Shown here piece by piece: positions 1 through 64,000 of a stretch of DNA of 64,000 bases; the first letter of the stretch is position 1, and the number at the start of each line of letters is the position of its first letter. Below the pieces are notes generated by a model. It made no database searches, was not told where the DNA came from, and saw nothing but the letters and a program-made list of their open reading frames with translations. The position numbers and the translations under genes were made by a program. Source of the stretch: Nitratireductor sp. ZSWI3 (GTDB lineage: Bacteria; Pseudomonadota; Alphaproteobacteria; Rhizobiales; Rhizobiaceae); assembly GCF_024655565.1 (NCBI RefSeq), contig NZ_JANKOF010000010.1:1-64000 (forward strand), written 5' to 3'.

Positions 1-180
1 GCCGGGGCGAACGGCCCCGGCGCACGGCTCATTCTTGCCGGCGAGGCCTTTTGCCAGACGACCCGCCGCACCTCGAAACACTGCGCACTTTCGCATCTGC
101 GAAAAAACCTGTATGAGCGCGGCGACAGAAACTGGCTGCGCCACCCTTCGCGCGTGCCCCGCCGACCCCAAAGAGCGACC
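1..180. other. Window-edge intergenic DNA upstream of typA, with two hairpins
   Basis: No gene is visible before typA. Bases 1-21 form a perfect 8-bp stem (GCCGGGGC / GCCCCGGC) with a 5-base loop. It could be the end of a terminator for a gene outside the window, but no T-tract follows. A second near-perfect palindrome (TTTCGCA-TC-TGCGAAA, 89-104) is followed by a short A-run and could be an operator or hairpin in the typA leader. Neither has a known assignment. Confidence 0.45.
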
Positions 181-2004
181 ATGAAACTGCGCAATATCGC
201 GATCATCGCCCATGTCGACCATGGGAAGACGACACTCGTTGACGAACTTCTGAAGCAATCCGGCGCGTTCCGCGAGAACCAGCGCATCGCCGAGCGGGCG
301 ATGGATTCCAACGACCTTGAGAAGGAACGCGGCATCACCATCCTGGCCAAGGCCACCTCGGTCGAATGGAAGGACACCCGCATCAACATCGTCGACACGC
401 CCGGCCACGCCGATTTCGGCGGCGAGGTCGAGCGCATCCTGTCGATGGTGGACGGTGCCGTGCTTCTGGTGGATGCCGCCGAAGGCCCGATGCCGCAGAC
501 GAAGTTCGTCGTCGGCAAGGCGCTGAAGGTGGGCCTGAAGCCGATCGTCGCCATCAACAAGATCGACCGCCCGGACGCACGCGCCGACGAGGTGATCAAC
601 GAGGTGTTCGACCTCTTCGCCGCACTCGATGCGACGGATGAGCAGCTCGATTTCCCGATTCTCTACGGTTCGGGCCGCGACGGCTGGATGAACCACAGCC
701 CTGAGGGGCCGAAGGACCAGGGCCTCGGCCCCCTGTTCGACCTGGTGCTGGAACATGTGCCGGAGCCGGCCACCGAGCCGGGGCCGTTCCGCATGATCGG
801 CACGATCCTCGAGGCCAATCCCTTCCTCGGCCGCATCATCACCGGCCGCATCGCAGCCGGATCCGTCAAGCCGAACCAGGCGGTGAAGGTGCTTCACCAT
901 GACGGCACCCTGCTGGAAAACGGCCGCATCTCGAAGATCCTCGCCTTCCGCGGGCTCGAGCGCCAGCCGATCGAGGAAGCGCAGGCGGGCGACATCGTCG
1001 CCATCGCCGGCTTGCAGAAGGGTACCGTGGCCGACACGTTCTGCGATCCCGCCGTCAGCGAGCCCATGGAAGCCCAGCCCATCGATCCGCCGACCGTGAC
1101 GATGAGCTTCATCGTCAACGATTCGCCGCTTGCGGGCACCGAGGGCGACAAGGTGACGAGCCGCGTCATCCGCGACCGCCTCTTGAAGGAGGCTGAAGGC
1201 AACGTCGCGCTGAAGATCGAGGAAGCCGAGGACAAGGACTCCTTCTACGTCTCCGGGCGCGGCGAATTGCAGCTCGCCGTCCTGATCGAAACCATGCGCC
1301 GCGAGGGCTTCGAGCTCGCCGTGTCGCGTCCGCGCGTCGTCATGCAGAAGGATGAGAGCGGCCAGATCCTCGAACCGGTCGAGGAAGTGGTTATCGACGT
1401 GGACGAGGAGCATTCGGGCATCGTGGTGCAGAAGATGTCCGAGCGGAAGGCCGAGATGATCGAGCTGAAGCCTTCCGGCGGCGACCGTCAGCGCCTGGTC
1501 TTCCACGCGCCCACGCGCGGCCTGATCGGCTACCAGTCGGAGCTGCTGACCGACACCCGCGGCACGGCGATCATGAACCGGCTTTTCCACGAGTATCAGC
1601 CCTACAAGGGCGAGATCGGCGGCCGGATCAACGGCGTGCTCATCTCCAACGACAACGGCGAGGCGGCCGCCTATGCGCTGTTCAACCTGGAGGACCGCGG
1701 GCCGATGGTCATCGACGCCGGCACGAAGGTCTATCAGGGGATGATCATCGGCATTCACAGCCGCGACAACGACCTCGAGGTGAACGTCCTGAAGGGCAAG
1801 AAGCTCACCAACATCCGCGCCGCCGGCAAGGACGAAGCCGTGAAGCTGACGCCGCCGATCCGCATGACGCTGGAACGCGCGCTCTCCTGGATTCAGGACG
1901 ACGAGCTGGTGGAGGTGACGCCCAAGTCGATCCGCCTGCGCAAGCTCTACCTCGACCCGCACGAGCGCAAGCGCTTCGAAAAGCAGAAGGTTGGGGCGGC
2001 GTAA
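181..2004 (+). CDS. typA: Ribosome-associated translational GTPase TypA/BipA
   Basis: A 607-residue translational GTPase of the EF-G/LepA superfamily, the usual TypA length. TypA binds 70S ribosomes and acts in 50S assembly and stress or cold adaptation. The G domain is N-terminal: P-loop HVDHGKTT at residues 11-18, RGITI near 50, DTPGH at 72-76 and NKID at 126-129. Domain II, the EF-G III/V-like domains and the basic TypA-specific C-terminus follow. The start chosen is the ATG at 181, which gives the family-typical beginning [16 protein letters not shown]; an in-frame GTG at 154 would add nine unconserved residues. It is monocistronic here and convergent with the carbonic anhydrase gene. Confidence 0.97.
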
Positions 2005-2065
2005 CAACGCCGCTCCGGTCTTTCCCGCGCCGACATCGGCAACGCCGGCGGGCCTTCGGATCAGC

Positions 2066-2710
2066 TCATTCGGGCTCCGGACGGGCGAAATCGCCGGTCT
2101 GCGGGTTCATGACCCAGAGTTCGCCGCTCGAGATGTCGAACCACGCCCCGTGCAGCGAAAGACGGCCCTTGTCCTCAAGGATCTTCACGCACGGGAAGCT
2201 GCGCAGATTGGCGACCTGGTAGCGGATCGATATGCGCTCGAGCGCCGTCTGGCGCTCGGCGGGCGTCATCATCGGATTGCTGGTGAGGGCCTCCGCCGCC
2301 GGCGCCACCAGGCCCATCCACTTGCCGATGAAATCGCCCGGCGACAGCGGCTCGGCGGACGGGTTGAGAGCGGCGCCGATGCCGCCGCACCGTCCGTGCC
2401 CCATGACGACGATGTGCTTCACCTTCAGGCTCTGCACCGCGAATTCCAGCGCCGCCGAAGTGCCGTGATGCTGGCCGTCGGGCGCATAGGGCGGCACCAG
2501 ATTGGCGACGTTGCGCACCACGAAAAGCTCACCCGGCCCACAATCGAAGATCGTCTCCGGAGCGGCACGGGAATCGCAGCAGGCGATCACCATGGTCTGG
2601 GGAGACTGGCCTTCCTTGGCCAGGGAACGATACCGGTCGCTTTCGGAGGAATATCGCCCGGCCATGAAGTTGCGATAGCCGGCGAGCAATCGTTCGGGCA
2701 GATGGGTCAT
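2066..2710 (-). CDS. Beta-class carbonic anhydrase
   Basis: A 214-residue beta carbonic anhydrase, a zinc enzyme interconverting CO2 and bicarbonate in the cytoplasm. The metal site is complete: Cys44-x-Asp46-x-Arg48 in the CCDSR segment, then His105 and Cys108 in GHGRCGG. The ATG at 2710 gives a normal N-terminus; a TTG 36 bases upstream would add residues without family support. No good Shine-Dalgarno sequence is visible before either start. It lies 76 bases downstream of pdxY on the same strand. The family contains both Can- and CynT-type enzymes and the sequence does not settle which this is, so no symbol is given. Confidence 0.93.
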   Translation of the reverse strand: MTHLPERLLAGYRNFMAGRYSSESDRYRSLAKEGQSPQTMVIACCDSRAAPETIFDCGPGELFVVRNVANLVPPYAPDGQHHGTSAALEFAVQSLKVKHIVVMGHGRCGGIGAALNPSAEPLSPGDFIGKWMGLVAPAAEALTSNPMMTPAERQTALERISIRYQVANLRSFPCVKILEDKGRLSLHGAWFDISSGELWVMNPQTGDFARPEPE

Positions 2711-2786
2711 GGAATGCCGAATAACCGGAAATGGCGCGGCAGGCAACGTGCATTGTGCAATCCGGCCCGGCGCCCCGCGCGTCCGG

Positions 2787-3671
2787 TCAGGCCGTGCGGG
2801 AAACGGGCTCCCCGACAGCCTCGACCCTGATCTCCACCTGCGGCTGGCTGAGGCTCGGCCGGTCGGTTTCCAGCATCAGCTCGTCGGCACCGCGCTCGGC
2901 GGCCTTGCCGAGCACCTCCACCACCGACCCCGTCGTCAGGGCCAGAGCTTCGGCCGGCCTTTCCCCTGCCAGGATGCGCGCCAGATAGAGCGCCGCAGTC
3001 AGGTCTCCGGTGCCGTTGGGCGCCTTGGGGATGCTGTCGTGCTCGGCCCGCAACACCCTGTCGGGCGTCACCAGGAGATTTGCCAGCCGGCCCTTTCTGC
3101 CGGTCGGCGCGGATGTCACCAGCACACGTCCGGGCCCCGCCCTGCGCGCGGCGGCGACCGCCGCGGCCGTATCGGCGATCGCAAGCCCGGTCAGCCATTC
3201 GAGCTCGTAGCGGTTCGGCGTGGCGATGTCGGCGAGCGGCATCAGCGTGCTGCCGATAGCGCGCGCCGTCGCCTCGGGCACGTAGAGACCCTGCCGGTCG
3301 CCGATCACGGGATCGCAGACATAGAGCGCCCGCGGGTTGGCCGTCTTGACCTTGCGCACCAGCCCCGCGATGGCCTCGACCTGATCGGCGGAGCCCAGAT
3401 AGCCGGTCAGCACACCGGCCACTTCGCCCAGCCAGGGGGCGTTTGCGAGGTCGGCGAGGAACCGCTCGAACGCGTCGGCTTGCGGCACGATCCGCGTTGC
3501 CGGGCCATGCCCCGGATGCCAGGGCAACAGGATGGTCGGCACCGCCCAGACGGGAAAGCCCAGCGTTTCGAGCGCGAAAACGGCCGCGCGGTTGCCGACG
3601 CTGCCGCGCGCGACATGGCTGGAGACCACGATGACGGCACGCCCTGCGCCGCTGGCCTGCGATCCCGTCAT
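2787..3671 (-). CDS. pdxY: Pyridoxal kinase PdxY
   Basis: A ribokinase-fold vitamin B6 kinase of 294 residues (the family is about 285-290) that phosphorylates pyridoxal in the PLP salvage pathway. Visible motifs are CDPVIGD near residues 119-125 and the anion-hole GTGD near 220-223, holding the catalytic Asp. The ATG at 3671 is preferred because GGCGGA lies just upstream and it begins four bases after the stop of the preceding small gene. The alternative ATG at 3692 overlaps that gene and lacks a ribosome-binding site. The close spacing suggests cotranscription with the small membrane protein gene. Confidence 0.92.
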   Translation of the reverse strand: MTGSQASGAGRAVIVVSSHVARGSVGNRAAVFALETLGFPVWAVPTILLPWHPGHGPATRIVPQADAFERFLADLANAPWLGEVAGVLTGYLGSADQVEAIAGLVRKVKTANPRALYVCDPVIGDRQGLYVPEATARAIGSTLMPLADIATPNRYELEWLTGLAIADTAAAVAAARRAGPGRVLVTSAPTGRKGRLANLLVTPDRVLRAEHDSIPKAPNGTGDLTAALYLARILAGERPAEALALTTGSVVEVLGKAAERGADELMLETDRPSLSQPQVEIRVEAVGEPVSRTA

Positions 3672-3675
3672 GGCG

Positions 3676-3912
3676 CTATCCGCCGAACACATAGTAGAAG
3701 AGCCACGCGATCAGCGCGACGAGCACCGTCACCGCGATCGTGCGACCGATGCGCGTTCCCCACAGCTCCACCGGATCGTCCTTGCGAACGTCGTTCGCCG
3801 TCACATGGTCACGCACGCGGCCGAGCATGGAGCTTTCGCTTTCACGGCCCACGCGCTCCAGGATGCGGCGGGATTCGGTTTCGGCCTTGTCGTCCTTTCG
3901 TCGTGGCGTCAT
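3676..3912 (-). CDS. Small single-pass membrane protein of unknown function
   Basis: A 78-residue protein with a charged N-terminal two-thirds (many Arg, Glu and Asp) and one C-terminal hydrophobic helix (roughly residues 57-75, TIAVTVLVALIAWLFYYV), so probably a tail-anchored inner-membrane protein. I recognise no domain. The ATG at 3912 follows a GGA; another ATG at 3924 would add four residues. Its stop sits just ahead of the pdxY start, so the pair probably forms an operon. No function is proposed. Confidence 0.7.
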   Translation of the reverse strand: MTPRRKDDKAETESRRILERVGRESESSMLGRVRDHVTANDVRKDDPVELWGTRIGRTIAVTVLVALIAWLFYYVFGG

Positions 3913-4036
3913 GCAACAGTCCATGTGAGCACAATGGCCGAAACCCTACAGCACGGAGGCGATGATCGGAATTGGTTTCCTATCAGTGGTCCATGTTCTA
4001 ATGTCGCCAGATCCAATGTCGACGAGGGGTCGATCC

Positions 4037-4675
4037 ATGTCCTACGCCAAGCCCTTTGCCGCCCGTTTTCCGCGCGGCCCTTTCACCTTTGTCGCCCTGA
4101 TCCTGATTCTTCCATTGTTGACGGCCTGCGGCTTCAACACCATTCCGACGCAGGAGGAGAAGGCCAAGGCGGCATGGAGCGAAGTGCTCAACCAGTATCA
4201 GCGTCGCGCCGATCTCATTCCCAATCTGGTCGAGACGGTGAAGGGCTATGCGGCGCAGGAGCGTGAGGTGCTGCAGGGCGTCGTCGAGGCGCGTGCCAAG
4301 GCGACCCAGGTGCAGGTCTCGCCGGAGATGCTCAGCAATCCCGAGGCCTTCAAGGCCTTTCAGGAAGGGCAGGCGGGCCTGACGGGCGCCCTTTCGCGGC
4401 TTTTGGCGGTGGTCGAGAACTACCCCGACCTGAAGTCCAACCAGAATTTCCTTGCCCTGCAGGCTCAGCTCGAAGGAACCGAGAACAGGATCGCCGTCGC
4501 CCGCCGCGACTATATCGAGGCGGTGCGGGCCTACAACACCTCCCTGAGGACGCTGCCGTCCATGCTGTGGGCCAAATTCTGGTTCACCGACGCAAAACCG
4601 TTCGAGACCTTCACCATCGCCGAGGACAAGATGGAGGTTCCATCGGTGAATTTCGACGCCAAGACCGGCGGCTGA
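4037..4675 (+). CDS. LemA family lipoprotein
   Basis: A 212-residue LemA-family envelope protein. The N-terminus has a hydrophobic signal ending in LTAC, a lipobox, so the mature protein is probably lipid-anchored. The rest is the long alpha-helical LemA domain with the characteristic segment NQYQRRADLIPNLVETVKGY. The ATG at 4037 follows GAGGGGT at good spacing, and upstream in-frame ATGs would place extra residues before the signal sequence. It is followed at 14 bases by a TPM-domain protein, a recurrent LemA partner. The biochemical role is unknown; membrane stress or envelope maintenance is the usual suggestion. Confidence 0.93.
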   Translation: MSYAKPFAARFPRGPFTFVALILILPLLTACGFNTIPTQEEKAKAAWSEVLNQYQRRADLIPNLVETVKGYAAQEREVLQGVVEARAKATQVQVSPEMLSNPEAFKAFQEGQAGLTGALSRLLAVVENYPDLKSNQNFLALQAQLEGTENRIAVARRDYIEAVRAYNTSLRTLPSMLWAKFWFTDAKPFETFTIAEDKMEVPSVNFDAKTGG

Positions 4676-4689
4676 TCGGGTTTCGCTCG

Positions 4690-5562
4690 ATGGGGGAGGC
4701 ATTGTCGCGCGTCTCGACGGGGCCGGAGCGTGTCGGCCGGCTCGCAGGCCGGCTGCGCGCGATGCTGGCGATCTGCCTCGCCGTTCTCGCCGCATCGCTT
4801 TTCGCCCCATCGCTTTTTGCCACGTCGCTTTTCGCCGCCGAGATCCCGCCGCTCACCGGTCGCGTGGTCGACAATGCCGGCATCATCGACGATGCGGCGG
4901 AGCGGGCGCTGACCGAAAAGCTCGCCGCCTTTGAAGCTAGATCCTCCGACCAGATCGTCGTCGCCACCATCCGCAGCCTTGAGGGCGAGGCGTTGGAGCC
5001 TTTCGCCAACCGCCTCTTTCGCGCCTGGGGCATCGGCCAGGCCGGTGAGAACAACGGCATCCTCCTCCTCGTGGCGCTCGACGACCGCAAGATGCGCATC
5101 GAGGTGGGTTACGGGCTCGAAGGCACCCTGACCGACCTGCATTCGAAGCTGATCATCGAGAACACCATGGTGCCGGCCTTCCGCGCCGGCGATTTTTCGG
5201 GCGGCATCAGCCGCGCCGTCGACGACATGATCATGGTGCTCGAGGGCAATGCGGCCGAACTGGAAGCCCGCGCCGAGCGCAACCGGCAGCAGGAAGAGAG
5301 CATCCCCTGGCCGGTGCTCCTGTTCATGCTCGTCTGGGGCACGTTCTTCTTCGGCGGATTCGCCTTCGCGTTCCTGCCGCCGATCTTTGGCCGCAAGATC
5401 GGGCCGGGCCGCTATCGCTGGCTCGGCATGGACGTCAGCTACAACAAATCGGGCCGGCGTTCGTCGAGTGGACGGTCATCCGGCGGATGGTCGTCCGGAG
5501 GCGGAGGGTTCTCCGGCGGCGGCGGCTCGTCCGGCGGCGGTGGCGCCTCGGGGAGCTGGTAG
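4690..5562 (+). CDS. TPM-domain (YgcG-type) membrane protein with Gly/Ser-rich tail
   Basis: About 290 residues: N-terminal signal or anchor segment, a TPM domain (starting near LTGRVVDNAGIIDDAAE and including the conserved GIGQAGENNGILLLVALDDRKMRIEVGYGLEG region), a transmembrane helix, and a tail of Gly and Ser runs ending GASGSW. This is the architecture of YgcG/TPM proteins that accompany LemA. The start is uncertain: the ATG at 4690 is used, but one at 4762 begins directly at the hydrophobic signal. The signal region carries three tandem 15-bp units (listed separately). It sits between the LemA gene and a second TPM gene one base downstream. Confidence 0.9.
   Translation: MGEALSRVSTGPERVGRLAGRLRAMLAICLAVLAASLFAPSLFATSLFAAEIPPLTGRVVDNAGIIDDAAERALTEKLAAFEARSSDQIVVATIRSLEGEALEPFANRLFRAWGIGQAGENNGILLLVALDDRKMRIEVGYGLEGTLTDLHSKLIIENTMVPAFRAGDFSGGISRAVDDMIMVLEGNAAELEARAERNRQQEESIPWPVLLFMLVWGTFFFGGFAFAFLPPIFGRKIGPGRYRWLGMDVSYNKSGRRSSSGRSSGGWSSGGGGFSGGGGSSGGGGASGSW
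4795..4839 (+). repeat. Three tandem 15-bp units in the signal-peptide region
   Basis: Three consecutive, slightly diverged 15-bp units, each beginning TCGCTTT, encode SLFAP-SLFAT-SLFAA in the hydrophobic core of the signal segment of the TPM-domain protein. The reading frame is kept, so copy-number changes would lengthen or shorten the signal helix by five residues. Confidence 0.85.
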
Positions 5563-5563
5563 A

Positions 5564-6208
5564 ATGACAAGACGGGACAAGACGCTCAGCGCAAGTGAGC
5601 ACGATCGCATCGCCCAGGCGATCAGGGATGCCGAGCGCAACACCAGCGGCGAGATCTACTGCGTCCTGGCGCGCTCGAGCGATGCGTATCTCTACCCCGC
5701 CGGCCTCATCGTGGCCCTGGCGATCCTGATTCTCGGTCCGCTTGTCGCGCTCGGCCTCGAATTCTGGTGGGTCGTGATCGATCCGGTGGCCTTCGCCACG
5801 GCACAACTCGCCGCCTTCGCCGCTGCCGCGCTCCTCGTAACGGCTTTCCCCGGCCTGCGCGCCGCGCTGGTGCCGAAGGCGCTCAAATACCGCCGCGCCC
5901 ATGACAACGCGCAGAAGCAGTTCCTCGCCCACAACATCCACACGACCCAGCATCGCACCGGTGTCTTGATTTTTGTTTCGCTGGCGGAACGATACGTTGA
6001 GATTGTGGCGGATCGTGAGATCGATGAGCGTGTTGAGCAGGCGGTGTGGAACGATACGGTGGCGATTCTGCTCGCCCACGCGCAAAAAGCCGCGCTCGCC
6101 GAGGGATTTGTGGAGGCTGTCTCCCGCGTCGGCGCCGTTCTGGCCGAGCATTTCCCCGTCGGCCGGCTTAATCCCAATGAAATCGAAGACCGTTTGACGG
6201 AAATCTGA
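5564..6208 (+). CDS. Short TPM-domain membrane protein
   Basis: A 214-residue protein with a split TPM-type domain: an N-terminal piece (DRIAQAIRDAERNTSGEIYCVLARSS), a membrane hairpin of two hydrophobic helices (about residues 45-100), and a C-terminal piece beginning near HTTQHRTGVLIFVSLAERYVEIVADREI. It starts one base after the stop of the preceding TPM gene, so the LemA, TPM and TPM genes form a three-gene operon. The membrane topology suggests the proteins work together at the inner membrane; the activity is unknown. Confidence 0.87.
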   Translation: MTRRDKTLSASEHDRIAQAIRDAERNTSGEIYCVLARSSDAYLYPAGLIVALAILILGPLVALGLEFWWVVIDPVAFATAQLAAFAAAALLVTAFPGLRAALVPKALKYRRAHDNAQKQFLAHNIHTTQHRTGVLIFVSLAERYVEIVADREIDERVEQAVWNDTVAILLAHAQKAALAEGFVEAVSRVGAVLAEHFPVGRLNPNEIEDRLTEI

Positions 6209-6295
6209 GCACTTTCGGCTGGCTGGGCGTTACCGCAAAGACAGGCTCTCTAATGCTTGCGCATCCCTCACCGACGCAGCTATGGTTAAGAAACC

Positions 6296-6802
6296 ATGAA
6301 GACGCTGACGATCGACATCAGACGAGCAGAGCCGAAGGACGCCGAGGCGGTGGCCGAGGTCCACGACAGGGCTTGGCGCGGCGCCTACACCGGCATCATA
6401 CCCCATCGCGCACTGGGCCGCATGATCGGACGGCGCGGACCGCGCTGGTGGGGCAACGCCATCCGGCGTTCCGCGACGGTCCTCGTGCTCGAGGTCGGCG
6501 GCGAGGTCGCCGGCTATGCAACGCTCGGCCGCAACCGCGCCCGCGAGCTTCCCCACCAGGGCGAGATCTACGAGCTCTATCTGAGCCCCGAATACCAGGG
6601 CATCGGTTTCGGCTCGCGCCTGTTCGCGGCGGCGCGCGAGATGCTTGCCGCCCATGGCCTCAAGGGCCTCGTCGTCTGGGCGCTGGAAGACAACAGCACA
6701 GCCATCGCCTTCTATGCCGGTGCCGGCGGGCGCGACGTGGCCGAAGGTGTCGAGGTCTTCGACAGCAAGGCCCTGCGCAAGCTGGCCTTCGTCTGGGACT
6801 GA
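6296..6802 (+). CDS. GNAT family N-acetyltransferase
   Basis: A 168-residue Gcn5-related acetyltransferase. The acetyl-CoA loop is visible at YLSPEYQGIGFGSRLF, matching the Q/R-x-x-G-x-G/A signature after strand 4, and the C-terminal part (DNSTAIAFYAGAGGR) is typical. The acceptor cannot be predicted; the RimI-like length suggests a small molecule or protein N-terminus. It stands alone, with an 87-base gap from the TPM operon and a 168-base gap before ppa. Confidence 0.88.
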   Translation: MKTLTIDIRRAEPKDAEAVAEVHDRAWRGAYTGIIPHRALGRMIGRRGPRWWGNAIRRSATVLVLEVGGEVAGYATLGRNRARELPHQGEIYELYLSPEYQGIGFGSRLFAAAREMLAAHGLKGLVVWALEDNSTAIAFYAGAGGRDVAEGVEVFDSKALRKLAFVWD

Positions 6803-6970
6803 TCTGCGCCGCGAATCTTTCGCACTGCAACATCGTTCGCATTGCCATGCGGCGCGCGACACGATAAAGCCCTCCCATTCTTTCCAGGCTGCACGATCCG
6901 GTTGGCTCGCCTGGCCATCGCACCGGGCCGACACAGCCTCGATCTGTCAGAATGAAGGAACGCTTCTCCC

Positions 6971-7510
6971 ATGCGCATAGACGCCATCGCCACCGGCAAG
7001 AATCCACCGGAAGACGTCAACGTCATCATCGAAGTCCCGGTCGGCGGACAGCCGATCAAATACGAGATGGACAAGAATTCCGGAACGCTGGTCGTCGACC
7101 GTTTCCTCTACACCCCGATGACCTACCCGGGCAATTACGGCTTCGTCCCGCACACGCTGTCCGATGACGGTGATCCGATCGACGTGCTCGTCTGCAACAC
7201 GCGCCAGCTCATTCCCGGCTGCGTGATCAATGTGCGGCCGATCGGCGTGCTGATCATGGAAGACAATTCCGGCCAGGACGAAAAGATCATCGCCGTCCCC
7301 TCGCCGCACCTGACGCGCCGCTACGAGATGGTGAAGAACTACACGGACCTGCCGGAGATCACCCTGCAGCAGATCCAGCACTTCTTCGAGCACTACAAGG
7401 ATCTGGAGCCCGGCAAATGGGTGAAGATCGGCGACTGGATGGACGCCGCTGCCGCCCGCAGGCTGATCGTCGAGGCCGTCGACCGGGCCAAGGCCAGCAA
7501 GGCCGGCTAA
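6971..7510 (+). CDS. ppa: Inorganic pyrophosphatase (family I, soluble)
   Basis: A 179-residue hexameric-type soluble pyrophosphatase that hydrolyses PPi and so pulls biosynthetic reactions forward. The metal-binding signature DGDPID is present with Asp66, Asp68 and Asp71, and the upstream YPGNYGFVP segment is typical. An AAGGA lies upstream of the ATG, slightly further than ideal. The stop codon overlaps by four bases the stop region of the convergent gene on the other strand, so neither gene can have its own terminator between them. Confidence 0.97.
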
Positions 7511-8118
7511 CCCCCGTTGTCGCCGCCGCTCGGTGCCGGTAGCGGAACGGTTCCCGCATCGATCACCGGCTGGTCGGCGCCGCAAGCGAAATCGAAAGCC
7601 TGCTCATCGGCGATGCGGCGGGCTTTTTCATTGGCGTTTTCGTTTCCGGTCGCCACCACATAGCCCATCACGCAGCCCTGGCGCTCCTGCACCTGGCCGA
7701 CCTTCTCGACCACCAGCACCTCGATGTCCTCGTCCTCGCCTTCGTCGGCGCTGACGAACCAGCGATGGATCGTGGCGATCGGACTCCTCCGTTCGCCGTC
7801 AACCAGGATCCGCCATTCGATCGTTGTTCCGGTGCGGTTGAAAGCGGCGAAGCTTTCCCAGTCGCGTGCCGGATCTCCCTCGGGCGGAAAGCCGTAGAAG
7901 ATCGATTCCCGCAGATCGCCATAGAAGACGAGCACCGGATAGCCGCGCCAGCCGGGGCAGACGTAGCTCGCCCAGTCGGCCGACTCGTCCGCCGCCGGGG
8001 TCGCAAAGGCCGCGCAGTCCTTGCCGATGTCCAGCTCGGTATGGGCGCTTTCGATCTCGGCTGTGACAGCAGGTCCTGTCATGGCGATGAAAAGACAGCC
8101 GATCAATGCCCGTCGCAT
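7507..8118 (-). CDS. Conserved periplasmic protein of unknown function
   Basis: A 203-residue protein with a clear signal peptide ([20 protein letters not shown], cleavage likely after the final Ala). The mature part contains Cys residues near [18 protein letters not shown] and a Cys pair towards the C-terminus, and ends in a Pro/Gly-rich tail. The ATG at 8118 has an AGGAGC ribosome-binding site at ideal spacing. I do not recognise a domain, although the WRGYPVLV and [10 protein letters not shown] stretches look conserved. It is convergent and overlapping with ppa. Confidence 0.8.
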
Positions 8119-8172
8119 GACGATCGCTCCTGTTGGTTGCGACCGCACAGTAACGGGTTTTGGCGACGCAGC

Positions 8173-8502
8173 CTATCCTTTCGCCGCCACCAGTGCTTCC
8201 AGCCGTTTCAGGATATCGGCCGCTTCGCCCTTCATCTCGACCGTCTTCAGCCGGGACGTCGCGCCGCCGGCGACGGAAACGGCGCTCGCGGGCAAGCGAA
8301 GCTGCTTGGCAAGCAGCTTTTCCAGTGCCGCATTCGCCTTGCCGTTCTCCGGCACCGCGCGCACGCGAACCTTCAGATGGCTTCGCCCGTCATCGGTCTC
8401 GGCAAGTCCCTCGACCGCATCGCGTGACGACTTCGGCGTCAGCCGGACGAACACGGCGACGCCGTCGCTGGTGGGGCGATACCAGGCGGGAGTGCCCGGC
8501 AT
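8173..8502 (-). CDS. DUF167 / YggU family protein
   Basis: A 109-residue DUF167 protein: the beta strand LKVRVRAVPENGKANAAL followed by the ASAVSVAGGATSRLKTVEM segment is diagnostic. The family is widespread and of unknown function. The start is the ATG four bases after the yggT stop, so the two form an operon, which is the usual yggT-yggU arrangement. Confidence 0.92.
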   Translation of the reverse strand: MPGTPAWYRPTSDGVAVFVRLTPKSSRDAVEGLAETDDGRSHLKVRVRAVPENGKANAALEKLLAKQLRLPASAVSVAGGATSRLKTVEMKGEAADILKRLEALVAAKG

Positions 8503-8506
8503 TAGG

Positions 8507-8797
8507 TCACAGCAGCGCTGGCGCGACCGTCGTCAGAATGAACTGGCGGACGAAGAAGAGAATCAAAAGCAGGATGATCGGCGAGATGTCGATCCCGCCG
8601 AGATCGGGCAGCACATTGCGGATCGGTCGCAGGGCCGGCTCCGTCACCCGGAACAGGAAGTTGCCGATGGACCCGACGAACTGGTTGCGCGGATTGACGA
8701 CGTTGAAGGCATACAGCCAGGAAAAGACGGCGGACGCGATAATCAGCCACCAATAAATGTCGAGCGCCATGACGATGGTCTGGATAAGCGCGAGCAT
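8507..8797 (-). CDS. YggT family integral membrane protein
   Basis: A 96-residue inner-membrane protein with two hydrophobic stretches (residues 3-30 and 70-92) separated by the conserved loop [12 protein letters not shown], the YggT hallmark. The ATG at 8797 has a strong AGGAG at the right distance. This is a single-repeat version, as is common in alphaproteobacteria. It is first gene of the yggT-DUF167 pair. Function is unclear; the family has been linked to osmotic tolerance and to divisome or membrane organisation. Confidence 0.92.
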
Positions 8798-8986
8798 GCC
8801 GGTCTCCTGGGCCAGATGGATATGTGCGCCGAAAGCCGGCCGTTCAGCCGTGGCGCCACGATTTTTGCGACATGTAGCCATTGCCGCCGGACCCGGCAAG
8901 TCCGACCGTCTTTTTTGCGCCGCCGCCGCCACGCCGTCCGGCTGAAAAATCACCGGGCCAGCCCTGCATTTGGGCAAACTCGCTTC

Positions 8987-9016
8987 TTGACAGGCCGGTG
9001 GCTGCGGACCTAAATG
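8987..9016 (+). promoter_or_regulatory. Candidate sigma-70 promoter for tRNA-Ala
   Basis: A perfect -35 hexamer TTGACA (8987-8992) is followed after 17-18 bases by TAAATG/CTAAAT, a weak -10. Initiation would fall about 10 bases before the tRNA 5' end. The rest of the 236-bp gap between yggT and the tRNA shows nothing else convincing. Confidence 0.5.
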
Positions 9017-9033
9017 CGGCCCACCGGCGATAC

Positions 9034-9109
<76 letters not shown>

Positions 9110-9203
9110 GCCGGCCAACTCCCATACACTGAAGCCGATGGCCCGCTCGAGAGGGCGAGCTGGAACCGTTTTTCTTCGGAACATTTGCCGCTCCGGCGGA
9201 ACG

Positions 9204-9232
9204 GCCTTCCCCCTGCCGGGCAGGGGAAAGGC
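9204..9232 (-). terminator. Stem-loop downstream of argG
   Basis: GCCTTCCCCCTG and CAGGGGAAAGGC form a 12-bp stem with one mismatch and a 5-base loop, starting 22 bases past the argG stop. There is no clear T-tract in the leftward direction, so it may act as an RNA-stabilising or Rho-assisted end rather than a classical intrinsic terminator. Confidence 0.5.
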
Positions 9233-9254
9233 GCTTTGCACAAATGCCGAGCGT

Positions 9255-10478
<1,224 letters not shown>

Positions 10479-10654
10479 GGTTTTGTCCGGTTTTCGAGAG
10501 TCTCGGCGGAGCCGACGGAGCCCCGCGCGCCGAAGCCCCATGAGTTGGGCCGACTATTATCAGGAATGGCCGCGCGAGCAAGGCCAAGCCGCACAAATGA
10601 GAAGGGCCACGCCGAAACGACGCAGCCCCTCGCCCCCGAATGAAGCGGCATTTT

Positions 10655-11911
10655 CTATTTGGCGACGTCCGCCTTTACCTCGGCCACTTCCTCCGCGCTC
10701 ATCTCGCCCACCGTGGTCACCGTGCCGTCCTTGATCTGCCAGAGACGGAACGGACCGGTGATGTCGCCATACTGGTCGAAGCCGACTGGTCCGATGACGC
10801 CTTCGTATTTGATCGGCTTGCCGTCCTTGATCAGCGCCAGCGCCTTCGCGAATTCGTCCTTGCCGGCGTGGACGACTTCGCCCCCCGCCGCGACCACTTC
10901 GGGGATAGCCGCCTTGATCGCTGCCGGATCGCCCTTGCCGGCCTTGGCGACGGCGAGGGCGACGATGGCGCCCGCGTCATAGGAGCGGTCCGCGGCCGGC
11001 GCATCGGGCTTGATGCCGCCTGAAAAGCTCTCGTAATTGGCGTAGAAATACTCCGTCGAGGCGGTCGGATTGGTGCCCGAGGAGGTGCCGTAGGCCTCGT
11101 TCAGGTACTTGGCGCCGACGGCCTCGATGAATTCTTCCGAATTCATGCCGTCGTTGAGCAGAAACTTCTGCGGGCCACCGCCCGAGATCCAGGCGCGCGC
11201 AATGGTGGCGCCGTCGACCGGGTAGCTCACGAGATAGAGCGCTTCCGGATCGCCCGCCATCGCCGCGCTGGCTTCCGAGGCATAGTTCGCCTGGCGCTCG
11301 TTGTAGGGGGTGACGGAGGTCACCGTGCCGCCGAGCTTTTCATAGGCGGCCTTGAATTCGCGCACCATGTTGACGCCGAAATCGTTGTTGACGTGGATGA
11401 TCGCCAGCTTCTTCAGCCCCTGGTCGAGCGCATATCTCGCCGCTGCAGTGCCTTGCAGCGCATCGGACGTGATGGTGCGGAAGAACACGCCGTTGGTCTT
11501 GCCGTCGCGACCGAGCGCCGTCAGCGTCGGCGAGGAGGACGCCGGCGAGACCTGCACGACGCCGGCAGCGGCCGTCACCGAGGTCAGGATCGGGATCGAC
11601 ACCGACGAGATGATGCCGCCGATGATGACCGGCACCTTCTTCACGTTGACGAGCTGGGTCGCCTGATCGACGGCGACATTGCCCTGGCTCTGACTGTCGC
11701 GCGTGTCGGTCACCAGCTTGCAGCCGTCGACGCCGCCCGCTTCGTTGAAGTCGCGGAAGGCCATCTCGACGGATTTGGCGCCCGCCTGACCGTACTGTCC
11801 GGCCGGTCCGGTCAGTTCCATGACCAGGCCGATGGTGATGTCGCAATCCTGCGCGGCCGCCGGGGCGACCAATCCCGCAAGCAGAGTGGTGAGCAGAAGC
11901 ATCTTCTTCAT
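10655..11911 (-). CDS. Branched-chain-amino-acid-type ABC transporter substrate-binding protein
   Basis: A 418-residue periplasmic binding protein of the LivJ/LivK/Leu-Ile-Val-binding type. It has a signal peptide (residues 1-20, cleaved at APAAA-Q) followed by the two-lobed type I fold, with the typical openings ITIGLVMELTGPAGQYGQ and VPVIIGGIISSVSIPI. It is co-directional with the aldo/keto reductase gene upstream (84-bp gap) and should serve the permease and ATPase genes transcribed divergently at 14.5-18.0 kb. The ligand is unknown, and the catabolic neighbours argue against assuming branched-chain amino acids. Confidence 0.9.
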   Translation of the reverse strand: MKKMLLLTTLLAGLVAPAAAQDCDITIGLVMELTGPAGQYGQAGAKSVEMAFRDFNEAGGVDGCKLVTDTRDSQSQGNVAVDQATQLVNVKKVPVIIGGIISSVSIPILTSVTAAAGVVQVSPASSSPTLTALGRDGKTNGVFFRTITSDALQGTAAARYALDQGLKKLAIIHVNNDFGVNMVREFKAAYEKLGGTVTSVTPYNERQANYASEASAAMAGDPEALYLVSYPVDGATIARAWISGGGPQKFLLNDGMNSEEFIEAVGAKYLNEAYGTSSGTNPTASTEYFYANYESFSGGIKPDAPAADRSYDAGAIVALAVAKAGKGDPAAIKAAIPEVVAAGGEVVHAGKDEFAKALALIKDGKPIKYEGVIGPVGFDQYGDITGPFRLWQIKDGTVTTVGEMSAEEVAEVKADVAK

Positions 11912-11995
11912 CGTTGCGTTCCCCTATCTGGTTTCCTTGTTTGTCCGGGCCGTTTCCCTGCGGCCGTCTCTTGTCTTGCAGTCCTTGTTCCGCGG

Positions 11996-13045
11996 TCAGG
12001 CGGCTCCGGCGTTCAGGTTGTATTTCATGATCGACCCGTGGCGCCCGTGCCGATCGCGCTCCAGGTCGAACACGTCGCCCTCGATAGCGCTCGCCTGCCC
12101 CAGAACGGCATCGATCCCGGCGATGTCCTCCGCCGTCAGGGCAAGATCGGCGATGGCCAGATTCGAGGCCAGATGCGCGCGGTTGCGCGCCCCCACAATG
12201 GCGGCGGCCACCGCCGGCCGCTGCAGCATCATGGCGCTCGCAACGGTCGCGATGGTGCTGCCGTGGCGCCGGGCGACGGCATCCAGCCTCGACAGGAGCG
12301 CCTGGAACAGGTCCCAGCCGCCGAAATCGTCGATGATCAGCTTGTATTTGGTCAGCGAGCGGTTCTCGAGCGGCGCCACCGGTTCGGCGCCCCCCAGCCA
12401 GCGCTCGCTCAGGAAACCGCCCGCCACCGTGCCGTAGCAGAGCAGAGAAACGCCATGGCGCGCCGCAGCTTGCGCCATGTGCCTGGCGGGGCGGCCGTCG
12501 AGCAGGGAATACTGGACCTGCATCGACACCAGCGGCACGCCGCTTTCAATGATCTGCCGCATGTGGGCGGTGTCGAAATTGGTGGCGCCGAGCCTGTCGA
12601 TCTTGCCTGCCCGCTGCAGTTCCCCGAGCCAGTGCGCCGCGTCGAGCCACCCCGGCACTGCATAGTCCCACCAGTGGAACTGGACGAGATCGAGCCTCTC
12701 CTGGCCGAGCCGGCGCAGGGATTCCTCGATGATGCCGGCGACCGTGGCCTTGGTCAGTTTCGGCAACAGGTCGAGATCCGGCACGCATTTCGTGTGGATC
12801 TTGACGGCCTTGAGCGCATCGGTGCCGCGCAGATCCGCATAGTGCTTGCGGAAGCGGCCGATCATCTCCTCGACCCCGGTGTAGATGTCGGCGCAGTCGA
12901 AAGTGGTTATGCCGGCGTCGGCGCAGGCCACCATGTCGGCCACGGGATCCCCGCTTTGCGCCGCGCTGTGCCCGCTCGACATCTGCCAGCCGCCACGGAT
13001 GACACGGGAAATCTCATAGCCGGGGGCAAGCTCGATTCGGTGCAT
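11996..13045 (-). CDS. Aldo/keto reductase, stand-alone copy
   Basis: A 349-residue NAD(P)H-dependent TIM-barrel oxidoreductase. The catalytic tetrad is present: Asp50 and Tyr55 in FDCADIYTG, Lys86 in KIHTK and His124 in VQFHWWD. The C-terminal cofactor part includes AAIVGARN. It is clearly paralogous to the N-terminal domain of the fusion gene at 18013, sharing the QFHWW, GVTNFD/GATNFD and CYGT/AYGT-x-x-GGFLS-x-RWLG stretches. It starts 3 bases after the TIGR04076 gene stop. The substrate is unknown; an aldehyde or sugar lactol is plausible for the family. Confidence 0.92.
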   Translation of the reverse strand: MHRIELAPGYEISRVIRGGWQMSSGHSAAQSGDPVADMVACADAGITTFDCADIYTGVEEMIGRFRKHYADLRGTDALKAVKIHTKCVPDLDLLPKLTKATVAGIIEESLRRLGQERLDLVQFHWWDYAVPGWLDAAHWLGELQRAGKIDRLGATNFDTAHMRQIIESGVPLVSMQVQYSLLDGRPARHMAQAAARHGVSLLCYGTVAGGFLSERWLGGAEPVAPLENRSLTKYKLIIDDFGGWDLFQALLSRLDAVARRHGSTIATVASAMMLQRPAVAAAIVGARNRAHLASNLAIADLALTAEDIAGIDAVLGQASAIEGDVFDLERDRHGRHGSIMKYNLNAGAA

Positions 13046-13048
13046 GAA

Positions 13049-13402
13049 CTATTCGGTCCTCTTCAAGGGCACGGCCGTGGTGTCGGCGTGGCTGAAACGG
13101 CGCCTGCCGAGGCGCGTGATGCGCAGCCGCGACGCGCAGTTCGGATCGGGACAGGCCACCTCCGCATCGGTGGTCATCCAGTCGTTGTCATGGGTCGGCC
13201 GTTGCTTGGCGGCCAGGAGGGGCAGGACGGCGGCCAGCGAGTAGATCGAGAAGCCCTGGCCTGGCGGCAGATGGAGCATCTCGCCGCGCAGCTCGAAATG
13301 ATCACCGGGTTTTGCACCGCAGAAGATCGGCTGGCCCTCCGGCACCACCACGTCGACGCGCAGATCGTAGAGTTCGAAGCCGTCGTCTCTCCGCTCAGCC
13401 AT
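13049..13402 (-). CDS. TIGR04076 family protein
   Basis: A 117-residue small protein matching my memory of the TIGR04076 family: LYDLRVDVVVPEGQPIFCGAKPGDHFEL near the N-terminus, then LHLPPGQGFSIYSL and a late Cys pair in VACPDPNC. The conserved Cys residues could bind metal or be redox-active, but the activity is undescribed. The ATG at 13402 overlaps the end of the gntR-type gene by 8 bases, and the stop is 3 bases from the aldo/keto reductase start, so the three genes are translationally coupled. Confidence 0.78.
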   Translation of the reverse strand: MAERRDDGFELYDLRVDVVVPEGQPIFCGAKPGDHFELRGEMLHLPPGQGFSIYSLAAVLPLLAAKQRPTHDNDWMTTDAEVACPDPNCASRLRITRLGRRRFSHADTTAVPLKRTE

Positions 13403-14102
13403 AGCGCACCACCTTCTCCCGGGCATCGAGAGCGCCGCGAATGAGATCGAAGGAGCGGGTGATGTCCTGCGTCAGCGCCCGAACGGAGGCGTCCGCGTCG
13501 CGCCGTTCCATCGCCTCGATCAGCGCCCAGTGGAAATGCGTGGCTCGGATGTCGCGGTCCTCGTCGTGAATCTGCGCGGCCGCGCGCACATAGGGTCCCG
13601 ATTGCAGCCACAGGCTCTCGACCACCGGGATGAGGACGGCAGAGCCCGCCGCCCGGTAGATGTGGAAGTGGAAACTGTGATTGAGTTCGGACGTGGTGTG
13701 GGCCTTGTCCGGATCGTCGCTGCCGAAGGCGGCGTCGCAGCGTTCCGTCAGCGCGCGCAGGGTCTCGAAATCCGGCGCCGTCAATCGGCCGCTCGCCAGG
13801 GAGGTCAGCGCTCCTTCGACGAGAACCCGCGCTCGCGCCAGATCGTCCAGCCGCTCGCGGGTGATGAGCGGAACCCGCACCGAGCGGTTCGGCAGGGCCT
13901 CCAGCGCCTGTTCGGACACCAGCTGGCCGAGCGCCTCGCGCACCGGCATGGTGCTGGTGTCGAGCTTCGCGGCCAGATCCTGGATGCGCAGCACCGCCCC
14001 CGCATCGAACATGCCGTGCATCAGGGAGCGGCGCAACTCGGCATAGACACGATCCTGGAGGGTTTCGCGGCCGACCGGGGAAAGGGGGGAGCGGCTCACC
14101 AT
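13395..14102 (-). CDS. GntR family regulator with FCD ligand domain
   Basis: A 235-residue transcription factor. The winged helix occupies roughly residues 12-75 (LQDRVYAELRRSLMHG, then LAAKLDTSTMPVREALGQL, the recognition helix). An all-helical FCD effector domain follows, with likely metal-ligand His residues in NHSFHFHIYRAAG and ATHFHWALIEAM. The start is the ATG at 14102 behind AAAGG; a TTG at 14111 is an alternative. It heads the leftward operon and lies divergent from the ABC transporter operon, so it probably regulates both, with the effector being the imported substrate or a breakdown product. Confidence 0.93.
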   Translation of the reverse strand: MVSRSPLSPVGRETLQDRVYAELRRSLMHGMFDAGAVLRIQDLAAKLDTSTMPVREALGQLVSEQALEALPNRSVRVPLITRERLDDLARARVLVEGALTSLASGRLTAPDFETLRALTERCDAAFGSDDPDKAHTTSELNHSFHFHIYRAAGSAVLIPVVESLWLQSGPYVRAAAQIHDEDRDIRATHFHWALIEAMERRDADASVRALTQDITRSFDLIRGALDAREKVVRYG

Positions 14103-14173
14103 AAGAAGCAACCTTTCGACCGGTCCCGGGCGTCTGACCAGAGATTCGCCTCGCGCACGCTCCGGTAACGTCG

Positions 14174-14334
14174 CAGGACAATCGCATATGGCGGTACGCT
14201 ACCCCCACCCCTCAAGGGGAAGGGGGATGATCGGGCCCGCCACCTTTCTTCCCTCCCCCTTGAGGAGAGGGGTCCGAAGGACGGGAGAGGGTCGCAGGCG
14301 CGGCCTGCAGGAAAAATCATAGGCGATTGTCCTG
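14174..14334. repeat. MITE-like or RIME-like intergenic element with 17-bp terminal inverted repeats
   Basis: The left end CAGGACAATCGCATATG (14174-14190) is the inverted complement of the right end CATAGGCGATTGTCCTG (14318-14334) with one mismatch. The interior contains GC-rich semi-palindromic arms (ACCCCTCAAGGGGAAGGGGG and CCCTCCCCCTTGAGGAGAGG) of the kind found in Rhizobiales intergenic mosaic elements. There is no coding capacity and no clear target-site duplication. It sits exactly between the divergent operons. Confidence 0.6.
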
Positions 14335-14475
14335 GGGAACGCCGGGAGCGAAGGCCTGTTCGATACGCCGTCATCCGCGTCACCTTGCCTGCTGCGATGT
14401 TCGTTCGGGCCTGCCAGGAGACCTGCTTGGTACAGGCACACGCATTTTTCCGGTTGCTTTCCGCTGCGATGTCAA

Positions 14476-14498
14476 GTTTGATCAAACATCATTGATCA
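14476..14498. promoter_or_regulatory. Candidate GntR/FCD operator
   Basis: GTTTGATCAAAC (14476-14487) is a perfect 12-bp palindrome. Its TGATCA core recurs 6 bases later at 14493-14498. The site lies about 20-40 bases before the start of the first ABC transporter gene and within the region shared with the divergent GntR regulator gene. Short palindromes in this position are typical for FadR/FCD regulators, but binding is inferred. Confidence 0.45.
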
Positions 14499-14516
14499 CG
14501 TTTTGGCAAGGACGAT

Positions 14517-15332
14517 ATGCCGACCGATGTCGACCAGCAGCCGGGTGAGGAGCGCGCAGCCCAGGGCGGCATGGCGCTGATCCAGGTGCGCGACGTCGCC
14601 ATGCAGTTCGGTGGCTTGCGCGCGGTCGACGGCCTTTCCCTCACATTGCATCAAGGCGAGATGCTCGGGCTCATCGGCCCCAATGGCGCAGGCAAGACGA
14701 CGCTGTTCAACCTGATCGCGGGAAGCCTGAAGCCGACAGCCGGCGGCATCTTCATCGACGATCGGGATGTCTCCCACGAGGGCGCCGACCGGCGCATCGG
14801 CCACGGCGTCGGCCGCACGTTCCAAATCCCGCGCCCGTTTGCCGAGATGACCGTGCTCGAGAACGTGCTCACCGGCCGGCAGCACCAGGCCGGCGAGCAC
14901 ATCTGGATGAATTTCCTGCGCGGCGGGCAGGTGGCGCGGGAGGAACGGCAGGCCGTCGAGAAGGCGCGCGCGCTGCTCGACTTCGTGACCCTCTCGCATC
15001 TGGAGAGCGAGCCGGCGCGCGTGCTTTCCGGCGGGCAGCGCAAGCTGCTGGAGCTCGCCCGCATTCTGATGGCCGACCCGCGCGCAATCCTGCTCGACGA
15101 GCCGGCAGCCGGGGTCAACCCGTCCCTGCTCGAGGTGATCATAGAGCGGATCCGGTGGCTCAATGCCGATGGCAAATCGGTCCTGCTGATCGAGCACAAC
15201 ATGGACATGGTGGCGCGGCTCTGCAGCCGTGTCGTCGTGATGGCAGCCGGCCGCTACCTCACGGAAGGAACTCCCGACGAGGTGGTGCGGGACCCGGCGG
15301 TGATCGAGGCCTATCTGGGCGAGGCCGCATGA
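14517..15332 (+). CDS. ABC transporter ATP-binding protein, LivG type
   Basis: A 271-residue ATPase of a branched-chain-amino-acid-type importer. The Walker A GPNGAGKT is at residues 54-61, with the LivG-typical GRTFQIPRPFAEMTVLENV, the signature LSGGQRKLLELAR and the Walker B ILLDEPAAGVNP. The ATG at 14517 has AAGGA five bases upstream; an internal ATG at 14571 is also possible. It overlaps the next gene by ATGA and leads a five-gene operon ending in the AKR-RidA fusion. Confidence 0.94.
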   Translation: MPTDVDQQPGEERAAQGGMALIQVRDVAMQFGGLRAVDGLSLTLHQGEMLGLIGPNGAGKTTLFNLIAGSLKPTAGGIFIDDRDVSHEGADRRIGHGVGRTFQIPRPFAEMTVLENVLTGRQHQAGEHIWMNFLRGGQVAREERQAVEKARALLDFVTLSHLESEPARVLSGGQRKLLELARILMADPRAILLDEPAAGVNPSLLEVIIERIRWLNADGKSVLLIEHNMDMVARLCSRVVVMAAGRYLTEGTPDEVVRDPAVIEAYLGEAA

Positions 15333-16087
15333 GCGCCGCTCCGGCACCGCCGCCCGCGCTGGCGACACGAGACCTGGTCGCCGGCTACGAGCGCGATCTG
15401 CCGATCGTCCGCGGCATCGATTTTTCGGTAAGGCAGGGCGAATTTGTCGTGATCCTGGGCCCCAACGGCGCCGGCAAGTCGACCCTCGTGAAGGCGATTG
15501 CCGGGCTGGTTCCAATCCATTCCGGCAGCACCCATCTGGCGGGCGAGGACATCACCCTGTCGCCGGTGCAGGAGAAGGTGAGGCACGGTCTCGCCTTCGT
15601 GCCGCAAACGGAAAACATCTTCGCCACGCTGTCCATAAGGGAAAACCTGCAGCTCGCCGCCGACATCCTGCCCAGAGGCAGGCAGGCCGCGCAGATCGAC
15701 GAGGTCTACAGCCTCTTCCCCGACCTCGCGTCCCGACGCGGCGCGCGCGCCGGCAATCTTTCCGGCGGTCAGCGGCAGATGCTGGCGGTCGCCCGCGCGC
15801 TGGTCGTCAAACCGTCGGTGCTCATCCTCGACGAGCCTTCGGCAGGCCTCTCCCCGAAAATCGTCGGCGAGGTGTTTGCCCGCTTGAAGGCGCTCAATGG
15901 CGCCGGCATCACGATCGTGCTGGTGGAGCAGAACGTGAAGGCGGCGCTGGCCGTCGCCGATCGCGCGGTGATCCTCGTCGAAGGCAAGCTGCGTCACGAA
16001 GGCCCGGCCGCCACGCTTTCCAGCGACCCGATCGTCGGCGAGCTCTATCTCGGCGCACGCGCGCGCCAAGGGGAGAATGGTCGATGA
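15329..16087 (+). CDS. ABC transporter ATP-binding protein, LivF type
   Basis: A 252-residue second ATPase of the importer, starting at the ATG that overlaps the previous stop. The Walker A GPNGAGKST is near residues 44-52, FVPQTENIFATLSIRENL is the LivF-type Q-loop region, LSGGQRQML the signature and LILDEPSAGLSP the Walker B. It pairs with the LivG-type subunit to form the nucleotide-binding heterodimer. Confidence 0.94.
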   Translation: MSAAPAPPPALATRDLVAGYERDLPIVRGIDFSVRQGEFVVILGPNGAGKSTLVKAIAGLVPIHSGSTHLAGEDITLSPVQEKVRHGLAFVPQTENIFATLSIRENLQLAADILPRGRQAAQIDEVYSLFPDLASRRGARAGNLSGGQRQMLAVARALVVKPSVLILDEPSAGLSPKIVGEVFARLKALNGAGITIVLVEQNVKAALAVADRAVILVEGKLRHEGPAATLSSDPIVGELYLGARARQGENGR

Positions 16088-16998
16088 ACCCGCAGGTGCT
16101 GATCGATGGGCTGATGGCGGGTGCCCTTTACGGGCTCGGCGCCATCGGCGTGACGCTGACCTACTCGATCCTGCGTTTTGCCAATTTCGCCCACAGCGAG
16201 CTCCTGACCTTCGGCGCCTATGCGGCTCTGGCGCTGAGTTCCGCGCTCGGCGCTCTCTCGGCGGGTCTTCTGGAACCCATCGCGCCCTTCTCGTTCGGCT
16301 GGGCCCTGCCGCTCGCCGGCCTGGTCGCGGTGGCGCTGACCGGCCTTCTGGCACTCGCCGTCGATGCGATCCTCTTCGGCCGGCTGCGCCACAGGCGCAG
16401 TTCCATCATCGTCATGGTCATGGCGAGCTTCGGCGCCGCCCTGACACTGCGCAGCCTGATCGAGTTCGCGTTTACTTCTAAGCCGGCTTACTTCACCCGC
16501 GAACTGCAGATCGCCCTGCCGCTCGGACAGGGGATGCGGGCGACTCCCGACCAGCTCTTATCGCTGGCGCTTGCCGCCATACTCGTGATCGGCGTGCATC
16601 TGCTTCTGACACGCACGGCCATCGGGCGCTCCATGCGCGCGGTCAGCGAGAACCAGGCGCTGGCGGGCGTCGTGGGCGTCGACGTCCGCAGGGTCATCCG
16701 GGTCGTCTGGCTGCTCGGGGCAGCGCTCGCCTGCATCGCCGGCATCATGTCCGGCCTTCTCGTGCAGTTGCGTCCCTATATGGGCTTCGACCTGCTCCTG
16801 CCGCTTTTCGCGGCGGCGATTCTCGGCGGTATCGGCAGCGTTCCCGGCGCCATGCTGGCCGGCCTGATCGTCGGACTGGCCGAGGCGGCGACGGTGCAGC
16901 TCGTCGGCGCGGAGTGGCGAACGGCGGTCGCCTTCGTCATCCTCGTGCTGGTGCTGCTGTTGCGCCCGCAGGGTCTTCTCGGGAGGGCACAGGCATGA
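16084..16998 (+). CDS. ABC transporter permease, LivH type
   Basis: A 304-residue inner-membrane permease with about eight hydrophobic segments. The opening LIDGLMAGALYGLGAIGVTLTYSI and the C-terminal EAA-like region (AAAILGGIGSVPGAMLAGLIVGL) are characteristic of LivH. It overlaps its neighbours by four bases on both sides. With the LivM-type subunit it should form the translocation channel for the ligand captured by the binding protein at 10.7-11.9 kb. Confidence 0.93.
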   Translation: MNPQVLIDGLMAGALYGLGAIGVTLTYSILRFANFAHSELLTFGAYAALALSSALGALSAGLLEPIAPFSFGWALPLAGLVAVALTGLLALAVDAILFGRLRHRRSSIIVMVMASFGAALTLRSLIEFAFTSKPAYFTRELQIALPLGQGMRATPDQLLSLALAAILVIGVHLLLTRTAIGRSMRAVSENQALAGVVGVDVRRVIRVVWLLGAALACIAGIMSGLLVQLRPYMGFDLLLPLFAAAILGGIGSVPGAMLAGLIVGLAEAATVQLVGAEWRTAVAFVILVLVLLLRPQGLLGRAQA

Positions 16999-18008
16999 GC
17001 GTGGAACTCGTCGCCTATGGCTGCTTCTTCCTGACCATGGCCCTCACCTACGCCATCATGTGCCTGGGGCTGAACCTTCAATGGGGGCAGACCGGCCTGT
17101 TCAACGTCGGCATTGCCGGTTTCGTTGCCGTCGGCGCCTATGTTTCGGCGCTGCTGACGACGCCCGACGTCGCCGATCGCCTGGGAGGCTTCGGCCTGCC
17201 GATGCCTCTCGGCTGGCTGGGCGGCTCCCTGTCGGCGGCGCTGATCGCCTATCTCGTCGGCCGGCTGACCATAAGGCTGCGGGCGGATTATCTGGCCATC
17301 GCCACCTTCGGCATCGCCGCCGCCGTGCAGCTTCTTGCGCTCAACCTCGAGCCCGTCACCGGCGGGCCGTTCGGCATCGGCTTCATTCCACGCCCCTTTG
17401 CCGGCCGGGCCGGCGACCCGCTTTTGTTCAGCGTTCTGAACCTCGCATTGGTGGCCGCCGTTGTGCTCCTTCTCTATATGGCATTGGAGCGCCTTGTCCG
17501 CAGTCCGTGGGGCCGTGTGCTGAGGGCTATCCGCGAGGACGAGCCGGCCGCCCTGGCGCTCGGCAAGAACGCAAACCGGTTCCGGTTGCAGGCCTTCGCC
17601 ATCGGCGGCGGCATCATGGGGCTGGCCGGTGCCGTCCAGGCGCATTTCATAGGGTTCATCGCGCCGGAAAACTATCTGCCGATGCTGACCTTTCAGGTCT
17701 GGGCGATGCTCATCGTCGGCGGTTCCGGCAACAACCGCGGCGCCATTTTGGGCGCCGTGCTGGTGTGGGGCATCTGGGCGCTCTCCGCCGCCTTCATCTC
17801 CGCCACGTTCGAGCCCGGCCAGCAGGCGCGCGCCGCTTCGCTGCAGATTGCGCTGATCGGGGTGGCGATCTGCGCCGTCCTGTTGCTGAGGCCGCAGGGC
17901 GTACTCGGCGAGGCGCGCGTGGTGTCGCGGCACCTCCTCGAAGCCGTTGGAAGCCGAAAAATCCGCGTCGCCACCGACGCGCAACCTGTCAGACAGCCGC
18001 CGGAGTGA
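16995..18008 (+). CDS. ABC transporter permease, LivM type
   Basis: A 337-residue permease. The LivM hallmarks are LGLNLQWGQTGLFNVGIAGFVAVGAY near the N-terminus, TIRLRADYLAIATFGIAAA in the middle and WAMLIVGGSGNNRGAILGA towards the C-terminus. The ATG overlaps the LivH stop. The cytoplasmic tail after RPQGVLGEARV is longer and polar. It is followed 4 bases later by the AKR-RidA fusion gene, so import and the first enzymatic step are likely cotranscribed. Confidence 0.93.
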   Translation: MSVELVAYGCFFLTMALTYAIMCLGLNLQWGQTGLFNVGIAGFVAVGAYVSALLTTPDVADRLGGFGLPMPLGWLGGSLSAALIAYLVGRLTIRLRADYLAIATFGIAAAVQLLALNLEPVTGGPFGIGFIPRPFAGRAGDPLLFSVLNLALVAAVVLLLYMALERLVRSPWGRVLRAIREDEPAALALGKNANRFRLQAFAIGGGIMGLAGAVQAHFIGFIAPENYLPMLTFQVWAMLIVGGSGNNRGAILGAVLVWGIWALSAAFISATFEPGQQARAASLQIALIGVAICAVLLLRPQGVLGEARVVSRHLLEAVGSRKIRVATDAQPVRQPPE

Positions 18009-18012
18009 AACC

Positions 18013-19494
18013 ATGAGCGACCAGACCCTTCTTGCGACCGGCCCGGAAACCGGCCGACTGTCCGACCGGCTGACCTTGCGCCGCCTCATCTGCGGCCTGT
18101 GGCAGGTGGCTGATCTGGAGAAGGACGGCGCGCCGCTTGATCCCGATGCGGCGGCCGATGCTCTTCAGGCTTATGCCGACGCCGGCTTCGACACCTTCGA
18201 CATGGCCGACCATTACGGCAGCGCGGAGCTGATCACCGGCCGCCTGCTGTCCCGCTATCGCGACGATGCACGGCGGCCGCGCGCCTTCACCAAATGGTGC
18301 CCGGAACCCGGACCGATGACCGCCGAAGTGGTGCGCGCCGGGGTGATGGAGCGGCTTGCGCGGCTGGGGGTCGAGAAGGTCGATCTCCTGCAGTTCCACT
18401 GGTGGACCTTCGAGCACCCGGCCTGGCTCGATGCGCTGCACGAGATGACCCGCTTGCGCGAGGAGGGGCTGATCGGCGAGATCGGCGTCACCAATTTCGA
18501 TGCGGCTCATCTGGCCGTCGCGCTGGCGGACGGCATTCCCCTCGTCAGCAACCAGGTTTCGTTTTCGCTGGTCGATCGACGCGCGGCGGGGCCGCTCTCG
18601 GACCTTTGCCGCGCGACGGGCGTCAGGCTCCTTGCCTACGGCACGCTGTGCGGGGGCTTTCTTTCGAACAGATGGCTCGGCAAGGAGGAGCCGGCAGAAA
18701 TCCCCGACTGGAGCCGACAGAAATACAAGCGCTTCATAGACACGGCCGGCGGCTGGGAGGCCTTTCAGGGCATCCTTTCGGCCGCCGACCGGATCGCCAG
18801 GAAACACCGTGTGTCGATCTCCAACGTAGCGACGCGCTGGGTCCTGGAGCATGAATCCGTCGCGGCGGCGATCATCGGCGCCCGGCTCGGCGAGAGCGAA
18901 CACCGCGCCGACAACCTGAAGATCTTCGATTTCGCATTCGACGCGGAAGACCATGAACGGCTGGAGGCGGCTTTCGCCGCAACACGGCCGGTGCCGGGCG
19001 ATTGCGGCGACGAATACAGGCGGCCGCCTTACCTGACGGCCTCGGGCGATCTGAGCCATCATCTCCAGGCGATTCCCTCCGTCTTCACCGCCGAGCCGGT
19101 GCCCGGCCGCAAGAACCGGATGCGCGTTTCCTCAGGCAGCGTCTGGGAAGAATTAGCCGGCTATAGCCGTGCAATGCGCGTCGGTGATTCGATCCGTGTG
19201 TCAGGCACGACGGCCACGCATGGCAGTGACCGCTGCGTCGCCCCGGGCGATCCGGGCGCCCAGGCCACCTACATTCTCGACAAGATCGCCGCCGCGATCC
19301 GGGCGCTTGGCGGATCGATGGACGACGTGGTGCGCACGCGCATCTACCTGCGCGATGCGGCTCATTGGGAACCGGTGTCGCGGGTGCACGGCCGGGTGTT
19401 CGCGCAGATACGCCCGGCCAACACGCTGATCGAGGCCGGCAATCTGGTCGGCGAATACTTGGTCGAGATCGAGGCCGAGGCCGTCGTCGATTGA
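18013..19494 (+). CDS. Aldo/keto reductase fused to a RidA/YjgF-family domain
   Basis: A 493-residue two-domain protein. Residues about 1-345 are an aldo/keto reductase with an intact tetrad (Asp63 and Tyr68 in FDMADHYG, Lys94, His129 in QFHWW). Residues about 375-493 are a YjgF/YER057c/UK114 (RidA) domain with DKIAAAIRALGGSMDDVVRT and the C-terminal LVGEYLVEIEAEAV. The RidA catalytic Arg, normally in a PAR-S/T context, is Asn470 here (PANTLIEAG), so classical imine deaminase activity is doubtful. It is the last gene of the transporter operon, 4 bases after the permease stop. The fusion suggests sequential handling of one metabolite, possibly with the RidA part as a ligand-binding or isomerase-like domain. 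Confidence 0.93.
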   Translation: MSDQTLLATGPETGRLSDRLTLRRLICGLWQVADLEKDGAPLDPDAAADALQAYADAGFDTFDMADHYGSAELITGRLLSRYRDDARRPRAFTKWCPEPGPMTAEVVRAGVMERLARLGVEKVDLLQFHWWTFEHPAWLDALHEMTRLREEGLIGEIGVTNFDAAHLAVALADGIPLVSNQVSFSLVDRRAAGPLSDLCRATGVRLLAYGTLCGGFLSNRWLGKEEPAEIPDWSRQKYKRFIDTAGGWEAFQGILSAADRIARKHRVSISNVATRWVLEHESVAAAIIGARLGESEHRADNLKIFDFAFDAEDHERLEAAFAATRPVPGDCGDEYRRPPYLTASGDLSHHLQAIPSVFTAEPVPGRKNRMRVSSGSVWEELAGYSRAMRVGDSIRVSGTTATHGSDRCVAPGDPGAQATYILDKIAAAIRALGGSMDDVVRTRIYLRDAAHWEPVSRVHGRVFAQIRPANTLIEAGNLVGEYLVEIEAEAVVD

Positions 19495-19542
19495 AGCGCC
19501 GTGCATCCGTCGAACGCACAAAGGGCGCTGCAAGTCTTTGAA
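19495..19542 (+). repeat. Rhizobiales intergenic repeat, copy A
   Basis: The segment starting AGCGCCGTGC, with ACGCACAAAGG and AAGTCTTTGAA further on, matches in inverted orientation the DNA at 23444-23492. Differences are confined to the centre and a few single bases. The copies bracket iorB-iorA. I recall sequences of this type as common intergenic repeats in Mesorhizobium and relatives. Confidence 0.65.
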
Positions 19543-19560
19543 GCTGCGTTTCAGATCGCG

Positions 19561-19591
19561 ATGATTTTGGATTGAATCAATCCAAAATCAT
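19561..19591. repeat. 31-bp perfect palindrome
   Basis: Two 15-bp arms (ATGATTTTGGATTGA / TCAATCCAAAATCAT) surround one central A with no mismatch. The stretch is AT-rich and stands out from its surroundings. It lies between the convergent AKR-RidA and iorB genes, next to the iorB terminator. It may be part of a composite intergenic repeat or a protein-binding site. Confidence 0.8.
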
Positions 19592-19602
19592 AAACGCGAT
19601 CG

Positions 19603-19664
19603 ATTCCAAAAATTAGAGCGGGATGCGGGCGGAAAACCGCTTCACACTTTTCCTCATCCCGCTC
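19603..19664 (-). terminator. Intrinsic-terminator-like repeat at the end of iorB
   Basis: GAGCGGGATG (19616-19625) and CATCCCGCTC (19655-19664) form a perfect 10-bp stem with a smaller internal GCGG-AAAA-CCGC hairpin. Reading leftward, the stem is followed by TAATTTTTGG, a T-rich tract. The right arm overlaps the iorB stop codon. The sequence resembles a terminator-type repeat common in Rhizobiales. Confidence 0.7.
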
Positions 19665-21210
19665 AGTCCGCGTCCAGAGTAGCGATGGTCTTCAGCGCGC
19701 CGTCGAGCATCGTTCCCTTCTCGTCCTTCAGCGCTGCCTCGCGCAGCCTGCGAAGCCAATCTGCCGCGTCGGGACGGCCTTCCAGCGGCTTCAGGCCGGA
19801 CAGGACCCGGTCGAACTTGGAATGCGCCCGCACATGCGTGTCGCTGTAGCCCTTGATCAGGCGGCGGCAGTTCAGGATCTCGACCGCCAGCGCATAATCC
19901 TTCGGGGCCGTGGCCAGCGCCAGCGCATACCAGCGTTCCAGATGCGCCCGCTCCACCTGATGTCGCAGCAGCGAGCGGCGCCAGGGCCGCAGGGTTCCGA
20001 TCAGCCAGAGAGAGCCGAAGCCCAGCAGGCTGTCGGTGCGAATGCGGCGGCCGCGGTTGATGCGCCGGTCGATCCACCCCGCCAGCGCCGGCCGTCCCTC
20101 GATGAAAAGTCCGAGGCGCGCCGGCAACGTCCCGCAGAGCTCCTCGACGCGCGGATGGAAAAACTCCGTCACCTGCAGGACATTCTCGCCGCCGACATTC
20201 ATCTCCCTGCGAATGCGCAGGTCGCGCGCGGTGCGTGTTTTGAGGTCGGCGACACGCAGGATATCGTCGTAGCACATGGCGTTGGCCAGGTGCTTGGCAG
20301 CCGCGGTGGAAAGCGCATGCCCGTGTTCCTCGCCATCCAGTTTCAATGCCTGGTCGACCCGGTCCAGATACTCCGCGCCATAGACAGGATCCTGGTAGTC
20401 GACCACCTTGCGCAGGCCGGCAAGAACCATCGCGCGGACGGGTTCCGGGTAGGCGCCTGCACGAGCCGTCAGCGCATTCCATCGCGCAACGAGCCGCTCC
20501 GGACCCCGCACCGCAATGCCTTTCGGGGCGGCCGCCCCGGCAGCGACGGCGGCGCCTTCTGCTTCGGCACCCGCGGCAGCCCGCTCATAGGCCATGCCGA
20601 AGGCCGCCAGGCTGGCCTTCACGCCGCGGCCCGACGCCCGGATGGTCTCTTCGTAGCTCTCCCGCGGGAAAGGCAGGGCCCCCGAACCGGCCAGGGCGCC
20701 GAACAGGCTGGCGGAGATGACAGATCCTGCCTCGACCGCGATCTTCTCCATGTCGAAGGCGACGTAACGGCTCGCGGCCCGGCGGGCGCTTTCATGGACC
20801 GTTTCGGCATCGGCGCGGCCGTCCCCGGGTTCGATCTTCTCCGAGACGGCGGCGATGCGGTGAGACGAGGCGATGAGCGTGGTGCGATCCGGCGTCACGA
20901 AGCCGCGCATGACGGCGCGTCCGGCCTCCATCAGCTCGGCGGCGATCAGGATGTCCACATCGCCCTGGGCCGGGGAGAGCGCGAAAACCGGCCGGCGGCC
21001 CGTGTCGGGGCACATCTCGACATAGTAGATCGTCGCGCCGGTGCGCTGCGCGACACCGGCCACCGAGGTGGATTGCGCCAGATAGCCGTTGCGCTCCGCG
21101 ACGTCGGTGATCCAGTTGGTCAGCACGCCGCCACCCTGCCCCCCGACCGCCAGCGCGGCGAGCTTGATGATCGTCTGGCCGCTGTGCCTGTTCTTGCCGT
21201 TCGTGACCAT
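19663..21210 (-). CDS. iorB: Indolepyruvate-type 2-oxoacid oxidoreductase, beta-like subunit (long form)
   Basis: A 515-residue protein. The N-terminal ~200 residues are the pyruvate ferredoxin oxidoreductase gamma-type domain (LAALAVGGQGGGVLTNWI, then QSTSVAGVAQRTGATIYYVEM). The rest is a long helical extension (DUF6537-like) found in the long-form subunit of aerobic proteobacteria, much longer than archaeal IorB (about 200 residues). With IorA it would convert an aryl 2-oxoacid such as indolepyruvate to the acyl-CoA and CO2. The ATG at 21210 lies 10 bases after the iorA stop; a GTG one codon earlier is possible. Confidence 0.88.
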   Translation of the reverse strand: MVTNGKNRHSGQTIIKLAALAVGGQGGGVLTNWITDVAERNGYLAQSTSVAGVAQRTGATIYYVEMCPDTGRRPVFALSPAQGDVDILIAAELMEAGRAVMRGFVTPDRTTLIASSHRIAAVSEKIEPGDGRADAETVHESARRAASRYVAFDMEKIAVEAGSVISASLFGALAGSGALPFPRESYEETIRASGRGVKASLAAFGMAYERAAAGAEAEGAAVAAGAAAPKGIAVRGPERLVARWNALTARAGAYPEPVRAMVLAGLRKVVDYQDPVYGAEYLDRVDQALKLDGEEHGHALSTAAAKHLANAMCYDDILRVADLKTRTARDLRIRREMNVGGENVLQVTEFFHPRVEELCGTLPARLGLFIEGRPALAGWIDRRINRGRRIRTDSLLGFGSLWLIGTLRPWRRSLLRHQVERAHLERWYALALATAPKDYALAVEILNCRRLIKGYSDTHVRAHSKFDRVLSGLKPLEGRPDAADWLRRLREAALKDEKGTMLDGALKTIATLDAD

Positions 21211-21220
21211 CACCGCTTTC

Positions 21221-23374
21221 TCAAGCCTCCGCGAAGATCAGGCGGCGCTTCTCACGGCGCCCCTGCAGGAAGCTGGTGATGCCGCGCCGCAGACCATTCA
21301 TGAAACGGTCCCAACGGCCGGGATTGTGCACCACGTCGGCCCGGTAGAAGGACGGGCAGAGCACGGCGGCATCCGCCACCTCACCGCAATTGCCGCAGCC
21401 GACGCATGTGTGGTCGATCGCAGCCACCGGATCGTCGCGCAGCGGATCGTCCAGCGTCTTCACCGACAGCGAGGGACAGCCCGAAAGCCGCATGCAGGCG
21501 TGATCGCCCGTGCACACGTCCTCGTCGACCCCGAAGCGCGGCTTGACCACCCGTTCGCCACCGGCGATCGCCTTGGCGGTCAGCGGCTTCTCGCGCCGCT
21601 GCCGGTTCAGCATGCATTCCGACGAGGCGACGATCACCTTCGGCCCCTTCTCCTGCGTCGTCAGCGCCTCGCGCAGTGCCGCGCGCACCCGCGTGACGTC
21701 GTAGGTGCGATCGATGTGGCGCACCCATTTGACGCCCATGCCCTTCACCGCATCGGTGATCGGGTGCTTGGTGGACTTGGTGCGGTTTTCGGCGCGCGAC
21801 GACAGGATGTCCTGTCCGCCGGTGGCGGCCGAATAGTAGTTGTCGACCACGACGATCACACCGTCGTTCTGGTTGAAGACGGCGTTGCCGATGGAGGAGG
21901 TGAGGCCGTTGTGCCAGAAGCCGCCGTCGCCGACGAAGGAGATCGAGCGCCGCTTGGCATTCGGCGCGTTGAAGGCCGAGGCCGAGGCAGGGCCGAGCCC
22001 GTAGCCCATGGTGGTGGCGCCGAGCTCGAAGGGCGGCATGATGGAGAACAGGTGGCAGCCGATATCCGAGGCGATGTGGTGAGGGCCGAGCTCCTGCTCT
22101 ATCAGCTTGGTGGCGGCGAAGATCGGCCGCTCGGGGCATCCCGTGCAGAAGCCCGGCGGACGACCGGGCACCACCTTGGCGAGGTCGGCGGCAAGCGCGT
22201 TGTCGCCGGACGCGTTCGGCGCCAGAAACTGGGCGGAGAGAAGCTCAGGCGCATGGGCGCGCAGATAGGCGCTCAGCCCGTCGAGCATCACCTGGCCGGT
22301 ATATTCGCCGGCCATCGGCAGCATCTCCTTGCCGAGGATGCGCGTGTCGAGCTCGGCCTTGTGCATCATTGCGGCGATGGCCTGCTCGAGATAGTTGGGC
22401 TGTCCCTCCTCGACGACCAGAACCGAATCCTTGTCTTCGCAAAAGGCGATGACCTCGTCCTCGACCAGCGGATAGACCGCGTTGAGCACATAGAGCGGCA
22501 CATCCGTCTCGCCGTAGACGTCAGCCAGTCCCAGACGCTGCAGGGCACGGATCACCGCATTGTACATGCCGCCTTGCAGGATGATGCCAGCTTTCCCGGA
22601 TGTCGGCCCGAAGAACTCGTTGATCTTGCGCGAGCGGATGAAATCCACCGCCGCCGGCATGCGCTTTTCCACTTTCTCCTTCTCGTGCAGGAAGGACGCG
22701 GGCGGCAGGACGATGCGGTTGGTGTCGCGACGCGGCGCCTCCAGGGCTTCCGCAACAGTCATGGTCGGGCGCTTGTTGTCCTTGGTCTCGAAGCTGCCGG
22801 TCACATGGCAGCTGCGGATGCGCACCATCAGCATGACCGGCGTGTTCGAGGCTTCCGACAGTTCGAAACCGTCCTCGACCGCCTTGACGATGGAGGGCAG
22901 GTTGGCGCGCGGATCGAGCAGCCAGACCTGGCTCTTCATGGCAAAGGGGTGGCTGCGCTCCTGCATGATGGAGGAGCCTTCGCCATAGTCTTCGCCAACG
23001 ATGATGAGGGCGCCGCCGGTGACACCGCCGGAGGCGAGATTGGCCAGCGCGTCCGAGGCCACGTTGAGACCGACGGCCGACTTGAACGTGCAGGCGCCGC
23101 GGATGGGATAATGCACGGAAGCGGCGAGCATGGCCGTGGCCGTGGCCTCGGAGGCACTTGCCTCGAAATGCACGCCGAGCTCGCCGAGGATTTCCTGGGC
23201 GTCGGCCAGCACGTCCATCAGGTGGCTGATGGGCGCGCCCTGATACCCGCCGACATAGCCGACGCCGCATTGCAGAAGCGCCTTGGTGATGGCGAGAATC
23301 CCTTCTCCGTGGAAGGTTTCCCCCGCCCCGAAACGAAGCTTCTCCACCTCCTTCGCGAAAGAACGTTCAGCCAT
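21221..23374 (-). CDS. iorA: Indolepyruvate-type 2-oxoacid oxidoreductase, alpha-like subunit with ferredoxin domain
   Basis: A 717-residue thiamine-diphosphate enzyme. It has an N-terminal pyrimidine-binding domain (GYQGAPISHLMDV; ASASEATATAMLAASVHYP), a middle segment with Cys410 and Cys413 in CTGCPERP, a ThDP/Mg domain (GDGGFWHNG at 482-490, VVDNYYSAATGG near 509-520) and a C-terminal two-cluster ferredoxin domain. The second cluster motif is complete (Cys657, 660, 663, 673). The first reads Cys621-x2-Asp624-x2-Cys627-x5-Cys633: one Cys is replaced by Asp. The enzyme is expected to oxidise an aryl pyruvate with CoA. It is cotranscribed with iorB. Confidence 0.92.
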   Translation of the reverse strand: MAERSFAKEVEKLRFGAGETFHGEGILAITKALLQCGVGYVGGYQGAPISHLMDVLADAQEILGELGVHFEASASEATATAMLAASVHYPIRGACTFKSAVGLNVASDALANLASGGVTGGALIIVGEDYGEGSSIMQERSHPFAMKSQVWLLDPRANLPSIVKAVEDGFELSEASNTPVMLMVRIRSCHVTGSFETKDNKRPTMTVAEALEAPRRDTNRIVLPPASFLHEKEKVEKRMPAAVDFIRSRKINEFFGPTSGKAGIILQGGMYNAVIRALQRLGLADVYGETDVPLYVLNAVYPLVEDEVIAFCEDKDSVLVVEEGQPNYLEQAIAAMMHKAELDTRILGKEMLPMAGEYTGQVMLDGLSAYLRAHAPELLSAQFLAPNASGDNALAADLAKVVPGRPPGFCTGCPERPIFAATKLIEQELGPHHIASDIGCHLFSIMPPFELGATTMGYGLGPASASAFNAPNAKRRSISFVGDGGFWHNGLTSSIGNAVFNQNDGVIVVVDNYYSAATGGQDILSSRAENRTKSTKHPITDAVKGMGVKWVRHIDRTYDVTRVRAALREALTTQEKGPKVIVASSECMLNRQRREKPLTAKAIAGGERVVKPRFGVDEDVCTGDHACMRLSGCPSLSVKTLDDPLRDDPVAAIDHTCVGCGNCGEVADAAVLCPSFYRADVVHNPGRWDRFMNGLRRGITSFLQGRREKRRLIFAEA

Positions 23375-23399
23375 CAGGGGTCTCCCATTGCTCGCCTGT

Positions 23400-23497
23400 G
23401 CTCTTGAGCATCGGCCCGAAAACCGGAAAGCACGATGCGCAGATTCGAAGACTTACAGCGTCCTTTGTGCGTCCTAATGGGCGCACGGCGCTGTAAA
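23400..23497 (-). repeat. Rhizobiales intergenic repeat, copy B
   Basis: Almost the whole gap between iorA and the MarR gene is repeat-like. 23444-23492 is an inverted counterpart of 19495-19542, and the adjoining GAGCATCGGCCCGAAAACCG resembles another common Rhizobiales intergenic module. The CAGCG...CGCTG arms could form a long hairpin, which may terminate MarR transcription before iorA or give processing of a joint message. Confidence 0.6.
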
Positions 23498-23514
23498 GGC
23501 CGTGCCGCCGGCGG

Positions 23515-23997
23515 TTAGAAGTCATGCTTGCGGATGTTGCCGAGGATCTTCTGAAGCGTTCCGATGAAGGCCGCGTATTCCGCATCGTCGATTCCCTGGA
23601 ACATCTGCTCAAAGGCCGCATGCATCGCCGGCCAGGCCCGGTTGAACTCTTCCCGGCCGCTGTCGGTCAGGAAGATCTTGCGGGCACGACTGTCGTCCTG
23701 GCAGGCCTCACGCCGGACAAGCCCCTGTGCTTCCAGTGCATCGAGCGTCCGGCTCATCGTCGATTGCTCGATGACGGTGTAGACCGACAGTTCGTTGATC
23801 GTCATGCCGTCGCCGACGGCAAGCACCGCCAAAGCGCGCACCTGCGGAACCGTCAGCTCCTGCTTGCGCAAGTCGAGCCGCAGGCTGGCGTTGTAGCGCC
23901 CCATGATCCGGTTCATCAGATAGGGCGCGAATTGTTGCAGGCCGATCTGCCCCAGCGTCGCGATGCGCAGAGTCTTGTTGTCGGAACGCTGATCCAT
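23515..23997 (-). CDS. MarR family transcriptional regulator
   Basis: A 160-residue MarR protein. The winged helix is recognisable at LRKQELTVPQVRALAVLA, then MTINELSVYTVIEQSTMSRTLDALEAQGLV as the recognition region and DDSRARKIFLTDSG as the wing. The start is the ATG at 23997; a TTG directly before it is possible. It lies between the cyclase gene (45 bases upstream, same strand) and iorAB (140 bases downstream), so it probably controls this block in response to an aromatic acid or related ligand. Confidence 0.92.
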   Translation of the reverse strand: MDQRSDNKTLRIATLGQIGLQQFAPYLMNRIMGRYNASLRLDLRKQELTVPQVRALAVLAVGDGMTINELSVYTVIEQSTMSRTLDALEAQGLVRREACQDDSRARKIFLTDSGREEFNRAWPAMHAAFEQMFQGIDDAEYAAFIGTLQKILGNIRKHDF

Positions 23998-24042
23998 CAA
24001 ACTGTTACCGCTCGCTTCGTTGTTCGCCGTGCCATGGCAGGT

Positions 24043-24831
24043 TTAATTCCTTGCCACCAGCGCCAGAACGCGACAGGGGCTGCCGGTGCCGTGCTCGATC
24101 TTGAGCGGGGCAGCGATCAGGATCGCGCCTTTCGGCGGCAGCTTGTCGAGATTCGCCAGGCTGGCGAGGCCGTATCGATTGGCCTGGTGCATCAGGTTGT
24201 GGGCCGGGAAGGGCGGCTCCATGCCGCCGGCCTGGCCGGCATCGGTGCCGATCGTCTCGCTGCCCCAGCCGACGATCCCCTTGTCGATCAGATAGCGGAT
24301 CGCCTCCGGCGTCGGTCCTGGAGAATGCGGGCCGTTCTCGTCGGCATTCAGGAAATCCGCCTCGGAGCCGTTGCGCTTGTACCAATCGCTGCGCAGCACG
24401 ACCCACTCACCCGCCTCGATCTCGCCATGCTCGGCTTCCCACGCCTCGATGTGGTCCACCGTCAGGAGAAAATCGTTGTTCTCGGCCACTTCCCGCGAGC
24501 AATCGATCACATTGACCGGCGCGACGAAGTTCTGCGGGGCAATGGTGTCCGTCGCCCCGTCGGGAAAGTCGCGCCCGGTGATCCAGTGGATCGGTGCATC
24601 AAAATGCGTTCCCGAGTGCTCGCCGAGCTTGAGCCAGTTCCAGGCCCACCAGGGACCCTTGTCGTCATACTCGGAGATCTTGTGTATTTCGATCTTCGGC
24701 GTATCGACCGCCAGCTCCGGCGGCAGCTTGAGAAGCGGCGTGTTGGGGCCGAGCACCGCGGAAAGATCAACCACTTCGATCTTGCCGGAAAGCAGGTCAC
24801 CGGCGAATTGAGCAAGGACGGACTGACTCAT
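24043..24831 (-). CDS. Cyclase-family metal hydrolase (isatin hydrolase / kynurenine formamidase-like)
   Basis: A 262-residue member of the cyclase family (PF04199). The metal motif HSGTHFDAPIH (His72, His76, Asp78, His82) is complete. The C-terminal half carries GWGSETIGTDAGQAGGMEPP and HNLMHQANRYGL, which remind me of Mn-dependent isatin hydrolases more than of KynB. The ATG at 24831 has a very strong GGAGGAG. Such enzymes open a cyclic amide or cleave an N-formyl group. Beside an indolepyruvate-type oxidoreductase, a step in indole or tryptophan-derived aromatic breakdown is plausible. The exact substrate is not determined by sequence. Confidence 0.88.
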   Translation of the reverse strand: MSQSVLAQFAGDLLSGKIEVVDLSAVLGPNTPLLKLPPELAVDTPKIEIHKISEYDDKGPWWAWNWLKLGEHSGTHFDAPIHWITGRDFPDGATDTIAPQNFVAPVNVIDCSREVAENNDFLLTVDHIEAWEAEHGEIEAGEWVVLRSDWYKRNGSEADFLNADENGPHSPGPTPEAIRYLIDKGIVGWGSETIGTDAGQAGGMEPPFPAHNLMHQANRYGLASLANLDKLPPKGAILIAAPLKIEHGTGSPCRVLALVARN

Positions 24832-25167
24832 CTTTTCTCCTCCCAGGTCGGCATGGACGCAACGGACGCCACGCTTCTTTGCTGTCAGCCTAAAAGGAAA
24901 TGAATGCATATGCAATTATCTTTGTGAGCGTGCCGTTTTGGCCGCATGCACAAGGGTGCACATGCCTCGGTCCTGAAGTGCGCGTTTTCCCATCGGTGGC
25001 CTTAATCAGCTGGCCGCGTAAAACAATATGCAGATGAATAAAACCGGAAGCCAGCGAGAACATCCGTACGAATGGATGAACGGATGAACAAGCCTTCTCT
25101 CCTCGTCCGAAAGCCCTTCGCCCAACGGGTGGATGCCCGGTCGGTTTTCCTGTGATATTGAGCACCT
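24832..25167. other. 336-bp gap between the cyclase gene and holA
   Basis: No gene is supported here. It contains the upstream region of the cyclase gene with the TGCATATGCA palindrome (listed separately) and a short direct repeat of CGGATGAA. In many Rhizobiales lptE would lie immediately upstream of holA. I find no recognisable lptE remnant. Confidence 0.6.
24903..24916. promoter_or_regulatory. Candidate MarR operator upstream of the cyclase gene
   Basis: A perfect 10-bp palindrome TGCATATGCA (24905-24914) within AATGCATATGCAAT lies about 75 bases upstream of the cyclase start. Its AT-rich symmetry and size fit a MarR-family site and a MarR gene is immediately downstream. Binding is inferred. 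Confidence 0.4.
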
Positions 25168-26208
25168 ATGGCTCAGAAGAAAGCACACGAAGTCGAGCGA
25201 TGGCTGGCCCGGCCCGAGGCAACCTATCGCATTGTCCTGATTTACGGTCCCGACCGCGGTCTGGTCAGCGAGCGTGCCCGGCGCTTTGCCGAAGGCACCG
25301 GACTGCCACTCGACGATCCCTTCACGGTGGTGCGTCTGGACGCCGGCGAGGTGGAGCAGCAGCCGGGCCGCCTGGCCGACGAGGCACAGACGGTCCCGAT
25401 GTTCTCCAGTCAGCGTCTGATCTGGGTGAAGGGCGGCGCCAATCAGAAGGCGCTCGTCGCGGATATCACCGCGCTGATCGCCGCTCCGCCGGCCGATTGC
25501 GTCGTGCTGATCGAGGCCGGCGATCTGCGCAAGGGATCGGCGCTCCGGGCCGCCGTCGAGCGCGGCGATGGGGCCATGGCATTGCCCTGCTATGCCGATG
25601 ACGGCCGCGGCATCGATGCCGTGATCGACGAGGCGCTCGGCGCCGCAGGCCTCGCCCTCGCTCTCGATGCGCGGCGGGCCCTGAAGGCCAATCTCGGCGG
25701 TGACCGGCTGGCAACGCGCGGCGAGCTGGAAAAGCTCGCTCTCTATTGTGCGGGCAAGGGCGAGGTCACGGTCGAGGACATCCGCCTGCTGACCGGCGAT
25801 GTCGCCGGGCTCAGCGCCGATGAAACGGTGGATGCCGTGCTCACCGGACAGTTCAAGGAGTTCGACAACACGTTCGGGCGCTTTCTGTCGGCGGGAAACC
25901 CGCCCTTTCTCATACTCTCGGCGACGCTGCGGCAGGTTCACGCCCTGCAGGTCCTGCGGCGCGCGATGGATGCCAACGGCCAATCCGCCAGCGCCGCGGT
26001 GGCCTCGGCGCGCCCGCCGGTCTTCTTCTCGCGCCGCAAGACCGTCGAGACGGCGCTGACGCGCTGGAGCGCTGCGGCGCTGCAAGGCGCCGCCGACCGG
26101 CTTCAGGCGGCAATCCTGCGGACCCGCCGAACACCGGCTCTGGCCATCCCGATCGCCAGGCAAGCCTTGATGGCGCTTGCCGTCGAGGGCGCCCGCGGAC
26201 GGCGATAG
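25168..26208 (+). CDS. holA: DNA polymerase III delta subunit
   Basis: A 346-residue clamp-loader subunit (E. coli HolA is 343). The family features are the opening YRIVLIYGPDRGLVSERARRF, PMFSSQRLIWVKGG, and the C-terminal collar region around FGRFLSAGNPPFLILSATLRQVHAL. Delta opens the beta clamp during loading. In related genomes holA follows leuS-lptE; here those genes are absent and holA instead follows the accessory cyclase block in divergent orientation. It is convergent with parB. Confidence 0.95.
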   Translation: MAQKKAHEVERWLARPEATYRIVLIYGPDRGLVSERARRFAEGTGLPLDDPFTVVRLDAGEVEQQPGRLADEAQTVPMFSSQRLIWVKGGANQKALVADITALIAAPPADCVVLIEAGDLRKGSALRAAVERGDGAMALPCYADDGRGIDAVIDEALGAAGLALALDARRALKANLGGDRLATRGELEKLALYCAGKGEVTVEDIRLLTGDVAGLSADETVDAVLTGQFKEFDNTFGRFLSAGNPPFLILSATLRQVHALQVLRRAMDANGQSASAAVASARPPVFFSRRKTVETALTRWSAAALQGAADRLQAAILRTRRTPALAIPIARQALMALAVEGARGRR

Positions 26209-26435
26209 AGCGCGGCGCCTCCGCGACACAATGGTTCGAACGCCATCTGCATCAATCCAGTGCGTGGTTCGACAAGACCAGCATGACCGAAACCGTCATG
26301 TCTCGACACAAGGGACGTCCGTCTTCTCGCGTTTCTGCATTAAGGGCAGTCGGATGAATCCACCTGGCGCAGGGGCGCGATTAACCCGTTGCTAACCATA
26401 AATCGGCATCGGCACGCTTTCGCGCGCCGGCAGGA

Positions 26436-27305
26436 TCACTGCTTCAGAAGCCGGCAGAGTTCGTCCAGTTGCTCCAGGCTGCGGTAGGCGATGCGCACCT
26501 CGCCGCCACGTTCCTTGTGGTTGATCACCACCTTCAAGCCGGTCTGGTCGCTCAACAGTTTCTGCAGCGCCAGCGTGTCGGCGTCCTTTTCCTTGCGTTC
26601 GGGACGCGAAGGGTCCTCCGAGCGGGCGGGGGCGCTGGCCAGCGCTTCCGCTTGGCGAACGGACAATCCTTCTTCGATGATGCGCCGGGCAAGGCCCACG
26701 GGATCTTCCGCCGTCACCAGCGTGCGCGCATGGCCCGCAGACAGCGAGCCGTCGGTGATCAGGTCGCCGATGGCGTCCGGCAGTTTCAGCAGGCGCAGCG
26801 TGTTTGCCACATGGCTGCGGCTTTTGCCGATCACCTGACCAAGATCGGCCTGGGTGTAGCTGTGTTCATCGATCAACTGCTGATAACCGCGCGCCTCCTC
26901 GAGGGCGTTGAGATCGGAGCGCTGGACGTTCTCGATGATGGCGAGTTCCAGGGCGGCCTTGTCGTCCACCTCCCGCAGGATCACCGGAATCTCGGTCAGC
27001 CCGGCCCGTTGTGCCGCACGCCAGCGCCGTTCGCCGGCAATGATCTCGAAGCGCCCCGGCGCGCCGCCCGACCGCACCACCACCGGCTGGACGATGCCGT
27101 GCTCGCGGATCGACTGGGCCAGATCGGCCAGATCTCCCTCCACGAATTGGCGGCGCGGATTGCGCGGGTTCGGTGAAACAAACTCGATCGGCACCGATCG
27201 GTCGGCCCGCACGGTCTCCTGCCGGACCGTTTCCGGCTTGTCCATCTCGCCGATCAGTGCGGCAAGACCGCGCCCAAGGCGTTTGCGCGAGGGATCTTCG
27301 TTCAT
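26436..27305 (-). CDS. parB: Chromosome-partitioning protein ParB
   Basis: A 289-residue CTP-dependent DNA clamp that loads at parS and spreads. It has the N-terminal KRLGRGLAALIGE peptide that contacts ParA, the CTP-binding domain with IREHGIVQPVVVR and GERRWRAAQRAG, the helix-turn-helix around YTQADLGQVIGKSRSHVANTLRLL, and a C-terminal dimerisation segment. It follows parA by 61 bases on the same strand. Several parS sites lie 1.5-3.7 kb upstream in rsmG and between mnmG and mnmE. Confidence 0.97.
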   Translation of the reverse strand: MNEDPSRKRLGRGLAALIGEMDKPETVRQETVRADRSVPIEFVSPNPRNPRRQFVEGDLADLAQSIREHGIVQPVVVRSGGAPGRFEIIAGERRWRAAQRAGLTEIPVILREVDDKAALELAIIENVQRSDLNALEEARGYQQLIDEHSYTQADLGQVIGKSRSHVANTLRLLKLPDAIGDLITDGSLSAGHARTLVTAEDPVGLARRIIEEGLSVRQAEALASAPARSEDPSRPERKEKDADTLALQKLLSDQTGLKVVINHKERGGEVRIAYRSLEQLDELCRLLKQ

Positions 27306-27366
27306 GTCACAACACCATCAAGCATCAAACTGACAAACTTTCAAACGTCCGGGCAGCAATCAACGT

Positions 27367-28155
27367 CTACGCCGCCCGCAACCGCCTCTCGCGCCGAATC
27401 ACCTCCGATGCGAGTTGCAGATAGGCTTGGCTTCCCGAGCATTTCAGGTCGTAAAGGATCGCCGGCTTGCCATAGGAGGGCGCTTCCGAAACCCGCACAT
27501 TGCGCGGAATGATCGTGTCGTAAACCGTCTCGCCCATATGCGCGCGGACATCCTCAACCACCTGATTTGCCAGGTTGTTTCGACGATCGAACATGGTCAG
27601 AACGATGCCCTGGATGCCGAGCTTCGGATTGATCGAGCCGCGCACCTGTTCGACGGTTTCGAGCAACTGGCTGAGGCCTTCCAGCGCGAAGAACTCGCAC
27701 TGCAGGGGCACGAGGATGGAATCCGCCGCGGCCATGGCGTTCAGCGTCAGCAGATTGAGCGACGGCGGGCAGTCGACCAGCACATAGGAATAGGGGAAAC
27801 CGCCATCGCGCAAGGCGTTCCGCAATTTCAGAACGCGATCGGGAGCGCTGGAGATCTCCATCTCGATGCCGAGAAGATCGAGCGTCGATGCCACCACGGA
27901 CAGGCCGGGCACGGCCGTTTCCATTGCCGCTTCCAAAAGGCTCGCACGGCCGGTCAGGACGTCGTAGGAAGACACATGGCGGGCCTGGCGATCGATGCCC
28001 AGTCCCGTGCTGGCATTACCCTGCGGATCCAGATCGATCACCAGGACATTCTCGCCGATCGCCGCCAGGGCAGTGGCAAGATTGATGGCGGTGGTGGTCT
28101 TGCCGACCCCGCCTTTCTGGTTTGCCACGGTGATGATTCGCGTGCCGCTTTTCAT
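27367..28155 (-). CDS. parA: Chromosome-partitioning ATPase ParA
   Basis: A 262-residue deviant Walker ATPase that forms the nucleoid gradient segregating ParB-parS complexes. KGGVGKTTTAINLA (deviant Walker A), DLDPQGNAS (A') and VLVDCPPSLNLLTLNA (Walker B) are all present. The ATG at 28155 gives the usual MKSGTRIITVANQKGG start; a TTG at 28188 would overlap the rsmG end. The order mnmG-rsmG-parA-parB on one strand is the ancestral alphaproteobacterial arrangement. Confidence 0.97.
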   Translation of the reverse strand: MKSGTRIITVANQKGGVGKTTTAINLATALAAIGENVLVIDLDPQGNASTGLGIDRQARHVSSYDVLTGRASLLEAAMETAVPGLSVVASTLDLLGIEMEISSAPDRVLKLRNALRDGGFPYSYVLVDCPPSLNLLTLNAMAAADSILVPLQCEFFALEGLSQLLETVEQVRGSINPKLGIQGIVLTMFDRRNNLANQVVEDVRAHMGETVYDTIIPRNVRVSEAPSYGKPAILYDLKCSGSQAYLQLASEVIRRERRLRAA

Positions 28156-28184
28156 CGCTGCTGTCCCGATAAAACCTCTATCGT

Positions 28185-28844
28185 TCAAGGCGTTCGCGGC
28201 GTCCCGCCGGGCTTGAGCCGGACGGGATTGCTGACTTCCAGGATCACGGCAGCCGCATCAACCTTGTCCTTGTGTTCTATCAGATCGAAGCGCCACGCGT
28301 TACCGCTTTCTTGAACTTCCCGCCGGTAATCCCGGCCTTTGTGGAACAGGCCATGCGCGCCGGCCTGGAGCCAGGGAGCGGTAAGCTCCAGCAGCAACGG
28401 CAACGGTGCCAGCGCCCTTGCCGTGACGATGTGTGGCGTTTCGACCCGTTCGTAGCAGTCCTCGATTCGCCTGGCGTGGACACGTGGCGTCACCCCGACC
28501 TCATTGAGTGCGGAGACCAGAAAGGCCGCTTTCTTGCGGTTGCTTTCGATCAGATCCACCCGCGCCCCCGGATGTTCGGCCATCAGAATCGTCACGATCG
28601 CTCCCGGAAACCCTCCGCCCGATCCCACATCCAGCCAGCGGCGCGCCGATGGCGCGAGCCGGATCAACTGCGCGCTATCGAGGATGTGGCGCTCCCAGAG
28701 TGCTTCCAGAGTGGAGGGCGCAGCGAGGTTTATTTTCGCCGCCCACCGCAGAAAAACCGATTCGAACGCCACGAGACGCTCGAATGTTTCACGTGAAACC
28801 GGGCCGGCGACGTCTTGAAGCTGCGAAAAACGCGCCTCGCTCAC
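28185..28844 (-). CDS. rsmG: 16S rRNA (guanine527-N7)-methyltransferase RsmG
   Basis: A 219-residue SAM-dependent methyltransferase (formerly GidB) modifying G527 of 16S rRNA. The SAM motif is [17 protein letters not shown], preceded by the RsmG-specific [10 protein letters not shown]. It begins with GTG overlapping the mnmG stop by four bases, so the two are translationally coupled. A near-perfect parS site (28785-28800) is embedded in its 5' coding region and encodes the VSRETFE stretch. Confidence 0.96.
28785..28800. promoter_or_regulatory. parS site inside rsmG
   Basis: TGTTTCACGTGAAACC matches the bacterial parS consensus TGTTTCACGTGAAACA at 15 of 16 bases, with the palindromic core GTTTCACGTGAAAC intact. 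It lies within codons of rsmG, as parS sites do in many alphaproteobacteria, about 1.5 kb from parB. Confidence 0.93.
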
Positions 28845-30709
28845 GCGGCGCCCCGTTGGTGCTCGACCTGCCGGATGGTGGCGATGATCAGCGCGAGCGC
28901 CGCCGGGGTCATCCCGTCGATCTTCTGCGCTTCGGCAATGGTGCGCGGGCGACGCGCACTCAGCTTCTGCTTGAGTTCGTTGGAAAGACCCGGAACACAG
29001 GAGAAATCGATTGCGCTCGGTATGGCCCGGGCCTCCTCTCGGCGCAACGCGATCGCATCGCTCGACTGGCGCTCCAGATAGACCGCGTAGCGCGCCTCCG
29101 TCTCGATCTTCTCGGCCACGTCCGGAGGGATGTCGCGCAGCTCCGGCCAGATGCCGTGCAGGCGGGACAGATCGACCTCCGGATAGGAGAGGAGATCATA
29201 GGCCGTTCGGCGAACACCGTCGCGGTTGAGAAGGATGCCGTGCCGGGAGGCTTCGTTCGGGCTGATGGAACGGCTCCGAATCAGTTCTCGCGCAGAGGAA
29301 AGCGCGTCCTCCAGAGCCCGAAACCTCGACTGCCGCTCGACAGAGGCGATCCCCAGCCGGATGGCCAACGGCGTCAGTCGGGCATCGGCATTGTCGGCCC
29401 GCAGCGAGAGTCGGTATTCGGCGCGCGAGGTGAACATGCGATAGGGCTCGCTGACGCCGCGGGTCACCAGATCGTCCACCAAAACTCCGATATAGGCGTC
29501 GGCGCGGCTCAAGACGAAGGCGTCGCCACCGGACGCGGCCCGCGCAGCGTTGATCCCCGCCAGTATTCCCTGTGCGGCGGCTTCCTCATAGCCGGTCGTC
29601 CCGTTGATCTGACCGGCCAGGAACAAGCCCTTGACCGCGCGCGTCTCCAGAGACGGCTCGAGCTCGCGCGGATCGACATGGTCGTATTCGATGGCGTAGC
29701 CGGGCTGCAGGACGCGCGCATGCTCCAGGCCGGGAATCGTCTTGAGCAGGGCTTCCTGGGCGTCCTCGGGCAGGGAGGTCGAGATGCCGTTGGGATAGAC
29801 GGTGTGATCGTCCAGCCCCTCCGGCTCAAGAAAGATCTGATGTCCCTCACGGTCGCCGAACTTGACGATCTTGTCCTCGATCGACGGACAGTAGCGCGGG
29901 CCGATGCCGTCGATCGCTCCGGAATACATCGCCGAGCGATGCAGATTGGCGCGAATGACGTCATGCGTCGCACCGGTTGTGCGTGTGATTCCACATTCGA
30001 TCTGCGGGTTGAGGATGCGGTCCGTCAAAAGGGAGAACGGCGTCGGATCGTCATCCGCGGCCTGCCGGTCCAGCCCCGACCAATCGATGGTTCGCCCGTC
30101 CAGGCGGGGCGGGGTTCCCGTCTTCAAACGCCCCAGCTTGAAGCCCGCCTGTTCCATGGACTGCGAAAGGCGAACAGCAGCCTGCTCGTTCATCCGCCCG
30201 GCAGGGAACCGTTTCTCGCCGATGTGAATCAGGCCGCGCAGAAAGGTGCCCGTGGTGAGAACGATGGCGCCGCAGCTCAGGCGCCGTTCACCCGAAACCA
30301 CGACGCCGGTCACACGACCGGAAACGATCGACAGCTCGAGCGCCTCGCCTTCCACGACATGCAGATTGTCCTGCGCGCGGATCGCCGCCTGCACAGCCTC
30401 GCGGTAAAGCCGGCGATCGGCCTGCGTGCGCGGACCACGGACAGCCGGGCCTTTGCGCCGATTGAGCAGGCGGAACTGAATGCCACCGGCGTCGGCGGCG
30501 CGACCCATGATGCCGTCAAGAGCATCGACTTCCCGCACCAGATGCCCTTTTCCAAGACCGCCGATGGCGGGATTGCAGGACATCGCGCCGACCGTGTCGA
30601 ATCGAAGCGTGACCAGTGCGGTGCGCGCGCCGGCCCGCGCCGCAGCCGCGGCCGCCTCGCACCCGGCATGCCCCCCACCGATCACCACGACATCGAATTG
30701 TTCTGCCAT
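28841..30709 (-). CDS. mnmG: tRNA uridine-5-carboxymethylaminomethyl modification enzyme MnmG
   Basis: A 622-residue FAD enzyme (GidA) that with MnmE installs the cmnm5 group at wobble U34. The FAD-binding [10 protein letters not shown] is at the N-terminus, [11 protein letters not shown] and [21 protein letters not shown] are hallmark segments, and the C-terminal MnmE-interacting domain is complete. The ATG at 30709 gives the standard [16 protein letters not shown] start; the frame is open for 186 bases upstream but that part overlaps parS sites and is not conserved. It is followed by rsmG, parA and parB. Confidence 0.96.
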
Positions 30710-30821
30710 CTCTCTGCCTTGAGTCCCACATCGTTCGGTCCGCACGACCATTGCCGCTGCGTTCGAATGCAGGGACACATGTCCTCTTCTTCTCTTCGCG
30801 TCAAGAACCCATGCGTCATGC

Positions 30822-30955
30822 CGTTTCACGTGAAACAATCTTTCGCCGATAGGTCTCGACCCTGAAAGGGTTTCACGTGAATCGGTACCTGCCATTCGGT
30901 CATTGTTTCACGTGAGTCATCGCCCGATCCGGTCTTGCGTGTTTTACGTGAGTCA
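30822..30955. promoter_or_regulatory. Cluster of four parS-like sites between mnmG and mnmE
   Basis: Within 134 bp there are CGTTTCACGTGAAACA (30822-30837, full palindromic core), GGTTTCACGTGAATCG (from 30869), TGTTTCACGTGAGTCA (30904-30919) and TGTTTTACGTGAGTCA (30940-30955). The first is near-consensus; the others keep the left half-site and decay on the right. The last overlaps the 3' end of mnmE by three bases. The spacing of 35-47 bases suggests a ParB loading array. Confidence 0.85.
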
Positions 30956-32266
30956 TTTCCCGATGCAGAATTGGGAAAAGATCGTGTCGAGCAGATCCTC
31001 CACATCGATCGCGCCGGCGATCCGCCCGAGGGCATCCGCCGAAAGGCGCAGTTCTTCCGCCCGCAGCTCGAGATCGGCCGAGACCATCGTCACCGCCCTG
31101 TCGGCATGCCTGGTGGCTTCGCCGATCAGCCGGACATGCCGTTCGCGAAACGGCAGAAGGTCGGAAGCGCGGCGCGCCGTGGAGGCGGTGATTTGCCCGA
31201 TCCGATCGAAGAGGGTGTCGAGGCCCGCACCTGTCAGGGCTGAAATCTCGACGTCGTATCCGGTTGAAGCGCTCGGATGGGCGAGGAGGTCGCATTTGTT
31301 GGCGACACGCAGCGCCGGAATCCCCTCCGGCGGCTCAATCTTCTGCGGTCGCGTCGCATCTTCCAGAATCAGAACGAGATCGGCCTCGCGGGCGTGTTCC
31401 AGCGCTCGTTCGATGCCGAGCGCTTCGACGCGACCGGGATCGGTCCGGATTCCTGCCGTATCGCTGACGATCACCTTGGCGCCGCCAATGTCCAGCGCCA
31501 CCTCCAGCACATCGCGCGTGGTGCCGGGTTCATCGGTGACGATGGCTACGTCCCGCCGTGCCATGGCATTCAGGAGGCTGGATTTTCCCGCATTGGGTGC
31601 CCCGAGTATGACGACGCGGAATCCGTTCCGGATGATCTCGGCGTCGCGAAAGCCGGAGGCATGTGCGCGCATGGCGCGGCAGAGTTGGGCGACATCCTGC
31701 CAAACGCCCTCGGCCACCGACCCTGGAACATCCTCCTCGTCGGAAAAGTCGAGCTCGGCCTCGATCATGGCGCGGGCGCGGATCAGTCGCTGCCGCCATT
31801 CGGCGTAAAGTGCCCTGTGCCTCTCGTCCCCATTGGCGAGAGCGAAGCGACGCTGCGCCTCGGTTTCAGCCGATATGAGATCGGCCAGGGCCTCGGCCCC
31901 GGTGAGATCGATCTTCCCGTTGAGGAACGCACGCCGGGTGAATTCCCCCGCCTCCGCCGGACGAAAATCCTCGCGCTCGCCAAGCGCCCGGAACACCGCC
32001 CTGACCACCGCCGGCCCGCCATGCAGATGCAGTTCCGCGCAATCCTCACCCGTGAAACTGTTCGGTGCCGGGAAAAACAGAAGCAGGCCGCAGTCGAGCA
32101 GGTTTCCATCCTTGCCGCGCAGCGACGCCAGGGTGGCCCTGCGTGCCTCGGGAACAGCACCGCTCAGATCGGCGATCGCTTCCCGGACCTGCGGGCCGGA
32201 CACGCGGACAATCGCCACCCCCGAAGGAAGACTGCCGCTGGAGATGGCAAAGATCGTTTCACGCAT
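30953..32266 (-). CDS. mnmE: tRNA modification GTPase MnmE
   Basis: A 437-residue GTPase partner of MnmG. It has the N-terminal folate-binding domain (ETIFAISSGSLPSGVAIVRVSG), an inserted Ras-like G domain with GAPNAGKSSLLNAM and DTAGIR, NKCD for guanine recognition, and the invariant C-terminal CIGK with the catalytic Cys. It is somewhat shorter than E. coli MnmE (454), as expected for alphaproteobacteria. It is divergent from the DUF255 gene with a gap of only 38 bases. Confidence 0.97.
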   Translation of the reverse strand: MRETIFAISSGSLPSGVAIVRVSGPQVREAIADLSGAVPEARRATLASLRGKDGNLLDCGLLLFFPAPNSFTGEDCAELHLHGGPAVVRAVFRALGEREDFRPAEAGEFTRRAFLNGKIDLTGAEALADLISAETEAQRRFALANGDERHRALYAEWRQRLIRARAMIEAELDFSDEEDVPGSVAEGVWQDVAQLCRAMRAHASGFRDAEIIRNGFRVVILGAPNAGKSSLLNAMARRDVAIVTDEPGTTRDVLEVALDIGGAKVIVSDTAGIRTDPGRVEALGIERALEHAREADLVLILEDATRPQKIEPPEGIPALRVANKCDLLAHPSASTGYDVEISALTGAGLDTLFDRIGQITASTARRASDLLPFRERHVRLIGEATRHADRAVTMVSADLELRAEELRLSADALGRIAGAIDVEDLLDTIFSQFCIGK

Positions 32267-32304
32267 TCGGATTTGCCCTGTCTCGTAAAGCGCCGTACCG
32301 TGTG

Positions 32305-34368
32305 ATGGCGCGCTTCAACGCTTCACCCTATCAAAGGCCTGACGCCGTGCTTGCAGCCGAAAACCTCCTTGCCGAAGAGACCAGCCCTTATCTGTTGCAG
32401 CATAAGGACAATCCCGTGCACTGGCGGCCCTGGTCGCAAGCGGCCCTGAACGAAGCGAGGGCGCTGGACCGTCCCATCCTCCTGTCGATCGGCTATGCGG
32501 CCTGCCACTGGTGCCATGTCATGGCGCATGAGTCCTTCGAGAACGAAGCGGTCGCTGCCGTCATGAACCGACTCTTCGTGAATATCAAGGTCGACCGCGA
32601 GGAGCGTCCAGAGATCGACCAGATCTACATGGCGGCGCTATCGGCGACCGGTGAGCAGGGTGGATGGCCGCTGACCATGTTCCTGAGCCCGGATGGAAAG
32701 CCCTTCTGGGGCGGAACCTATTTTCCCCCGGCCCAGCGCTTCGGCCGGCCCGGCTTCGTGCAGGTCCTGGAGGCCGTTCACGCCGCCTGGCGCGACAAGA
32801 GGGACGAACTTTCCACGAGCGCCGAACGGCTGCACGCGCATGTCGGAGCGCGCCTGGCGCCGGCGCCGGCGGAAGGCGAGGACCCCCGGCTGTTGCTGAA
32901 GGAACTGGCCGGCCGCATCCATGGCATGATCGATCAGGAAATGGGTGGTCTGGGCGGTGCCCCCAAATTTCCGAACGCCCCGTTCCTGAACGTTCTCTGG
33001 CTGAGCTGGCTGCAGGACGGCAACACCGCGCATCGCGACGACGTGCTCCTCAGCCTGCGCCGCATGCTGTCCGGCGGGATCTACGACCATGTCGGGGGCG
33101 GATTGGCGCGCTATGCCACGGATGCCGAATGGCTCGTGCCGCATTTCGAGAAGATGCTCTGCGACAACGCACAACTCCTCCAGTTGCTTTGTCAGGCATT
33201 TTCCGCCACCGGCGACGCGTTGTTCCGCATCCGAATCGAGGAGACCGCCGGCTGGCTGTTGCGCGAGATGCGAACCGAGGGTGGAGCCTTTGCCGCAAGC
33301 CTTGACGCCGACACCGAGGGCGAGGAAGGCCGGACGTATCTGTGGACCGAGGAAGAGATCCGGACCCATCTCGGCGACGATGCCGGGTCGTTCTTCGAGG
33401 CCTACCAGCTGGCTTCGCCTGACAACTGGCACGGTGCGCCGATCCTGCATCGCCTTTCCCAACCGGAATTTCTCGGCCCCGCGCGCGAAGAGAGCCTGCG
33501 GGAACAGCTCGATCTTTTGCTTGATGTGCGCAATTTGCGGGCGCAGCCGAACCGGGATGATAAGGTCCTGGTCGACTGGAACGGCCTGACGATCGCGGCG
33601 CTGGCCGAGTGCGGGCGCCTCTTGCAACGGCCGGACTGGATCGCAGCTGCACAAGACGCATTTCGTTTCGTCTGCGAATCGATGGCGGATGGCCGTTTGC
33701 CGCACAGCGTGCGGGCCGGACGAAAGCTCTTTCCTGCCGTCTTGAGCGACTACGGTGCCATGATATCCGCCGCGATCGCGCTCTATCAGGCCACCTGGCA
33801 CCGCTCGCTGCTGAAGCAGGCCAGGGATTGGATGGATGCGGTTCAGACCTGGTATGGCGACGCCGACCTGAGCGGCTTCTATCTGACGGCCTCCGATGCC
33901 GGCGACGTTCCCTTGCGGATCCGTGGCGACGTTGATGAAGCGACGCCTTCCGCGACTAGCCAGATCTTGGAAGCGATCACCGCTTTGTCCCTTTTGTCCG
34001 ATGACGCGGCACTTTCCGAGCGCCTGCCCGTCATCGTCGAAGCTTCGCTCGGCCGCGCCCGATCCCAGGCCTATGGGCAGGCCGGCATCGTCTATGCAGC
34101 CAGCCTCGCGTCGCAGCCCCTGAAGCTCGTCATGGTGGAGGAAACGGAGGCATCAAAGTTTGTTCCGGTGGCGAATCGAGCAAGCGATCCGAGGAGGTCC
34201 GACCTGATTCTACCTGTCGGTCCCGGTTCGCACACGCTGCCGGGAGGCGCCGTCATCGATACCGGTGAGGCGGCTGCCTATCTGTGCATCGGTCAAACCT
34301 GCCTTCCGCCCATAAAAGAACCCGCTGAGTTGCAGCGGGTCCTTGGCAATCCGGTCGCTTCGTCGTGA
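32305..34368 (+). CDS. DUF255 thioredoxin-domain protein (YyaL / SSP411 family)
   Basis: A 687-residue protein. The N-terminal thioredoxin-like domain (DUF255) has SPYLLQHKDNPVHW and the CHWC motif at residues 67-70. A six-hairpin glycosidase-like (alpha/alpha) domain follows, with DKVLVDWNGLTIAALAECGRLL. The family (human SPATA20, B. subtilis YyaL) has no settled biochemical role. The start at the ATG at 32305 lies 38 bases from the divergent mnmE start. Its 3' end carries the rho gene's terminator on the other strand. Confidence 0.92.
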   Translation: MARFNASPYQRPDAVLAAENLLAEETSPYLLQHKDNPVHWRPWSQAALNEARALDRPILLSIGYAACHWCHVMAHESFENEAVAAVMNRLFVNIKVDREERPEIDQIYMAALSATGEQGGWPLTMFLSPDGKPFWGGTYFPPAQRFGRPGFVQVLEAVHAAWRDKRDELSTSAERLHAHVGARLAPAPAEGEDPRLLLKELAGRIHGMIDQEMGGLGGAPKFPNAPFLNVLWLSWLQDGNTAHRDDVLLSLRRMLSGGIYDHVGGGLARYATDAEWLVPHFEKMLCDNAQLLQLLCQAFSATGDALFRIRIEETAGWLLREMRTEGGAFAASLDADTEGEEGRTYLWTEEEIRTHLGDDAGSFFEAYQLASPDNWHGAPILHRLSQPEFLGPAREESLREQLDLLLDVRNLRAQPNRDDKVLVDWNGLTIAALAECGRLLQRPDWIAAAQDAFRFVCESMADGRLPHSVRAGRKLFPAVLSDYGAMISAAIALYQATWHRSLLKQARDWMDAVQTWYGDADLSGFYLTASDAGDVPLRIRGDVDEATPSATSQILEAITALSLLSDDAALSERLPVIVEASLGRARSQAYGQAGIVYAASLASQPLKLVMVEETEASKFVPVANRASDPRRSDLILPVGPGSHTLPGGAVIDTGEAAAYLCIGQTCLPPIKEPAELQRVLGNPVASS
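34312..34340 (-). terminator. Intrinsic terminator of rho, inside the convergent DUF255 gene
   Basis: ACCCGCTG (34320-34327) and CAGCGGGT (34333-34340) form a perfect 8-bp stem with a 5-base loop. Leftward it is followed by TCTTTTATG. It lies 65-90 bases past the rho stop, so the rho transcript would end within the last codons of the convergent DUF255 gene. Confidence 0.7.
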
Positions 34369-34404
34369 TCTATGGTTAATGAAGCCTGACCACGAACGAT
34401 AGCC

Positions 34405-35670
34405 TCATGTGTTCATCGAATCGAAGAATTCCGAATTCGACTTGGTCTGCTTGAGTTTGTCGTTGAGGAACTCGATTGCGTCGGTCGTGCCCATCGGGGC
34501 CAGGATACGGCGTAGGACGAAGATCTTCTGCAGATCCTGGCGTGGGATGAGCAGGTCTTCCTTGCGCGTGCCCGACTTGAGAATGTCGATCGCCGGGAAG
34601 ATACGCTTGTCCGCGACCTTGCGGTCGAGCACGATTTCCGAGTTGCCCGTGCCCTTGAACTCTTCGAAGATGACCTCGTCCATGCGGCTGCCAGTGTCGA
34701 TCAGAGCCGTGGCGATGATGGTCAGCGAACCGCCTTCCTCAATGTTGCGGGCGGCGCCGAAGAAGCGCTTCGGGCGCTGCAGCGCATTGGCGTCCACGCC
34801 GCCCGTCAGCACCTTGCCGGAAGACGGGACAACGGTGTTGTAGGCGCGGCCGAGGCGCGTGATGGAATCGAGCAGGATGACGACGTCGCGTCCATGCTCG
34901 ACCAGCCGCTTGGCCTTCTCGATGACCATCTCGGCGACCTGCACGTGGCGCGAAGCCGGCTCGTCGAAGGTCGAGGAGATGACCTCGCCCTTCACCGAGC
35001 GCTGCATGTCGGTCACTTCCTCGGGACGCTCGTCGATCAGAAGGACGATCAGGAAGCATTCCGGGTGATTCGACGTGATGGAGTGCGCGATGTTCTGCAG
35101 CAGCACGGTCTTACCCGTGCGCGGCGGCGCGACGATCAAACCGCGCTGGCCCTTGCCGAGCGGCGCCACCAGATCGATCACGCGCGCCGACAGGTCTTTC
35201 GTCGTCGGGTTCTCGATCTCCATGTTCAGCCGCTCGTCGGGATACAGGGGCGTGAGGTTGTCGAAGTGGATCTTGTGGCGGATCTTCTCCGGATCCTCGA
35301 AATTGATCGTGTTGACCTTCAGAAGGGCAAAATACCGCTCGCCTTCCTTCGGGCTGCGGATCGGACCCTCGACGGTGTCGCCGGTCTTCAGCGAAAAGCG
35401 GCGGATCTGCGAAGGCGATATGTAGATGTCGTCTGGGCCCGGCAGATAGTTGGCGGTGGCGGAGCGCAGGAAACCGAAGCCGTCCTGCAGAACCTCGACG
35501 ACGCCTTCGCCGATGATTTCGATATCCTGGGTGGAGAGCTTCTTCAGAATCGCGAACATCAGCTCCTGCTTGCGCATGATGCTGGCGTTCTCGACCTCGA
35601 GCGATTCGGCGAACGCGATGAGATCGGTCGGCGATTTGCTTTTGAGCTCTTGGAGTTTCATTTCCTGCAT
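34405..35670 (-). CDS. rho: Transcription termination factor Rho
   Basis: A 421-residue hexameric RNA helicase, exactly the usual size in Rhizobiales. The N-terminal helical and cold-shock RNA-binding parts ([19 protein letters not shown]) precede the ATPase core with [14 protein letters not shown] (Walker A), [13 protein letters not shown] and the Q/R-loop region. The ATG at 35670 matches the typical start; the open frame further upstream is not conserved. It lies between hemJ (190 bases upstream, same strand) and the convergent DUF255 gene. Confidence 0.97.
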
Positions 35671-35859
35671 GTGGCGGACTCTGGAAAGGCGAACGAAAGA
35701 TGGAGATATGGCGGATATGGTGCCGGCCGGCTTCACTCGGAACGGAAGAGATTCGTGGAACCGGGCAAAAAGGAAGGAACCGACTCTTATCGCTGTCCCG
35801 GCCAAACGGCAAGATGGCTTCACCGGTTCCGCATTCGAAGGCGGTTTCTCAATCCACTA

Positions 35860-36393
35860 TCAGAAGGGTTTGACGATAACAAGGACAACGATGACGATCA
35901 TCAATAAGGTCGGCACCTCGTTCATTATACGCCAATGACGCGCCGGCCTGGTGTTCGCGTCAGCCGCGAAGCGTCGGACGGACGCCGAGAAATAACCGTG
36001 CACCCCGGACATGGCGACAACGAGGGCGATCTTGGCGTGCAGCCAGCCGCCCTGGAAGGAAAAGCCCTTCCAGGCAAGCCAAAGGCCGAACACCCAGGTC
36101 ACCATCATCGCGGGGTTGATGATGAGCCGTAGCAGGCGGCCTTCCATCACCTTGAAGGTTTCCGATTGCGGCGAGCCGGGCTCGGCTTCGGCGTGATAGA
36201 CGAAGAGGCGCGGCAGGTAGAGCATGCCCGCCATCCACGATATCACGGCGATCACATGGACAGCCTTGGCCCACAGGTAGAAGCCTTCCGGATCGACAAC
36301 GAACAGCACCGCGGTCAGACCGGCGAAGATCGCCAGGGCCACGATCGCCCGAATTGCGGCCTTGCGGCCGCCCGTTTCCTGTCCGGTGGTCAT
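35860..36393 (-). CDS. hemJ: Protoporphyrinogen oxidase HemJ
   Basis: A 177-residue integral membrane protein with four or five hydrophobic helices, of the HemJ (UPF0093) family that oxidises protoporphyrinogen IX to protoporphyrin IX in most alphaproteobacteria. Conserved features are KAVHVIAVISWMAGMLYLPRLFVYH (with His46 and His67) and GWLHAKIALVVAMSGVHGY. Its ATG overlaps the hemE stop (ATGA), so the two haem genes are coupled. Confidence 0.94.
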   Translation of the reverse strand: MTTGQETGGRKAAIRAIVALAIFAGLTAVLFVVDPEGFYLWAKAVHVIAVISWMAGMLYLPRLFVYHAEAEPGSPQSETFKVMEGRLLRLIINPAMMVTWVFGLWLAWKGFSFQGGWLHAKIALVVAMSGVHGYFSASVRRFAADANTRPARHWRIMNEVPTLLMIVIVVLVIVKPF

Positions 36394-37418
36394 CAGACGC
36401 TCTCTCTGATCCGTTTCAGCATCAGCTCCACATGGGCGACCGGCGTGTCGGGCGTGATGCCATGGCCGAGGTTGAAGATGAACGGACCGTGCCGCAACGC
36501 CTCAATGATGGCGTCGACGCCCTCCACAAGCCCGTCGCCGCCGACGATCAGCCGAAGCGGGTCGAGATTGCCCTGAACAGCCCCCTCCGCCTGGAGGCGC
36601 CGGGCCGTGCCCAGCGGCACCGTCCAGTCGAGGCCGAGCGCGGTCACGCCGGTCTGCCTGCGATAGCCCGCATAATTCGCTCCGGCCCCCTTCGGAAATC
36701 CGATGATCGGCACCTGCGGATGGATCTCGCGCACCCGGGCGACCATTCGCGCAACGGGCCTTGCACACCAGCGGTCAAAGGACATCTCGTCGAGCACGCC
36801 CGCCCAGGAATCGAAGATCTGCACAGCGTCGGCACCGGCATCGATCTGGCGAACGAGATAATCGGCGGAAACGTCGGCCAGGTGATCGATCAGGCCGGCA
36901 AAGGCGTCGGGCTCGCGCAGGGCGAACAGCCTCGCCGGCGCCTGGTCGGGCGTTCCGTGTCCGGCGATCATGTAGGTTGCGACGGTCCAGGGCGCGCCGC
37001 AGAAGCCGAGCAGCGTCGTCTCCTCGGGGAGCTCCTTCCGCAGCCGCCGCACCGTCTCGTAGACCGGCGACAGGTGATCGTGGAAACCGGCGTCGTCGAG
37101 CTTGGCGATGCCGGCCGCGTCGATCGGCGTCATCAGCGGTCCCCGGCCCTCCTCGAAGCGCAGGTCGCGGCCGAGCGCGTGCGGCACGACGAGGATGTCG
37201 GAAAAGAGGATGGAGGCGTCAAAGCCGAAGCGCCGGATTGGCTGTAGCGTCACCTCGACCGCCAGATCCGGGTTGTAGCACAGGTCGAGAAAGCTTCCGG
37301 CCCGTTTCCTGGTTTCCCTGTATTCGGGCAGATACCGTCCCGCTTGCCGCATCATCCATGCCGGAGGCGGAAAAACGGTTTCGCCCTTCAGCACGTCGAG
37401 GATTTTTCGTTGCCCCAT
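36393..37418 (-). CDS. hemE: Uroporphyrinogen decarboxylase
   Basis: A 341-residue TIM-barrel enzyme that decarboxylates uroporphyrinogen III to coproporphyrinogen III. The signature [16 protein letters not shown] is at residues 18-33, the catalytic Asp region is [13 protein letters not shown], and [13 protein letters not shown] is typical. A GGAACG lies upstream of the start. hemE adjacent to oriC is the arrangement seen in Caulobacter and Sinorhizobium; here the DnaA-box region starts immediately upstream. Confidence 0.97.
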
Positions 37419-37797
37419 GCGGTCGTTCCACAGCCAGGATTAAAAGATGAGTCCGAATTGAAGATTCTTCTGATTCTATGACTCTGTTTGTAACGTGGAT
37501 TCAATTCTGTCCACGAAAAGCCACGGCCACCGGCCGGTCGAATTGCCGCGCCCGATCGTCATCCCCATATGGAGAAGACCGGGGATTGTCCAGAATCATC
37601 GATGCTTTTCAGGCGTTTGATCCGTCTAGTGGGACCTTGCTACTTGTGCATGTGGCAAAGGCAAATTTGAATTGTCGGATGTTCTCCACATGGGGGCTTC
37701 TGATTTCACGCCACCGCGAACTGTGGATGAAGCGGCGTGTTTTCAAGAGGCGGAGCCTCGCCATCCGCCGCCTCGGAGGTTATCAACATGCATCCAC
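37419..37797. other. Putative chromosomal replication origin (oriC)
   Basis: This 379-bp gap between divergent hemE and the DUF299 gene has no gene. It contains six GANTC sites, five of them within 54 bp (37449-37502, plus 37593), in an AT-richer stretch. Near-consensus DnaA boxes follow: TTCTCCACA (37682-37690), TCATCCACA on the minus strand (37722-37730), TTATCAACA (37780-37788) and GCATCCACA (37790-37798). The hemE-oriC-DUF299 order is that of the Caulobacter origin. parAB and parS lie about 7-10 kb away. Confidence 0.8.
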
Positions 37798-38652
37798 ATG
37801 GTCGGGCAGAAAACCGTGCAACAACCGCAGCGCTTCTTCCATCTTCACATGATTTCTGATGCGACTGGCGAGACTCTCCTGGCCGCCGGTCGCGCTGCGG
37901 CGGCGCAATACAAGGACGCGCGGGCCGTCGAGCACATCTACCCCCTGATTCGGAACGAGAAGCAGCTTGCCAGGGTTCTCGACGAGGTGGAGAACGAGCC
38001 CGGCATCGTGCTCTACACCGTGGTCGACCAGAACCTGGCGCGCCGTATCGATGAAAGCTGCGCGGCGCTCGGGTTGCCGTGCGTTTCCGTCCTGGAGCCC
38101 GTGCTGATGGTGTTCCAGTCCTATCTCGGCACGCCGGCCGGTCGTCGGATGGGTGCGCAGCACGTGCTCGACGCGCAATATTTCCGGCGCATCGAAGCGC
38201 TCAATTTCACGATGGATCATGACGACGGCCAGTTGCCTCTCGATATCGAGGAGGCCGACGTGATCCTCGTCGGGATTTCGCGGACGTCGAAGACGCCGAC
38301 CAGCATCTATCTCGCCAACCGCGGCGTGAAGGCGGCCAATGTGCCGATCGTGCTCGACATGGCCCTGCCGGAAGAGCTCTCCCGGGCGAAGCGGCCGCTG
38401 ATTGTCGGTCTGGTCGCCTCGGCCGAGCGCATCTCGCAGATCCGGCAGAACCGCGTGCTCGGTTCCGTCAACGAGGATGATTTCAACCCCTATACGGATC
38501 GTGCGACCATCGCGCGGGAGATCGCCTATGCGCGGCAGATCTGTGCACGGCACGGATGGCCCGTCATCGACGTGACGCGCCGCTCGATTGAAGAGACGGC
38601 GGCCGCGATCCTTGCCTTGCACGCCAAATCACGCGAAATCAGGGAAATCTGA
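37798..38652 (+). CDS. DUF299 bifunctional kinase/phosphorylase (PPDK or PEP-synthase regulator)
   Basis: A 284-residue DUF299 protein that reversibly phosphorylates pyruvate phosphate dikinase or PEP synthetase on Thr, using ADP and Pi. Features are [22 protein letters not shown] near the N-terminus and the P-loop-like [18 protein letters not shown]. The ATG at 37798 gives the family length (about 275-285); no good ribosome-binding site is close. The start lies against the last DnaA box. It heads a rightward run with maf, aroE, coaE and dnaQ. Confidence 0.9.
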
Positions 38653-38653
38653 C

Positions 38654-39259
38654 ATGACGGAGAAAATCGACCTCCTGCTCGCTTCCGGAAGTGTCTTCCG
38701 TCGGCAGCTGCTCGAGAATGCCGGCCTGGATTTCCGTGTCGAGCGGTCGACCATCGACGAGCGCGCCGTGGAAAAAACGCTGGAAGACAGCAACGCCGAC
38801 CCCGAAACCGTTGCCGAGGTGCTCGCCCAGGCGAAGGCGGTGGAGGTTTCGGAGCGTTTTCCCGAAGCGCTGGTGATCGGCGCCGATCAGACGCTTTCGC
38901 TTGGCGACGAGGTGTTTCACAAGCCGGCCGACATGGAAAGCGCGCGGCGTCATCTCTTGAAGCTCTCCGGTCGCACCCACCAGCTCAACAGCGCCGTGGT
39001 GCTGGCACGCGGTGGCGACGTCATCTGGTCGCATGTCGGCATCGCCCGCCTGACCATGCGCGAGCTCGACCCGGCCTTCATCGGCCGCCACCTGTCGAAG
39101 GTCGGCGAAAAGGCGCTGTCGAGCGTCGGCGCCTATCAGATCGAGGGCGAAGGCATCCAGTTGTTCGAAAAGATCGAAGGCGACACCTTCACCATCGTCG
39201 GGTTGCCGCTTCTGCCGCTGCTTCAGGAATTGCGCGATCTCGGGGCCATCGATGGCTGA
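38654..39259 (+). CDS. maf: Maf-like nucleotide pyrophosphatase
   Basis: A 201-residue Maf/Ham1-superfamily enzyme that hydrolyses non-canonical or modified nucleoside triphosphates. The phosphate-binding [17 protein letters not shown] is at the N-terminus, [17 protein letters not shown] and the [11 protein letters not shown] motif follow. It starts one base after the DUF299 stop and its end overlaps aroE by 8 bases. Maf proteins differ in specificity (m7GTP versus dTTP/UTP), which I cannot assign here. Confidence 0.94.
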
Positions 39260-40088
39260 AATTCATGCTTTCGTCTGCGGGCATCCGATCGCCCATTCGC
39301 GGTCCCCGATCATCCACCGCCATTGGCTCGCCGAGCATGGGATAAAGGGCAGCTACGAGCGCATCGATGTCGCACCGCTCGATTTCCCGGCTTTTCTCGA
39401 AGGTCTTGCCGGTCGCGGGTTCGCCGGCGGCAATGTCACCCTGCCGCACAAGGAAGCGGCATATCGCCTGGTCGCGCGACGTGACGAGGCGGCCGAGGCG
39501 ATCGGTGCGGTGAACACGCTCTGGTTCGAGGATGGGAGGCTCTGTGGCGGCAACACCGACACCTATGGCTATGCCGCCCATCTCGACGCGACCGCGCCTG
39601 CCTGGCGACAGGGCGAAACGGCCATGGTCCTGGGTGCCGGCGGTGCCGCCCGGGCCGTCATCCACGCCCTGCTCAAGGTGGGTTACAAGACCGTTCGTAT
39701 CGTCAACCGCACGATCGGGCGCGCCGAGGACCTGGCGGCGATCTTCGCGGGCGGTGCGAGCGCCCATGGCTGGGAGGAGATCCCCGCTCTGCTCGCGACA
39801 GCCGATCTTCTCGTCAACACGAGCGCGCTCGGCATGAGCGGAAAACCGCCGCTCAAGATCGCGCTCGATCCGTTGCCCGACCATGCCATCGTCAGCGACA
39901 TCGTCTACACGCCGCTCAAGACCGATCTTCTGGCATCGGCAGAGGCTCGCGGGCTGGTCGGTGTCGACGGGCTGGGAATGCTCCTGCATCAGGCCGTTCC
40001 GGGGTTCGAGCGCTGGTTCGGGGTTCGGCCGGACGTGACGGAGGCCCTGAGGGCCGCAGTTCTGGCCGACCTGGAGGGCACGGCATGA
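39252..40088 (+). CDS. aroE: Shikimate dehydrogenase
   Basis: A 278-residue NADPH-dependent enzyme reducing 3-dehydroshikimate to shikimate in aromatic amino acid synthesis. Shikimate-binding Ser16 and Ser18 (SRS), the catalytic Lys67 (NVTLPHK), Asn88 and Asp103 (NTDTYGY) are present; the NADP loop is [15 protein letters not shown], with NRT after strand 2. It overlaps maf by 8 bases and coaE by four. Confidence 0.97.
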
Positions 40089-40684
40089 TCGTCCTCGGCT
40101 TGACCGGCTCCATCGGCATGGGAAAATCGACCACGGCCAGGATGTTCCTGGAGGAAGGCGTGCCGGTGCACGATTCCGATGCCGCCGTTCACCGGCTCTA
40201 TTCGGGCGTCGCGGCGCCGCTGATCGAGGCGCGTTTCCCCGGAACGGTGGTCGATGGCGTCGTGGACCGCGCGCGCCTGGCGAAGGCCGTGCTCGGCAAT
40301 CCGCAGGCGATCGCGGCGCTGGAGGGCATCGTGCACCCGCTCGTGCGCAAGGATGCGGATGACTTCGTTGCAAGGAACCGGGCGGAGGGAAAGAATCTGG
40401 TCGTGCTCGACATTCCGCTCCTGTTCGAGACGGGCGGCATGGACCGGGTCGACAAGATCGCCGTCGTCACCGCGCCTGAAGAGGAGCAGCGGCACCGGGT
40501 TCTTGCCCGTCCTGGCATGACGGAAGAGAAGTTCGCCGCAATTCTCGCCCGCCAGGTGCCGGACGCCGAAAAAAGGCGTCGCGCCGATTTTATCGTCGAC
40601 ACCGGCAATGGCATGGAGCCGGCGCGCGCCGCGGTGCGGGCAATCGTCGCGGCGCTTTCCCCAGGCGAAACCCGGTCCCGGTAG
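40085..40684 (+). CDS. coaE: Dephospho-CoA kinase
   Basis: A 199-residue P-loop kinase catalysing the last step of CoA synthesis. The Walker [10 protein letters not shown] is at residues 8-16, [10 protein letters not shown] is the substrate region, and [19 protein letters not shown] is diagnostic. The ATG overlaps the aroE stop. The order maf-aroE-coaE-dnaQ is conserved in Rhizobiales. Confidence 0.97.
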
Positions 40685-40768
40685 GTGGCGGCTTGCCTCG
40701 CCGCGCCATGGCGCGCATGGTGATTCGATATCGTCAGCCGCCGTCCAGCAGATACGAGAGCTTGTTCA

Positions 40769-41470
40769 ATGCGCGAGATCGTCTTCGACACCGAGACCAC
40801 GGGCCTCGATTTCGGTGAGGACCGGGTGATCGAAATCGGCGGCGTCGAGCTCATCAATCGCTTCCCGACGGGTCGCACCTTCCATCACTATATCAATGCA
40901 CAGGGGCGGTCGGTCCATCCCGAGGCGCTTGCGGTGCATGGGATCAGCAACGCCGATCTTGAGGGAAAGCCGACATTCGGCGACATTTTCGAGGAATTCA
41001 TCGAGTTCATCGACGGTGCGAAACTGATCGCCCACAACGCGAGCTTCGACATCAATTTCATCAATGCGGAGTTCGCGCGGCTCAACCATCCCTCCGTCGA
41101 TCCGGGCTTCGTGGTCGATACGCTGGCGATTGCCCGCCGCAAGCACCCGATGGGGCCGAATTCGCTCGACGCGCTCTGCCGGCGCTACAGCATCGACAAC
41201 AGCCGCCGCACCAAGCATGGAGCTCTTCTCGATGCCGAGCTTCTGGCGGAGGTCTATATCGAGCTGATCGGCGGCAAGCAGGCGGCCCTCGGTCTCGAGA
41301 TTTCCGCCAATGCCGGCGAGGATTCGGGCAGCGATGCGAATGTCGTGATCGCGGTCGCCCCGCGGCCGGCGCCGCTTCCATCCCGGCTGAGCGACGCCGA
41401 ACGGGCCGCGCATGAAGCTTTGGTGGAAAAGCTGGGCGAGAAGGCGCTTTGGCGCAATATCCGCGTGTGA
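40769..41470 (+). CDS. dnaQ: DNA polymerase III epsilon subunit (3'-5' exonuclease)
   Basis: A 233-residue proofreading subunit. The DEDDh exonuclease residues are visible: Asp7 and Glu9 in FDTETTG, the Asp in AHNASFD, and the His-Asp in KHGALLDAELL. The C-terminal tail (ERAAHEALVEKLG) should contact the polymerase alpha subunit. It lies 84 bases after coaE and ends at a bidirectional terminator shared with secB. Confidence 0.97.
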   Translation: MREIVFDTETTGLDFGEDRVIEIGGVELINRFPTGRTFHHYINAQGRSVHPEALAVHGISNADLEGKPTFGDIFEEFIEFIDGAKLIAHNASFDINFINAEFARLNHPSVDPGFVVDTLAIARRKHPMGPNSLDALCRRYSIDNSRRTKHGALLDAELLAEVYIELIGGKQAALGLEISANAGEDSGSDANVVIAVAPRPAPLPSRLSDAERAAHEALVEKLGEKALWRNIRV

Positions 41471-41486
41471 ATGCGAGTGGGTTTGA

Positions 41487-41511
41487 AAACGGGGCGGATC
41501 ACGCCCCGTTT
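41487..41511. terminator. Bidirectional terminator between dnaQ and secB
   Basis: AAACGGGGCG and CGCCCCGTTT form a perfect 10-bp stem with a GATCA loop. The ends give GTTTC rightward and GTTTTC leftward, so it can serve both convergent genes. It starts 16 bases after the dnaQ stop. Confidence 0.8.
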
Positions 41512-41584
41512 CCATGAAACGCCTGGAGCATCTTGCTGTCGGATGGCATCACCTGACAGCGCATAATGCGTCTAAAACGACAAT

Positions 41585-42094
41585 TTAGGAGACCTGAACC
41601 TGCGACTTTGCCTGTTCCTCGGCGATGCGCTGCTGGAACATACGGGCAAAATCGATCGGGTCGATCATCAGCGGCGGGAAACCGCCGGCGCGCGTGGCTT
41701 CCGCGATCACCTGGCGCGCGAAGGGGAAGAGAAGCCGCGGGCACTCGATGAACAGGACGGGGAGCATGTGCTCCTGCGGGAAGCCGGCAACGCGGAAGAC
41801 ACCGCCATAGACCAACTCGACGTTGAACAGGACCGTCTTGCCCGCTTCCGCCTTGGCGTTCAGCGTCAGGATGACGTCATAGTCGTTGTCGCCGAGCGGG
41901 TTGGCGTTGACGTTGACGTTGATGTTGATCGCCGGAGCTTCGGTGCGGCCGCGCAGGGACTGCGGCGCGCCGGGGCTCTCGAAGGAAAGGTCCTTCACAT
42001 ATTGCGTGAGCACGTTCAGAGAGGGCTGCGCGCCGTTGCCGGGCTTCGGCGCCTCATTCGCGGCTTCGGTCTTTTCTTCTGGTTTCTTGGCCAT
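41585..42094 (-). CDS. secB: Protein-export chaperone SecB
   Basis: A 169-residue tetrameric chaperone that keeps preproteins unfolded for SecA. The core [20 protein letters not shown] and the C-terminal [28 protein letters not shown] segment are diagnostic. It is somewhat longer than E. coli SecB (155) because of an acidic/Pro-rich N-terminal extension common in alphaproteobacteria. It follows fxsA on the same strand with a 119-bp gap. Confidence 0.97.
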
Positions 42095-42213
42095 GCGTGT
42101 TCTTCCTCAAGCGTGGTTCGGCAGCCGCGCGGCTCCCCGTTCGAATTGCCTGCTCGCTAGCATGGGTGCTGCCGCATGACAAGGCAAAGGCGGAAACGCC
42201 TGGGGCGCGTCGC

Positions 42214-42714
42214 CTATTTGCGGTCGGGATCGCGCCAGGGCGATTCCTCGTTGCCGGCGTCCTGGTAATCCTCCGAGGAAAGATCGATGGTCTGCGGCCC
42301 CGCGTCCCGGCGGTAGGCAGGCTCGTGCGGCCGGCCGGCCCCGGCCGCGCTCCCGAGGATCACGACGCGATTGCGCAGAAATCGCCACCCCGCATCCCGC
42401 AAGGCCGGAATGAACAGCAGAAAACCGAGCGTGTCGGTGATGAAGCCGGGCGTCAGCAGCAGCACGCCGGCCACCAGGATCATCACTCCGTGCACCAGAT
42501 CGCGGCCGGGCGCACCGCCGGCATTCATCGTTTCCTCGATACGGCGGACGACGCCAAATCCTTGAATGCGCAACAGGATCGAGCCGGCAACGGCGGTCGC
42601 GAGCACCAGAGCCAGTGTCGGGAAGACGCCGATCTGGCTCCCGACGATCACGAACATGGCGATCTCGGCCAGGGGGATGGCGAGGAGAAGGAAGGGGATG
42701 AGGGAAAACCGCAC
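42214..42714 (-). CDS. fxsA: FxsA family membrane protein
   Basis: A 166-residue FxsA-type protein with three or four hydrophobic segments: IPFLLLAIPLAEIAMFVIVG, the LATAVAGSILLRIQG region and VAGVLLLTPGFITDTLGFLLFIPALR. The tail is polar and charged. Overproduction of E. coli FxsA blocks phage T7 exclusion by the F plasmid; its normal function is unknown. The start codon is GTG at 42714. It is divergent from the Tim44-like gene, the normal Rhizobiales arrangement. Confidence 0.93.
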   Translation of the reverse strand: MRFSLIPFLLLAIPLAEIAMFVIVGSQIGVFPTLALVLATAVAGSILLRIQGFGVVRRIEETMNAGGAPGRDLVHGVMILVAGVLLLTPGFITDTLGFLLFIPALRDAGWRFLRNRVVILGSAAGAGRPHEPAYRRDAGPQTIDLSSEDYQDAGNEESPWRDPDRK

Positions 42715-42923
42715 GAATTTGTTAGCCCTGTTGCACCTGATAAACGAGTTTCTGACCGCATCGTGCTGGTCAGTGACAAAAACATAGGTATTCTGACCTG
42801 AAGTTTGAATGATGAGTGCCCGCGTTCTATATGTTTGCCGGTAAGGACGGGGTGCCGTCGCCCTAGCGCCTGTCTTGAGCCGGTCAGCGCTGCGGAACGA
42901 AGTGGCTCGTTTGGCTGGACGTT

Positions 42924-43631
42924 ATGGAATTCTTCGATTTCGGCACGATATTTTTTCTGATCGCTGCGGCAGTGATCTTCTTCCAGCTGCGCAACGTGCT
43001 GGGTCGCCGCACCGGCAATGAGCGTCCGCCGTTCGATCCCTATACGGCCGGCCGCAACGCTTCCAAGAAAAAGGAAGCGGGCGACCGCGAGAACGTGGTC
43101 TCGCTGCCCCGTCGCAAGGGCGCTGCCGAGCCCGACCCGACCTATGCGGAAATCGATGCCGTCGCCAAGCCGGGCTCCGAATTGAACCGCGGCCTGCGTG
43201 CCATCAGGGATGCCGATGCCTCCTTCCAGCCGAAGGGTTTCGTCGAGGGCGCCAAGATGGCCTACGAGATGATCGTCATGGCCTATGCCGACGGAGATCG
43301 GCGCACCTTGAAGAACCTCCTTTCGCGCGAGGTCTATGAAGGTTTCGTCTCGGCCATCGACGAGCGCGAGAAGCGCAACGAGAAGATCGAATCCTCTTTC
43401 GTCGGCATCGACGGCATGGACATCATCGCCGCCGAGATGAAAGGTTCTGAGGCGCATGTGACGCTGCGCATCGTCAGCGAGCTCATTTCCGCCACCCGCG
43501 ACAGCGCCGGTGAGGTGATCGACGGCGATCCCGAGACGGTGGCCGAGGTCAAGGACGTATGGACCTTCGCGCGCGACACCCGCGCCCGCGATCCGAACTG
43601 GAAGCTCGTCGCGACCGAAGCCGAGGATTGA
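42924..43631 (+). CDS. Tim44/TimA family calcium-stimulated protein
   Basis: A 235-residue bacterial Tim44-domain protein. An N-terminal hydrophobic helix (FGTIFFLIAAAVIFFQLRNVLG) anchors it to the inner membrane. A disordered charged linker leads to the Tim44-like domain with FVEGAKMAYEMIVMAYADGDRRTLKNLL and VAEVKDVWTFARDTRARDPNWKLVAT. The mitochondrial homologue links the import motor to the TIM23 channel; the bacterial role is uncertain. It precedes mltA, Smr and XRE genes in a tight rightward run. Confidence 0.93.
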   Translation: MEFFDFGTIFFLIAAAVIFFQLRNVLGRRTGNERPPFDPYTAGRNASKKKEAGDRENVVSLPRRKGAAEPDPTYAEIDAVAKPGSELNRGLRAIRDADASFQPKGFVEGAKMAYEMIVMAYADGDRRTLKNLLSREVYEGFVSAIDEREKRNEKIESSFVGIDGMDIIAAEMKGSEAHVTLRIVSELISATRDSAGEVIDGDPETVAEVKDVWTFARDTRARDPNWKLVATEAED

Positions 43632-43655
43632 TCCTTGCCGGGCGAGGCGTTGCGC

Positions 43656-44777
43656 ATGGCCGCGTCGCCGGCGGTGTTGTCGCCTCTTCTGGAGCCGGTC
43701 TCGTTCGACATTCTGCCGGGCTGGCGGGACGATGTGCTGCTGCCCGCCCTTGCCGCGTTCCAACGGTCGGCGCGGCATGTTCTCGAAAAACCCTACCGCT
43801 CGGGCAGTCTGGGGATCGCTCTTCCCGCCTTCGCCGAAGCGCATGAGGCCGCGTTTGCGCTGACGGGTGCCGACGAGACGGCGGCGCGCGCATTCTTCGA
43901 GCACCATTTCGTTCCCTGCCGCATTGCCCCGCCCGATGACGGACGCGGCTTTGTCACCGGCTATTACGAGCCGGAAGCTGAGGCGTCGCGCGTTCGAACC
44001 GATCGCTTCCGCATCCCTCTTTATGCCCGCCCGCCCGACCTGGTGGATGTGGACGAGACGAACAGACCGGAGGGCCTCGATCCCTATTTCGCCTTTGCGC
44101 GCGATGCGGGCGGCGGCCGTCTGACGGAATATTTCGACCGCCGGGCTATCGACCAGGGCGCGTTGGACGGCTACGGCCGGCCGCTTGCCTGGCTGGAGAG
44201 CAAGGTGGATGCCTATTTCATCCACGTGCAGGGCGCGGCGCGGTTGCGGCTGACCGACGGCACGACGATCCGGGTCACCTATGCCGCAAAGAGCGGCCAT
44301 TATTTCACCGGCGCCGGCAAGGTGCTGATCGCGCGGGGCGAGCTGGCGCCGGATGCCGTCACGATGCAGTCGATCCGCGGCTGGTTCCGCGACCATCCCG
44401 AGCGTGTCGACGAGATTCTCTGGCAGAACCGCTCCTATATCTTCTTTCGCGAGACCGAGATCGGCGACCCGCAAAAGGGGCCCGTCGCGGCGGCCAAGGT
44501 GCAGCTCGAACCGGGCCGCTCGATCGCCGTGGACCGGCTCCTGCACACCTTCGGCACACCTTTCTTCATCAACGCGCCGACGCTGAAAGCCGTCGATTCG
44601 CGGCCGTTTCGGCGGCTGATGATCGCCCAGGACACGGGTTCTGCCATCATCGGCCCGGCGCGTGCGGATCTCTTCGTGGGGACCGGAGATGCGGCCGGGG
44701 ACGTGGCCGGCGTCATCCGCCACCCGGCGGATTTCTATGCGCTGGTGCCGCGCGGGCTGGTGGAGGCGCGAAGGTGA
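43656..44777 (+). CDS. mltA: MltA-type lytic transglycosylase
   Basis: A 373-residue peptidoglycan lytic transglycosylase. It has the MltA domain with GYYEPEAEASRV and AWLESKVDAYFIHVQGAARL, and the 3D domain with the catalytic-Asp motif IAQDTGSAIIGPARADLFVG. No signal peptide or lipobox follows this start, nor the TTG alternative at 43635, so the export route is unclear. The gene overlaps the Smr gene by four bases. Confidence 0.92.
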   Translation: MAASPAVLSPLLEPVSFDILPGWRDDVLLPALAAFQRSARHVLEKPYRSGSLGIALPAFAEAHEAAFALTGADETAARAFFEHHFVPCRIAPPDDGRGFVTGYYEPEAEASRVRTDRFRIPLYARPPDLVDVDETNRPEGLDPYFAFARDAGGGRLTEYFDRRAIDQGALDGYGRPLAWLESKVDAYFIHVQGAARLRLTDGTTIRVTYAAKSGHYFTGAGKVLIARGELAPDAVTMQSIRGWFRDHPERVDEILWQNRSYIFFRETEIGDPQKGPVAAAKVQLEPGRSIAVDRLLHTFGTPFFINAPTLKAVDSRPFRRLMIAQDTGSAIIGPARADLFVGTGDAAGDVAGVIRHPADFYALVPRGLVEARR

Positions 44778-45337
44778 CCCGCCACACGCCGAAGAGACTG
44801 AGCCTGGAAGACCGCATCCTGTGGAACAAGGTCGCGCGAACCACCGAGCCGCTGAAGGGCAAGGTTCTGGAAGAGCTGCCCATGCCGGCGGACGATGCGA
44901 TGGAGGAGTTGAGCCGCCTGGTCGCGTCGGACCGCAGCCGCGCGGTTGCTCGGGCCGCGGCGGCGCCGCAGGAGGTCAAGGCCAAGGCTCACCCGGTCCG
45001 GAAGATCGACCAGCCCACCCACAACAAGCTGGCGAGGGGACGCCTTGCCATCGAGGGGAGGGTGGATCTGCACGGATTGACCCAGTCCGAGGCGCACGGC
45101 CTGTTGCTTTCGTTTCTCAGCCGCGCCCACGCGGAAGGGCTGCGTCATGTGCTGGTGATCACCGGCAAGGGGGCCTCGCTGGGCAGCGAAGGCGTGTTGC
45201 GCCGGGCATTGCCGCAATGGCTGGCGACGCCGCCCTTTTCCCACCTTGTCAGCGGAATCGACGAGGCAAGCCGCCGTCATGGCGGCGGCGGCGCGTTCTA
45301 CATCCGCATCAAGCGGCACCGGAGGGACGCTTCGTGA
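44774..45337 (+). CDS. Smr-domain protein
   Basis: A 187-residue protein with a C-terminal Smr (small MutS-related) domain: VDLHGLTQSEAHGLLLSFL and VLVITGKG are its hallmarks. Stand-alone Smr proteins are nucleases in ribosome rescue or DNA metabolism (SmrB type). The first 90 residues are charged and low in complexity. The start codon is GTG overlapping the mltA stop, and its stop overlaps the next gene's GTG. Confidence 0.92.
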   Translation: MTRHTPKRLSLEDRILWNKVARTTEPLKGKVLEELPMPADDAMEELSRLVASDRSRAVARAAAAPQEVKAKAHPVRKIDQPTHNKLARGRLAIEGRVDLHGLTQSEAHGLLLSFLSRAHAEGLRHVLVITGKGASLGSEGVLRRALPQWLATPPFSHLVSGIDEASRRHGGGGAFYIRIKRHRRDAS

Positions 45338-45747
45338 CGCCGCTCGGCGCGAAAATCCGCCAGTTGCGGAACGAGCGCGGGGTCAGCCAAAAGGAGATGG
45401 CCGCGGCCATCGGCGTAAGCCCGGCCTATCTGTCGGCGCTCGAGCACGGTCGCGCCAGCCCGCCCAACTGGGCCATGGTTCAGAAGATCATCGGTTATTT
45501 CAATGTCATCTGGGACGAGGCGGACGAACTGCAGCGCATCGCCGAGCTTTCCCATCCGCGCGTCGTCGTCGACACGGCGAAGCTGTCGCCGCCGGCGACG
45601 GAGCTGGCAAATCTCCTTGCCATGCACATTGCGACCCTCTCGGACGCGCAGATCATCTTTCTTCTGGAACGCTTGAGGGAAATGACTTCCGACGAGCGGG
45701 ACGAGGCAGCGGGAGCCCGACGCTTCGATAGCGATAGCGCACTCTAA
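45334..45747 (+). CDS. XRE-family helix-turn-helix regulator
   Basis: A 137-residue protein with an N-terminal Xre/Cro helix-turn-helix (LGAKIRQLRNERGVSQKEMAAAIGVSPAYLSALEHGRASPP). The C-terminal half is helical and has no obvious catalytic site. The GTG start has a GGAGGG nearby and overlaps the Smr stop. Its own stop overlaps the convergent DUF1402 gene by four bases. The location after mltA-Smr is conserved in Rhizobiales, suggesting a cell-envelope regulon; that is inference. Confidence 0.92.
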   Translation: MTPLGAKIRQLRNERGVSQKEMAAAIGVSPAYLSALEHGRASPPNWAMVQKIIGYFNVIWDEADELQRIAELSHPRVVVDTAKLSPPATELANLLAMHIATLSDAQIIFLLERLREMTSDERDEAAGARRFDSDSAL

Positions 45748-46721
45748 GAGTCCGGGAACAGGGCCGTCAGCTCATCGAGCTTTTCGTTGACCAGCCAGCC
45801 ATAGTAGTTCTCTTCGGGCAATTTCGAGATCTGCCCCTTTGCACGGCGGAGGCGGTTTTCCGCGGCAAGCCGGGCGGCCCGCGCCTCGGGATTCCCGAGA
45901 TTGTACAGCGTGGCCGTGATGCCGGGGTTCTTCGAGATGTCGAAGTCGGCGATCCGCCGATAGGCGGAAATCGAGGTCTTCAGCGTCGCCGCCACATAGG
46001 CGAGCGACTTGTCCGGATCCATGATGGTCCGGTAAACCTCCTGCGCATCGTCGTGATCGAGCCGCCGGAAGTGTGAAACGGCGTGCACCGTATCGGTCAT
46101 CTTCAACGCCGTCAGCGGATTGAGCTGGCCGATGCCAAAGGTCTGGCCGGCATAGAAGGGCTGGAAGAAGACGGCCCCAAAACGATCGTTCGGCCAGGAT
46201 TTTCCATCCACCTTCTTGCCGCGGAACGCTTCTTCCCAGACATTCTCGCGGCAGGTCCACACGTCGTAGCTGCCTTCCTCCTTGCCGCACTCGGCAAATT
46301 CGGGCCGCTTGACGAACTGGCCGACGGTCTCGCCATTGTGCTGGAAGGCGAAATCGCTCTTCATGTAGGAAACGGCCTTGACGTAATAGGTCTGAAGCCG
46401 GTCGTAGGCATCCACATTGTAGGTGTGCTCGCCGACGATGGCGCCGACGATGTGCACGGGCTCGATCTGGTACTGCGCCGCGACGGTGCGAATCTTCGAG
46501 ATCAGCCCGCTGTCGTTCTTGAGAAGCTGATAAACCTTGCCGTATTTGGCCTCAAAGGTGGTCCTGGCGGATTTTGTGCGCTTGGCCGATACGCCGGGAA
46601 CCGGCGGCTGTTCCGCATTGCGGTTGCCGGCCGGCACGAGCTTGGCGGCAAGAGCGGGCTGAAAGCCGGCGCCGAGAAAGCCGAGGCAGACACCAATGAC
46701 CAAACGAGCTCGTGATGTCAT
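45744..46721 (-). CDS. DUF1402 family periplasmic protein
   Basis: A 325-residue exported protein with a signal peptide (VIGVCLGFLGAGFQPALAA). DUF1402 is a Rhizobiales-enriched family with a lysozyme-like look: IEPVHIVGAIVGEHTYNVDAY contains a Glu in a position reminiscent of lytic transglycosylases, and FFQPFYAGQTFGIGQLNPLTALKM resembles the substrate-contact region. I therefore suspect, but cannot show, a muralytic activity. The ATG at 46721 is used; the frame is open further upstream without conservation. Confidence 0.85.
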   Translation of the reverse strand: MTSRARLVIGVCLGFLGAGFQPALAAKLVPAGNRNAEQPPVPGVSAKRTKSARTTFEAKYGKVYQLLKNDSGLISKIRTVAAQYQIEPVHIVGAIVGEHTYNVDAYDRLQTYYVKAVSYMKSDFAFQHNGETVGQFVKRPEFAECGKEEGSYDVWTCRENVWEEAFRGKKVDGKSWPNDRFGAVFFQPFYAGQTFGIGQLNPLTALKMTDTVHAVSHFRRLDHDDAQEVYRTIMDPDKSLAYVAATLKTSISAYRRIADFDISKNPGITATLYNLGNPEARAARLAAENRLRRAKGQISKLPEENYYGWLVNEKLDELTALFPDS

Positions 46722-46864
46722 GTCGCGCCGCTGCTTGCGCCCCTTGAATCGATGTGTTGCGAATGGCGCGCAGGGTAGGCAAACCGCTTCCCCAAGTCGA
46801 GAGCCTTTATCGCCGCGCGCCACGCTGGCGCCGGACCGCGGCAAGGATGCCACACCCGGCCTTG

Positions 46865-46899
46865 CGGGCCATGCAGCAAGCCGCCTGCTGCATGGCCCG
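46865..46899. terminator. Strong hairpin downstream of hslU
   Basis: CGGGCCATGCAGCA and TGCTGCATGGCCCG form a perfect 14-bp stem with a 7-base loop, ending 18 bases past the hslU stop. The T-run (TTTTC) lies on the rightward side and not on the hslU side, so it should end rightward read-through more efficiently than the hslU message. Confidence 0.65.
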
Positions 46900-46916
46900 T
46901 TTTCATGCATCGCGAT

Positions 46917-48227
46917 CTAGAGGATGAAGCGCGAAAGGTCGGTGTTCTTGGCCAGATCGCCGACATTCTTGTCCACGTAGTCGGCATCGATGGTCAGCGT
47001 CGTTTCGGAGCGGTCCGGGGCATGGAAGGAGATGTCGTCAAGAACCCGCTCCATCACCGTCTGCAGGCGTCGCGCGCCGATATTCTCGACGGTCGCGTTG
47101 AGATCGACGGCGATGGCCGCCAGACGATCGATCGCATCGTCCGTGAACTCGAGCGTCACGCCTTCCGTCGCCATCAGCGCGACATACTGCTTGATCAGGC
47201 TCGCCTCGGTCTCCGTCAGGATGCGGCGGAAGTCGTCCTTCTCCAGGGCGCGCAGCTCGACGCGGATCGGCAGGCGGCCCTGCAGCTCGGGCAGGAGATC
47301 GGACGGCTTGGCGACGTGAAAGGCGCCCGAGGCGATGAACAGGATGTGGTCCGTCTTCACCGGCCCGTACTTGGTCGCCACGGTCGTGCCCTCGACCAGC
47401 GGAAGCAGATCGCGCTGCACGCCTTCGCGTGACACGCCGGCGCCGACCCCGCCTTCGCGGGCGGCGATCTTGTCGATCTCGTCGAGGAAGACGATGCCGT
47501 CGTTCTGCGCCGAATCGAGCGCCCGCTGCACCACCTCTTCCTGGTCGAGCAGCTTGTCGGATTCGTCGGCGATGAGGAGTTCGTAGGACTCCTTCACAGT
47601 GGTCTTGCGCTTCTTGGTCTGCTGTCCGCCCATCGCCTTCTGCAGCATGTCGTTGATGTTGAGCACACCGATGTTGGCGCCCGGCATGCCGGGGATCTCG
47701 AAGCCCGGCATGCCGCCGCCGGAATCGGCGACCTCGACCTCGATTTCCTTGTCGTCCAATTCGCCGTTGCGCAGCTTTTGGCGGAAGCTGTCCCGGGTGG
47801 CCGGGCTCGCCGTCTTGCCGACCAGCGCTTCCAGGACGCGTTCCTCCGCGTTGATGTGGGCGCGAGCCTTGACGTTCTCGCGCATCTTCTCGCGCGTCAG
47901 GCCGATGGCGACCTCGACGAGGTCGCGCACGATCTGCTCCACATCGCGGCCGACATAGCCGACCTCGGTGAACTTGGTGGCCTCGACCTTGATGAAGGGC
48001 GCGCCGGCGAGTTTTGCCAGGCGGCGGGAAATCTCGGTCTTGCCGACACCGGTCGGGCCGATCATGAGGATGTTCTTCGGCATCACCTCTTCGCGCAGCT
48101 TCGGCTCGAGCTGCTGGCGCCGCCAGCGGTTGCGCAGGGCGATGGCCACGGCGCGCTTGGCGTCCTTCTGGCCGATGATGTAGCGGTCGAGTTCGGAGAC
48201 GATCTCGCGTGGGGAAAAAGTGGTCAT
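46917..48227 (-). CDS. hslU: ATP-dependent protease ATPase subunit HslU
   Basis: A 436-residue AAA+ unfoldase (ClpY) that feeds substrates to HslV. The Walker [18 protein letters not shown], the pore motif GYVG in [13 protein letters not shown], the intermediate I domain, the Walker [12 protein letters not shown] and sensor/arginine-finger parts are all present, ending in the conserved C-terminal LSRFIL. The ATG overlaps the stop of the acetyltransferase gene (ATGA), so hslV, the acetyltransferase and hslU form one leftward operon. Confidence 0.97.
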
Positions 48228-48763
48228 GTGTTCGTCTCGTTGTTCTTGTCGTATTGCATGATGAGAACGCCAGGTGTGCGTTCCTGCAGATGGGGGACGG
48301 GTCTGAACCCGGCTTTCTCGTAGGCGCGCACGGCGCGCCGGTTCTGCGGATCGGGATCGATGATGATTGTCGTGTGGCCCTCGTCGAGCAGTCGCTTCAC
48401 CATAAGCTTCACGGCCCGGCTGCCGATGCCCTTGGACAAGAGCTCCTCCTCACCGATGGTCAGGTCCACGCCCACGGCGTCGTCGGGAAGCTCGGCAAGC
48501 CAGGGGCTGGCTTCGACCAGTTCGGGGCCCTTGTTGTCGGCAAGGAACCAGTACTGAATGTAGCCGACAGGGTGCCCGTCCAGTTCGATGATGAAGGGGC
48601 GTGTCGTGTCGCGGCCTTCGACCTTGGCGCGGATATGGTCCAGCTCCGTTTCAGGCTCGCCCCACCATTCCCGCACATGCGGCCGGCGGAGCCAGTCGAG
48701 AAGGAGCGGAAGGTGCTCGGCCGTCACCGGCGTGAAGCCTATCCTGTCCGCCTTATTCGGCAT
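48224..48763 (-). CDS. GNAT acetyltransferase (AAC(6')-like) within the hslVU operon
   Basis: A 179-residue acetyltransferase with the acetyl-CoA loop in [24 protein letters not shown] and the C-terminal [18 protein letters not shown], similar to the AAC(6')-Ib/RimJ-like subgroup. Aminoglycoside resistance should not be assumed: these are usually housekeeping acetyltransferases. The ATG at 48763 overlaps the hslV stop by 11 bases and its stop overlaps the hslU start, a translationally coupled insert in the protease operon that recurs in Rhizobiales. Confidence 0.9.
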
Positions 48764-49301
48764 CGAGCGTTTCCACCACGACATTGTCATTGGTGTAGAT
48801 GCAGATCGAAGCTGCGATCTCCATGGCCTTGCGGGCGATGACCTCCGCATCCTGCTCGCTGTCGATCAGCGCGCGGGCAGCGGCCAGCGCATAGTTGCCG
48901 CCCGAGCCGATGGCCATCACGCCCTGTTCCGGCTCCAGCACGTCGCCATTGCCGGTCAGCGCCAGGGTCACGCTCTTGTCGGCCACCAGCATCATTGCTT
49001 CGAGCCGGCGCAGGTAACGGTCCGTGCGCCAGTCCTTGGCGAGTTCCACGCAGGCCCGCATCAACTGGTCCGGATATTGTTCGAGCTTGGCCTCCAGCCG
49101 CTCCAGAAGGGTGAATGCATCGGCCGTCGCGCCGGCGAAGCCGGCGATCACATTGCCCTTGCCGATGCGCCGCACCTTGCGCGCATTGCCCTTCATGACG
49201 GTGTTTCCAAGGCTAACCTGCCCATCACCGGCGATCACCACCTTGCCGCCTTTGCGCACAGTGACGATCGTCGTGGCGTGCATGGATCTGTCTTCACTCA
49301 T
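48753..49301 (-). CDS. hslV: ATP-dependent protease subunit HslV
   Basis: A 182-residue proteasome-like peptidase (ClpQ). The catalytic Thr follows a short propeptide: [28 protein letters not shown]. Maturation would expose Thr10. [15 protein letters not shown] and [14 protein letters not shown] are typical. The ATG at 49301 has AAGGAG at ideal spacing. It heads the hslV-GNAT-hslU operon and is divergent from hisB. Confidence 0.96.
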
Positions 49302-49456
49302 CGCACACTCCTTATCGCGCCGCCCGAAAAGGCACGGCGCCGTCAGAGCGATATGTATGTTGATGGCGTCGGAATGCAAACCGCCGAGGGCGCTTGGCGC
49401 TGCGGGAACATGCTGCTAGAAGGCAAGCCGTCTTAACCGTTAGGGAAAATGGGGCC

Positions 49457-50065
49457 ATGGCTTCCAGCAAGGCGCGCACGGCCGAGATCAAGCGCAAGAC
49501 CAACGAGACGGCGATCGCCGTCCGCGTCGATCTCGACGGCGAGGGACGCTACGACGTGGCGACAGGCGTCGGTTTCTTCGACCATATGCTGGAGCAGCTC
49601 TCGCGCCATTCGCTGATCGACCTGACGCTGAAAGCGGATGGTGACCTGCACATCGACGATCACCACACGGTTGAGGATTGCGGCATCGCCATCGGCAAGG
49701 CGGTCGCCGAGGCGCTGGGGGAGCGTCGCGGCATCGCCCGCTACGCTTCGCTCGATCTCGCCATGGACGAATGCCTGACACGCGCCGCCGTGGATGTTTC
49801 CGGCCGGCCCTTCCTTGTCTGGGACGTGATTTTCCCGACGCCGAAGATCGGCACGTTCGACACCGAGCTGGTGCGCGAGTTCTTCCAGGCGCTGGCGCAG
49901 AATGCCGGCATCACGCTGCATGTCACCAACCATTACGGCGTCAACAGCCATCACATCGCCGAAACCTGTTTCAAGGCCGTGGCGCGTGTGCTGCGGGCGG
50001 CGTGCGAGCCGGATCCGCGTCAGCGCGATGCGGTCCCGTCGACCAAGGGCAGCCTGAAGGGATAG
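49457..50065 (+). CDS. hisB: Imidazoleglycerol-phosphate dehydratase
   Basis: A 202-residue monofunctional HisB (no phosphatase domain), the sixth step of histidine synthesis. Manganese-binding His clusters are intact: [29 protein letters not shown] and [12 protein letters not shown]. It opens the his operon; four bases separate it from the DUF2628 gene. Confidence 0.96.
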
Positions 50066-50069
50066 GGCA

Positions 50070-50549
50070 ATGGCAAGCTATGTGGTGATGGAGCCGCCGC
50101 AAGAGGGTCCGGAAAACGCGCTCCTCCTGCGCGACGGCTTCGCCTTTCTGGCCTTCATCATCCCGTTCTTCTGGTTCCTGTGGCACCGGATGTGGCTCGA
50201 GGCCTTCGCGGTGCTTGCGGTGGCGCTGTTGCTCGGTGCCCTCGGCTCCATCGAGGGATGGTCTGCGACCTCCACCGTCGCATCGCTGTGCCTGTCGCTT
50301 TTCCTTGGCCTGGAAGCGCGCAATCTGCGTGCCGCCATGCTGCGCCGGCGCGGCTGGCGCCAGTGGGGCGTGGTGGAGGCGGACAACCGGTCGGACGCCG
50401 AAACGCGCTTCATGGCGGAACTGTTTGCCGGCAGCGGTCCGGCGCCCACGCCGTCGGCGCCGGTTCTTTCCGATGCCGCGGTCCGCGGTGCCGGCCGCGA
50501 AGGCAATGGGCCGGCGCTCGGTCTCTTCACCTATCCGGGGGCAGGCTGA
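50070..50549 (+). CDS. DUF2628 family membrane protein
   Basis: A 159-residue protein with two hydrophobic segments ([18 protein letters not shown] and the [14 protein letters not shown] region), typical of DUF2628, and a Pro/Ala-rich cytoplasmic tail. It lies between hisB and hisH with a 4-base gap and one base to the next start. It is a common passenger of the Rhizobiales his operon with no known role in histidine synthesis. Confidence 0.85.
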
Positions 50550-50550
50550 C

Positions 50551-51201
50551 ATGAAGGTCGCCGTCATCGACTATGGCTCGGGAAACCTGCGTTCCGCGGT
50601 CAAGGCCTTTGAACGCGCGGCGCGCGAGGCGGGCGTCGCTGCCGATATCATCCTGACGGCCGATGCCGAGGCGGTGCGGGCGGCCGACCGCATCGTGCTG
50701 CCGGGCGTCGGCGCCTATGCCGATTGCCGGCAGGGCCTGAACGCGGTGCCGGGCATGACCGAGGCGATCACCGAAGTGGCGATCGACAAGGCGCGGCCGT
50801 TTCTCGGCATCTGCGTCGGCATGCAGTTGATGAGCGAGCGAGGGCTGGAAAAGACGATCACGCGAGGCCTGGGATGGATCGCCGGCGACGTGGTGGAGAT
50901 GACGCCGCGCGATCCGGAATTGAAGATCCCGCAGATCGGCTGGAACACGATTCACGTGAAACACTCGCATCCGCTCTTTGCCGGAATCCCCACCGGGCCC
51001 GATGGCTTGCACGCCTATTTCGTGCATTCCTATCACCTGGCGGCGGAAAACGACGCCGAGGTTCTCGCCACGGCGGATTATGGCGGGCCGATCACGGCCG
51101 CCGTCGCGCGAGACAACCTCGCCGGCACGCAATTCCATCCGGAAAAGAGCCAGGCGCTGGGCCTGGCCCTGATTGCCAATTTCTTGAGGTGGGCACCATG
51201 A
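50551..51201 (+). CDS. hisH: Imidazole glycerol phosphate synthase, glutaminase subunit HisH
   Basis: A 216-residue class I glutamine amidotransferase that supplies ammonia to HisF. The nucleophile elbow GICVGMQLM, the oxyanion PGVGAYADC and the catalytic His-Glu in TQFHPEKSQ are present. The ATG starts one base after the DUF2628 stop and the stop overlaps the DUF1330 start. A degenerate parS-like sequence lies within it (50948-50963). Confidence 0.96.
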
Positions 51202-51488
51202 GCAAGAAGGGATACTGGGTCGCGCTGGTCGATATCGCGGACGCCGAGGCCTATAAGGGCTACATCGAGGCCAATGCGGCGGCTTTCGCCAAATACGGAG
51301 CGAAGTTCCTCGTGCGTGGCGGGCGGCACACCGACCCCGAAGGGCCGGCCGGCGATCGGCAGGTGATCATCGAGTTCGAGTCCTACGAGCAGGCGCTGGC
51401 CTGCTACAACTCGCCTGAGTATCAGGAAGCACTGAAGATCCGGCTGGCCAACTCGACGGCCAGGTTCGCCATTCTGGAAGGCGTCTGA
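51198..51488 (+). CDS. DUF1330 family protein
   Basis: A 96-residue ferredoxin-fold-like (dimeric alpha-beta barrel) DUF1330 protein: [29 protein letters not shown], then the [21 protein letters not shown] motif. Its function is unknown. It is embedded in the his operon, overlapping the hisH stop by four bases and 3 bases before hisA. Confidence 0.92.
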
Positions 51489-51491
51489 CGC

Positions 51492-52226
51492 ATGATCCTC
51501 TTTCCCGCCATCGACCTGAAGGACGGCCAGTGCGTCCGTCTCAGGCTCGGCGACATGGACGAAGCGACGGTCTACAACCCCGATCCGGCCGCCCAGGCGA
51601 AGGCCTTCGAAGATCAGGGCTTTGAATGGTTGCACGTGGTGGACCTGAACGGCGCTTTCGCGGGCGAGAGCGTCAACGGAGCCGCGGTCGAGGCGATTCT
51701 CAAGGCCACCGGCAATCCGGTGCAGCTCGGCGGCGGCATCCGCTCGCTCGAGCATATCGAGGCCTGGCTGGACAAGGGCCTGGCACGCGTCATTCTCGGC
51801 ACGATCGCGGTGCGCGATCCCGGCCTGGTGCGCGAGGCGTGCAAGGCGTTTCCCGGCAGGGTGGCCGTCGGTATAGACGCGCGCGGCGGCAAGGTGGCGG
51901 TGGAAGGTTGGGCCGAGACCTCCGATCTCTCCGCCGTCGAGCTCGCCCGCCGCTTCGAAGGCGCCGGCGTCGCTGCGATCATCTATACCGACATCGACCG
52001 TGACGGCGTCCTGACGGGCATCAACTGGGATGCGACGATCGATCTGGCCGAGGCGGTTTCCATCCCGGTTATCGCCTCCGGTGGCCTCGCCTCCATCGCC
52101 GACGTGGTGCGCATGACCATGCCCGACGCGCGAAAGCTCGAAGGTGCGATCACCGGACGGGCGCTCTACGACGGGCGGCTGGACCCGGCGGAGGCGTTGC
52201 GGGTGTTGCGTGGGGCGGCCGCATGA
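51492..52226 (+). CDS. hisA: ProFAR isomerase HisA
   Basis: A 244-residue TIM barrel catalysing the Amadori rearrangement of ProFAR to PRFAR. The catalytic Asp is in [26 protein letters not shown] and the second phosphate site with [13 protein letters not shown] are conserved. It overlaps the hisF start by four bases. Confidence 0.97.
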
Positions 52227-53023
52227 CGCTGAAAGCTCGTGTCATCCCCTGTCTCGACGTCAAGGACGGCCGCGTGGTCAAGGGCGTCAACTTCGTCGAC
52301 CTCATCGATGCCGGAGATCCGGTCGAGGCGGCGAAAGCCTACGATGCGGCCGGCGCCGACGAGCTCTGCTTCCTCGACATCACCGCTTCAAGCGACAATC
52401 GCCAGACCATCTTCGACGTGGTCGCCCGTACGGCCGAACAGTGCTTCATGCCGCTCACCGTCGGCGGTGGCGTGCGCGAGGTGGCGGATATCCGCAAGCT
52501 GTTGCTGGCGGGCGCCGACAAGGTGTCGATCAACACCGCGGCAGTGAACGATCCGGATTTCGTTGCCCGCGCCGCCGACAAGTTCGGCAACCAATGTATC
52601 GTTGTCGCCATCGACGCCAAGAAGGTGTCCGGCGAGGGTGAAGCCGATCGCTGGGAGATCTTCACCCATGGCGGCCGCAATCCCACCGGCATCGACGCCG
52701 TCGGGTTCGCCCGCCGCGTGGTCGACCTCGGGGCCGGCGAAATCCTGCTGACCTCGATGGACCGTGACGGCACCAAGGCCGGCTACGACATTGCCCTGAC
52801 ACGGGCCGTGGCCGATGCGATCCGCGCGCCCGTCATCGCTTCCGGCGGTGTCGGCACGCTCGATCACCTGGTGGCCGGCATCCGTGAAGGGCACGCGACC
52901 GCGGTGCTCGCCGCCTCGATCTTTCACTTCGGAACCTATACGATCGCCGAAGCCAAGGAATACATGGCTGCCGCCGGGATTCCGATGCGGCTCGATCCGG
53001 TGCGGAAACTGGAGCAGGCATGA
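52223..53023 (+). CDS. hisF: Imidazole glycerol phosphate synthase, cyclase subunit HisF
   Basis: A 266-residue TIM barrel that takes ammonia from HisH and forms IGP and AICAR. The catalytic Asp near residue 12 ([17 protein letters not shown]), [20 protein letters not shown] and the second Asp in [12 protein letters not shown] are present. It is coupled by overlap to hisA and hisE. Confidence 0.97.
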
Positions 53024-53340
53024 GCACGTTCGACCTTTCCAAGCTGGAAGCGATCATCGCTGAGCGGGCACGCTCGGGCGATGCCGGTTCCTGGACGGCG
53101 AAGCTTTTCGCCAAAGGCACGGGCAAGGCCGCGCAGAAGCTCGGCGAGGAAGCCGTCGAGACGGTCATCGCGGCGGTTTCACACGACCGGCAGAGCCTCA
53201 TTTCCGAAAGTGCGGATCTCCTTTATCATTGGCTGGTCGTGCTGGCGCTGGAAGAGGTGTCGCTCGACGAGGTGATGGCGGAGCTCGAAAACCGAACCGG
53301 ACGCTCCGGCATCGCGGAAAAGGCGGCGCGAAAGGGCTGA
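53020..53340 (+). CDS. hisE: Phosphoribosyl-ATP pyrophosphatase HisE
   Basis: A 106-residue all-alpha MazG-like enzyme hydrolysing PR-ATP to PR-AMP in histidine synthesis. The metal-site helices [18 protein letters not shown] and [16 protein letters not shown] are typical. HisI is not part of this cluster. It starts within the hisF stop and ends 5 bases before coaA. Confidence 0.95.
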
Positions 53341-53345
53341 AGGTT

Positions 53346-54335
53346 ATGGCGGCAAGGAAGGGGGCCGCGGATTTCATGGACCAGCTTGTCTCCGGAGAGA
53401 AGTATTCTCCCTACCGCATCTTTTCCGCGCAGAAATGGGCGCAGTTCCGCGCCGACACGCCGCTCACCCTGGCCGAGGACGAGGTGCGCCGCCTGCGCTC
53501 CCTCAACGACCCGGTCGATCTGGAAGAGGTGCGGCGGATCTATCTCTCCATGTCGCGGCTTCTGTCGGCGCATGTGGAGGCCAGCCAGCTTCTGTTTCGC
53601 CAACGCCAGGTCTTCTTCGATTCCAACGACATGGTGAAGTCGCCCTTCATCATCGGCATCGCCGGATCGGTGGCGGTCGGCAAGTCGACCACGGCGCGCG
53701 TGCTCAAGGAGCTGCTCGCCCGCTGGCCGTCGAGCCCCAAGGTCGATCTGGTGACGACGGACGGTTTTCTCTATCCGAACGAGGTGCTGCGGCGCGAAAA
53801 CCTGATGGAGCGCAAGGGATTCCCCGAAAGCTACGATCTCGGGGCCGTGCTGCGTTTCCTGTCTGGCATCAAGGCGGGCATGCCGAACGTGCGCGCGCCG
53901 CTCTATTCGCACCTGACATATGACGTGCTGCCCGGCGAGTTCGTCACCATCGACCGGCCCGATATCCTGATCTTCGAGGGCATCAACGTTCTGCAGACGC
54001 GCGACTTGCCCCGAGACGGAACGGCCGTGCCGGTGGTTTCGGATTTCTTCGATTTCTCGATCTATATCGACGCGCCGGAGGAATTGATCCACCAGTGGTA
54101 CGTGGATCGCTTCATGCGGTTGCGCGAGACGGCGTTCAAGAACCCCGAATCCTTTTTCCATCGTTATGCGGCGTTGAAGCCGGAAGCGGCGCTGGCGATC
54201 GCCGAGCAGCTCTGGGAAAACATCAATCTCAAGAACCTGCGCAACAACATATTGCCGACCCGCCCGCGCGCCGATCTCATTCTGCGCAAGGGCGCCAATC
54301 ACCTGACCGAGGAAGTGGCGCTGCGGAAGCTTTAA
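53346..54335 (+). CDS. coaA: Pantothenate kinase (type I)
   Basis: A 329-residue type I CoaA catalysing the first, CoA-inhibited step of CoA synthesis. The Walker [16 protein letters not shown], the [10 protein letters not shown] motif, [23 protein letters not shown] and the C-terminal [17 protein letters not shown] are all typical. Being 5 bases after hisE it is probably read with the his operon, as in related genomes. An ATG at 53376 is a possible shorter start. Confidence 0.96.
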
Positions 54336-54369
54336 GGTCGCTGGCGCTCCGGCCATTTTTCCCGGCGGG

Positions 54370-55035
54370 TCATGTGGCAGCGTCCGAACCGGGCTTCGTG
54401 ACGCGGCGGAGGGTCAGGTTGATGCGGCCCGGCGATCTGAGCAGGGTCGACGTGCCGGGATAGATCCGGTCGACCCCGTGATAGGCAAGACGGCCCGCGC
54501 CCCCCATCACCACGACGTCCCCGCTTTGCAGCTTCACCGACACCGTCTTGTCGCCGCGCCGGGTGCCGCCGATCCGGAACAGGCAGGAATCGCCGAGCGA
54601 AACCGAAACGACAGGCGCCGCAAACTCGTCTTCGTCGCGATCCTGGTGCACGCCCATTCTGGCGGTCTCGGTGTAGAAGTTCACCAGGCAGGCCTGTGGC
54701 GGGGCGGGGTATCCGGCCGTATCAGCCCACAGCGCCAGAAGGCTTTCGGGAATTGCCGGCCATGGCTTGCCGGTGATCGGATGAACCTCCTGATAGCGGT
54801 AGCCGCGCTCCTTGTCGGTCACCCAGCCAAGCGAGCCGCAATTGGTCATCCGCACGCTCATTTCCTTGCCGGTGCGCGGCATGACCGGCACGAAAAGAGG
54901 CGCCTCGCGGACGACCGCCCGGACGGCCTCCACCAGGGCTTCCTGCGCGGCCCGGTCAAGGAAGCCGGGCAGATGACGAACGCCTTCGGACAGGGTCGGC
55001 ACGAATCCACTTTCCCGCATCGCACGCCACAGCAT
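54370..55035 (-). CDS. alkB: AlkB-type DNA/RNA oxidative dealkylase
   Basis: A 221-residue Fe(II)/2-oxoglutarate dioxygenase repairing 1-methyladenine and 3-methylcytosine. The HxD iron ligands are in GVHQDRDE, the distal His in RLAYHGVDRI, and the 2-oxoglutarate Arg region is GRINLTLRRV. The start is uncertain: ATGs at 55035 and 55020 both lack a clear ribosome-binding site. No ada gene is adjacent. Confidence 0.93.
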   Translation of the reverse strand: MLWRAMRESGFVPTLSEGVRHLPGFLDRAAQEALVEAVRAVVREAPLFVPVMPRTGKEMSVRMTNCGSLGWVTDKERGYRYQEVHPITGKPWPAIPESLLALWADTAGYPAPPQACLVNFYTETARMGVHQDRDEDEFAAPVVSVSLGDSCLFRIGGTRRGDKTVSVKLQSGDVVVMGGAGRLAYHGVDRIYPGTSTLLRSPGRINLTLRRVTKPGSDAAT

Positions 55036-55044
55036 AACAGGCCG

Positions 55045-55076
55045 CAAAGCAAAACGGCGACCCGAAAGCCGCCGTT
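55045..55076 (-). terminator. Probable terminator after the BON-LysM gene
   Basis: AACGGCG (55053-55059) and CGCCGTT (55070-55076) form a 7-bp stem with a 10-base loop. Leftward it is followed by TTGCTTTGC, a modest T-rich tail. It separates the BON-LysM gene from alkB. Confidence 0.55.
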
Positions 55077-55098
55077 GATGTGCTGAAGAGCTGTTTGA

Positions 55099-55554
55099 TC
55101 AGGCGGCGGCGAGCTCGGGGATGCGCAGGACCTGGCCGGGATAGATCTTGTCCGGATGCGTGAGCATCGGCTTGTTGGCTTCAAAGATGACCGTATGCTT
55201 CGCACCCTTGCCCTTGCCGTAATGCGCTTCCGCGATCTTCCAGAGATTGTCGCCCTTCTTCACCGTATAGAAGACGGGATCCTTGGCGGGGCTTGTGGCA
55301 ACCTTGAGCTCGCCGGCTTCCACCTTGGATACGCCCAGCGTGTTACCGACGGCGATCACGGCTTTCTCGAAAGCCGACTGGTCGGCCACTTCGCCCTTCA
55401 GGACGACCTTGTCCCCCTCGACGACGACGTCGACCTTGTCGGTGCCGAGCTTATGGGAATCGAGTTCCTTCTTCAGCTCGGTTGCCTCGGGCGCTTCGTC
55501 GTCGACGACGCCCAGCTTCTTGCCCACCGATTTGACGAAATCGAAAATACCCAT
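55099..55554 (-). CDS. BON and LysM domain protein (Kbp/YgaU family)
   Basis: A 151-residue protein with a BON domain (about residues 25-85) and a C-terminal LysM domain (YTVKKGDNLWKIAEAHYGKG...KIYPGQVLRIP). It is the architecture of E. coli Kbp, a cytoplasmic potassium-binding protein. The ATG is preceded by CGGAGA. No signal peptide is present, which fits a cytoplasmic location despite the LysM fold. Confidence 0.93.
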   Translation of the reverse strand: MGIFDFVKSVGKKLGVVDDEAPEATELKKELDSHKLGTDKVDVVVEGDKVVLKGEVADQSAFEKAVIAVGNTLGVSKVEAGELKVATSPAKDPVFYTVKKGDNLWKIAEAHYGKGKGAKHTVIFEANKPMLTHPDKIYPGQVLRIPELAAA

Positions 55555-55666
55555 GGAAATGTCTCCGGTTAGAAATCACGATATTTGACGTGTAACGGAC
55601 TAAGATTTCAACCACAAAACAGCCGTTCCGAATAGGTTGTCGTTGCGGTTGTGCGGGATGAAGCGG

Positions 55667-56101
55667 TCAATCCGGCGAGATCTTGCCGCGCATCTTCTTG
55701 ATGGTGGAGCGCCCGGCCTTTGCCTTCAGCCGCTTTTCGACGGCGCCGCGGGAGGGCTTCGTCTTCTTGCGCGGCTTGGGCGGCGGCTCCGATGCGCGCG
55801 TCAGGAGGTCTGTCAGGCGCGCTCTGGCATCGGCCCGGTTCAGCTCCTGCGTCCGGAACCGGCCGGCCTCGATCAGGATGTGGCCTTCCTTGGTCGCGCG
55901 GCTCCCGGCAAGTTTCAGCGCCTGCTCCCGCACCCGCTCGGGCAGGCCGCGTGCCTGCCCGACATCGAGGCGCAACTGCACGGCCGTCGCCACCTTGTTG
56001 ACGTTCTGCCCGCCGGGTCCCGAGGCGCGGATGAACTGCTCCTGCAGCTCGTCCTCGTACACGACAACGCCGTTTCGTATGATGAGGTCGCCTTCGGCCA
56101 T
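55667..56101 (-). CDS. arfB: Alternative ribosome-rescue factor ArfB (peptidyl-tRNA hydrolase)
   Basis: A 144-residue RF-like rescue factor (YaeJ). The catalytic GGQ (residues 30-32) is in IRASGPGGQNVNKVATAVQLR. The basic C-terminal tail (RKKTKPSRGAVEKRLKAK) reads the empty mRNA channel. The ATG at 56101 has GGAAAG nearby. It lies downstream of pckA, separated by an intrinsic terminator. Confidence 0.95.
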   Translation of the reverse strand: MAEGDLIIRNGVVVYEDELQEQFIRASGPGGQNVNKVATAVQLRLDVGQARGLPERVREQALKLAGSRATKEGHILIEAGRFRTQELNRADARARLTDLLTRASEPPPKPRKKTKPSRGAVEKRLKAKAGRSTIKKMRGKISPD

Positions 56102-56120
56102 CGTGCTTTCCAGGGTCAAT

Positions 56121-56150
56121 GAAAAAGGCCCGGCATTGCGGCCGGGCCCT
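56121..56150 (-). terminator. Intrinsic terminator of pckA
   Basis: GGCCCGGC (56127-56134) and GCCGGGCC (56141-56148) form a perfect 8-bp stem with a 6-base loop. Leftward it is followed by TTTTTC. It lies about 40 bases past the pckA stop and before arfB. Confidence 0.88.
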
Positions 56151-56187
56151 GAAAATGCGCACTGAAGGCGCCTGATGCAAGCGCCGC

Positions 56188-57798
<1,611 letters not shown>

Positions 57799-58100
57799 CC
57801 TGACCACCAAAGTTTCCTAGAAATGCCCATCATAGCAGGCGGTCAGAGCTGAAAGCACAAAAAGATCAGGGAATTCAAACCATTAATCGATTTAAAGATT
57901 TTAAAATCGATTAAATCGTTTAAATTATCCGTGAAGAGCGCGGGCAATCGTGCGGCGTTTTCAACGTGCGGTTCTGATGCGGCGGTGCGCCGGTGTGACA
58001 CAGGCCGTGTTCTATGCCACATTTTGTACCCAATTTGTCCTGCATCTGCCACGCACGTGATGCAGAGAGGGACGAAACGCCCATGAGGGAGCCGCTTGAC
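57799..58100. promoter_or_regulatory. pckA-chvI divergent control region with LacI-type candidate operators
   Basis: A 302-bp gap without genes. An AT-rich block contains three overlapping CG-centred near-palindromes: TTAATCGATTTAA (57883-57895), TTAAAATCGATTAA (57901-57914) and TTAAATCGTTTAA (57911-57923). The first two also form an 11-bp perfect inverted repeat with a 10-bp spacer. CG-centred symmetry is typical of LacI/GalR operators, and a PckR site is expected near pckA; assignment is inferred. Confidence 0.6.
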
Positions 58101-58802
58101 ATGGCAACAATCGCGCTTGTCGATGACGACCGCAACATTCTGACGTCTGTATCCATTGCGCTGGAAGCGGAAGGGTATCGGGTCGAAACCTACACGGACG
58201 GGGTTTCGGCGCTGGAAGGCCTTGGGGCACGGCCTCCGAACCTTGCGATTCTGGACATCAAGATGCCGCGCATGGATGGCATGGAGCTTTTGCGCCGGCT
58301 GCGCCAGAAGAGCGACGTGCCGGTCATCTTTCTCACCTCCAAGGATGACGAGATCGATGAGCTCTTCGGCCTGAAGATGGGCGCCGACGATTTTGTGCGC
58401 AAGCCTTTCTCGCAGCGCCTGCTGGTGGAGCGGGTGCGCGCTGTGCTGCGCCGCGCCAGCACGCGGGACACGAATGCCAAGGCGCCGGGCAAGCAGTCGC
58501 AATCGCTGGAACGCGGCCAGCTCGTCATGGACCAGGAGCGTCACACCTGCACCTGGAAGGGACAGCCTGTGACGCTGACGGTGACCGAATTCCTGATTCT
58601 CCATTCGCTCGCGCAGCGGCCGGGCGTGGTCAAGAGCCGTGACGCCTTGATGGATTCCGCCTATGATGAGCAGGTCTATGTGGACGACCGGACCATCGAC
58701 AGTCACATCAAGCGGCTGCGCAAGAAGTTCAAGTCGGTTGACGGCGAGTTCGACATGATCGAAACGCTCTACGGCGTGGGATACCGCTTCCGGGAAATCT
58801 AG
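58101..58802 (+). CDS. chvI: Two-component response regulator ChvI
   Basis: A 233-residue OmpR-type regulator. The receiver domain has Asp8/Asp9, the phosphoacceptor Asp52 ([13 protein letters not shown]), Thr79 and Lys101. The winged-helix output follows with [19 protein letters not shown] and [17 protein letters not shown]. The ATG at 58101 has GAGGGAG upstream and gives the [26 protein letters not shown] start; another ATG at 58083 is less likely. ChvI/ChvG controls envelope and host-association genes in Rhizobiales and is usually essential. Confidence 0.97.
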
Positions 58803-58842
58803 GTTCTGACCCTAGCGCGGAGCTCTTCCCGCCTGAAGCTTT

Positions 58843-60639
58843 ATGGGTCGGGGCAAGACAGTTGCGATGAGCGCACAGACGGAAAACACGGAAGCGCGGC
58901 CGCAACGCACCGCGCGGCCGGCGGGGCCGAGCCTTCTGGGTCGGTTCGCGGTGCCGTTGCGCCGTCTGTTCGGCCACTATGTCTTTTCCAGTCTGACGCG
59001 GCGCATCCTGTTCCTCAACCTCGCCGGCCTCGGCGTTCTGGTGGTCGGCGTTCTCTATCTGAACGAGTTCCGCGAGGAATTGATCAGCGCCCGCGTGGAA
59101 AGCCTGATGACGCAGGGCGAGATCATCGCCGGCGCCATCGCGAGCTCCGCCGAAGTGGAGACGGATTCCATCCTGGTCGACCCTGACAAGCTCCTCGAGC
59201 TGCAGGCCGGCCAGAGCCTGCCGCCGCGCTCCGACCAGCTCGAGAGCCTCGATTTCCCGATCAATCCCGAACGCGTCGCGCCGCTCCTGCGGCGGCTGAT
59301 CCCGCAGACCCGCACCCGGGCGCGGATCTATGATCCCGACGCCAACCTGCTGCTCGATTCCCAATATCTCGGACAGGTGCTCCGCTACGAGCTGCCGCCG
59401 GTGGACGAGGGGGAGCCGGACTTCCTCGACCATGCCTGGCAGTGGCTACGCGAGATGTTCCGCCGGCGGGACCTGCCGATCTATCGCGAGCAGCCCGGCG
59501 GCAACGGCGTCGCCTATCCGGAGGTGATGACGGCGCTGACCGGCACGACCACCAAGGTGGTCCGCATCAGCGAGCAGGGCGAGCAGATCGTCTCGGTCGC
59601 CGTGCCCATCCAGCGTTTCCGTGCGGTGCTCGGTGTCCTCCTCCTGTCGACGCAGGGCGGCGACATCGACAAGATCGTGGCGGCCGAGCGCAAGGCGATC
59701 CTGCGCGTCTTTGCCGTTGCCGCGCTGGTCACCGCCATCCTGTCGCTGCTGCTCGCCTCGACCATCGCCAATCCGCTGCGCCGGCTTTCGGCCGCCGCGG
59801 TGCGGGTGCGCCGCGGAGCGCGCAGCCGCGAGGAGATTCCCGATTTCTCCCACCGCCAGGATGAGATCGGCAATCTGTCGGCAGCTCTGCGCGACATGAC
59901 GAAGGCGCTCTATGCGCGGATCGACGCCATTGAAAGCTTCGCCGCCGACGTGGCGCACGAGCTGAAGAACCCGCTCACCTCGCTTGGCAGCGCCGTCGAG
60001 ACCCTGCCGCTCGCCAAGGACCAGCGCTCCCGCGACCGGCTGCTCGAGGTCATCCAGCACGACGTGCGGCGCCTCGATCGGCTGATCAGCGACATTTCCG
60101 ACGCCTCGCGCCTCGATGCGGAACTTTCGCGGGAGGATTCCGAGAGGATCGATCTGGAGCAGTTCATCGGCGATCTGGTTCGGACCACGGTCGAGGCCGG
60201 ATCGTCGAAGAAGCCCGTGAAGATCACCTTTGCGGCACAGAAGCCGTCTGCCGGCGGGCGTGGCTTCTTCATATTGGGACATGACCTGCGCCTCGGGCAG
60301 GTGATCACGAACCTGATCGAGAACGCCCGCTCCTTCGTGCCGGAGAAGACCGGTCATATCGCTGTGACCTTGTCCCGCGCGGGCCGACGGCTCATCGTCA
60401 CCGTCGAGGACAATGGCCCGGGCATCCGCGTCGAGAACATCGATCGCATTTTCGAGCGCTTCTACACCGACCGGCCGGCTGGCGAGGCGTTCGGCCAGAA
60501 TTCCGGTCTCGGCTTGTCGATCAGCCGCCAGATCGTCGAGGCCCATGGCGGCACGCTGACGGCTGAGAACATCACCGGCACCAAGCCCGGCGACATCAAG
60601 GGCGCGCGCTTCATCGTGGCTCTCCCGGCCGAAGGCTGA
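58843..60639 (+). CDS. chvG: Two-component sensor histidine kinase ChvG
   Basis: A 598-residue inner-membrane kinase. Transmembrane helices near residues 55-75 and 290-310 flank a periplasmic sensor domain, followed by HAMP, the dimerisation/phosphoacceptor domain with His372 (FAADVAHELKNPLTSL) and an ATPase domain (NLIENARSF, DNGPGI, GLGLSISRQIV). It is homologous to ExoS/BvrS. An ATG at 58867 would shorten it by eight residues; both starts are plausible. It lies 40 bases after chvI and 6 bases before hprK. Confidence 0.95.
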   Translation: MGRGKTVAMSAQTENTEARPQRTARPAGPSLLGRFAVPLRRLFGHYVFSSLTRRILFLNLAGLGVLVVGVLYLNEFREELISARVESLMTQGEIIAGAIASSAEVETDSILVDPDKLLELQAGQSLPPRSDQLESLDFPINPERVAPLLRRLIPQTRTRARIYDPDANLLLDSQYLGQVLRYELPPVDEGEPDFLDHAWQWLREMFRRRDLPIYREQPGGNGVAYPEVMTALTGTTTKVVRISEQGEQIVSVAVPIQRFRAVLGVLLLSTQGGDIDKIVAAERKAILRVFAVAALVTAILSLLLASTIANPLRRLSAAAVRVRRGARSREEIPDFSHRQDEIGNLSAALRDMTKALYARIDAIESFAADVAHELKNPLTSLGSAVETLPLAKDQRSRDRLLEVIQHDVRRLDRLISDISDASRLDAELSREDSERIDLEQFIGDLVRTTVEAGSSKKPVKITFAAQKPSAGGRGFFILGHDLRLGQVITNLIENARSFVPEKTGHIAVTLSRAGRRLIVTVEDNGPGIRVENIDRIFERFYTDRPAGEAFGQNSGLGLSISRQIVEAHGGTLTAENITGTKPGDIKGARFIVALPAEG

Positions 60640-60645
60640 TCAGAG

Positions 60646-61104
60646 ATGCACAATCGCCACGCGACGGTCCTGGTCATCGGCGATCGAGGCGTTCTCATTG
60701 AGGGGGCTTCCGGCACCGGCAAAACCACCCTGGCGCTCGAGCTCTTGACGGTGTTTTCGGCCCAGGGCCTGTTCACACGTCTCGTCTGCGACGACCAGAC
60801 TTATCTGGTGGCGCGCCATGGCCGCCTGGTCGCGCAGGCGCCGGGGCCGATCGCCGGCCTCGCCGAGGCGCGCGGTTTCGGGCCGGCGCCGATCGCTCAC
60901 CAGGCGGCGGCGGTGGTCGATCTGGTGATTCGGCTGGTGGAAGACAGCCACGCACCACGCGTCAGCGCGGAACACGAGATCATTCATGAAGGCATCGGGC
61001 TCCCCGTGCTCGATCTTCCCGCGCGCGCCACGCGCCGTGCGCTCTACGCCGTCGCGGCGTTCCTTGATTTGCCGCCATTTGGCGACAAACAGGTCACCCC
61101 CTGA
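60646..61104 (+). CDS. hprK: HPr kinase/phosphatase, short alphaproteobacterial form
   Basis: A 152-residue protein retaining only the catalytic domain of HprK, with the Walker [12 protein letters not shown] at residues 20-30 and the downstream signature region (PARATRRALYAVAAFLDLPPF). It lacks the N-terminal domain of Gram-positive HprK, normal for Rhizobiales. It phosphorylates HPr on Ser, here Ser58 of the gene at 61748. It is read with chvIG, and lies upstream of the EIIA(Man)-HPr pair. Confidence 0.92.
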   Translation: MHNRHATVLVIGDRGVLIEGASGTGKTTLALELLTVFSAQGLFTRLVCDDQTYLVARHGRLVAQAPGPIAGLAEARGFGPAPIAHQAAAVVDLVIRLVEDSHAPRVSAEHEIIHEGIGLPVLDLPARATRRALYAVAAFLDLPPFGDKQVTP

Positions 61105-61349
61105 ACATAATTTAGGCGAATCGCCGCAGTTTGGGCTTGTCAACGGCTTGTGCGTTGACAAGATAGCGCTCTTGTCGTGAGGCAGTCATAGGCGGTGTCC
61201 GCATTGCAGTGTTTTGACAGGGATTGCGCTTGCACAATGAGCAACCGGGTCGGCGGCGGCTTGCCGCGAATGCCGTTGGGGTGGAGTAAGACCGTGGCAG
61301 CCTCGAGCGCGAGTTTGGATTTGACGCCGATTGGCCGGATGATGTGCCG
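61105..61349. other. 245-bp gap between hprK and the EIIA gene
   Basis: No gene is seen. CTTGTCAAC (61136-61144) and GTTGACAAG (61154-61162) form a perfect 9-bp inverted repeat with a 9-base spacer. It may be an operator for the EIIA-HPr operon or a weak terminator for hprK; no T-tract follows. Confidence 0.5.
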
Positions 61350-61751
61350 ATGATCGGGCTCGTTCTCGTCACGCACGGCCAGTTGGCCGAGGAGTTTCGC
61401 CACGCGGTCGAGCATGTGGTGGGGCACCAGGAGAACATGGAGACGGTCTCCATCGGCGCCGAGGACGATATGGAGCAGCGCCGCCGCGACATCGTCGACG
61501 CGGTGGCGCGCGCCGATACCGGCGCCGGTGTCATCATCCTGACCGACATGTTCGGCGGCACGCCGTCCAACCTTGCCATCTCCGTGATGGACGCCGGGCG
61601 TATCGAGGTCATCGCCGGCATGAACCTGCCCATGCTGATCAAGCTCTCTTCCGCCCGCATCACGGACGACATGGCGCTGGCTCTGGACGAGGCACAGGCG
61701 GCCGGCCGCAAATACATCAACGTCGCAAGCCAGGTGCTGTCCGGCAAATGA
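61350..61751 (+). CDS. PTS EIIA component, mannose family
   Basis: A 133-residue EIIA(Man) domain protein. The phosphoacceptor is His9 (LVLVTHGQLAEEF), and TDMFGGTPSNLAISVM is the family signature. The true start is the ATG at 61350; a GTG two codons upstream is open. With no EIIC/EIID permease in the window, it is probably the regulatory (non-transport) EIIA of the incomplete Rhizobiales PTS. It overlaps ptsH by four bases. Confidence 0.93.
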   Translation: MIGLVLVTHGQLAEEFRHAVEHVVGHQENMETVSIGAEDDMEQRRRDIVDAVARADTGAGVIILTDMFGGTPSNLAISVMDAGRIEVIAGMNLPMLIKLSSARITDDMALALDEAQAAGRKYINVASQVLSGK

Positions 61752-62053
61752 GCAACGCGTCGACCAAAGAGCAGCGCTCCGAGCCGTTCAGCCGGGTTTT
61801 CACGATCGTCAACCAGCGCGGCTTGCATGCGCGCGCCTCGGCCAAGTTCGTGCAGACCGTGGATGCCCATGATGCGGATGTGCAGGTGCAGAAAGACGGC
61901 ATTTCCGTCGGTGGAACCTCGATCATGGGCCTGATGATGCTGGCCGCCAGCCCCGGTTGCAGCATCCGCGTGCAGGCAAAAGGGCCGGACGCCGCAGCGC
62001 TGCTCGACGCGCTCGAGGCGCTGATCGCCGATCGGTTCGGCGAGGAAGCCTGA
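61748..62053 (+). CDS. ptsH: Phosphocarrier protein HPr
   Basis: A 101-residue HPr with the phosphoacceptor His27 in NQRGLHARAS and the regulatory Ser58 in GGTSIMGLMMLAA, the target of HprK. It has an N-terminal extension of about a dozen residues. EI (ptsP type) is not in the window. Carbon/nitrogen signalling through this partial PTS is expected to connect to ChvGI, with which it is syntenic. Confidence 0.95.
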   Translation: MSNASTKEQRSEPFSRVFTIVNQRGLHARASAKFVQTVDAHDADVQVQKDGISVGGTSIMGLMMLAASPGCSIRVQAKGPDAAALLDALEALIADRFGEEA

Positions 62054-62080
62054 GCAGCAAGCCGCGAAGGACATGCACGA

Positions 62081-62096
62081 ATAAAGATTTCTTTAT
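62081..62096. promoter_or_regulatory. Candidate SahR/ArsR-type operator upstream of ahcY
   Basis: ATAAAGATTTCTTTAT: 7-bp inverted arms (ATAAAGA / TCTTTAT) around TT, in an AT-rich stretch about 104 bases before the ahcY start. This resembles the AT-rich operator I recall for the ArsR-family SAH-responsive regulators that control ahcY and methionine genes in alphaproteobacteria. The regulator gene is not in the window. Confidence 0.45.
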
Positions 62097-62199
62097 ATGC
62101 ATTGTGGCGACGGCTGCGATCTGGTAGGCAGGGCGCAGCATCCGGGCCGGCTTGTCGCCCTGCGCCCGCCGTATTTTCAAGAAATCGGAGTTTACGCCC

Positions 62200-63600
62200 A
62201 TGAGCGCTGACAAGGATTATGTGGTCACCGACATCAAGCTGGCCGATTGGGGCCGCAAGGAAATCGAGATCGCCGAAACGGAAATGCCGGGCCTGATGGC
62301 CTGCCGCGAAGAGTTCGGATCCGACAAGCCGCTGAAAGGCGCGCGGATTTCCGGTTCCCTGCACATGACCATCCAGACGGCGGTTCTGATCGAGACGCTG
62401 AAGGAGCTCGGCGCCGACGTGCGTTGGGCGTCCTGCAACATCTTCTCCACCCAGGATCACGCCGCAGCGGCCATCGCCGCCGCCGGCACGCCTGTCTTCG
62501 CCATCAAGGGCGAAACGCTGGAGGAGTACTGGACCTATACCGACAGGATCTTCCAGTGGACCGATGGCGGGCTCTCCAACATGATCCTCGACGACGGCGG
62601 CGACGCGACCATGTACATCCTGATCGGCGCCCGCGCCGAGGCGGGCGAGAACGTGCTTTCGAACCCGGGCAGCGAGGAGGAGGAAATCCTCTTCGCGCAG
62701 ATCCGCAAGCGCATGGCTGAGACGCCGGGCTTCTTCACGCGCCAGCGGGAAGCCATCCGCGGCGTGACGGAGGAGACCACCACCGGCGTCAACAGGCTCT
62801 ATCAGTTGCAGAAGAAGGGCCTGCTGCCCTTCCCGGCGATCAACGTCAACGATTCGGTCACCAAATCGAAGTTCGACAACAAGTATGGCTGCAAGGAATC
62901 CCTGGTGGACGGCATTCGCCGCGCCACCGACGTCATGATGGCGGGCAAGGTGGCCGTGGTCTGCGGCTATGGCGACGTCGGCAAGGGCTCCGCCCAGTCG
63001 CTGGCCGGTGCCGGCGCCCGCGTCAAGGTCACCGAGGTCGATCCGATCTGCGCCCTGCAGGCGGCGATGGACGGCTTCGAGGTCGTCACGCTCGACGACG
63101 CGGCTCCCACCGCCGACATCGTCATCACGACGACCGGCAACAAGGACGTCATCACCCTCGATCACATGCGCAAGATGAAGGACATGGTGATCGTCGGCAA
63201 CATCGGCCATTTCGACAACGAGATCCAGGTCGCCGCCCTGCGCAATCTGAAATGGACGAACGTCAAGCCGCAGGTGGACATGATCACCTTCCCGGACAAC
63301 AAGCGGATGATTCTGCTGTCCGAGGGCCGTCTTCTCAATCTCGGCAATGCCACCGGGCATCCGAGCTTCGTCATGTCGGCGTCCTTCACCAACCAGGTGC
63401 TGGCACAGATCGAGCTCTTCGTCCGCGGCGACAGCTATAAGAACGAGGTCTACGTTCTGCCGAAGCATCTCGACGAGAAGGTGGCCCGCCTGCATCTCGA
63501 CAAGCTGGGCGCCCGGCTGACCGCCCTCTCCGAGGAGCAGGCGGCGTATATCGGCGTCACCCCGCAGGGGCCCTTCAAGCCGGAACACTACAGGTACTAA
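62200..63600 (+). CDS. ahcY: Adenosylhomocysteinase
   Basis: A 466-residue NAD-dependent S-adenosylhomocysteine hydrolase, removing SAH (an inhibitor of methyltransferases) as homocysteine and adenosine. The NAD loop [31 protein letters not shown] and the C-terminal KPEHYRY are typical. The ATG at 62200 follows GGAG and gives the standard start; an in-frame start 48 bases upstream is not conserved. It ends at a strong intrinsic terminator. Confidence 0.98.
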
Positions 63601-63628
63601 GTTTTATTAACCAAGACACAACATATTG

Positions 63629-63666
63629 ATGCCGGACCATTGACTTTTGGTCCGGCATTATTTTTG
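63629..63666 (+). terminator. Intrinsic terminator of ahcY
   Basis: ATGCCGGACCA (63629-63639) and TGGTCCGGCAT (63648-63658) form a perfect 11-bp stem with an 8-base loop, followed by TATTTTTG. This is the clearest terminator in the window. Confidence 0.93.
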
Positions 63667-63802
63667 TCGCGCGTCCTTCTTCACGGCGATTCGGACACGC
63701 GGTACATTGCAGTGATTCGCGAGGCGGCTGACCCTCCGGGCCGTGGGCCTGGCGAAACGAGGGGCGGTCTTGAGAAATCATGCGGCGGAGAAGGAACGAG
63801 AC

Positions 63803-64000
63803 ATGCCGGGGCTGGACCCGCTGAACGGCGGATCTGCAGGCCCTAAGGGCCGACAGCGCAAAGCAGGCCTCGTGCGGGGGAAGACGTGGCTTTTGGCGCT
63901 GGCGACGACCGCGGCGACACCGCTTCCCGCCGCGGCACAGGCTGCTGCGCAATCCGCGCGTGGCCTGACCATAAACACGCTCGAAGTCATCCAGCTTTCG
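63803..64000 (+). CDS. N-terminal fragment of a membrane protein, probably a PAS-type sensor kinase (truncated by window end)
   Basis: The first 66 codons only. The ATG at 63803 is preceded by AGAAGGA. A basic stretch (KGRQRKAGLVRGK) and a hydrophobic signal-like segment ending in ATPLPAAAQ precede RGLTINTLEVIQLS. In Sinorhizobium and relatives a PAS-domain sensor histidine kinase with this kind of N-terminus follows ahcY; I infer the same here. No catalytic part is within the window. Confidence 0.55.
   Translation, partial: MPGLDPLNGGSAGPKGRQRKAGLVRGKTWLLALATTAATPLPAAAQAAAQSARGLTINTLEVIQLS

Follow-up and report, generated by a model that had tools for sequence, protein, structure and literature searches.

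If a Rid domain lacks the arginine that marks the RidA-type imine deaminases, does it still carry out chemistry of its own, and what could it do when fused to an aldo/keto reductase (AKR)? Such a fusion is encoded in the 64,000-nucleotide stretch of Nitratireductor sp. ZSWI3 DNA analysed here (the window; contig NZ_JANKOF010000010.1), the features of which are collected in Table 1. A sequence-only reading of the gene had noted an intact AKR tetrad and an Asn in place of the RidA Arg, and had proposed that the Rid domain acts on a different intermediate or serves the AKR as a ligand-binding or allosteric module.

Table 1. Features of the window in and around the AKR-Rid fusion gene.
Feature	Position	Strand	Basis or remark
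Liv-type substrate-binding protein	10655..11911	-	similarity to solved binders
Second AKR (AKR2), sister clade of fused AKR, without Rid domain	11996..13045	-	profile match, tree
TIGR04076 family protein	13049..13426	-	54.4 bits against cut-off 33
GntR/FCD regulator	13395..14111	-	PF00392, PF07729
Palindrome GTTTGATCAAAC, candidate operator in gntR/livG divergent promoter	14476..14487		42/47 regions
livG-like ATPase	14517..15332	+	profile matches
livF-like ATPase	15329..16087	+	4-base overlap with livG
livH-like permease	16084..16998	+	PF02653
livM-like permease	16995..18008	+	4 nt before fusion start
AKR-Rid fusion gene	18013..19494	+	493 aa; AKR 24-320, conserved AKR C-terminal loop 328-351, Rid domain about 367-492
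Rid domain (residues 367-493)	19111..19491	+	Pfam PF01042; AlphaFold model
Arg386 codon, TdcF Gln19 position, candidate substitute anion binder	19168..19170	+	110/110 fusions; clade signature
Asn470 codon AAC at RidA Arg105 position	19420..19422	+	alignment; 110/110 fusions

By translation, the fusion ORF starts with the ATG at 18013 and its stop codon ends at 19494. Pfam profile searches matched residues 24-320 to Aldo_ket_red (7.5e-57) and residues 381-492 to Ribonuc_L-PSP/Rid (PF01042; 2.9e-21), the latter with 76.2 bits against a cut-off of 27.3 and over profile positions 8-121 of 121. The full-length model, a monomer with a pLDDT of 92.6, has the AKR fold; its best matches are 4xk2, 7utf and AKRtyl, and all 50 PDB matches listed are AKRs or AKR-like oxidoreductases. 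Single-domain AKRs (AKRtyl, 4xk2, 7utf from deoxynivalenol detoxification, and AKR11B4) share the fold and the tetrad with the fusion, but they have no Rid domain and are about 20-26% identical among the 50 matches listed. The tetrad is indeed intact, with Asp63, Tyr68, Lys94 and His129 kept in 110/110 fusions; NAD(P)H as cofactor and the reaction direction of the fused AKR are presumptive. In a tree without an outside root, the fused AKR pairs with AKR2 as its sister clade, and seven further AKRs from this genome fall outside the pair (99/100); one row of this tree, L051_AKR2, is the fusion itself taken twice and is to be disregarded. Mean conservation is highest in the AKR C-terminal loop (0.97 for residues 328-351), followed by the linker (0.79), the AKR (0.78) and the Rid domain (0.76).

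The Rid domain, modelled separately as a monomer with AlphaFold (residues 358-493, pLDDT 96.7), has 3i7t as its nearest solved fold (TM 0.82/0.94, 42% identity). When aligned with E. coli RidA, TdcF and RutC, Asn470, in the context R-P-A-N-T-L, falls on Arg105 of RidA/TdcF, just as had been read. The same Asn is found in 110/110 fusions (105 of them distinct; the rows are close relatives from two overlapping genome collections), which rules out a one-off mutation, chance or a sequencing error. The Arg105 by which RidA/Rid1-3 imine deaminases are recognised is thus absent from every fusion.

In a tree of 124 Rid domains, the fusion domain groups inside a 36-row clade with Rv2704 (PDB 3i7t; support 100/100). 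Arg105 occurs in none of the 30 scored clade rows, which have A (9), N (7), T (5), C (4), S (3), M (1) or L (1) at this position; the other six clade rows are further fusions, all with Asn. Loss of Arg105 as an event peculiar to this protein is ruled out by this clade-wide pattern, and since absence is the rule in this branch, a missing Arg105 is unsurprising in itself. The sequence-only reading was therefore correct that the Arg is gone, but it overlooked that the loss is general in the branch. Rv2704, which we take to be a Rid6 protein, resembles the fusion domain in having an Arg at the Gln19 position, a His at the Tyr91 position and a conserved Glu120, and like other Rid6-type proteins (NCBI YjgF_YER057c_UK114_like_6) it has the Rid fold without an Arg at 105. 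In contrast, the 3i7t chain consists of one Rid domain and has Thr at the Arg position, whereas the fusion is AKR-joined with Asn fixed. Similarly, E. coli RidA and TdcF share the Rid fold and the equivalents of Tyr17, Gly31 and Glu120, but they lie outside the clade, and the fusion differs from them in its AKR and in the replacement of Arg105, Asn88, Asn56 and Pro114.

According to PMC4433059, Rid4-7 are without this Arg; its position is variable in Rid5 and Rid6, and Rid6 proteins keep Tyr/Phe17 and Glu120. The fusion shows these Rid6-type traits (Asn470, Tyr384 as Y/F, Glu485), which are traits that do not separate Rid6 from Rid5. The domain would thus be Rid6-type, a label resting on the traits of PMC4433059 and on our own assumption about Rv2704. 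That this branch lacks Arg105 was already known, and the part specific to the fusion is the fixed Asn470, as the position is variable (A/N/T/C/S) among other clade members. In a wider, non-random sample, 69/119 scored Rid sequences are without Arg105; 123 rows were aligned, of which 119 remained once rows gapped in key columns and the duplicate of the window's gene had been dropped, and one gene was entered twice (as L139 and L194). Twelve Rid genes were found in the window's own genome, six of them without Arg105, the fusion included.

Seven conserved pocket residues are listed for TdcF (Tyr17, Gly31, Asn56, Asn88, Arg105, Pro114 and Glu120; PMC1884159), and four of the seven positions, rather than the one noted in the sequence-only reading, are changed in the alignment with the fusion (N56 to K424, N88 to S456, R105 to N470 and P114 to V479). 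Across the 110 fusions, Gly398 (= Gly31) and Glu485 (= Glu120) are strictly kept, and the Tyr17 equivalent, Tyr384, is Y in 95 and F in 15. The Asn56 equivalent is Lys in 106 and Arg in four, that of Asn88 is Ser in 102 and Ala in eight, and that of Pro114 is Ile in 69, Val in 38 and Ala in three. Residues invariant in 110/110 are Asn470, Gly398, Glu485, Arg386, Arg443 and His459. The mean majority share of the Y17, G31, N88, R105 and E120 equivalents is 0.96, compared to 0.76 for random five-position sets, of which 1.5% of 100,000 scored as high; this test omits the N56 and P114 equivalents, and the mean of all seven is 0.91. The conserved pocket positions therefore argue for a working site, and the Rid domain is probably functional, to judge from what remains of its pocket. 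In TdcF, Asn88 orients Arg105 (PMC1884159), and since its equivalent is also replaced (Ser456), both the Arg105 clamp and its support are gone.

A conserved pocket could also belong to an allosteric sensor through which a ligand or product of the pathway controls the AKR, and the Rid fold is known to bind small acids in its intersubunit cleft (PMC1884159). There is no direct sign of such a sensor, however, and the invariant Glu485 corresponds to the ligand-contacting Glu120 of TdcF (PMC1884159), so that we regard it as quite unlikely. Of the two roles proposed in the sequence-only reading, a purely allosteric module is less favoured because the pocket positions are better conserved than the remaining domain, with which ligand binding is still compatible. 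With Arg105 truly absent, either a role outside 2-imino acids or some service to the AKR is the most likely outcome.

One such service would be structural: the Rid domain would mainly be a scaffold for trimerisation, setting out three AKR barrels, with no chemistry of its own. Arg441, which by the AtRidA spacing presumably corresponds to K136 of that protein, is kept in 109/110 fusions, as is Thr471, and Glu487 is E in 106 and D in four. The AtRidA residues matched by Arg441, Glu487 and Thr471, namely K136, E182 and S166, make trimer contacts (PMC4960622), and the fusion protein is probably trimeric, judging by these kept interface residues. Additionally, no deaminase activity of a Rid4-7 protein is known from the part of PMC8113886 covered, as a scaffold would allow. 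Nevertheless, a scaffold has no obvious need for Asn470, Glu485, His459, Arg386 and Gly398 to be fixed in 110/110 fusions, and we consider it unlikely as the main role of the domain.

If an arginine elsewhere in the pocket had taken over from Arg105, the domain could have remained an ordinary 2-imino-acid deaminase. Arg386, two residues past the pocket Tyr, occupies the position of TdcF Gln19, and neither the fusions nor the clade show any other residue there; the invariant Arg443 is a second candidate for the Arg105 role. In the non-random wider sample, 31/34 sequences with Arg at the Gln19 position are without Arg105, compared to 38/85 of those without Arg there (Fisher test, 1.4e-6). However, all 36 clade rows of the 124-row tree have this Arg and only three rows outside the clade do. 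Because the tree thus shows essentially a single inherited change, the p-value is no evidence of independent covariation, and repeated replacement of Arg105 by Arg386 is ruled out. Arg386 may partly replace Arg105, to go by its conservation in the alignments. A fully retained 2-imino-acid deaminase is very doubtful, as the Asn88 equivalent is also gone and the tested Rid4-7 proteins are reported inactive in the covered part of PMC8113886.

Within the run livG, livF, livH and livM, each gene overlaps the next by four bases, and the fusion is presumably the last gene of a co-transcribed livGFHM operon. Related loci were taken as the best 80 of 565, from named records, a set that favours close relatives; 69 of these 80 include 7.5 kb or more of sequence before the fusion. 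All four Liv genes are present in 66/69 of them, AKR2 and the TIGR04076 gene together in 62/69, all eight partner genes in 57/69 and none in 2/69. Two main layouts occur among the 80, and in 21/80 the Liv proteins are merely 39-57% identical to those of the window. In clusterings, every additional neighbour family was confined to a minority of loci, and inspection of five odd loci did not point to a substrate. Overall, the cassette is apparently a dedicated uptake-and-catabolism gene set under joint regulation. The solved relatives of its binding protein are named as Leu/Ile/Val-type, amino-acid-type or general binders and do not single out a substrate. Similarly, no solved structure matched the TIGR04076 protein with a meaningful E-value; its gene adjoins AKR2 even at loci without the fusion (L145, L146, L147 and L156). 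Downstream of the fusion, the window has genes for indolepyruvate oxidoreductase-like beta (POR + DUF6537) and alpha subunits, a MarR regulator and a cyclase-family protein (19663-24915). The oxidoreductase and cyclase are ruled out as pathway genes, as the oxidoreductase is present at 1/70 loci with at least 5.5 kb downstream among the best 80 of 565; at this single locus, in Nitratireductor pacificus (L039), the cyclase and MarR genes accompany it.

Regulation of the cassette may involve a short palindrome, GTTTGATCAAAC, which was first found by counting 8-mers common to the gntR/livG regions. These genes are divergent and close in 46/80 loci (best 80 of 565), which with the window gives 47 regions. 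The palindrome is present in 42 of the 47 at no more than two mismatches and exactly in 30, and in 0/47 shuffled regions (the shuffles keep base composition only); many loci have it within the conserved flank AAGTTTGATCAAACATCA. In the window it lies about 30 bp before livG, and the exact copy is unique in the genome, three other places differing by one base. A few known GntR-type patterns showed no excess over shuffles in the gntR/livG regions. Because only 2 of 51 other loci (other layouts, fusion-less or plasmid) have a copy at no more than one mismatch, the palindrome belongs to the first layout. The GntR protein may bind this candidate operator.

If the Rid step were indispensable to the cassette, cassettes without the fusion would not be expected. 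An order-level search, which scored the three best candidates per genome and may thus have missed some second AKRs, found the fusion in 43/397 genomes, the window's own included; in one genome it is in two pieces on two contigs. An AKR2-like match lies within 10 kb of the fusion in 38 of the 43, on another contig in two, and is absent at the threshold in three. A class-level draw gave the fusion in 8/289 genomes, again including the window's own. Additionally, 16 genomes have an AKR2-like match without the fusion, and nine of the 12 such loci retrieved have AKR2 beside Liv genes, so that the Rid step is not essential to these cassettes. The simplest account, on an unrooted tree, is that the fusion was added to a pre-existing AKR2 cassette. 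A scan of hand-picked neighbours found a DAO-family oxidoreductase at only 3/12 fusion-less loci. Free Rid genes beside cassettes are a weak candidate for the unfused form, being present at 8/95 loci scanned; the 12 fusion-less loci account for two of the eight, and in one of these two (L155) the free Rid gene has Asn at the Arg position. Two of the fusion-less cassettes have a small gene between AKR2 and the binding protein (L145:6790-7314 and L148:7123-7551), with a weak DUF4440 similarity below the curated cut-off.

The 124-row tree also identifies the three closest free Rid relatives of the fusion domain. Both of the two sister genes examined (L129 and L132) lie between methylmalonate-semialdehyde dehydrogenase (MMSDH) and acyl-CoA dehydrogenase genes, and the one in L132 has 3-hydroxyisobutyryl-CoA hydrolase and 3-hydroxyisobutyrate dehydrogenase (HIBADH) genes nearby, i.e., genes of valine breakdown, a pathway with no obvious imine step. 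This setting, together with the change of four of the seven canonical pocket residues, would suit a Rid domain that catalyses another reaction of the same pathway, such as isomerisation, tautomerisation, or lactone or amide hydrolysis; nothing positive points to any of these named reactions, however, and we hold the idea to be rather improbable. Elsewhere, a Rid6-type gene lies among BKACE, class III aminotransferase and FMN oxidoreductase genes (L130:5037-9727), in what looks like a separate nitrogen-compound pathway. In Antarctobacter (L157), the cassette is missing around a fusion 56% identical to that of the window. ABC transporters of amino-acid and polyamine type flank this fusion, and genes for a glutamine synthetase family protein, an N-formylglutamate amidohydrolase and an isochorismatase-family protein are nearby, a setting that offers a clue towards an amine substrate.

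The reading that we favour, by analogy and at somewhat below an even chance, is a relay in which the Rid domain frees a carbonyl from an imine or enamine other than a 2-imino acid and the fused AKR reduces that carbonyl. The Arg105-less Rid6-type domain and the AKR would act in sequence within one protein. The first would hydrolyse or tautomerise its substrate with Glu485, Tyr384, Gly398 and the invariant His459, and Asn470/Ser456 would have replaced the Arg105-Asn88 clamp because, in this proposal, no carboxylate stands beside the imine carbon to be held. The freed aldehyde or ketone would then be reduced by the fused AKR before the Schiff base re-forms. Catalysis, substrate class and relay are all putative here. 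The more specific version, in which the Rid6-type domain is an Arg105-less imine/enamine hydrolase using Glu485, His459, Asn470 and perhaps Arg386 on carboxylate-free substrates, in a deaminase-reductase relay with the AKR within a dedicated cassette, is, in our view, somewhat unlikely.

We lean towards the relay because the pocket is conserved above the domain average, the AKR tetrad is invariant and the AKR fold is confidently modelled; because the fusion follows livM by 4 nt in an eight-partner cassette with a common palindrome; and because the neighbours of Rid6-type genes (MMSDH/acyl-CoA dehydrogenase, aminotransferase with BKACE, and polyamine-type ABC transporters) suit reactive carbonyls or amine breakdown. 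In its proposed logic, the relay resembles E. coli RutC and the semialdehyde reductase of the rut pathway, which is not an AKR: an enamine gives a carbonyl, which is then reduced. RutC has been coupled to a carbonyl reductase in an assay, a working precedent, but it is a separate protein that retains the Arg and has 3-aminoacrylate as its substrate (PMC8113886). Similarly, the role predicted for a Rid6 protein of a nicotine cluster is removal of an enamine that, going by its name, lacks a carboxylate (PMC7688666). Against the relay, the R104A variant of RutC is inactive (PMC8113886), and the covered parts of PMC8113886 and PMC4433059 report no tested Rid4-7 protein with deaminase activity, few having been tested (PMC5619798). 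There is no imine-producing enzyme among the conserved neighbours of the fusion loci, cassettes without the fusion exist, and the sister Rid genes sit in valine breakdown.

A 2015 paper called the biochemical activities and roles of Rid4-7 entirely unknown (PMC4433059), and in 2021 deaminase activity was still not reported for them (PMC8113886). If true, an Arg105-less hydrolase relay would be the first function for any Rid4-7 subfamily within the literature covered. No description of an AKR-Rid fusion was found in the literature searched or among the matches listed, and the only Rid-domain fusions mentioned in the covered part of PMC4433059 are of Rid domains with each other. A fusion in a conserved gene set is therefore a handle on a Rid branch without known function, and the fixed reductase fusion, transporter, regulator and candidate operator together make the question of Rid4-7 function testable.

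Matches also occur in 18 plasmid records; in 13 of them the gene is listed, under the name aldo/keto reductase, and in five no gene is listed. Two Inquilinus limosus records have fusions that share 89% identity with one another and 90-93% with the fusion of a record titled Mycobacterium sp. KBS0706 (L047), the species label of which is doubtful.
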